Assembly: GCA_903821975.1 (NCBI GenBank) | Contig: CAIJNJ010000242.1 | Span: 1 to 34,115, forward strand | Origin: an uncultured Bacteroidota bacterium | GTDB lineage: Bacteria; Bacteroidota; Bacteroidia; Chitinophagales; Chitinophagaceae | DNA length: 34,115 bases | Reading direction: 5' to 3' | Shown here: positions 1 through 34,115 of the stretch, piece by piece | Layout: every line of letters begins with the position of its first letter | Numbering within the stretch: position 1 is the stretch's first letter | Translations under genes and position numbers: made by a program | The notes under the pieces: model-generated | What the model saw: the letters and a program-made list of their open reading frames with translations, nothing else | The model's database searches: none | What the model was told of the DNA's origin: nothing

Positions 1-324
1 GCCTATACTCAGGCCATCGCCATCACCTGTTACTATCCATACGCTCAATTCCGGCCTGGTAGCTTTCAGGCCAGAGGCTATGGCAGTAGCACGTCCATGT
101 ATAGAGTGCATACCATAAGTGTTCATATAGTATGGAAAACGCGAACTACACCCGATTCCTGAAATAATAACAATATTTTCCCTCGGTATGCCCGTTTGCG
201 GCAATATGGTTTGTACCTGTTTTAGTATGGAATAGTCCCCACAGCCGGGGCACCAGCGCACTTCCTGGTCGGTAGCGAAGTCTTTAGGGGTAAGCGGCGC
301 CTTTAGCGTTGCAACATCACTCAT
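1..324 (-). CDS. korB: 2-oxoacid:ferredoxin oxidoreductase subunit beta, N-terminal part (runs off the left edge)
   Basis: Reverse-strand translation from ATG at 324 gives [87 protein letters not shown]..., characteristic of KorB/PorB TPP-binding subunits. Absent from the ORF track because it is open at the edge. Confidence 0.88.
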
Positions 325-559
325 ATAATATAAGTCAAAAGTTAAAACCTGCGGGTAGGCAGGGGTCAAAGAACCAAAAAAAGCATCTCGAGACAATAAA
401 GATAGATTCTGCGTGAAAATATCCCCAAATTTGATTTTCGGATCGATGATATTAAGCAAATTTACGGTTTTAAGGGCAGGCGGTAAAACCCTGTGGCAGA
501 TTTTATTAGAATTTTAGAATATTGTTTACATTTAATGCCCAAATCAGACAATTCATAGT

Positions 560-1015
560 ATGAAACAATTCATAACAGTAGCAGTTTGCATACTTATATG
601 CGGCACAGCATCTGCCCAGAAAAAGAACGAACCGCATCCGAATATCTCCGTGATCCCGCAAAAACCGGGCGTATATCACAAAAGCGGTGTTGGCGGTTAT
701 TTTACCGACATGCGTAAACGCCCTATAAAAGGCGTACAGGCATTTATATACCTGCCCGATTCCACTATCGGCGCTTCAGGCTTTACTGATTCTACCGGTT
801 ATTACGAAACAAACAACATACTGCCCGGCAGTTATGATATGAAGATCGTATACCCAAACACCCAGGCTTCGCTCAGGATCACAGGTGTGCCGATCATCAG
901 GGAAACGATCACCGAAATAAGCTTCTTTAAAGGCGAGCCGCCAACAGCAGATACTTCATTCTCCTACTCGGTAATTGAACCAAAACCGATTGAGATGCCG
1001 AAGAAAAAGAAATAA
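560..1015 (+). CDS. Secreted protein with carboxypeptidase-regulatory-like (CarboxypepD_reg/SdrD-like) fold
   Basis: Signal peptide MKQFITVAVCILICGTASA; GVGGYFTDMRKRPIKGVQAFIY...DSTGYYETNNILPGSYDMKI matches the pattern of CarboxypepD_reg beta-sandwich domains. Confidence 0.6.
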   Translation: MKQFITVAVCILICGTASAQKKNEPHPNISVIPQKPGVYHKSGVGGYFTDMRKRPIKGVQAFIYLPDSTIGASGFTDSTGYYETNNILPGSYDMKIVYPNTQASLRITGVPIIRETITEISFFKGEPPTADTSFSYSVIEPKPIEMPKKKK

Positions 1016-1021
1016 TTATCC

Positions 1022-1049
1022 GATTAGCTGATGTGATGATTAGCTGATT
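1022..1049. repeat. Family A repeat (GATTAGCTGAT..GATGATTAGCTGATT), left copy at mutL 3' side
   Basis: gattagctgatgtgatgattagctgatt; nearly the same as the arms at 4358..4394 and 4775..4811. Confidence 0.7.
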
Positions 1050-1052
1050 AGC

Positions 1053-1085
1053 AAATGCCCTTATTAAAAACTAATAAGGGCATTT
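1053..1085. terminator. Bidirectional intrinsic terminator-like hairpin between convergent genes
   Basis: AAATGCCCTTATTA-AAAAC-TAATAAGGGCATTT: perfect 14-bp stem with 5-nt loop, T/A-rich flanks, between the 560..1015 gene and mutL. Confidence 0.75.
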
Positions 1086-1093
1086 TTATTGTG

Positions 1094-1117
1094 AATCATC
1101 ACCGAATCAGCTAATTA
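1094..1117. repeat. Family A repeat, inverted copy overlapping the mutL stop codon
   Basis: aatcatcaccgaatcagctaatta is the inverted counterpart of 1022..1049 (TAATTAGCTGATTCGGTGATGATT on the minus strand). Confidence 0.65.
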
Positions 1118-2982
1118 CCAAGCATTCCTTCCAGGTCTTCTTTCTTTATCATCACAAATACTTTCTTGCCATCTGGTGTGTATTCCGGTTGGGAGCAGGC
1201 AAAAAGCTCGTCTATAAGCCCTTGCTGGCCTTCGGGTTGCATAATGGCATGTTTATTCCTGCTTAGGCGTCGCGCCATGTGTGCCAGCAACAACTCTGTA
1301 CGTTTATTCACGGCATCCGGCGACTCATGCTTCAGGTGATCCAGTACTTCGTCCAGCACATTTTTTTCCTCGCCTGAGGGAAGACCAGACGGAATGCCCT
1401 GCACCACAAATGTGTTTTGCCCGAACGGTGCTATATCAAAACCAATGCGCGCAAGATCTGCAAGTACCTCGGTGAGTAACAATGCATCCTGCGGCGATGT
1501 CTCATAAGATATGGGAAACAAAACCTGTTGCGATGGTGTATTCTGGCTGTTCCATTCTCCCAGCAGCCGCTCATACCATATACGCTCCTGCGCACGGCGA
1601 ATATGGATCAGCATCAGCCCGCTTTTTACGGTTGTTGCCAGTAGTGAGCCTTGTATCAGCATCATGCCATTGCTCTTACCTGCTTCACCATCACTCATTA
1701 AAGTTCCCTGGGTGCTATTATCACTAGTTTCTCTCCCTACGGCGGATTGAAAACTATTTCCTGCAAACTGGTCCCGACCAACGGTTACCGGTGTTTTCGC
1801 TATCTCATAAAGTTCTTTCCAGTGCTTCAGGCTGTCTTTACGCTCTATAAAGTGTGCCTGGTCTTTATCACTGAAAGTATTGTACAGGTATCCTCTTTCC
1901 GTTTCTGCTTTTTGTGTATTTGTGTATGGTAATTGCACAGAGGGCAACTGCTGTATCTCCGGGCTGAGTGTAAAATCGAGCGATGGTGCAATATTGTACC
2001 GTGCCAGCGAGTGCTTTACTGCCGAGTTCAGGTAAGAGTACATCATCCTGTCGTCTTCAAACTTCACTTCCTGCTTTGTAGGGTGCACATTCACATCCAC
2101 CCTCGCCGGGTCTACTTCCAAAAACAACACATAAAACGGGAATGAGTCTTTCTCTATAAGGCCCTCATATGCTTGCACCACAGCATGGTTCAGGTAAGCA
2201 TTCCGTATAAACCTGCCATTGATAAAGAAGAACTGCATACCCCGTGTGCGTGTGGCCGCTTCCGGCTTACCTATGAAGCCGTATATATTCAGCAGATCGG
2301 TCTTCTCTTCTACAGGCACCAGGTTTTTTTCATAGGCATTGCCCAGCAATGCCACGATACGTGCCTTCATACTGCCACCGGCAAGATGGTATTGCTCCGT
2401 ATTATTGTTCCACAACCGGAATGATATTGCTGGATATGCCAGCGCCACCCTTGTAAACTCATCCAGTATGTGCCGCAGCTCTGTGGTGGCGCTCTTCAGG
2501 AAGTGGCGCCGGGCAGGCACATTATAAAAGAGGTTCTTTACACTTATCGTAGTACCGGGATTTACCGCACACGGTTCCTGCAATTTTACATCGGTCCCTT
2601 CTATCACTATTCTTGTGCCGGCTTCGCTCTTTGCCTGGCGTGTTTTCAGCTCTACCTGTGTTACTGCAGCTATCGATGCCAGCGCTTCGCCCCGGAAACC
2701 CATGGTACGTATCGTAAAAAGGTCTTCAATGCTCTTTATTTTGGAAGTGGCGTGCCGCTCAAAACTCATGCGCGCATCCGTGGGGCTCATGCCCTTTCCG
2801 TTATCGGTAACCTGTATCAGTTCCTTACCTGCGTCCTTAATAATAAGTTGTATTTCGGTAGCTCCCGCATCTATGGCATTTTCCAATAACTCCTTCACTG
2901 CCGATGCCGGGCGTTGTATCACCTCTCCTGCGGCTATCTGGTTGGCAATATGATCTGATAATAATTGTATTACATCCGGCAC
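1111..2982 (-). CDS. mutL: DNA mismatch repair endonuclease MutL
   Basis: MPDVIQLLSDHIANQIAAGEVIQRPASAVKELLENAIDAGAT..., GFRGEALASIAAV, FFINGRFIRN, VNVHPTKQEVKF: GHKL ATPase/MutL motifs across 623 aa. Confidence 0.97.
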   Translation of the reverse strand: MPDVIQLLSDHIANQIAAGEVIQRPASAVKELLENAIDAGATEIQLIIKDAGKELIQVTDNGKGMSPTDARMSFERHATSKIKSIEDLFTIRTMGFRGEALASIAAVTQVELKTRQAKSEAGTRIVIEGTDVKLQEPCAVNPGTTISVKNLFYNVPARRHFLKSATTELRHILDEFTRVALAYPAISFRLWNNNTEQYHLAGGSMKARIVALLGNAYEKNLVPVEEKTDLLNIYGFIGKPEAATRTRGMQFFFINGRFIRNAYLNHAVVQAYEGLIEKDSFPFYVLFLEVDPARVDVNVHPTKQEVKFEDDRMMYSYLNSAVKHSLARYNIAPSLDFTLSPEIQQLPSVQLPYTNTQKAETERGYLYNTFSDKDQAHFIERKDSLKHWKELYEIAKTPVTVGRDQFAGNSFQSAVGRETSDNSTQGTLMSDGEAGKSNGMMLIQGSLLATTVKSGLMLIHIRRAQERIWYERLLGEWNSQNTPSQQVLFPISYETSPQDALLLTEVLADLARIGFDIAPFGQNTFVVQGIPSGLPSGEEKNVLDEVLDHLKHESPDAVNKRTELLLAHMARRLSRNKHAIMQPEGQQGLIDELFACSQPEYTPDGKKVFVMIKKEDLEGMLGN

Positions 2983-3061
2983 AATACCTGTTTTTTTGTA
3001 AATATACGTGTGAATGGTAAATGTGACTCTCCTCCGGCATAAAAGGGTTTAGATTTAAGAT

Positions 3062-3069
3062 TATCTTTG
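3062..3069 (+). promoter_or_regulatory. Bacteroidota-type -7 element upstream of serS
   Basis: TATCTTTG matches TAnnTTTG, 22 nt before the ATG; motif match only. Confidence 0.45.
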
Positions 3070-3091
3070 TCTCCAATTATATTTATTATTT

Positions 3092-4363
3092 ATGTTGTCT
3101 ATACAATTATTCAGGCAGAACAAGGAACTAATACTCGCAGGCCTGAAAAAGAAGAATTTTAAGGACCTGGAACTTGTTGATAAGATCATAAGCGTAGATG
3201 AGCGCCGCCGTGCTTTGCAGGTAGAGAATGATGCACTTGCATCTGCCCAGAATACTGCTGCAAAAAGCATAGGACAGCTTATGGCCAAAGGCGATAAAGA
3301 AGGCGCCGAGTTGCTGAAAGAAAAAGTGGGCCTGCATAAAGAGCAGGCAAAAGACATAGCCCAGAAACTTAGCGACCTGGAAACCGAGCTACAGGATATG
3401 CTGGTGCGTCTTCCAAATCTCCCACATATAGCAGTGCCGGAAGGCAAAACACCGGAAGATAACGAGGTGGTACGTGAAGGCGGCAAAATACCCGACCTGA
3501 GTGCACAAAAACTACCACACTGGGAACTTACCGACAAATACGGTCTCATAAATTTTGAACTGGGCAATAAGATCACCGGCAGCGGCTTCCCTGTTTTCAT
3601 GGGACAAGGGGCTAAACTGCAACGCTCACTCATACAATACTTTCTAAACTGGAATATAGACGCGGGCTACATGGAAGTGGCGCCGCCATTCATGGTAAAC
3701 GAAGCATCGGCTTACGGCACCGGGCAACTACCCGATAAAGAAGGGCAGATGTATCACGCCACTGAAGATAATTTTTTCCTGATACCTACTGCCGAAGTGC
3801 CTGTTACCAATCTTTACCGAGATACTATAATTCAGGAATTCGAACTGCCCGTGAAAATGACCGCGTATTCACCATGCTTCCGCCGCGAGGCAGGCTCGTA
3901 TGGTAAGGATGTGCGCGGCCTGAACCGCGTACACCAGTTTGATAAAGTAGAAGTGGTGCAACTTGCTCACCCCGCTAAAAGCTATGAAGTACTCGAAAGC
4001 ATGGTGCATCATGTGGAAAAACTGATACAATCACTCGAGTTACCATACCGCATACTGCGCCTGTGTGGCGGTGATATGAGTTTTGCATCTGCCATTACCT
4101 ACGACTTTGAAGTATACAGCGCAGCGCAGGAACGCTGGCTGGAAGTGAGCTCAGTCTCCAACTTCGAGACGTTCCAGACCAACAGGATGAAGATCCGTTT
4201 TAAAGATGGTAATGGTAAAACGCAACTGGTACATTCACTAAATGGCAGTTCACTGGCATTGCCCAGGATCATTGCCTGTTTATTAGAAAATAACCAGACA
4301 CCCGAAGGAATAAAAATACCCAAGGCTTTGCAACCTTATTTTGGAAAAGAAATAATTGATTAG
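3092..4363 (+). CDS. serS: Serine--tRNA ligase
   Basis: N-terminal coiled coil; PTAEVPVTNLYRD, TAYSPCFRREAGSYGKDVRGLNRVHQFDKVE, EVSSVSNFETFQTNRMKIRF: class II SerRS motifs. Confidence 0.97.
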   Translation: MLSIQLFRQNKELILAGLKKKNFKDLELVDKIISVDERRRALQVENDALASAQNTAAKSIGQLMAKGDKEGAELLKEKVGLHKEQAKDIAQKLSDLETELQDMLVRLPNLPHIAVPEGKTPEDNEVVREGGKIPDLSAQKLPHWELTDKYGLINFELGNKITGSGFPVFMGQGAKLQRSLIQYFLNWNIDAGYMEVAPPFMVNEASAYGTGQLPDKEGQMYHATEDNFFLIPTAEVPVTNLYRDTIIQEFELPVKMTAYSPCFRREAGSYGKDVRGLNRVHQFDKVEVVQLAHPAKSYEVLESMVHHVEKLIQSLELPYRILRLCGGDMSFASAITYDFEVYSAAQERWLEVSSVSNFETFQTNRMKIRFKDGNGKTQLVHSLNGSSLALPRIIACLLENNQTPEGIKIPKALQPYFGKEIID

Positions 4364-4394
4364 CTGATTTGATGATTAGCTGATTTGATGATTG
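4358..4394 (+). repeat. Family A repeat, left arm of inverted repeat flanking the four-helix-bundle gene; contains serS stop
   Basis: gattagctgatttgatgattagctgatttgatgattg; 33/37 identical to the reverse complement of 4775..4811. Confidence 0.85.
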
Positions 4395-4410
4395 TAAGAC
4401 CCGATAACAT

Positions 4411-4785
4411 ATGAATGAGGAATTGAAAAAAGGTAACTTAATTGTTCAAATGACTTTCGATTTTGCTTTGTCGATTATTCCCTTTTGTACTGAACTGGAT
4501 GATTTAAAAAAGTGGTCATTATCAAACCAAATATTGCGTGCATCTTTGTCAATAGGAGCTAACGTAAAAGAAGCTCAGAATGCTGAAAGTAAGGCTGATT
4601 TTATACATAAAATGAAAATAGCAGCTAAAGAAGCGGACGAAGTGGAGTTCTATCTGGAAGTTTGTAACAAATCAGAAAAATTACCTGACTGCCAAACCCT
4701 GGTTGAACAAATACACTCCATTTGCAAAGTGCTTAATAAAATTATTTCAAGTTCAAAAAATAATTACATTAATTCAATTAGCTAA
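4411..4785 (+). CDS. Four-helix bundle protein, S23/IVP (23S rRNA intervening-sequence protein) family
   Basis: LSNQILRASLSIGANVKEAQNAESKADFIHKMKIAAKEADEVEFYLEV matches the pattern of this family; AT-rich relative to neighbouring genes. Confidence 0.85.
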   Translation: MNEELKKGNLIVQMTFDFALSIIPFCTELDDLKKWSLSNQILRASLSIGANVKEAQNAESKADFIHKMKIAAKEADEVEFYLEVCNKSEKLPDCQTLVEQIHSICKVLNKIISSSKNNYINSIS

Positions 4786-4811
4786 TCAGCTAATTATCAA
4801 ATCAGCTAATC
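4775..4811 (-). repeat. Family A repeat, right arm of inverted repeat; contains the four-helix-bundle stop
   Basis: caattagctaatcagctaattatcaaatcagctaatc, reverse complement of the left arm with 4 mismatches in 37. Confidence 0.85.
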
Positions 4812-4816
4812 AAACT

Positions 4817-5266
4817 ATGATCCAACGCAAACAGTCACTTTATCTTTTTATAGCTGCGCTGCTGAATGCAGGTGTATTTTATTTTGACCTGTACAAGTAT
4901 CACATTGTCACACATAGCGGGGAAACAACAACAGATACCATGGGCCAGATACGCGTGAGCGACCATTATCCGTCGTTGCTCATTGCGTTAGTTATGACGC
5001 TGTTGCCGCTGGTAACCATATTTATGTTCAGAAAACGTAAGCAGCAGATCGGTATGACTTTTGTGAGCATACTGGCGGTCATCGGTTTCGTTAGCCTGAC
5101 ACTGAAACGCATAACCGGTTTAGACACGATGAACCCGGCACCCACAAATGCCAGTTACTGGATAGGGGCTATCTTACCTGCTATATCATTCATATTTCTC
5201 CTGCTTGCTATCTTCGGCATACGCAGGGATGAGAAACTTGTAAAAAGTGTAGACAGGCTCAGGTAG
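4817..5266 (+). CDS. DUF4293-like integral membrane protein
   Basis: MIQRKQSLYLFIAALLNAGVFYF..., four hydrophobic segments. ATG at 4817 preferred; the upstream extension in the ORF track overlaps the preceding gene and repeat. Confidence 0.7.
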   Translation: MIQRKQSLYLFIAALLNAGVFYFDLYKYHIVTHSGETTTDTMGQIRVSDHYPSLLIALVMTLLPLVTIFMFRKRKQQIGMTFVSILAVIGFVSLTLKRITGLDTMNPAPTNASYWIGAILPAISFIFLLLAIFGIRRDEKLVKSVDRLR

Positions 5267-5267
5267 A

Positions 5268-6185
5268 TCAGCGCCTGCGGAAAGGCTTATCATCACCCAC
5301 TTCGACATCGCTGTGACGGGAATGTTTTGAACGCCTCTTTTCTGAAAGATTATATGTTACACCTACCTTAATGCCTATGTTGCTGAAAGGCTGGGCATAA
5401 GTAACCTGGTCTGCACTGTCAACAGCGGTATTTTTACTGTACTTTATTGTTTGCGGACCGGATACGTATGATAAGCTCTGGTTCTGGCCGTTATAAGAAA
5501 AGCTGGTAAGGTCTGCCTCTTTAACATACACCGACATAGATAACAGACTTGCTTCGCCAAAGATGCTTAGCCTGTCACTGACCTTATACTTTACACCCAC
5601 TGCCGCCGAAAAACCAAGCGCAAAACTGTTTTTGATCTGTACTGTAAAATCCAATGCCTCAGGCGTACCTGTGCCGGGAAGATTCACTTCTACCTGGTCC
5701 TGTGTAATTGTTGTCTTCATCGGCAACACTATGCCAAACCGGGAATATAAATTCACTTTATTCTCATCTCCCGTTTGTAACACCAGCGACGGTATCAGGA
5801 AAACAGGCGATTTGGCTTGCTGTACCACACTATAATTGTTTAGCACACCGCCTATTTCTACACTATCCTGGGAGAATGTGTATTTTTTTGTGGAAAGGCC
5901 AACGTTCATATCCAGTTGCACACCAACGTGTTCACTAAACATATAACCTATGCCGATTGCACCTTGCAGCCCTGCTGAGAAAGATGCACCCTTAATATTA
6001 AACGTCTCTGTATTAGCGCCGTTGTTACTAGTACCATTGTATGGCTGTCCTGTACCATCTACAGTTTGCCCCGCCTGCGGAAAAGCATAGCCCAATCCCC
6101 CGCTGATATAAAATTGTGCAGATGCCGAATAGGCCAAAGCGGAAAATGCGAATGCTAAACAAATGATCTTTTTCATAGTTCTCAT
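5268..6185 (-). CDS. Outer-membrane beta-barrel (porin family) protein
   Basis: Signal peptide; glycine/aromatic alternating strands (FYISGGLGYAFPQAG..., IGYMFSEHVGVQLDMNVG, NIGIKVGVTYNL). Confidence 0.75.
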   Translation of the reverse strand: MRTMKKIICLAFAFSALAYSASAQFYISGGLGYAFPQAGQTVDGTGQPYNGTSNNGANTETFNIKGASFSAGLQGAIGIGYMFSEHVGVQLDMNVGLSTKKYTFSQDSVEIGGVLNNYSVVQQAKSPVFLIPSLVLQTGDENKVNLYSRFGIVLPMKTTITQDQVEVNLPGTGTPEALDFTVQIKNSFALGFSAAVGVKYKVSDRLSIFGEASLLSMSVYVKEADLTSFSYNGQNQSLSYVSGPQTIKYSKNTAVDSADQVTYAQPFSNIGIKVGVTYNLSEKRRSKHSRHSDVEVGDDKPFRRR

Positions 6186-6209
6186 AAAATTAAACTTCTA
6201 AAATGCCGG

Positions 6210-7499
6210 CTATTTCTTCATTGCGGCTTCTATCTCTTCCACGGTAATCGGCATTTCTTTAAACAGGTCCACATTGCCGTTTTTGGTGATCCATATATTG
6301 TTCTCTATGCGGATGCCCATTTGCTCTTCTTCTATATAGATTCCCGGCTCTATGGTGAACAACATACCCTCCTTAACTACATCCATATACGAACCTACAT
6401 CATGCACCACGAGGCCCAGGTAGTGTGTTACACCATGATAAAAGTATTTCCGGAATGCCGGATTTTCAGGGTCCTGGTTCTTAATATCATTCTTGCTGAT
6501 GAGGCCTATATTCAGCAATTGTTTTTCCATTTCATTATTTATGCTCTTCACATAATCCTGGAATTGCAGGCCGGGCTTTAATATTTTTTTACCGTGATTG
6601 TGTACCGCCAGGCACGCATTATATACCTCTTTCTGGCGCTTGGTAAACTTGCCGTTCACAGGTATGGTGCGGGTAAGGTCTGCATTGTAGTTACCATACT
6701 CTGCACCAAAGTCCATCAGCAATAATTCGCCACTCTTGCACTCCTGGTTATTTTCTTCATAATGCAGTGTGCGCGCCCTGTCGCCTGAGGCTATGATGCA
6801 GCCATACGCATGTCCTGTAGCCCTGTTACGCAGAAATTCATGCGTTATTTCCGCCTCTATTTCATATTCCATCACGCCCGGCTTTACAAACTTCAGCACC
6901 CTGTCCAGCGCCTTGGCAGTAATGTCTATAGCAACCTTGGTTACTTCTATTTCTTCCTTTGTTTTTATGTTGCGCAGCTCTCTCATTATCCGTGCAGCAC
7001 GGTCATAGTTGTGTATAGGGTATTTCTTCATCAATTCGCGTACAAAAACGAGGTCGGTACGGTACAGGTCTGTATCCAGGCGGTTGTGCTCATTCGTATT
7101 GAGATATACCGTATCTGCACTGTTCATCATTACCTGTAGCATGGCCTTAAACCCGTCCATCCATTGAATGTTCTTTATGCCCGATATTGCTGTAGCTTCT
7201 TCTTTACGCAATTTATGGCCCACCCATTTTTCGAGTAGTTCGTTTGGCCGCAGCAATACCAAAACTTCGCGCATTGATTTATCCGGGTTGTCCGGATATA
7301 ATATCACTATCGTTTTTTCCTGCACAATTCCTGATAGCCATACTACATCGGCATCAGGTTTATAACCATAAGTGCCGTCCCCGCTTTTAGGGAACACAGG
7401 GCTTGCCGGGAAGATAGCCAGTGAATTCGGTTTCATTTTTTTTATGAACCGCTGCCTGTTCTGTTCAAACAATTTAGAACCTATCGGTAAATATTTCAT
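6210..7499 (-). CDS. M24B-family aminopeptidase P (Xaa-Pro aminopeptidase)
   Basis: N-terminal creatinase-like region; LLMDFGAEYGNYNADLTRTIPVNGKF, HGVTHYLGLVVHDVG, GMLFTIEPGIYIEEEQMGIRIENN metal-binding motifs. Confidence 0.93.
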   Translation of the reverse strand: MKYLPIGSKLFEQNRQRFIKKMKPNSLAIFPASPVFPKSGDGTYGYKPDADVVWLSGIVQEKTIVILYPDNPDKSMREVLVLLRPNELLEKWVGHKLRKEEATAISGIKNIQWMDGFKAMLQVMMNSADTVYLNTNEHNRLDTDLYRTDLVFVRELMKKYPIHNYDRAARIMRELRNIKTKEEIEVTKVAIDITAKALDRVLKFVKPGVMEYEIEAEITHEFLRNRATGHAYGCIIASGDRARTLHYEENNQECKSGELLLMDFGAEYGNYNADLTRTIPVNGKFTKRQKEVYNACLAVHNHGKKILKPGLQFQDYVKSINNEMEKQLLNIGLISKNDIKNQDPENPAFRKYFYHGVTHYLGLVVHDVGSYMDVVKEGMLFTIEPGIYIEEEQMGIRIENNIWITKNGNVDLFKEMPITVEEIEAAMKK

Positions 7500-7740
7500 T
7501 TGGTAGCTGATAATTGAAGCGTGAAGTTAAATCAAATAGGCATTTGAGACAGGCATTTCTGGCACCGTTAAAACAACAAAATAATGCATATATTAACCTA
7601 AAGCAATTTTTTATTCCTAATAAATTGTTTTTAAAATATATTTTCACCAAATCGTATAAAAATGAATGATTTGTTGCTATTTTGGCCTCGTTTTCCTTTG
7701 TCAACTACTTTTTACTGAACACTTTAAAATAATAACTATA

Positions 7741-9315
7741 ATGAAAAGGGTATTCCTGCTTACCGCATTGATCCTGTCATTTTACGGGAAGGTTTTTTCC
7801 CAGGTCGTTGTTCCTCCTATATCCGGATATCCGGTTGTATATACAGGATGGACCCTATTAGGCGGTGCGACCGGTGCATATGCATTAGACAGTGAAATTG
7901 TGCTTACAAAACCTGCGGGGGCGCAGGCTGGCCGCGTGTATACTACTGCTGCATACAGTGTTACTGCCTGCGGAGAATTCACGGTGAACTTTGACTTCCA
8001 GATACTGGCACATACAGGAACTACTATCGCAGATGGTATTACTTTCTTTTTCCTCTCCAGCCCTGTTGGTGCTGCAGGAACGGGTATGTCATTGAATTTA
8101 CCACCAAACCCGGTAGGCTTGGTGTTAGTGATGGATACCTATGACAACAATGGCGATGGCCTGGAACCTGATGTTGCCTTATACGGCTATAATGGCACCC
8201 TCGCCGGCTATACTGAAAACTCCGCTACACAACGTTTGCTGCCTACAGGCTTGGCCACTCACCAAAACTTTGTGGATAACGGCGCATGGCACCACTGCTT
8301 TATCAGCTACAATGCCGGTGTTGTAAAAGTTTATTTTGATTACAGCACAACACCATTATTAACCGGTAACTATTCGATCACTTATACCGGACAGTTCGGG
8401 TTTAGCGGTAGTACCGGCGGATCATACAGCACACAGAGCATAAAAAATGTGTACATCCGTACTAACTCCACAAACCCTGTACTGGGGAATACAGGTCCTA
8501 TCTGCCAGGGATCGGGACTGGCTTTAAGTGATTCTACAAGCGGGGGAACCTGGAGCAGCAGTAATACAAGCGTGGCCACAGTAGGGTCAGGTACCGGAGC
8601 CGTTATAGGCACAGGAGTAGGCACTGCAACTATTACTTATTCTTACGGAACTTCATGTACGGCTACAACTGTCGTAACTGTAAACGTGCAGCCAGCAGCC
8701 ATTACAGGTACTGCAAGCGTATGCGAAGGTGCGACAACTGCACTCACAGATGCTACGTCAGGCGGCGTATGGACCAGCACTGCAACCACAGTGGCTACGG
8801 TAGGGACCGATGGTACAGTAACTGCAAGCAGCACTACAATCGGAACATCCACCATATCCTATACAATAGGCAGTTGTGCCGCAACAAAAATTGTCACGGT
8901 AAATACACAACCGGCATTTATTACAGGAAATGTACCGTTCTGCCAAACCTTTTCCATAAACTTAACTGACGCAACAACCGGGGTTACCTGGAGCAGCAGT
9001 AACACTTCTGTAGCCACCGTATCTGGAACAGGTGTGGTAACTGGTTCAGGTGTGGGTACTTCAACAATCTCATGTGGAATACTAAGTTGCTATGCAACTA
9101 CAGTAGTAACGGTAAACACGCAACCGGCAGCTATTACGGGCACTGCAAGTGTTTGCCAGGGCGCCACTACTGCGCTTACAGATGCTACATCCGGCGGCGT
9201 ATGGAGCAGCAGCACGACGGCAGTTGCTACGGTAGGCACTGATGGCACAGTAACTGCAAGCAGCACAACGACAGGTACATCTACGATCTCTTATACGATA
9301 GGGAGTTGTACGTAA
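7741..9315 (+). pseudogene. N-terminal part of a giant secreted adhesin: signal peptide, L-type-lectin-like domain, first Ig-like (BIG2-type) repeats; ends at an in-frame TAA
   Basis: MKRVFLLTALILSFYGKVFSQ signal at ATG 7741; GLVLVMDTYDNNGDGLEPDVALYGYNG lectin-like; then WSSS..VATV..G.VTG..GT..I.Y repeats. Homology continues in the same frame past the TAA at 9313..9315. Confidence 0.75.
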
Positions 9316-10437
9316 ACAAAAGTTGTTACGGTAAATACGCAGCCGGCGGCCATCACAGGGAATGTACCTTTCTGTCAGACTTTTTCTATAAACTTAACTG
9401 ACGCAACAACCGGGGTTACATGGAGCAGCAGTACAACTTCCGTAGCCACCGTATCTGGTACAGGTGTGGTAACTGGCGTGAGCGTGGGTACTTCTACGAT
9501 AACATGTGGAGTGCTAAGTTGCTTCGCGACTACAGTAGTAACCGTGAACACGCAACCGGTAGCAATTACTGGCATAGCAAGTGTATGCCAGGGCGCTACC
9601 ACTGCGCTTACAGATGCTACCGGTGGTGGTACATGGAGCAGCACTACTACTACTGTCGCTACCGTCGGAACTGATGGCACCGTAACTGCAAGCAATATCA
9701 ATGTGGGCACTTCTACGATATCATATACTATAGGTAGCTGTGTTGCTACAAAAATTGTCACAGTAAATACGCAACCTGCAGCAATCACGGGTAATGTGCC
9801 CTTCTGCCAGACTTTTTCCATAAACTTATCTGACGTTACAACCGGTGTTACGTGGAGCAGCAGTACAACTTCTGTAGCTACAGTGTCCGGAACAGGTGTG
9901 GTAACAGGCGTTGGTGTGGGTACCTCCACCATCACATGCGGGATACTAAGCTGCTATGCAACTACGGTAGTTACTGTAAACACACAACCTGTAGCTATTA
10001 CGGGTACGCCAACGTTGTGCGAGGGCGCTACAACTGCGCTTACAGACGCTACCGGCGGCGGCACATGGAGCAGCACTACTACGACTGTCGCGACTGTAGG
10101 CACAGATGGTACTGTAACGGCAAGCAATATTAATGTGGGCACGTCTACGATATCATATACTATAGGCAGTTGTGTGGCTACAAAAATAGTGACGGTAACC
10201 ACCCAACCGGCTATAATAACCGGTAATGCCCCTATTTGCCAGACCTTCACCGAAACACTATCGGATGCCACAGGTGGTGGAACATGGAGCAGTGTTACAA
10301 CTTCGGTAGCTACAATTTCATCAACCGGCCTGGTTACAGGCGGCCTTGTTGGAACATCGGTAATATCATACACAATAGGCGGGTGTGCTGCCACTGCCAT
10401 TGTAACAGTAAATATTCAACCGGCAGCTATATCCGGC
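8710..10437 (+). repeat. Higher-order tandem array: four dimeric Ig-domain units of 432 bp (219 + 213 bp)
   Basis: B-type units start at 8710, 9142, 9574, 10006; A-type units at 8929, 9361, 9793, 10225. Spacing is exactly 432 bp each time. Confidence 0.85.
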
Positions 10438-12954
10438 AGCTTATCAGTATGCCAGGGCCTGACAACCAGCCTTAGTGATGCTACCGGCAGCGGTGTATGG
10501 AGCAGTGTTAATCCCGGCACAGGCTCTGTGTCTGTAACAGGTGTTGTAACGGGTGTTACAAATGGCACAGCAACGATATCATATACTATTGGTGCCTGTG
10601 CGGCTAAAGTAGTCGTTACCGTTAATTCATTACCTTCTCCTATAACGGGTACAAAAACAGTATGCTCCGGCCTTACTACCAATTTATTTGATGGCACTGG
10701 CGGCGGTACATGGAGCAGCAGCAACTCGGCGATAGCCTCCATTGGCTCTACCGGCATTGTTACCGGCGGAGTTGTGGTTGTTACAAGCACTGCTACTATA
10801 ACTTATACCGTAGGTACAGGATGTATCAATACAACTGTGGTCACTGTTAATCCATTGCCCACAGCCATATTGGGAGCCAATAACGTATGCTTTGGTTCGT
10901 CCATTACACTAAGTGATGCGGGTCTCGGCACATGGAGCAGCCAGAACACGAGTATTGCCACTGTTGGCTCATCAACAGGTGTCGTGACTGGCACCGGAGT
11001 TGGTGTTACTACGATAACCTATGCACTGCCCACTGGCTGCATCATCACCGCACCAATGACAGTGAACCCTGTACCTGTTGCTATTACAGGTCCTGATTTA
11101 GTTTGTGTTGGTTCGACAATAACCTTAAGCGACCTGACAGGTCTTGGCACATGGAGCAGCAGTAATACAGCATGGGCAACAGTTATTGCCGGCACAGGGG
11201 TGGTAACAGGTGTAGCAGGCGGAGTGGTAAACATCAGTTATATTCTCGGCACAGGCTGTTATGCAATATACCCTGTAACCGTTGATGCACAGCTTGCTGT
11301 AATAACACCCGTAGGTGACACGACATTCTGCCCTGGCGGTTTTGTGGCCCTTACTGCGAATGTAGGAACGGGACTTACTTATCAATGGTATGTTGGCGGC
11401 GCTGCGATAGGTGGTGCAATAGCATCAAGCTATATAGCAACTACCAGTGGCAGTTACCAGGTATTCGTAACTAATGCAGCAGGTTGTTCCACACTTTCTA
11501 TACCCATGCTGGTAACTGTGGATACAGCAGTTGCTACGATCACGGCGAGCACAAGTACAACTATCTGTTCGGGCTCATCGGCAACGCTGGATGCCAATAC
11601 AGGCGGAGGACTTAGCTACCAATGGCTGCAGGATGGCGGTGCCATAGCAGGTGCTACAGCAAGTTCTTATACAACCACGCTGGCCGGTGACTATTCTATG
11701 ATCATCACCAACGCTACAGGCTGCTCTGCAACTTCGAATATCATTACGATATCCGTAAATCCTTCGCCAACAGCGAATATAGTATTATCTGGCCCGCTCA
11801 CATTCTGCCAGGGTGGAAGCGTTGTGATGACTGCCGACTATTCTGCTGACTATTCCTATCAATGGTACAATGGTGCTGGAGCGATAACAGGTGCAAATGG
11901 CGTGTCGTACACAGCTACCACAACCGGCAATTATTATGTAACGGTTTCTAATAGCTATGGTTGTAGCGCCACATCAATAGTGATGTCGGTAGTAGTGAAC
12001 CCATTGCCTAATGTAGGTATTACTGCGAGTGGCGCTACATTGTTCTGCACTGGCGGCAGTGTTACACTTAGTGCTACTGCCGGGTACAATTACCAGTGGT
12101 ATCGTGGAGGAGTGGCAATTGCAGGTGCTACTAATGCATCTTACTTAGCTACTGTCGGCGGTGGATACCGCGTGCAGGTAACAGATCCTACCACAGGATG
12201 TTTTGACGAAACACATGCAGACACTGTGGTGACTGTGGTAGGCACACCAGTTGTAGTGCCGGTAACACCTGCATCATTCTGCTGGGGTGGCAGCTCATTA
12301 CTGTCTACCAGTGTATCGGGTACAACAGGTACAATAACCTATCAATGGTATTTTAACGGAGTAGCAATAGCCGGTGCAATAGGGCCAATGTATAACGCAA
12401 CGGTGCCCGGTAATTATAGCTGCCAGATAACAATACCCGGTAGCTGCACTAATATGACGGTGGCTATACCAGTTACAGAATTCCCATTGCCTGATCCGCT
12501 GATCACTTTCGACGGTTCATGGTTCCATACAGCGCCATACTATATCGCCTACCAGTGGTACAAGGATATGGTAGCAATCCCGGGGGCTACCGGTTCGGGT
12601 ACACCATCAATGGGTGCCGGTAATTACAAGGTCGCAGTAACAGATACGAACGGTTGCCAGTCATACTCGGATATATATGTGTACACGGGCAACGTAAATA
12701 CTACAGGTGTACAGAACGTAAGTGTCAGCGATATCAAGATATACCCTAACCCGGCACAAACTGTTGTTCATGTAGAAGCCGGCATACAGGTTCGCGTTGC
12801 GATAAATGGTATAGATGGCCGTTCGGTTCTTAACGTGCAGGATGTAAAGGATATAGATATCAGCAACCTTCCGGATGGGGTGTATATGATCATGGTATAT
12901 GATACTAACGGGCAAATGCTGAAAGCAGATAAGCTCGTGAAAGCAGCTAATTGA
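9316..12954 (+). pseudogene. C-terminal part of the adhesin: further BIG2-type repeats, Ig-like YQWY repeats and T9SS type A sorting domain
   Basis: Same frame as 7741..9315. Open from 9316 (TKVVTVNTQPAAITGNVPFC...) although the track begins at 9466. C-terminus IKIYPNPAQTVVHVEAG...DISNLPDGVYMIMVYDTNGQMLKADKLVK is a typical Por-secretion tail. Confidence 0.75.
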
Positions 12955-12968
12955 TCTCAAATTACTTT

Positions 12969-13004
12969 AAAGAGCGGCATCTTCTCGGGGATAGCCGCTC
13001 TTTT
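12969..13004 (+). terminator. Intrinsic terminator after the adhesin gene
   Basis: aaagagcggc-atcttctcggggata-gccgctctttttc: stem of about 10 bp followed by a T-tract. Confidence 0.75.
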
Positions 13005-13147
13005 TCATAGTAAAACGATAAAGAAGGGCGATTTGGCTTTTTCACCGCCATTTTGCATCCCTTTACCGACTTACCCCAATAATTAACCGAAATAAATTTT
13101 CATATCCTTTGCCTACCGCATAGATTTGCACCATAATATAATACTGA

Positions 13148-15400
13148 ATGAAGACACACGTACAATTTAGATTTTTCAGGCCTTTCGCATTTTTATTTTC
13201 GTTACTGCTTATTGCGGCTACCACAAATGCACAATATAAGATCAGCGGCACGGTGGTAGATGATAAAGGCCGGCCTGTAAGAGGTGCCAGCGTGTACCTT
13301 GATAATACAATTGATGGCGGCACAGCAGACAGCATGGGTATTTTCCGCTTCACTACTTCAGAAAAAGGTAACCAGTCCATTGTAGCATCAGAGGTGAGCC
13401 ATACCACCACCGGCCTCCCGATCGTGATCAACGGCGATATGAGCGGCATAGTACTGCGTATGAAAGCAAATAAAGCGCATGACCTTGATGCCGTGGTTAT
13501 CACTGCCGGTTCTTTCGATGCATCTAACGATAAAAGCAAAACCGTATTGCGCCCACTGGACATTGTAACTACCGCGGGTGCAAATGCAGATGTGGTAAAA
13601 GCTATAGAGATGCTTCCCGGCACACAACAGACCGGCACCGACAACGGCCTCTTTGTAAGGGGTGGTGATGCCAGCGAGCTTTCCATACTTGTTGACGAAA
13701 TGGTGGTGCAGAATGCATTTTTCAGTGGTCCTCCCGGTGTGGCCACACGCAGCCGTTTCGGGGCATTTAATTACCAGGGCGTATCTTTCAGCAGCGGCGG
13801 GTATAGTGCGCGCTACGGACAGGCACTGTCCGGCGTACTGGAATTAAACACTACCGACCTGCCCGATAAAAGCACGGTAAACCTTGGTGTAAACATGGCC
13901 GGCTTATACGCATCCGGTACCAAGAAATGGAAGAACAGCGCCATCGATATCGGCGGTAGCTATAACAACCTTACTCCTTTTTATGGCCTTGCTACTACCA
14001 ACTTTAAATTTTACAAAGTGCCTGTGGGCGCCAGCGGCAATGTACGCTATGTATGGAAACCTAATAAAGATGGTATCTTCAAGATAAGCGCCAATACTTC
14101 ATACATGACGAGTGGCATAGATGTCCCCAACCCATATGCAGGCGTTACAAACTCAGTGACCGGCAGCTATAACCCATTTGCGGGCCTTTCAGATACTATA
14201 CCCTTTGTAACCAAAGACATGTATTACTATGCCAACGCCTCATACAAACAACTTTTCAAAGCAAAATACAGCCTCTATACCGCTGCATCATACAGTCTCG
14301 ATACTACTAAAAATTCGTTTGGCGGTATACCGATCGACGAAAAAGACCACCGTGCCCAGTTTCGTATAGAAGGCAAGGATTATTTTACCAGTCGGCTGAA
14401 CCTGCTGGTAGGCGCGGAGATACAGAACTTCGGGATAGGTAAATCATTTACGGATACCCTGCATGAGAAATATACCGAGACACAAACTGCCGGATACGCA
14501 GAGCTGGAGTGGACACCGATAAATCTTATTGCCATACGCCCCGGCATACGTTATGAACACAGCGCATTGCTTAATAAAGATAATATAGCGCCGCGCATAT
14601 CTATGGCCATTAAAACAAGCGACCATAGCCAGATTTCGCTGGCCAGCGGCATCTTTTACCAGAACCCTGATAACCTGTACCTGCTTGCAGGCCTGCGTCC
14701 CGGCCAGCAGGAAGCTATACATTACATAGCTAACTGGCAATACACTAAAAATGACCGCACACTTCGCATAGAAGGCTATTATAAAAAATACCTGAACCTG
14801 GTGCTGGAGCGTGATACCGTTTTTGATCCGAACAGCTACCGTATCATTACGCCATATACACGCGTAGACAACAGCGGATATGGTTATGCGCAGGGCCTGG
14901 AATTATTTTACCGTGATAAGAAAACAGTCAAAAATCTTGATTACTGGATTTCTTACAGCTACATCGACACCAAAAGAAAGTATGCCAATTTCCCTACGGA
15001 AGCCACACCTACCTACATTGCAGATAACAACCTGAACCTGGTGGCAAAATACTTTGTGGATAAATGGCAGACCAATTTCAGCGCTACATACAGCTACGCA
15101 AGCGGCCGGCCATACTATAACCCAAATAACCCTACATTCCTGGGCGACAGAACACCGGATTTTAATAACCTGGCGCTTACAGTTGCCTACCTGCACAGCT
15201 TTGGGAAATGGTTCACTGTATTTTACCTGAGCATTGACAACATCACCAACCAGCACAACGTTTTCGGATACAGGTATACTTACGATGCAAACAACGTAGT
15301 TACAAGTGCGCCGCCAACCCCTATTGTGCCCGCACTTTACCGCTCCATATTTTTCGGAGTGAACATGTCGCTGACACAGTTTAAAAAGGACGAACTATAA
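13148..15400 (+). CDS. TonB-dependent receptor with N-terminal carboxypeptidase-regulatory-like domain
   Basis: ISGTVVDDKGRPVRGASVYLDNTIDGGTADSMGIF, plug-like VVKAIEMLPGTQQTGTDNGLFVRGGDASELSILVDEMVVQN, beta-barrel to the C-terminus. Confidence 0.9.
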   Translation: MKTHVQFRFFRPFAFLFSLLLIAATTNAQYKISGTVVDDKGRPVRGASVYLDNTIDGGTADSMGIFRFTTSEKGNQSIVASEVSHTTTGLPIVINGDMSGIVLRMKANKAHDLDAVVITAGSFDASNDKSKTVLRPLDIVTTAGANADVVKAIEMLPGTQQTGTDNGLFVRGGDASELSILVDEMVVQNAFFSGPPGVATRSRFGAFNYQGVSFSSGGYSARYGQALSGVLELNTTDLPDKSTVNLGVNMAGLYASGTKKWKNSAIDIGGSYNNLTPFYGLATTNFKFYKVPVGASGNVRYVWKPNKDGIFKISANTSYMTSGIDVPNPYAGVTNSVTGSYNPFAGLSDTIPFVTKDMYYYANASYKQLFKAKYSLYTAASYSLDTTKNSFGGIPIDEKDHRAQFRIEGKDYFTSRLNLLVGAEIQNFGIGKSFTDTLHEKYTETQTAGYAELEWTPINLIAIRPGIRYEHSALLNKDNIAPRISMAIKTSDHSQISLASGIFYQNPDNLYLLAGLRPGQQEAIHYIANWQYTKNDRTLRIEGYYKKYLNLVLERDTVFDPNSYRIITPYTRVDNSGYGYAQGLELFYRDKKTVKNLDYWISYSYIDTKRKYANFPTEATPTYIADNNLNLVAKYFVDKWQTNFSATYSYASGRPYYNPNNPTFLGDRTPDFNNLALTVAYLHSFGKWFTVFYLSIDNITNQHNVFGYRYTYDANNVVTSAPPTPIVPALYRSIFFGVNMSLTQFKKDEL

Positions 15401-15586
15401 TGTCGTGGCCCGAATTAGTCATTAGGAATTGGGATTGTTATAAATCGGTAAATGATATCTTTTGAGACAATTGCCATGACCTTCAGGCCGGGGATGATAA
15501 AATAAATTAGTACCGCTTTAGCCAAAACAAACACAGCAACCATAAATAACACTAAATCAAAAACAAACAACATAAAAACAACTACA

Positions 15587-16249
15587 ATGAAAAAGATGAT
15601 CTTAATGGGGGCAATGGCCCTCGCGACAATAAGTACACAGGCACAGGATTTCAAGCCGGTACTGGAAAAAACCTTCGTTGCCTTTGATACCACGTGGGAC
15701 CAGCCAACAAAAGTAGAACTGAGCAACAAGCTCTCGTTAATAGCAAAAAAATGGGACAATGAGTGGGTGACGCATTACTATCTCGCGTATAGCAAGGTTG
15801 CACTCACCTACAACGAAAAAGATGCTGCAAAAAAAGACGCCTATCTTGATGAGGCTGATAAAGAAAAACAGGATGCCGTAAGCATTCTTAAAAAAGACAA
15901 CGATGAAACGTATGTACTGGGCGCTATGATCGCCAATGGTCGTCTTGGTGTAGACCCAATGAACCGCTGGCAGAAATACGGTCCTATTTTCAGCGGTGAC
16001 CTGGAAAGCGCAAAAGACCTGAACCCGGACAACCCGCGTATGTACCTGGAGCAGGGCATCAGCAAGTTTTTCACGCCAAAAGCCTTTGGTGGTGGTAAAA
16101 AAGCGGCATTACCCTATTTCGAAAAAGCAGATGCATTGTTTGCCAAAGAAGCCGCCACTCCGGCCGCAAATGATATCACCAAACCACATTGGGGAAAAAT
16201 GCAGAACGATTATTTCCTCAAACAGTGCAAAATCGAAGATAAGGAGTAG
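15587..16249 (+). CDS. Secreted hypothetical protein of about 220 aa (helical/TPR-like), downstream of the TonB receptor
   Basis: MKKMILMGAMALATISTQAQ signal peptide; helical YYLAYSKVALTYNEKDAAKKDAYLDEADKEKQDAVSILKKDN. Confidence 0.65.
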   Translation: MKKMILMGAMALATISTQAQDFKPVLEKTFVAFDTTWDQPTKVELSNKLSLIAKKWDNEWVTHYYLAYSKVALTYNEKDAAKKDAYLDEADKEKQDAVSILKKDNDETYVLGAMIANGRLGVDPMNRWQKYGPIFSGDLESAKDLNPDNPRMYLEQGISKFFTPKAFGGGKKAALPYFEKADALFAKEAATPAANDITKPHWGKMQNDYFLKQCKIEDKE

Positions 16250-16344
16250 TTGATAATCAAGGAACTATGCTCTGGCACGATACTTTTATGTATAGCGGCA
16301 AATAGCAAATTTCCTTTCTGATACATCTTCTTAATTTTCCCTCC

Positions 16345-16377
16345 TCAGGGGCTGGCGCGAAAAGCATCAGCCCCTGA
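16345..16377. terminator. Hairpin between convergent genes, possible terminator
   Basis: TCAGGGGCTG-13 nt-CAGCCCCTGA, perfect 10-bp stem, but no clear T-tract. Confidence 0.45.
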
Positions 16378-16410
16378 ATCATTTAAGTGACATAATCTGA
16401 ACGGCGCACC

Positions 16411-17064
16411 TCACTTCCATTTGTTCCCTTCTGCATACAGGTCAAAATCAATTCCGAGATTAAGGGCACCCATCCGCTGGATGCTTTCATTATCAATATG
16501 TGGTCCACCTAGCATTGTATTCCCATTATGGGCAATAATGACAACTTGTATAAACCCGTTTGCCTTGTCCACTAATCTTGCAATTCCCTCTTTATCCTGT
16601 TCCAAAAAATCCAGCAGCTTTTTTAATTTATCTTCAAATTCGTCAGGCTCAGGATTGGGCTCAAATCTGATAACGCTATTTTTATAGTACCCGTTGCCAA
16701 ATTTCTTTTTATCTCGTTTATTGTGAATGCTGGTGGGCTTAAGCCTGGTCATTAACGAAAGTTCATTTGCATCAGACATATCCGAGTAAGCTTTAAAGTA
16801 AACGCAGTTATTACTTTCTATATCTACCCCGGCAACTGCAATTTCAGGGACGGTGTTTACATAAATAGCCAAATAGAATTTTTCATTCTTAACCGGGAAA
16901 TATATGATACCAGTACCGTCCTCTTTCTCATCATCTACACGCTCAATTTTGGGTTTACCATCCTGATAGACCACCTCATGGATTTTCATAAACTCTTCCA
17001 TTACACCGAAGTTTCTATTTTTAATTTCTTCGATGGCACATTGAACAATCCGTATATTTATCAT
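16411..17064 (-). CDS. DUF4279-like protein with an additional N-terminal domain
   Basis: C-terminal half (FEDKLKKLLDFLEQDKEGIARLVDKANGFIQVVIIAHNGNTMLGGPHIDNESIQRMGALNLGIDFDLY) resembles DUF4279; the first ~100 aa are a separate beta-rich domain. Confidence 0.6.
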   Translation of the reverse strand: MINIRIVQCAIEEIKNRNFGVMEEFMKIHEVVYQDGKPKIERVDDEKEDGTGIIYFPVKNEKFYLAIYVNTVPEIAVAGVDIESNNCVYFKAYSDMSDANELSLMTRLKPTSIHNKRDKKKFGNGYYKNSVIRFEPNPEPDEFEDKLKKLLDFLEQDKEGIARLVDKANGFIQVVIIAHNGNTMLGGPHIDNESIQRMGALNLGIDFDLYAEGNKWK

Positions 17065-17138
17065 AGATTATACAATTTACATAATATTCTAAATTACGTA
17101 GGCCGATGCTTGAAAGCTCAAAATATATTACCAAGTAA

Positions 17139-17157
17139 GCCCCTTTAGGGGTTTGGG
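17139..17157. repeat. CCCCTTTAGGGGTTTGGGG repeat supplying the stop codon of the SRPBCC gene
   Basis: gcccctttaggggtttggg; CCCC-TTTA-GGGG palindrome, related to 23803..23825. Confidence 0.65.
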
Positions 17158-17582
17158 GTTTCCAACAGCTCCTTCATACCCTTCAACACTTTCTTCCAGT
17201 TCTCCGCGGAATGTACTTTCATTTCTTCTGATGGAATATTATCCTGGGTAACGGATATTTCTGTTTTCCCGTCTTTTTCTGCCAGCTCATAAGTTACGGT
17301 CACATAGTTCTCCGGTTTATCTTCTATGCCCGACATAGAGCTCCAGTAGGTGTGTTTCAGTAACTTATCAGGTTCCAGTGCCAATATCTTGCCTTTGTCC
17401 TCGTATGTTTTTCCCTGCCAGCTACCACTATATATAAGCGGGCTGCCTACCTTCCAGTCAGATTTAGCATCCGAACCAAAAAAGTACTTTTTAATGATCT
17501 CGGGTGTTGTCAGCGCCGCCCATACTTTTGCGGCCGGAACATTAATCGTTTCTGTAACGGTCCCAATAAGTGAGTTTTTCAT
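17145..17582 (-). CDS. SRPBCC/AHSA1 (START-like) domain protein
   Basis: MKNSLIGTVTETINVPAAKVWAALTTPEIIKKYFFGSDAKSDWKVGSPLIYSG...KVHSAENWKKVLKGMKELLE. Start moved to the internal Met at 17582. Confidence 0.88.
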   Translation of the reverse strand: MKNSLIGTVTETINVPAAKVWAALTTPEIIKKYFFGSDAKSDWKVGSPLIYSGSWQGKTYEDKGKILALEPDKLLKHTYWSSMSGIEDKPENYVTVTYELAEKDGKTEISVTQDNIPSEEMKVHSAENWKKVLKGMKELLETPNP

Positions 17583-17713
17583 AATTATTCGTTTTTCGGG
17601 AAAGGCCTTAAAATTCATGCCTTGTGGAAAACACCATCGGTCTTCGGACTATTGCTGCCAAAAATAGATAAATGCCTCATAGTGATAATAAACCCGAAAA
17701 TATATTCTCCCGT

Positions 17714-17757
17714 AAAGCCCCGGAACAAGGTCCCGATTTTTTTATCGGGAGGGGTTT
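17714..17757. repeat. Nested palindromic repeat upstream of the dGTPase gene
   Basis: aaagcccc-ggaacaagg-[tcccgat tttttt atcggga]-ggggttt; 7-bp inner stem plus outer CCCC/GGGG pairing. Confidence 0.6.
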
Positions 17758-17778
17758 GCGGTTTTGTATATTTACACC

Positions 17779-19173
17779 ATGAATTGGGCTTCGTTATACA
17801 GCGCACAACGCACCGGAGATAAAGAACAGAAAAACACGAATAATGATCTTGTAAGGAACGCTTTCCTGCGCGATTATGACCGTATCATTTTCTCCTCTGC
17901 ATTCCGGCGGCTGCAAAATAAAACACAGGTTTTCCCATTGCCGGGGGCCATTTTCGTTCACAACCGGCTCACCCACAGCCTTGAAGTGGCATCTGTTGGC
18001 CGCTCACTGGGGAAAGCAGTTGGGGAAAAGATAGCTGCCAGGTACAGCACCGAAACCGAAAGCTTCCGCGAGTTTTACAGGCACGAGCTGCCTTATGTCA
18101 TTGCATCTGCCTGCCTCGCGCATGATATTGGCAATCCACCATTCGGCCACTCGGGCGAAGATGCCATTCGGGCTTTCTTCAATGGCCTTACCGGGGATAT
18201 GCGCAAGCTTATACACGAGTCGCTGACTACTAACCAACTGAAAGATTTTGAAAATTTTGAGGGCAACTCAAATGCGTTACGGGTACTTACCAATAGCTTC
18301 AATGAGTCCGAACCGGGCGGATACAAGCTTACCTATACTACACTTGCCTCTTTAGTAAAATATCCCTGCTCGTCTACAGAAGGCTTTAATAAAAAGACGG
18401 GGCTGATCGCCACAAAGAAATCAGGCTTCTTTGATTCAGAAACAAATACCTATACACAGATAGCCGGCTTACTGCAGATACCCCGAAAAGAAGGCCATGA
18501 ACATGTATACGCGCGGCACCCGTTCGTGTATCTTACAGAAGCTGCCGATGATATCTGCTACCGGGTTATTGACCTGGAAGATGCACACAGGCTGCATATC
18601 ATATCGCTTGAAACGTTTAAGGATATGTTCCTTCCTTTCTTTGAAAATGAAACCGCCGAATACAACAAACGGGCCTACATAGAAAAAAAGCTGTCCAACA
18701 TCAATGACGACAACCAGAAGGTGCAATATATACGCGCACGCTGGATAGGGTTGATGATAGAGAAGATGGCAGACTTGTTTATGGCCCATGAAGAGGAACT
18801 ATTGAATGGGGCGCTTGAAAAAGACCTGCTCAAATGCCTGCCTGCTGCCGATCATCAACTGATAGACCGTATCAATGAGTTTTCGGTGAAGCATGTATAT
18901 AACTACAAAGCCGTAGTGGAAATAGAAATAGCGGGCTATAATGTGATTGGTGGCCTGCTTAAAGAGTTTGTGCATGCGGTACTGCACCCGGCACATCCAA
19001 AATCAGGCAAGCTTATTAAACTGGTATCGCCTCAATTCCCGATTTCCGCGAACGAAAAAGATGTTTACAAAAACATACAGTCGCTTGTAGACTTTATTTC
19101 CGGTATGACCGACCTGTATGCAATAGATATCTACCGTAAAATAACCGGCATCACAATTCCTGAATTAAGGTAA
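17779..19173 (+). CDS. dgt: Deoxyguanosinetriphosphate triphosphohydrolase-like protein (HD domain)
   Basis: MNWASLYSAQRTGDK, RDYDRIIFSSAFRRLQNKTQVFPL, VHNRLTHSLEVASVGRSLG, ACLAHDIGNPPFGHSGEDAI: dGTPase HD motifs. Confidence 0.93.
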   Translation: MNWASLYSAQRTGDKEQKNTNNDLVRNAFLRDYDRIIFSSAFRRLQNKTQVFPLPGAIFVHNRLTHSLEVASVGRSLGKAVGEKIAARYSTETESFREFYRHELPYVIASACLAHDIGNPPFGHSGEDAIRAFFNGLTGDMRKLIHESLTTNQLKDFENFEGNSNALRVLTNSFNESEPGGYKLTYTTLASLVKYPCSSTEGFNKKTGLIATKKSGFFDSETNTYTQIAGLLQIPRKEGHEHVYARHPFVYLTEAADDICYRVIDLEDAHRLHIISLETFKDMFLPFFENETAEYNKRAYIEKKLSNINDDNQKVQYIRARWIGLMIEKMADLFMAHEEELLNGALEKDLLKCLPAADHQLIDRINEFSVKHVYNYKAVVEIEIAGYNVIGGLLKEFVHAVLHPAHPKSGKLIKLVSPQFPISANEKDVYKNIQSLVDFISGMTDLYAIDIYRKITGITIPELR

Positions 19174-19174
19174 C

Positions 19175-19214
19175 AAGATGTCCCACACCTTCGGGCTGTG
19201 GAACATCTCGTTTT
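19175..19214 (+). terminator. Intrinsic terminator after dgt
   Basis: aagatgtcccacacc-ttcg-ggctgtggaacatctcgtttttt: long stem with UUCG-type loop and T-tract. Confidence 0.75.
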
Positions 19215-19238
19215 TTAATTTTTACTTTTGAATTTGCA

Positions 19239-20462
19239 ATGCACCCCAAAGACCTGCGCATAGAAGACTACACCTACCAGTTGCCCGATGATCGGATAGC
19301 CAAGTATCCACTTGCAGTTCGTGATGCATCAAAGTTGCTCATTTATAAAGGCGGGGCAATTACCGAAGATCATTACCGGGATATCGCAGACCATATTCCC
19401 CCTGATACGCTAATTGTGTTCAACCAAACGAAAGTGGTACATGCTCGATTGTTGTTTACAAAGCCATCTGGCGGCGCTATAGAAGTATTCTGCCTTGCCC
19501 CGCACGATCAGTATACCGACATACAAACCGCCATGCTGCAAAAAGGCAAAGTGGAATGGGAATGCCTCGTGGGTGGTGCCGGTAAATGGAAGCATGGCAT
19601 GGTATTGCAACTGGTAAACGATACACCCCGATTTACTTTGTCTGCGAAAATAAGTGGTCGCTCTGCAAGCTCTTTTACCCTCACACTGGAATGGGACACA
19701 GAACTCTCCTTTGCTGAAGTGCTGCACTATTCAGGCAAAGTACCGCTGCCACCTTACCTGCACCGTAATGCCGAAACAAGCGACGAAGAACGCTACCAGA
19801 CCTTATTTGCAAAAGAAGAGGGCAGCGTAGCTGCACCCACTGCCGGCCTGCATTTTACAGAACAGGTAATGCACACTCTTTCACAAAAGAAGATCGATAC
19901 TGCATTTGTAACACTACATGTAGGTGCCGGTACTTTCAAGCCTGTAAAAAGCGAGACCATGGAGCAGCACGAAATGCATGCCGAATGGATAGATGTAAAC
20001 ATTGATTTCTTACAGCAACTAAAAGCAAGCCTTGATAAAAACGTAGTAGCGGGTGGTACCACCTCTCTGCGCACATTAGAAAGCCTGTATTGGATTGGTA
20101 ATAAACTTGCAAACGGAACCGGCATAGATATGCATGGTATTGCCGTAAGCCAGTGGGACCCTTATGTGCAAAAAAATTCGTGCACGACAAAGGAAGCCAT
20201 AGATGCGGTTATATCATACCTTGAAACACATAAGCTAAACAAACTGGTTACCCGTACGCAGATATTGATAGCCCCGGGTTATACCTTCAGGATAGTAAAC
20301 GGCCTTGTCACTAATTTTCACCAGCCACAATCTACCCTGTTGTTACTGGTAAGCGCTTTTATCGGCAATGACTGGCGAAGGGTGTATGATTTTGCAATGG
20401 CCCATGATTACCGGTTCCTGAGTTATGGAGATGGCTGCCTGTTTTGGGGTAACAATCCGTAG
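19239..20462 (+). CDS. queA: S-adenosylmethionine:tRNA ribosyltransferase-isomerase
   Basis: MHPKDLRIEDYTYQLPDDRIAKYPLAVRDASKLLIY, VAAPTAGLHFTEQV, LHVGAGTFKPV, TNFHQPQSTLLLLVSAFIG: QueA motifs. Confidence 0.96.
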   Translation: MHPKDLRIEDYTYQLPDDRIAKYPLAVRDASKLLIYKGGAITEDHYRDIADHIPPDTLIVFNQTKVVHARLLFTKPSGGAIEVFCLAPHDQYTDIQTAMLQKGKVEWECLVGGAGKWKHGMVLQLVNDTPRFTLSAKISGRSASSFTLTLEWDTELSFAEVLHYSGKVPLPPYLHRNAETSDEERYQTLFAKEEGSVAAPTAGLHFTEQVMHTLSQKKIDTAFVTLHVGAGTFKPVKSETMEQHEMHAEWIDVNIDFLQQLKASLDKNVVAGGTTSLRTLESLYWIGNKLANGTGIDMHGIAVSQWDPYVQKNSCTTKEAIDAVISYLETHKLNKLVTRTQILIAPGYTFRIVNGLVTNFHQPQSTLLLLVSAFIGNDWRRVYDFAMAHDYRFLSYGDGCLFWGNNP

Positions 20463-20486
20463 AGACGCAAAATTTTGCGTCTCTAC
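20459..20486. repeat. Perfect 28-bp palindrome containing the queA stop codon
   Basis: GTAGAGACGCAAAATTTTGCGTCTCTAC equals its own reverse complement. Confidence 0.9.
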
Positions 20487-20546
20487 AATAGCACCATTTT
20501 AGACCTGATCGTTACTACATTTAACATTCATATAATATTCATTTAC

Positions 20547-20554
20547 TAATTTTG
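20547..20554 (+). promoter_or_regulatory. Bacteroidota-type -7 element upstream of nadC
   Basis: TAATTTTG matches TAnnTTTG. It overlaps the ORF-track TTG start, favouring the next in-frame TTG at 20573. Confidence 0.4.
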
Positions 20555-20572
20555 CAAACCAAAGAGCACATA

Positions 20573-21412
20573 TTGAACACTACTGAGTTTATTGAAGCGG
20601 CCTTACAGGAAGATGTAGCAAATGGTGATTTTTCTACACTGGCGAGCATACCACCCGGCACAATGGGCAAGGCGGTATTGAAGATAAAGGAAGATGGCAT
20701 CATCGCCGGAATAGACCTTGCGGAAGAAATTTTTTACTTCCTGGAGCCAGGTGCACAATTCACCCTGTTCAAAAAAGACGGCGACAAGGTAAGTAATGGC
20801 GAAATAGCATTTGAAGTTGCCGCGAGTGTCCATACCATCTTAAAAGCAGAGCGCCTGGCGCTCAACTGTATGCAACGCATGAGCGGTATCGCTACCCTCA
20901 CCCACCAATATGTGGACGCTATAAAAGGATACCCCGCGAAAGTACTCGATACAAGAAAAACTACTCCACTCTTCAGGGTATACGAAAAAGAAGCTGTGCG
21001 CATTGGTGGTGGCGTTAACCACCGCATGGGCCTGTATGACATGATCATGCTCAAGGATAACCACATCGATTTTTGCGGCAGCATTGAAAAGGCTATCGAA
21101 AAGACGAACGATTATCTCAAACAAAATGGCCTTAACCTGAAGATAGAAGTAGAGACCCGCACTATTGATGATGTGCGCAGGGTACTGGCGGTAGGAAATG
21201 TGAACAGGATAATGCTGGACAATTATTCGCCCGACCAGATAGAAGAAGCTGTTACTCTTATCGGCGGCAAATACGAAACAGAGGCCTCAGGTGGTATCAC
21301 ACTTGATAATATAGTAGCCTACGCCCGCACGGGAGTTGATTTTATTTCCGTAGGCGCCATCATACACCATGCAGTCAGTATGGACTTAAGCCTCAAAGCG
21401 CAAATATTATGA
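20573..21412 (+). CDS. nadC: Nicotinate-nucleotide pyrophosphorylase (carboxylating)
   Basis: FIEAALQEDVANGDFSTLASIPP, ERLALNCMQRMSGIATLT, VLDTRKTTPLFRVYEKEAVRIGGGVNHRMGLYDMIMLKDNH: QPRTase motifs. Start (TTG 20573 versus track 20552) is uncertain. Confidence 0.94.
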   Translation: MNTTEFIEAALQEDVANGDFSTLASIPPGTMGKAVLKIKEDGIIAGIDLAEEIFYFLEPGAQFTLFKKDGDKVSNGEIAFEVAASVHTILKAERLALNCMQRMSGIATLTHQYVDAIKGYPAKVLDTRKTTPLFRVYEKEAVRIGGGVNHRMGLYDMIMLKDNHIDFCGSIEKAIEKTNDYLKQNGLNLKIEVETRTIDDVRRVLAVGNVNRIMLDNYSPDQIEEAVTLIGGKYETEASGGITLDNIVAYARTGVDFISVGAIIHHAVSMDLSLKAQIL

Positions 21413-22287
21413 GCAAAAAACACATCGTGTTTATCATAAACCCCAAATCAGGGGTAGAAAGGCAAAAGGAAATAAAACAGGCAATAGACGCTCATCTCGA
21501 CGATCATAAATATTCCCATGAAATATGGCGTACAGAGTATGCCAAACACGGTACCGCCCTGGCAAGCGAGGCAGCCCAAAAGGGCGCGTACGCTGTTGTA
21601 GCGGTAGGCGGTGATGGCTCTGTTAATGATGTAGTGCGCGGCTTAATGGGCACTGGCACATTGCTCGGTATCATACCAAAAGGCTCCGGCAACGGTATGG
21701 CGCGCACTATGCGCATACCATTAGATACTGCTGAGGCTATTAAGCTCATCAACAAGGAAAATGCAGGTGATATGGATGTGGCCTTCGCCAATGGCGAGCC
21801 TTTCATCAGCAATGCCGGCGTAGCATTTGATGCGCTGATCTCTAAAAAATTTGCCAAAAGCGAGCGGCGCGGATTAATGGTGTATAGCTGGCTCGTCACA
21901 AAGTATATGTGGTTGTATAAAGAGCGTGATTTCAAAATTACTGTAGATGGTAAAGAGCATAAGTCCCGGGCATTCATGATCAATGTAGCCAATGGACAGC
22001 AATTCGGTTATAACTTTAAGATAGCCCCCATGGCCGATTATAACGACGGCATACTCGATGTTATCATCATCCGCAGCTTTCCTAAAATACTTGGCGGTGC
22101 ATTAGTGGCCCGTGCCATGACCGGCACTATAGCCAAAAGCCCGTTCGTAAAACACCTTACCGGAAAAGAAATAACCATCTCTAATCCACTGTTGAAACTG
22201 ATGCAGACAGATGGCGATGCCCACGAATGCGTAAACGAAATAAAATTTACAATCCAGAAAGGCGCCCAGAAAGTGTTGGTGCCTTAA
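21409..22287 (+). CDS. Diacylglycerol kinase family lipid kinase (YegS/BmrU-like)
   Basis: IVFIINPKSGVERQKE, VVAVGGDGSVNDVVRGLMGTGTLLGIIPKGSGNGMAR. ATGA overlap with nadC. Confidence 0.93.
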   Translation: MSKKHIVFIINPKSGVERQKEIKQAIDAHLDDHKYSHEIWRTEYAKHGTALASEAAQKGAYAVVAVGGDGSVNDVVRGLMGTGTLLGIIPKGSGNGMARTMRIPLDTAEAIKLINKENAGDMDVAFANGEPFISNAGVAFDALISKKFAKSERRGLMVYSWLVTKYMWLYKERDFKITVDGKEHKSRAFMINVANGQQFGYNFKIAPMADYNDGILDVIIIRSFPKILGGALVARAMTGTIAKSPFVKHLTGKEITISNPLLKLMQTDGDAHECVNEIKFTIQKGAQKVLVP

Positions 22288-22329
22288 CAAATTGCAATAA
22301 CATGCGATTTGCCTTTCATAAGACGGGCA

Positions 22330-22364
22330 TTTTCAAATTTGCACATCTTCAAATTTTCAAATTA
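22330..22364. repeat. Family C repeat (TTTTCAAATTTGCACATCTTCAAATTTTCAAATTA) between convergent genes
   Basis: Tandem CAAATT-containing low-complexity sequence, abutting the carbonic anhydrase stop codon. Confidence 0.6.
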
Positions 22365-23027
22365 ATCCCCATCCTCATTGTGCTCAGAGGCCATACCGGT
22401 AAGGTCGTATATCTTCTGTATCTCTTTAAGGATACCTTCGAAATTTATATTTAGGTCTATCACTATCCCGGTGTGCAGGTCAAAAACCCATCCATGTACA
22501 ATAGGGTATCCTTTTTTCTGGTACCCTTTCTGCACATTGGCTGTTTTGATAACATTGGTGGCCTGCTCTTTTACATTAAGCTCTACCAGCCGGTTGTAGC
22601 GTAGCCTTTCATCTTTTATGGCGTCCAGTTCTTCATGGTGCATCCTGTATACATCCCGTATCGTCCGCAGCCATGGGTTCAGCAAACCCATATCCTTAGG
22701 TATCATTGCCGCTTTTACACCGCCACAATCATAGTGCCCGCATACAACGATATGCTTTACATCCAGGTGCTTCACCGCAAAATTGATGACAGACATTACG
22801 TTGAGGTCTGTATTATTCACCAGGTTGGCCACATTACGGTGCACGAATACATCACCGGGTTCCAGCCCCATTATCTCGTTAGCAGGCACACGGCTGTCTG
22901 AGCAGCCTATGTATAAATAATCAGGGGTCTGGTCTCGCGCCAGTTTATCAAAAAAGTTGGCGTCCTTAGCTTTCATATCAGCTACCCATTTCCTGTTCCG
23001 CTCAAAGATCATTTCGTATGTAACCAT
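22362..23027 (-). CDS. Beta-class carbonic anhydrase
   Basis: YLYIGCSDSRVPANEIMGLEPGDVFVHRNVANLV, HIVVCGHYDCGGVKAA: zinc ligands and beta-CA motifs. Confidence 0.95.
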   Translation of the reverse strand: MVTYEMIFERNRKWVADMKAKDANFFDKLARDQTPDYLYIGCSDSRVPANEIMGLEPGDVFVHRNVANLVNNTDLNVMSVINFAVKHLDVKHIVVCGHYDCGGVKAAMIPKDMGLLNPWLRTIRDVYRMHHEELDAIKDERLRYNRLVELNVKEQATNVIKTANVQKGYQKKGYPIVHGWVFDLHTGIVIDLNINFEGILKEIQKIYDLTGMASEHNEDGD

Positions 23028-23030
23028 AAT

Positions 23031-23058
23031 TCAAAAGTAAAAAGTAAAAAATAAAAAA
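23031..23058 (-). repeat. Family B repeat (TTTTTACTTTTTACTTTTGAA) immediately 5' of the carbonic anhydrase gene
   Basis: Plus strand tcaaaagtaaaaagtaaaaaataaaaaa; on the minus strand it carries TACTTTTG (TAnnTTTG) a few nt before the ATG. Confidence 0.55.
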
Positions 23059-23148
23059 GCAAAAACGTAACATACCTTGATTACATAGCAGAAATGCTAA
23101 GACCATCATTTACTATATTCAAGTTCATAAAGCCTGCGCTCACTCGAC

Positions 23149-23209
23149 CCTGCCTACCGGCAGGCAGGCTCACCCTCTCTAAGCCTGCCCTGAGCGAAGT
23201 CGAAGGGGA
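23149..23209. repeat. Composite repeat (CCTGCCTACCGGCAGGCAGG + AAGCCTGCCCTGAGCGAAGTCGAAGGGG) forming the GNAT C-terminal tail
   Basis: Near-palindromic CCTGCC..GGCAGG followed by GAGCGAAGTCGAAGGG, which I recognise as a widespread bacterial intergenic repeat. Confidence 0.65.
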
Positions 23210-23750
23210 GAGGCTCCCACTCACTCTTCAGTAGTCCCGTAACCACCATATCCTCTGGCATGCCATTCCTCATCACACTTTGCCTTATCACACCTTCTAT
23301 TTTAAAACCCATGCGTGCAGCAACTTTCGCGCTGCGTTTATTGGCTTGCACAAATCGTATCTCTATTTTATTGAGCCCTGTTTTATCAAAAAGAAACGCG
23401 ATGAATTCCTGCATACTCCGGCTGATGATACCCTTGCCCTCATACTCCGATGCTAACCAGTAACCTATTTGCGCACTCCGCGTTTCATGGTCCCAGTCAT
23501 GCATGCCAATACCGCCTATTATCTTGTCATCGTAAAATATACCAAGCGCCAATGCTTTTTGTGCATGCAATTCGTCCATCGACTGTTGTATAAATTGTAA
23601 TGAGTGTTCGGGCTTCGTTGTTTTACTCACCCAGTCCAGCCATGGGTTCAGGTGTTTGCGCGATTGGTTCACCGCATCAAACAGTTCCTGCGCATCTGCC
23701 ACCTCATGTGCCCGCAACATTATGTGATCATCAACAACTATAGATGCCAT
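23154..23750 (-). CDS. GNAT-family acetyltransferase (RimJ/RimL-like)
   Basis: MASIVVDDHIMLRAHEVADAQELFDAVNQSRKHLNPWLDWV...GKGIISRSMQEFIAFLFDKTGLNKIEIRFVQANKRSAKVAARMGFKIEGV. Start moved to the internal Met. Confidence 0.92.
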   Translation of the reverse strand: MASIVVDDHIMLRAHEVADAQELFDAVNQSRKHLNPWLDWVSKTTKPEHSLQFIQQSMDELHAQKALALGIFYDDKIIGGIGMHDWDHETRSAQIGYWLASEYEGKGIISRSMQEFIAFLFDKTGLNKIEIRFVQANKRSAKVAARMGFKIEGVIRQSVMRNGMPEDMVVTGLLKSEWEPLPFDFAQGRLREGEPACR

Positions 23751-23802
23751 AAAAGAAATGCTCCAATTTTGTATTACTGCTGGTCTTATGCACACCAGTG
23801 CT

Positions 23803-23825
23803 CCCCCTTTAGGGGGTTGGGGGGT
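23803..23825. repeat. CCCCCTTTAGGGGGTTGGGGGGT repeat supplying the stop codon of the LpxD-like gene
   Basis: CCCCC-TTTA-GGGGG palindrome followed by TTGGGGGG; same architecture as 17139..17157. Confidence 0.75.
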
Positions 23826-24759
23826 GAATCTTCTCCCAGATCTCCGGTATGCGTTTTATCCAGGCCAGCTCTTTCATTTTTGGTTTTGCCTCACCCACCG
23901 GCGAGCCGAAATAGATTTTCCCGCCTTCAATGCTTGCCGGTACGCCGCTTTGTGCGAGCACTACGGCTCCTTTGCCAATGGTGAGATCTTTGCTTACGCC
24001 TACCTGTCCCCACAATATCACTTCGTCTTCTATTATGGCTTTACCACCCACACCCACCTGGGCAGCAAACAGGCAGTTTTTGCCTATAACCGCACCATGA
24101 CCTATGTGTATATGATTGTCCAGCTTAGTGCCGCGGCCGATTATCGTATCTCCGCTCACACCTTTGTCTATCGAAGTTCCGGCGCCTATCTCCACATCGT
24201 CTTCTATGATCACCCTGCCACAGCTTTCCATTTTGTCGTACTGCACTTCACGGTCTTTGCGGCGCTTAAAATAAAACGCGTCTGCGCCCAGCACACAGCC
24301 TGCGTGAACGATCACATTATCGCCTATCACGCAGTGGTCATAAATGGTCACATTCGGATGGATAAGGCAGTTTTTGCCTATCCGCACATGATTACCAACG
24401 AAAACTCCCGGCTGCAGGTGCGTCCCTTCGCCTATCAGCGCACTGTCGCTGATCATTTTATAAGCCGGCTCAAATGGACGGAAATGCTTTACTATTTTTA
24501 TATAAGCGCTGAAGGGGTCGCTGGTCACCAGCAAGGTCTTGCCTTCAGGGCAGGGCACTTCTTTATTTATAATGATCACCGTTGCAGCAGAATTAAGGCA
24601 GGTGTTATAATACTTCTCAAAATCAACGAACGAAATATCGCCCTTGGTTACTTTATGTATCTCATTGATACCTGTAGCTTCCTGCTCTTTATCACCAAAA
24701 AGTTTTGCTCCCGTAAATTCAGCGATCCACTGCACCGGAACAGGTTTTTCAAACTTCAT
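23809..24759 (-). CDS. lpxD: UDP-3-O-(3-hydroxyacyl)glucosamine N-acyltransferase (LpxD-like), hexapeptide-repeat protein
   Basis: N-terminal LpxD-like domain (VQWIAEFTGAKLFGDKEQEATGINEIHKVTKGDISFVDFEKYY) and left-handed beta-helix hexapeptides (IGKNCLIHPNVTIYDHCVIGDNVIVHAGCVLGADAF). Confidence 0.88.
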   Translation of the reverse strand: MKFEKPVPVQWIAEFTGAKLFGDKEQEATGINEIHKVTKGDISFVDFEKYYNTCLNSAATVIIINKEVPCPEGKTLLVTSDPFSAYIKIVKHFRPFEPAYKMISDSALIGEGTHLQPGVFVGNHVRIGKNCLIHPNVTIYDHCVIGDNVIVHAGCVLGADAFYFKRRKDREVQYDKMESCGRVIIEDDVEIGAGTSIDKGVSGDTIIGRGTKLDNHIHIGHGAVIGKNCLFAAQVGVGGKAIIEDEVILWGQVGVSKDLTIGKGAVVLAQSGVPASIEGGKIYFGSPVGEAKPKMKELAWIKRIPEIWEKIHPPTP

Positions 24760-24861
24760 ATGCTATAACTTTGAAACAAAAATACAGTTTCAGCTAATGG
24801 TTGTGAAATAAAAATCTTGTATTAGGAAAATATAGCCCTATACAACATTATCAAACTTTAT

Positions 24862-25509
24862 CTATTTTAAATTTAATCCGCTCTCGATATGGTTTTGTAT
24901 GTAGCCGGATATTTTTTCATGAATGTCTCTCCCTAGTGAGATGATATCATCTTTAGTTTTGCCTTTCCCATAATACTGTTGAGCAATAAGCTTGTCATAA
25001 TCTCTTTTTTTCGCCTTCAAAAAATCGATATTACCATAAATAGCATTTTCATCTTCCAAATCTGCAATTCTCATCATATCTAGGTAATCATTTAGTTTAT
25101 GGTTAATCATCTGCGGCGATTCCAATCTACTTAAGATATTTACATTCATATTCAGCGCTCGTTTCATTGTATCTTTTATGAAATCTTCCGAATTAAATAA
25201 AAGAATTATCCTATCTAAGATTAACTGGGATTTAATTAAGTGTTCTTCAATTCCTTTAGAAAGGAAAAAGTAACTCAATTCTGAAATTAATTGCAAATCG
25301 TTTTGATCGTCTGATACCCCTTGCTCAAACATAAGAAGAAAGCATTTCCCGAAAAGTCCGCTTTCTTTAATATTTCTTAATAGCTTAGGGTTAGTTTTTG
25401 CCGCTGATAGCACTTTTAATGAATACTGTCTTGCTTCTGCCAACTGGTTTGCTCTGTCAAATTGAATCGCAGTTATCGCTAGCTTTTCAATGCTTGTTTC
25501 AATATCCAT
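24862..25509 (-). CDS. Hypothetical helical protein, third gene of a HigBA-like cluster
   Basis: MDIETSIEKLAITAIQFDRANQLAEARQYSLKVLSAAKTNPKLLRNIKESG...; no family recognised; Met at 25509 preferred. Confidence 0.6.
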   Translation of the reverse strand: MDIETSIEKLAITAIQFDRANQLAEARQYSLKVLSAAKTNPKLLRNIKESGLFGKCFLLMFEQGVSDDQNDLQLISELSYFFLSKGIEEHLIKSQLILDRIILLFNSEDFIKDTMKRALNMNVNILSRLESPQMINHKLNDYLDMMRIADLEDENAIYGNIDFLKAKKRDYDKLIAQQYYGKGKTKDDIISLGRDIHEKISGYIQNHIESGLNLK

Positions 25510-25551
25510 ATAGAATGTTTTTTGAGTTTGAATGTATAGTCTCAATCAAGA

Positions 25552-25932
25552 CTAAGCCGCTTTTTTATTTGTAGTTTTCCTCTTTGCCGGCTTGGGAGCG
25601 TTCGCAATGAATGTTCTTTTCACTTTTCGCTCAAATTTCATGATTGTCATCAACTCAATACTTAGCGCTTTTTCAAGTTTGGCGATAGTTTCAAGAGTTA
25701 AATTTTCCTTCCCCTTCACAATATTATTTATATACTGTGGAGTAACGTGCATTTGCCCGGCCAGTTTTTTTTGGGTGATTTTTTTTTCGTCCAATGCTTC
25801 CAGCACTTCAAATGCAATAGCTTGTGATTTTTTCAGCCATGCTCGGTTTTCTTTCCGCCATTGAGCTTTTGCCGCCCATTCGCTGCTTTCGCCTTTGCTT
25901 AATGCGCCAAGTTTTCTTCTTATTTCAGACAT
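25552..25932 (-). CDS. XRE-family helix-turn-helix protein, putative antitoxin
   Basis: ALDEKKITQKKLAGQMHVTPQYINNIVKGKENLTLETIAKLEKALSIEL: classic HTH_XRE. Confidence 0.88.
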   Translation of the reverse strand: MSEIRRKLGALSKGESSEWAAKAQWRKENRAWLKKSQAIAFEVLEALDEKKITQKKLAGQMHVTPQYINNIVKGKENLTLETIAKLEKALSIELMTIMKFERKVKRTFIANAPKPAKRKTTNKKAA

Positions 25933-25934
25933 AA

Positions 25935-26498
25935 TTATGTAGAGATTAGATCTTCAAAATATAAAATACCGTTTTCTTTCAAATAATGTTTTACCTGCTC
26001 TAATTTGGCCAACTCCTTTTCAAGGTGCTTCCTGCCATTCATCTTCTCTGTTAGTTTTATTGCGCCACCAGTCACTATATAACTGTCATCAGCGAGCCTG
26101 ATGGCGTATAACCGTAAAAATGGCATTTTACTTTGCGGTTTAGCTTTTTTCTTCTGATATATTTTGTCATTATACTCGCGATTATCCAGCGGTTGAAAAA
26201 ACTGCCTGATGTTGGCTTTACCTTTCCATGTCCGCCCATGCCCTACTTCAAATAGCATATCTTCAAAAATTTCCGCTTCGTTCAGCACCTTAAAAACCGC
26301 CGCTCTTATTGTCATATTTTCCCAAAAATCCGTCATTAGGTCGCTAATGTGCTCCTTAAAAAATGATCTTAAATATTCCTCATCTGTCCATAGATCAAAT
26401 AGCCGGTTAAATTCATCCTTCTTTTCTTTATCATAAATAATTGTCCATAGCTGGCAATCCGCTATTTCTATATCTGTAAAGGTACGAACAATTTTCAT
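25935..26498 (-). CDS. Putative toxin-like protein paired with the HTH gene
   Basis: PFLRLYAIRLADDSYIVTGGAIKLTEKMNGRKHLEKELAKLEQVKHYLKENGI: HigB/RelE-reminiscent C-terminal segment; stop is 2 nt from the HTH start. Confidence 0.6.
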   Translation of the reverse strand: MKIVRTFTDIEIADCQLWTIIYDKEKKDEFNRLFDLWTDEEYLRSFFKEHISDLMTDFWENMTIRAAVFKVLNEAEIFEDMLFEVGHGRTWKGKANIRQFFQPLDNREYNDKIYQKKKAKPQSKMPFLRLYAIRLADDSYIVTGGAIKLTEKMNGRKHLEKELAKLEQVKHYLKENGILYFEDLIST

Positions 26499-26551
26499 GA
26501 AATCAATCTATAGGTTAATTTTCTTTATCCCGCCAACCATGGTAAAATACC

Positions 26552-26559
26552 TAAATTTG
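26552..26559 (+). promoter_or_regulatory. Candidate -7 element upstream of the aminotransferase gene
   Basis: TAAATTTG matches TAnnTTTG; motif match only. Confidence 0.4.
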
Positions 26560-26627
26560 CATCGCAAAATAAAAATACACTTCAAAAACAACTTTTCAAT
26601 TCATATCGCCAAATATTTTAACTTAGC

Positions 26628-27452
26628 TTGATCTTGAACTACATCAACCTGAACGGAAAGATCATTGAGAAAGCCGATGCGGGCATACCGGTCGATAACG
26701 GCGCGTTCCGGTATGGTTATGGACTATTTGAGACAATGCTCGTTCAGAATGGGGCTATACAACTCCGGCAATATCATATGGAGCGTTTGTTCACCAGTCT
26801 AAAGCAACTTCACTTTACAGTACCGGCACTAATGACCGCTGATTACCTGGAAAAACAAGTACTGCAAACGATACAGAAAAATAAGCTCGACAAGCTTTGT
26901 CGCGTTCGTATGCAGTTATTCGGTGCAGGTGGTGGCTTGTATGAGCAGGAAAACAAACCGCCCGGCTTCCTGGTAGAATGCTTCCCGCTTGAAGAAAGTA
27001 TACTGCACCTTAATGAAAACGGCCTTATGGCAGGTGTAGCCACCGGCCTTTCAAAAAGCATGGATACGCTCAGCAACCTAAAATCCTGCAATGCACTTAT
27101 ATATGCCATTGCCGCCCGGCAGGCAAAAGCAAATAAATGGAATGATGCTCTTGTTTGTAACACTGCCGGCAACATCATAGAAAGCACCATTGCCAATATC
27201 TTCTGGATAAAGAGTGGTACTGTATATACCCCACCTCTCACCGATGGTTGTATAGCCGGAGTAATGCGGCGGCACCTAATGGATGAGATCACCGTAAAGG
27301 AAAAAAGCCTGTCAGAACAGGAGCTTTCAGACGCTGATGAAATATTCCTGACCAATGCCATCAGGAAAATAAAATGGGTAGGCGGGATAGGTAATTCGAG
27401 CTACCATAATGCGCGCACAACGGAAATCTACGGACTTCTGGACGGGGTATAG
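26628..27452 (+). CDS. Class IV pyridoxal-phosphate aminotransferase (aminodeoxychorismate lyase/BCAT-like)
   Basis: DNGAFRYGYGLFETMLVQNG, SNLKSCNALIYAIAARQAKANKWNDALVCNTAGNIIESTIANIFWI, PPLTDGCIAGVMRRHLM. TTG start. Confidence 0.92.
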   Translation: MILNYINLNGKIIEKADAGIPVDNGAFRYGYGLFETMLVQNGAIQLRQYHMERLFTSLKQLHFTVPALMTADYLEKQVLQTIQKNKLDKLCRVRMQLFGAGGGLYEQENKPPGFLVECFPLEESILHLNENGLMAGVATGLSKSMDTLSNLKSCNALIYAIAARQAKANKWNDALVCNTAGNIIESTIANIFWIKSGTVYTPPLTDGCIAGVMRRHLMDEITVKEKSLSEQELSDADEIFLTNAIRKIKWVGGIGNSSYHNARTTEIYGLLDGV

Positions 27453-27523
27453 ATCATTTCAGGCATGAAATTTGTATTTATATCTTCGTATCTTTAATCA
27501 TAACTCGGTATCCATTAATAGCT

Positions 27524-28279
27524 ATGCGGTTTATTTATTTTTTACTCGCGGGTTTGATCTTTATTTCTTCCGGGGCTGTAGCCCAGATCGGTTATGGTCC
27601 TGAGGTAGGCTTCAATCTTTCCAACTATACCGGTAAGGTAAAGGGTAAAAATATAAGCAACAGCCCTAAATACGGCGGTATGTTTGGTGGTGACCTGGAA
27701 ATAGAAATGACAGACCACTTCTTTTTCCTGCCGGGACTTTTTTATTACCGCAATGGCTATGCAACAAACTACGAGGGCGGCACCAAAACCCTTGGCTTCA
27801 ACACTTTTGAATTGCCTGTCAATATAGAATACAAATTTGGCCCACCACTTAAAGTGAGGTTTTTCCTTGGCGCCGGTGCGTACGTTGGTTACAACCAGGG
27901 CGGCACTGTTATCGTATCCGCCTATCCGGTTTACAGTACTTACAATATAAACAGGGGTAATAACGCCACTGATGATATACGCAAGTTTGATGTGGGTGCG
28001 AGCGGATGGGGCGTTTTCCAGGTAACGCGTGGGTTGTTTCTGCGAGCCCGCTACCAGTATGGCTTTCTCAATATGCTGCCCCACGGCGATGCAAACAATT
28101 CTTTAAATAACCGCAGCTTCAGCCTGTCGGTTGGTTATATGTTCCCCGGCGACATGAGAGCGAAACAGGAACCTAAAATGGAGGAGGAAAGAGCAGAAAG
28201 GAAGGAACAGGAAAAAAGAAGAGAACAAAAGGAAAAAGAGAAGCAAAAAAATATGGAACGTGAAAGCGCTCCAAAATAA
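27524..28279 (+). CDS. Outer-membrane beta-barrel protein, tandem paralog 1, with charged C-terminal tail
   Basis: Signal peptide; IGYGPEVGFNLSNYTGKVKGKNISN...; C-terminal KMEEERAERKEQEKRREQKEKEKQK. Confidence 0.75.
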   Translation: MRFIYFLLAGLIFISSGAVAQIGYGPEVGFNLSNYTGKVKGKNISNSPKYGGMFGGDLEIEMTDHFFFLPGLFYYRNGYATNYEGGTKTLGFNTFELPVNIEYKFGPPLKVRFFLGAGAYVGYNQGGTVIVSAYPVYSTYNINRGNNATDDIRKFDVGASGWGVFQVTRGLFLRARYQYGFLNMLPHGDANNSLNNRSFSLSVGYMFPGDMRAKQEPKMEEERAERKEQEKRREQKEKEKQKNMERESAPK

Positions 28280-28333
28280 TATGCATTACCAACTCTTTCT
28301 TACCTACCGCTGTCTTTAATAAAAACTTTATCA

Positions 28334-29020
28334 ATGAGATCTCTGTTCATTTTAATTGCCCTCTGTGTTGTTAGCACCGATGTCTCCGCACAGATCAGTT
28401 TCGCACCTGAAATTGGCACCAACCTTAGCGCTTATAATACCAAAATAGACGGTGGTAGTATCGGGAACCGCGGGAAAGGCGGTATCCGCGCGGGTGTTAA
28501 GGCTGATATACCCTTCTGCGCTCATGTCTATATACAGCCCGGTGTGTTTTATGTGAATACCGGCGATATCCCACCACAAATGGCCGGCGGCTCAAATACT
28601 ACCCTTGACATCAACACGATCAACATACCTGTTCACTTTGTGTATAAACTTAAAGGTGGACGGGCAACAACTCCTTACTTCGGCGTAGGGCCTTTCCTGG
28701 GTATAAATATTAGTGGGAAAGCATCCTGGTCAAACGATGTTGTAATGCCTCAAAACCCGCCGCCGGTAAATCACGAGGCGTTAAGGGTCGGTTTCGGTCT
28801 CAATGATAATATCAAACGATACGATGGCGGTATCAGCACTATACTGGGGCTGCAACTACCAAACGGACTCTACGGACAGATACTCTTCCAGAGAGGGTTT
28901 GTAAATCTCAAACCGAGGGGCAATGCAGAAAACTCGATAACCAGTTTCAACGCGGCCATCAGCCTCGGTTATTCTTTTCATTGCTGCCACAAGCCAAAGA
29001 AAGTTGAGGAGAAAAAGTAA
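28334..29020 (+). CDS. Outer-membrane beta-barrel protein, tandem paralog 2
   Basis: ISFAPEIGTNLSAYNTKIDGGSIGNRGKGGIRAGVKADIPF; same arrangement as paralog 1. Confidence 0.75.
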   Translation: MRSLFILIALCVVSTDVSAQISFAPEIGTNLSAYNTKIDGGSIGNRGKGGIRAGVKADIPFCAHVYIQPGVFYVNTGDIPPQMAGGSNTTLDINTINIPVHFVYKLKGGRATTPYFGVGPFLGINISGKASWSNDVVMPQNPPPVNHEALRVGFGLNDNIKRYDGGISTILGLQLPNGLYGQILFQRGFVNLKPRGNAENSITSFNAAISLGYSFHCCHKPKKVEEKK

Positions 29021-29025
29021 CTCGC

Positions 29026-29033
29026 TATCTTTG
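29026..29033 (+). promoter_or_regulatory. Bacteroidota-type promoter for the third beta-barrel gene
   Basis: TTG at 29004..29006, 19 nt spacer, TATCTTTG at 29026..29033. Confidence 0.45.
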
Positions 29034-29054
29034 GTTGCTTTTCGCACTTATCCC

Positions 29055-29792
29055 ATGAGGTTCACTTGTCTTTTAGTAGTTACTTTATTCCTTATTTCCG
29101 GTACAGCCCATGCGCAGTTAGGTTTTGGGCCTGAGATAGGCGCGGGTATCAGCAATATGCGTTTTGCACCTCCGCTTTATCCCATAAACTATACTGCGGC
29201 CAGCACCAGCCCCATAGCGAGTAGTAAGATAGGCGGGCTCATAGACCTTCCGCTAAACAGGCACTTTTATTTCCAGGCAGGGATCTATGTGTCGCGCGAA
29301 GGGGCGATCAGGTCGTTCTCCTATTATAAGAATGACAGCTTTAATGAAGCCGTACACCAGACTCTTTATGTCAGTTATCTCGCTATGCCGCTCAATGTGA
29401 TCTACAAAGCAGGTATGCAAGGCAAGGGGCGTTTTTTCCTTGGACTCGGCGCAGTGCCTTCGTACATCATTGGTGGCAGGAACAAGTTGCAGGACCACCA
29501 GGTGTTTAATGACACACTTACCGTTACTAACGACAATGTAAAGGTATCGGTCGGCCATACACTCGGCGGCTTTGATATCGGCCTGAATATCACCACCGGC
29601 TATGAATTACCGACAGGGCTGTTTTTCCGTACCTATTATACCATTGGTATCAATGATATCGGTATCGGTACAGAAATAGACAAGAACAGGATGTGGGGTA
29701 TTGCAGCAGGCTATCTCTTTGGCAAGGGCCGTAATGTAAACAAAGAGGCAGATGATCTTATAGACAAGACTCCCGATCCCCCTGCCCCATAA
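29055..29792 (+). CDS. Outer-membrane beta-barrel protein, tandem paralog 3
   Basis: MRFTCLLVVTLFLISGTAHAQLGFGPEIGAGISNMRF...SSKIGGLIDLPLNRHFYFQAGIYVSREGA. Start at ATG 29055. Confidence 0.75.
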   Translation: MRFTCLLVVTLFLISGTAHAQLGFGPEIGAGISNMRFAPPLYPINYTAASTSPIASSKIGGLIDLPLNRHFYFQAGIYVSREGAIRSFSYYKNDSFNEAVHQTLYVSYLAMPLNVIYKAGMQGKGRFFLGLGAVPSYIIGGRNKLQDHQVFNDTLTVTNDNVKVSVGHTLGGFDIGLNITTGYELPTGLFFRTYYTIGINDIGIGTEIDKNRMWGIAAGYLFGKGRNVNKEADDLIDKTPDPPAP

Positions 29793-29802
29793 CACTTTTG
29801 GG

Positions 29803-29848
29803 TTTTGATTTTTACTTTTGACTTATCAGCTACTTTATCAGCTCATAA
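29803..29848. repeat. Composite family B + family A repeat between convergent genes
   Basis: gttttgatttttacttttgactt followed by atcagctactttatcagctcataatt; overlaps the glycosyltransferase stop. Confidence 0.5.
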
Positions 29849-30705
29849 TTCGTATAGCTAAGGTTCAAACCTATCTTCCGCTCCAGGAACATTTTTATCC
29901 TTTGCTTCAGCGTATACTTGTTCAGCGACATGTCATGTTTAAAATCCCAGTTTTGCAGCCTTATCCGCTCTTCCATCACTTTAGGGTGTGTGCCGGCGAA
30001 ACGGTCCAGTAAACGTATATCCTGGCTCATGTCATACTCCTCTGCCTTTACCACGTTCTTTTCCATCCACTCATCATCGTTCCACAACTTGCCAAATTCT
30101 TCATGTTTTTTCTGCAGCACTTTCGGCGCCTTCACTTTGCTGTAGTGGTATACATAAGCATCGAGCTGTTTTACTTTTAATTTCCGGTTATCTCCTATCC
30201 TGAAACCCTGTGCATCGCGGTAGGAATAAATGCTTTTATCGTTTCTCACAATGCGTATCTCCTGCTGGTATGCATCCGGGTCTATGATCATATAATCGTA
30301 CGAGCCGTGAAAGTGACGGTACTTAAGCAGCAACCCTTCTATCTCCTTATTATTAAGGTATTGCTCCATTCCTTTACGGATATTGTCGAGGTAGTCATGA
30401 TGCACTACCTCATCGCCCTGTATATAAAAGCACCAGTCGGTATCCGGGTCTATGGCGTGGAAAGCTTTATCGGTTTCCTGGGCCAGAACCTTGCCGCCCT
30501 CACGCAGGGTATCGTCCCACACTGTTTCTATAATTCTTATTTTATCGGGAGCAATGCCTTTTATCAGGCCGAGTGTATCATCTTCAGAATTACCTACCGC
30601 AACTACAAAATCGTCGCAAACGGGTAGGATAGACCTTATGGCTTCTTCTATTGGAAAATCAAATTTTACCGCGTTCCTGATAAACGTAAAACCTGTTACT
30701 TTCAT
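29830..30705 (-). CDS. Glycosyltransferase family 2-like protein
   Basis: MKVTGFTFIRNAVKFDFPIEEAIRSILPVCDDFVVAVGNSEDDTLGLIKGI...DWCFYIQGDEVVH: GT-A fold with DxD-like motif. Confidence 0.85.
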   Translation of the reverse strand: MKVTGFTFIRNAVKFDFPIEEAIRSILPVCDDFVVAVGNSEDDTLGLIKGIAPDKIRIIETVWDDTLREGGKVLAQETDKAFHAIDPDTDWCFYIQGDEVVHHDYLDNIRKGMEQYLNNKEIEGLLLKYRHFHGSYDYMIIDPDAYQQEIRIVRNDKSIYSYRDAQGFRIGDNRKLKVKQLDAYVYHYSKVKAPKVLQKKHEEFGKLWNDDEWMEKNVVKAEEYDMSQDIRLLDRFAGTHPKVMEERIRLQNWDFKHDMSLNKYTLKQRIKMFLERKIGLNLSYTNYELIK

Positions 30706-30927
30706 ACTTGGGCTATGCTTTATAGGGATCTGATAGGTCGCACAAAGGTCTTACATTCTTCAATAAATTCCCTGCAATCTGTGTGCCAGTTTACTTTAGT
30801 AGAACACATATAACAGAAATATTTCGCAATTTTGTTAAATATTATTGACTTACAGCATTTTATGAATATTTTTACTGTGTTTTATTAATTTTAACAACCT
30901 TTACTAACATTCTTTGCACATTAAGGC

Positions 30928-30935
30928 TAAATTTG
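30928..30935 (+). promoter_or_regulatory. Candidate -7 element upstream of the glucosaminidase gene
   Basis: TAAATTTG, 24 nt before the ATG at 30959, in an AT-rich intergenic region. Confidence 0.45.
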
Positions 30936-30958
30936 CAACCCCGCATTATTTTAAACAT

Positions 30959-31462
30959 ATGTTAGTAAGCAGGATATTCAAAATGGTTTTACTTGTACTG
31001 ATTCTATCGGTATCGGTAAACTATGCGAATGCTCAGAACAAGTGCTATATCTCCAATCACAAAATAATTGCTTCCATATTATCCCAGCGTTACGGTATAC
31101 CGGCGCAGGTGATACTGGCTATAGCTGCGGTGGAATCTTCCGGCGGACAAGGGCCTGCTGCTAAAGTGCTGAATAACCATTTCGGTATTGTAGGCAAGAA
31201 CAGTTTTATAAACAGGCGCGGCCACAAAAGCCGTTACAAACAATATAATAATGCACTTGCCTCATATATGGACTTTTGCAAGCTGATAAGCCACAAAAGG
31301 TTTTACAACAAACTTAAAGGCAATACCGACTGCACAGCATGGATAAAAGCAATAAGCCATTGCGGCTATTCAGAGCAACCTGAGCAGTGGGAGCAAAAGG
31401 TATTCGGTGTCCTTTCGACCATCAAAACACAGCCTGTTTTTACACTTGCTTTCGTTAAGTGA
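30959..31462 (+). CDS. Glucosaminidase (FlgJ/lysozyme subfamily 4-like) domain protein
   Basis: Signal peptide; ILSQRYGIPAQVILAIAAVESSGGQGPAAKVLNNHFGIVGKN, RYKQYNNALASYMDFCKLI. Confidence 0.85.
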   Translation: MLVSRIFKMVLLVLILSVSVNYANAQNKCYISNHKIIASILSQRYGIPAQVILAIAAVESSGGQGPAAKVLNNHFGIVGKNSFINRRGHKSRYKQYNNALASYMDFCKLISHKRFYNKLKGNTDCTAWIKAISHCGYSEQPEQWEQKVFGVLSTIKTQPVFTLAFVK

Positions 31463-31496
31463 TCTTTGTGATCATTTTCTGTGTATATATCACTAT

Positions 31497-31531
31497 TTTT
31501 ATTTTTGATTTTTCACTTTTGACTTTGCAAC
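31497..31531 (+). repeat. Family B repeat upstream of the 31536 gene
   Basis: tttttatttttgatttttcacttttgactttgcaa, same low-complexity family as 23031..23058 and 29803. Confidence 0.5.
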
Positions 31532-31535
31532 AGTT

Positions 31536-31934
31536 ATGTTTAAACTACACAGCATTGTTTTCACAGCTATTGTATTGTTATTCAGCCACAACATTTCTTT
31601 TGCACAGAAAGATAAGGACCGGGATAAACCATTTGCGAATGATGATAAGGTGTTGTTTGGCGGGTGCTGGTTTGTACCGCATAATTCCCAGGTAAACCTC
31701 AAATTCTCTGACTACTCCAATTTCGAATTTCACGATATCGACTCCAATGCGCGGGAAGTGGTGATCACCGGCAAATACCTGCTTGACGGCCACAACCTAT
31801 GGCTTATATACAATAACCGACCGAAACAAAAGTTCTACTTCTACAAAACCGATGGCGCTGATGAACATTTTGTGATCCGCGGCTATCCTTTAGAGACCAG
31901 TGAGTACCATTTTGTACACGGTAATTGTGAGTAA
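31536..31934 (+). CDS. Small secreted hypothetical protein
   Basis: Signal peptide MFKLHSIVFTAIVLLFSHNISFAQ; coherent 132-aa ORF. Confidence 0.6.
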   Translation: MFKLHSIVFTAIVLLFSHNISFAQKDKDRDKPFANDDKVLFGGCWFVPHNSQVNLKFSDYSNFEFHDIDSNAREVVITGKYLLDGHNLWLIYNNRPKQKFYFYKTDGADEHFVIRGYPLETSEYHFVHGNCE

Positions 31935-31937
31935 AAC

Positions 31938-32564
31938 TCATTTCAAATAATCACTTACTTTTTGCCGGATATGTTTTTTTACACTTTCCCACGTTTGCCC
32001 TTTCAGGCTCACCGGCTCCTCGCTTTCTTCGGCATCTGAGAAATAAGTTAACGCCTGCGGAATAGATATGAGTATCTGGTGATTGGGATATTTTTGGTTA
32101 TAGCTATTAATAATGTCTTCGACCAAATAATGGTTCAGTATTTCTGAAATATCCCAAAAATCTTTTTTCACACCCCGCTTCAATACTGCTGCAACCTTCA
32201 TTGCCATTATGTCCCTGATGCTGATGAGCCTAATTCCATTTTCAACTACTATAGCATCTATTAAAGAAAAATAATGGTGCTTAACAAAGTCCACTTTAAC
32301 GTCGCCTATGAAACCAAATAAACCAACCGGGTTATGCGTATTGCTGTATGTAAATTTTGAAAAATGCTTTTCCAATACCGGAACTATATCTTCTTGCCTG
32401 AAGTCAACGGTTGAAAACAGATCCAGATCGATGGAAACCCGGTGGCCATAATACAACGCAAGAGCAGTACCACCAACAAGATTAAAATCTTTTAATTCAG
32501 GAAGTTGCATCAACTCCTTTAATATATCCAGTGTCCTGGGTTCAACTGTGCTGTATTGTAACAT
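31938..32564 (-). CDS. AbiEii/AbiGii-type nucleotidyltransferase (toxin family)
   Basis: FNLVGGTALALYYGHRVSIDLDLFSTVDFRQEDI (GG..ALA, D.D motif), IRDIMAMKVAAVLKRGVKKDFWDISEILNHY. Confidence 0.88.
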   Translation of the reverse strand: MLQYSTVEPRTLDILKELMQLPELKDFNLVGGTALALYYGHRVSIDLDLFSTVDFRQEDIVPVLEKHFSKFTYSNTHNPVGLFGFIGDVKVDFVKHHYFSLIDAIVVENGIRLISIRDIMAMKVAAVLKRGVKKDFWDISEILNHYLVEDIINSYNQKYPNHQILISIPQALTYFSDAEESEEPVSLKGQTWESVKKHIRQKVSDYLK

Positions 32565-32821
32565 TTGTAATCGGTTAATTCATTATTCAAACAAGCACAG
32601 GCAAGATAAATTGTGGTAAGTGACAGCCATTTTGCATTTGTAAGTACGGACCTGATCTTGTCATCTCCATAAAATCTTCTGCAGGCCCGTATATCCGGCA
32701 CATCACCTCTTTCAAAAACACGCTCTATGATAAAAGCAGCCTTTTTATCATAGTCGAGCGTCTCGAAATTTATATCCCAAAAGATACGCTTATTCAGTTC
32801 TGGATGATTTCCGGCCTGCAT
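32519..32821 (-). CDS. Partner of the AbiEii-like gene (DUF6922-like), putative antitoxin component
   Basis: NKRIFWDINFETLDYDKKAAFIIERVFERGDVPDIRACRRFYGDDKIRSVLTNAKWLS; 46-nt overlap with the downstream nucleotidyltransferase gene. Confidence 0.7.
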   Translation of the reverse strand: MQAGNHPELNKRIFWDINFETLDYDKKAAFIIERVFERGDVPDIRACRRFYGDDKIRSVLTNAKWLSLTTIYLACACLNNELTDYKCYNTAQLNPGHWIY

Positions 32822-32852
32822 CTTATAAAATTACAATCTTTTTAAATGAGGT

Positions 32853-33920
32853 TCACTTTTTCCTCTTCGCCCTTTCGTATTGTAGCGGCCAGGGCATTTC
32901 GTCATAGCCCAGCTCTCTTGCCGCCATTAGCGGGAAGTACGGATCGCGGAGCAATTCACGTGCCATGAAAATAAGATCGGCCTGGCCATCAGCGAGTATG
33001 GCCTCAGCCTGAGCAGGCTCTACAATGATACCAACGGCACCGCTGATAATGCCTGTTTTTCGCACCGCTTCTGCAAATGGCACCTGGTAATTGGGCTTCG
33101 CCGGGATTTTGGCATAAGACACCACCCCTCCCGATGAGCAATCCATTACATCCACCTTGCCCTTCACCATTTCTGCAAGCCTTACGGAATCATCCACCTG
33201 CCAGCCATCAGCCACCCAGTCGCTTGCAGATATGCGCAGGAACAGCGGAAGATCCTGCGGCAATACACTGCGGATGGCATCGATCACTTCCATAAGAAAG
33301 CGCGTGCGGTTCTCAAAAGATCCGCCATATTCATCTGTGCGCTTATTGCTTAATGGCGATAAAAACTCATTGATGAGGTAGCCATGTGCACCATGTATCT
33401 CTATCACTTTAAACCCTGCAGTCAATGCGCGCACCGCAGCGGCTTTAAAATCGGCAACGATCTTTTTGATATCTTCCTTCGTCAACTCCATGGGCGTGTC
33501 CTTCTCTTCAGAGAAAGCAAGCGCGCTGGGCGCTACAGTTTTCCAGCCACCGTGCGATGGCGGTATCAGTTTATCATTGTTCCATGGCTCGGTGACGCTG
33601 GCTTTGCGGCCTGCATGTGCCAATTGCATGCCGGGTACGCTGCCTTGTTGTATAATGAAGTGTGTTATCTTCTTAAGCTGTTCTATGTGCTCATCCTTCC
33701 ATATACCCAGGTCGTGCGGTGAAATTCGCCCCCCGGGGTTTACTGCTGTGGCTTCTGTAAACACAAGGGCGGCTCCGCCCACCGCCCTGCTGCCCAGGTG
33801 CACAAAATGCCAGTCATTCGCAAAGCCATCTTCGCTGGAGTACTGGCACATAGGCGAGACAACAATACGGTTCTTTAAAGTGATACTTCTTATCTGCAAG
33901 GGTGTGAAGAGGTGTGGCAT
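32853..33920 (-). CDS. NADH:flavin oxidoreductase, Old Yellow Enzyme family (YqjM/NamA-like)
   Basis: MPHLFTPLQIRSITLKNRIVVSPMCQYSSEDGFANDWHFVHLGSRAVGGAALVFTEATAV, EIHGAHGYLINEFLSPLSNKRTDEYGGSFENRTRF. Confidence 0.95.
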   Translation of the reverse strand: MPHLFTPLQIRSITLKNRIVVSPMCQYSSEDGFANDWHFVHLGSRAVGGAALVFTEATAVNPGGRISPHDLGIWKDEHIEQLKKITHFIIQQGSVPGMQLAHAGRKASVTEPWNNDKLIPPSHGGWKTVAPSALAFSEEKDTPMELTKEDIKKIVADFKAAAVRALTAGFKVIEIHGAHGYLINEFLSPLSNKRTDEYGGSFENRTRFLMEVIDAIRSVLPQDLPLFLRISASDWVADGWQVDDSVRLAEMVKGKVDVMDCSSGGVVSYAKIPAKPNYQVPFAEAVRKTGIISGAVGIIVEPAQAEAILADGQADLIFMARELLRDPYFPLMAARELGYDEMPWPLQYERAKRKK

Positions 33921-33936
33921 GGAGTAAAATTACAAC

Positions 33937-33972
33937 GTCTGAACTATGATTCTCGTCTGAACCTTGATTCTC
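33937..33972. repeat. Family D repeat: two tandem 18-bp units upstream of the OYE gene
   Basis: GTCTGAACTATGATTCTC / GTCTGAACCTTGATTCTC (16/18 identical), followed by ATGATTTAAGGATGGAAGGAT. Confidence 0.65.
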
Positions 33973-34115
33973 ATGATTTAAGGATGGAAGGATATGGATC
34001 TTTTGCGCACCTGAATGCCCCAATTATCTTAAAATAAAAATCAAAGAGGAATGGGGCAAGTCACGTTGTAATTAATTGATAATGAACGATTTGTATATTT
34101 AAGGATTGCCCCACA

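What the first reader, a model, noticed from the sequence alone, without database searches (positions are those of the whole stretch)
4358..4811. Four-helix-bundle gene enclosed in a 37-bp inverted repeat: an IVS-like cassette outside rRNA
A 4HB/S23-like ORF (4411..4785) is bounded by two inverted 37-bp arms (4358..4394 and 4775..4811, 33/37 complementary). The serS stop lies in the left arm, the ORF's own stop lies in the right arm, and the DUF4293 ATG begins 5 nt after the right arm. Established: S23/IVP proteins are encoded in 23S rRNA intervening sequences whose ends pair as a long stem. Inference: this may be a mobile or domesticated cassette of the same architecture inserted at an intergenic site, with no recognisable transposase.
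Basis: partly seen in the sequence, partly recalled or inferred. Interest (0 to 1): 0.75.

Follow-up and report, generated by a model that had tools for sequence, protein, structure and literature searches.

The report
Repeat-armed four-helix-bundle cassettes inside operons
Between two ordinary housekeeping genes sits a small gene walled in by mirror-image arrays of 8-letter repeats, one copy of a widespread and apparently undescribed kind of insert that lodges inside bacterial operons (rpoB|rpoC, sdhA|sdhB, nuoA|nuoB and many more) and whose repeat pattern is matched to the small protein it encodes.

Summary
A TIGR02436/PF05635 four-helix-bundle (4HB) gene at 4411-4785 is enclosed by 39-nt inverted arms (4356-4394, 4775-4813; 90% complementary). 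This is not a one-off. In the genus, 72 of 94 testable 4HB genes (40 sites, about 29 armed) have inverted 7-8-bp arrays above the 99th percentile of an ORF control; so do 67 of 79 relatives across Bacteroidota and 11 of 12 plasmid loci (Cyanobacteria, Azospirillum, Riemerella). Armed cassettes sit in sense between co-transcribed genes: rpoB|rpoC, rplJ|rplL, nuoA|nuoB, sdhA|sdhB, accB|accC, fdx|iscX, sufB|sufC. In the phylum set, 67 of 72 have both neighbours codirectional (67 sense, 1 antisense). Repeat class tracks protein subfamily (69/74 versus 1/37). Empty, occupied and single-array "scar" junctions occur among relatives; one protein clade occupies four unrelated sites. The protein is under purifying selection (dN/dS about 0.11). 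Best reading: a selfish or domesticated cassette that works like the 23S rRNA intervening sequence but lives in mRNA. Shown: architecture, niche, coupling, gain/loss. Inferred: RNase III processing, repeat binding, mobility mechanism.

The parts
3092..4363 (+). serS (upstream neighbour); its stop TAG 4361-4363 lies inside the left arm
   Evidence: TIGR00414 E 7.7e-132
4356..4394 (+). Left arm: period-8 array (GATTAGCT GATTTGAT)x2 GATT
   Evidence: the repeat finder D2, I1; 29/32 identical to the left arm at the same junction in G024
4411..4785 (+). Four-helix-bundle protein gene, 124 aa (PF05635 / TIGR02436)
   Evidence: closest solved structure 2RLD E 4.7e-33
4775..4813 (-). Right arm: inverted period-8 array; contains the 4HB stop codon
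   Evidence: 48/51 identical to G024 across the right arm and start of DUF4293, while the 4HB gene is only 238/354 identical
4817..5266 (+).
   Evidence: PF14126 E 4e-32

Best explanation
The feature is one copy of a large class of operon-dwelling cassettes: a sense-oriented 4HB (S23/IVP-family) gene between inverted arrays of degenerate 7-8-bp tandem repeats, placed between the stop codon of one operon gene and the start codon of the next. It relies on host read-through transcription. In the polycistronic RNA the two arrays pair into a stem of about 30 bp around the 4HB coding region. That stem is probably cut by a double-strand RNase (RNase III), which separates the upstream cistron, the 4HB message and the downstream cistron, so the insert is tolerated, as rRNA intervening sequences are. 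The 4HB protein is probably matched to its own repeat class and helps maintain, copy or protect the element; cassettes spread occasionally to other operon junctions and are lost, leaving a single array as a scar. Shown here: architecture, repeat-protein coupling, operon niche and orientation, occupied/empty/scar junctions, different sites for one clade, and purifying selection on the protein. Inferred: read-through dependence, RNase III cutting, repeat recognition by the protein, and how it moves.
For: Arms present and beyond chance. General: 72/94 in the genus, 67/79 across Bacteroidota, 11/12 plasmid loci from Cyanobacteria, Azospirillum and Riemerella. Niche: NCBIfam-verified rpoB|rpoC, rplJ|rplL, nuoA|nuoB, sdhA|sdhB, sdhC|sdhA, accB|accC, nuoL|nuoM, scoA|scoB, fdx|iscX, rfbB|rfbA, sufB|sufC, leuC|leuD. 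Orientation: 67/72 both neighbours codirectional, 67 sense vs 1 antisense, p 4.7e-19; genus 21/29 vs control 85/213. Coupling: RATKNGNN octamers in 69/74 of the window's subfamily vs 1/37 of others, Fisher p 1e-22; Mantel r 0.62, 0/1000 permutations. Own arm partner scores 25.8 vs 16.3 for arms of other elements of the subfamily. Gain/loss: clean, full and single-array scar states at fdx|iscX cluster on the tree. Movement: clade 100/96 at four unrelated sites. dN/dS median 0.11. Arms 90-94% identical to G024 while the gene is 67% with saturated dS. RNA fold z -3.5.
Against: No RNA data. The G.U versus A.C test between arms is weak (119 vs 97; 30 vs 19 elements), so selection for RNA pairing as such is not shown. 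The window protein is acidic (pI 5.7), unlike an obvious RNA-binding protein. No target-site duplication was seen by eye at the serS junction. In two cyanobacterial loci the 4HB gene is antisense to both neighbours. Within sites inheritance is mostly vertical, so movement is slow.
Confidence: 0.62

Rival explanations
1. Host regulatory module: the 4HB protein binds its own arrays in the mRNA and tunes the stoichiometry or stability of the flanking cistrons (RpoB/RpoC, SdhA/SdhB and so on); kept because it is useful to the host.
For: Strong purifying selection; conserved arms; junctions between subunits of one complex; protein-repeat coupling.
Against: Presence is patchy among congeners, with clean and scar junctions; sites are functionally miscellaneous; one clade sits in four unrelated operons.
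Confidence: 0.2
2. The element acts at the DNA level: the arrays are binding sites or ends for a transposition or rearrangement reaction (by the 4HB protein, or by a Y1-type or other transposase in trans), and the RNA stem is incidental.
For: Weak sign of RNA-pair selection; Y1 transposases in 33/35 genus genomes; array-only elements resemble non-autonomous copies.
Against: Near-absolute sense orientation inside operons is not expected of a DNA-only element; no shared terminal sequence between elements of one genome; armed cassettes also persist in a genome without a Y1 hit (G017).
Confidence: 0.15
3. Ordinary short-tandem-repeat turnover: AT-rich 7-8-bp arrays grow by slippage in spacers, and 4HB genes are passive neighbours.
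For: Concerted heptamer changes across units of both arms fit slippage plus template switching between arms; such repeats are known in Xanthomonas and Nostoc (PMC4692102).
Against: Arrays are rare away from 4HB genes; armed in 72/94 against about 1% of control ORFs; repeat class tracks protein subfamily; arms are more conserved than the gene between G000 and G024.
Confidence: 0.03

Closest known systems
23S rRNA intervening sequences (IVS) with S23/IVP ORF, e.g. Coxiella burnetii (PMC4990558)
   Same: Short element, a PF05635-family ORF, terminal inverted repeats predicted to pair as a stem, sporadic distribution, no transposase; sits inside a longer host transcript.
   Different: Here it lies between protein-coding operon genes rather than in rRNA; the arms are 7-8-bp tandem arrays whose motif class follows the protein subfamily; the ORF is under strong purifying selection, whereas the Coxiella ORF is reported to be decaying; RNase III excision is shown for the IVS and untested here.
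Avd of diversity-generating retroelements
   Same: Same fold family; PHROG Avd profile hits other subfamilies weakly (5e-10, 2e-8).
   Different: No reverse transcriptase hit on the window's contig and no PHROG hit for the window protein. Avd-like genes in the genus (site 39, e.g. G000:C541) lie next to a reverse transcriptase and have no arms.
STRR / heptamer simple sequence repeats (PMC4692102, PMC2670836) and TAACTGA repeats (PMC4679880)
   Same: Degenerate 7-bp tandem arrays in spacers, near start and stop codons, sometimes as inverted pairs (70 pairs reported in Xanthomonas campestris).
   Different: No link to 4HB genes is reported there (no mention of 'four helix' or 'S23' in PMC4692102 and PMC4679880).
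23S_rRNA_IVP genes noted in cas loci (PMC3936711)
   Same: Same protein family sitting between operon genes (cas6/cas4, cmr3/cmr2); cas6|4HB|cas4 seen here twice with inverted arrays.
   Different: That work reported them as a function associated with CRISPR-Cas; here they look like operon-junction cassettes that also happen to enter cas operons.

Membership tests
PF05635 / TIGR02436 four-helix-bundle (S23/IVP) proteins | Profile score above the curated cut-off | tested here: met
   74.9 bits vs 33.8; 92.2 vs 24
rRNA intervening sequence (IVS) | Encodes an S23/IVP-family ORF | tested here: met
rRNA intervening sequence (IVS) | Terminal inverted repeats that can pair around the ORF | tested here: met
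   (pairing predicted, not measured)
rRNA intervening sequence (IVS) | Located inside an rRNA gene | tested here: not met
   Between serS and DUF4293; no rRNA in the window
rRNA intervening sequence (IVS) | Excised by RNase III | not testable with these tools
   Needs RNA end mapping or an in vitro cleavage assay
Insertion sequence / MITE | Terminal repeats shared between copies of one genome | tested here: not met
   The four armed elements of G000 have different repeat motifs
Insertion sequence / MITE | Target-site duplication | tested here: inconclusive
   None seen by eye at the serS junction against G033; not surveyed systematically
DGR accessory protein Avd | Adjacent reverse transcriptase with template/variable repeats | tested here: not met
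   No RT hit on C242

The most novel reading that the evidence does not exclude
A separate, previously unrecognised class of mobile element living in messenger RNA: a 4HB protein and its own 7-8-bp repeat arrays form a co-evolving recognition pair that colonises operon junctions across several phyla, of which rRNA intervening sequences are one special case.
Probability: 0.4. Interest if true: 0.93.

Novelty: new variant of a known kind. Interest (0 to 1): 0.82.

Why it matters
IVS/S23 proteins have no known function, and short heptamer arrays in cyanobacteria and Xanthomonas have no known partner. Linking the two gives a testable pair (protein and repeat class), shows that essential operons such as rpoB|rpoC carry tolerated inserts between their genes, and suggests that IVP genes listed as CRISPR-associated may be passengers of operons. 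It also predicts a large, overlooked set of processed polycistronic RNAs.

Tried and rejected
Plain RNA-stem selection: G.U versus A.C mismatches between arms only weakly biased. Resident reverse transcriptase as mobiliser: 17 of 35 genus genomes have no RT hit, among them near-complete ones with armed cassettes such as G002, G012 and G032. Defence-system membership: no PADLOC hit. Phage cargo: only two weak phage hits. Random pairing of arms from different genomes as a null was contaminated by recurring motifs and was replaced by ORF and shuffle controls. No target-site duplication found by eye. Literature: no paper in the held library was found to link 4HB/IVP genes to such arrays; subscription journals are not covered.

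Full report
1. Observation. The repeat finder gives inverted arms at 4356-4394 and 4775-4813 (39 nt, 90% complementary). The ORF between them is a PF05635/TIGR02436 four-helix-bundle (4HB) protein, with solved relatives 2RLD (E 4.7e-33) and 2GSC (E 0.0014). serS ends inside the left arm, the 4HB gene ends inside the right arm, and DUF4293 starts at 4817. The predicted RNA fold pairs the arms into a long stem, z -3.5 against dinucleotide shuffles.

2. It is one of many. The assembly has six PF05635 hits. Four of them are flanked by inverted period-8 arrays, each with a different octamer, and two are not. In 35 genomes of the genus every genome has at least one PF05635 hit. Of 94 4HB genes with both flanks available, 72 exceed the 99th percentile of an ORF control (n = 247) and 76 exceed the best of 50 dinucleotide shuffles of their own flanks. 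They fall into 40 sites, about 29 of them armed. Across the phylum, 67 of 79 named loci of the window's subfamily are armed. Thirty top-scoring hits of another subfamily give 16 armed, so arms are common but not universal. On plasmids, 11 of 12 inspected loci from Cyanobacteria, Azospirillum and Riemerella are armed. Such arrays are otherwise rare: four in 400 kb of G002, one of which is an arm of a 4HB element.

3. Niche. NCBIfam identifies the neighbours as rpoB|rpoC, rplJ|rplL, nuoA|nuoB, sdhA|sdhB and accB|accC; nuoL|nuoM, scoA|scoB, fdx|iscX, rfbB|rfbA and sdhC|sdhA; sufB|sufC, leuC|leuD and scoA|scoB in other families. Further pairs (emrA|emrB, paaB|paaC, hddA|hddC, hmgA|hppD) were named by eye, with only hppD confirmed. 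Both neighbours are codirectional with the 4HB gene in 67 of 72 phylum loci, 67 sense against 1 antisense (p 4.7e-19). In the genus the figure is 21 of 29 sites against 85 of 213 control triples, with a simple ORF caller that misses some neighbours. The loci are not all independent: some share a junction by descent. In two cyanobacterial plasmid loci the 4HB gene is antisense to both neighbours.

4. Protein and repeat belong together. In 111 armed elements, the window's subfamily uses period 8 in 72 of 74 and the pattern RATKNGNN in 69 of 74; other subfamilies use period 7 in 26 of 37 and RATKNG in 1 of 37 (Fisher p 1e-22). Protein identity and array similarity correlate (Mantel r 0.62, 0 of 1000 permutations). 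Within the subfamily an arm matches its own partner (mean 25.8) better than partners of other elements (16.3). At rpoB|rpoC the heptamer differs between two protein clades in most units of both arms, so the arms change in concert. Between the window and G024 the arms are 90-94% identical while the 4HB gene is 67% identical with saturated synonymous sites. Shared descent of the whole cassette explains part of this coupling; rapid turnover of arrays together with a phylum-wide conserved core argues for constraint.

5. Gain, loss and movement. At serS|DUF4293 the closest sampled relative by serS identity (91%) has a 5-bp spacer and others 7-36 bp; six relatives clearly, and a seventh marginally, carry non-coding inverted-array inserts with other motifs. 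At fdx|iscX three genomes carry the full cassette, about eight a single array of the same motif, and about seventeen neither; full and scar states cluster on a serS+DUF4293 tree. One protein clade (support 100/96) occupies four sites whose neighbours share nothing. Within most sites inheritance is vertical. The protein evolves under purifying selection, median dN/dS 0.11 in 45 pairs, although a few copies carry in-frame stops.

6. Armless 4HB genes. They are mostly one clade (support 100/99); 7 of 14 loci scanned have a tRNA-Leu gene close upstream, with different Leu anticodons. Site 39 lies next to a reverse transcriptase in G000 and G019 and its locus L006 carries 143-nt repeats, as a diversity-generating retroelement would.

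7. Mechanism. The most economical model is an mRNA counterpart of the rRNA intervening sequence. In Coxiella the IVS termini form a 28-bp stem and RNase III cuts it out (PMC4990558). A cassette between cistrons could be cut out or cut apart at the same low cost. Sense orientation fits a gene that needs host read-through transcription. Repeat-protein coupling suggests that the protein recognises its own arms. These three steps are inferences. Against them: the wobble test is weak, the window protein is acidic, and half the genus genomes have no reverse transcriptase hit, so reverse transcription by a resident RT is not required for persistence.

8. Relation to what is known. IVS elements, Avd proteins, heptamer repeats (PMC4692102, PMC4679880, PMC2670836) and IVP genes in cas loci (PMC3936711) are each known; 23S_rRNA_IVP ORFs also occur in rRNA insertions of CPR bacteria (PMC11270868). 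No paper found in the held library joins them. The element fails the defining location of an IVS, so it is not filed as one; it is described as working like one. I rate it a new variant of a known kind, with a 0.4 chance that it deserves its own class.

Noticed in passing
L064, L065, L067, L068, L089, L093, L104: Armless 4HB genes of one clade lie close behind tRNA-Leu genes with different Leu anticodons, a second RNA-linked niche for this protein family.
   Followed up: partly
L006 (G000:C541) and G019:C163, G019:C106, G033:C467: Weak PF05635 hits next to reverse transcriptase hits, in L006 with 143-nt repeats: probably diversity-generating retroelements with Avd.
   Followed up: partly
L008:1501-1810 and L009:140-290: Non-coding stretches of the same genome made of several GATTAGCT-type arrays in both orientations, without a 4HB gene.
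   Followed up: no
L290 (Pseudanabaena) and L298 (Anabaena sp. 90): Repeat-armed 4HB genes between cas6 and cas4 in two different cyanobacterial plasmids.
   Followed up: partly
L289 (Nostoc edaphicum) and L291 (Calothrix): Repeat-armed 4HB genes antisense to both neighbours (ribonucleotide reductase genes; secretion ABC genes), exceptions to the sense rule.
   Followed up: no
window 25552-26498 (-): By eye, a helix-turn-helix protein and a short companion gene that look like a toxin-antitoxin-type pair.
   Followed up: no
window 31938-32821 (-): By eye, a nucleotidyltransferase-like gene with a short upstream partner, resembling an AbiEii-type pair.
   Followed up: no
window 7666-12954 (+): Long repetitive surface-type protein read in two open frames (7666-9315 and 9466-12954), perhaps one gene with a frameshift or assembly error.
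   Followed up: no
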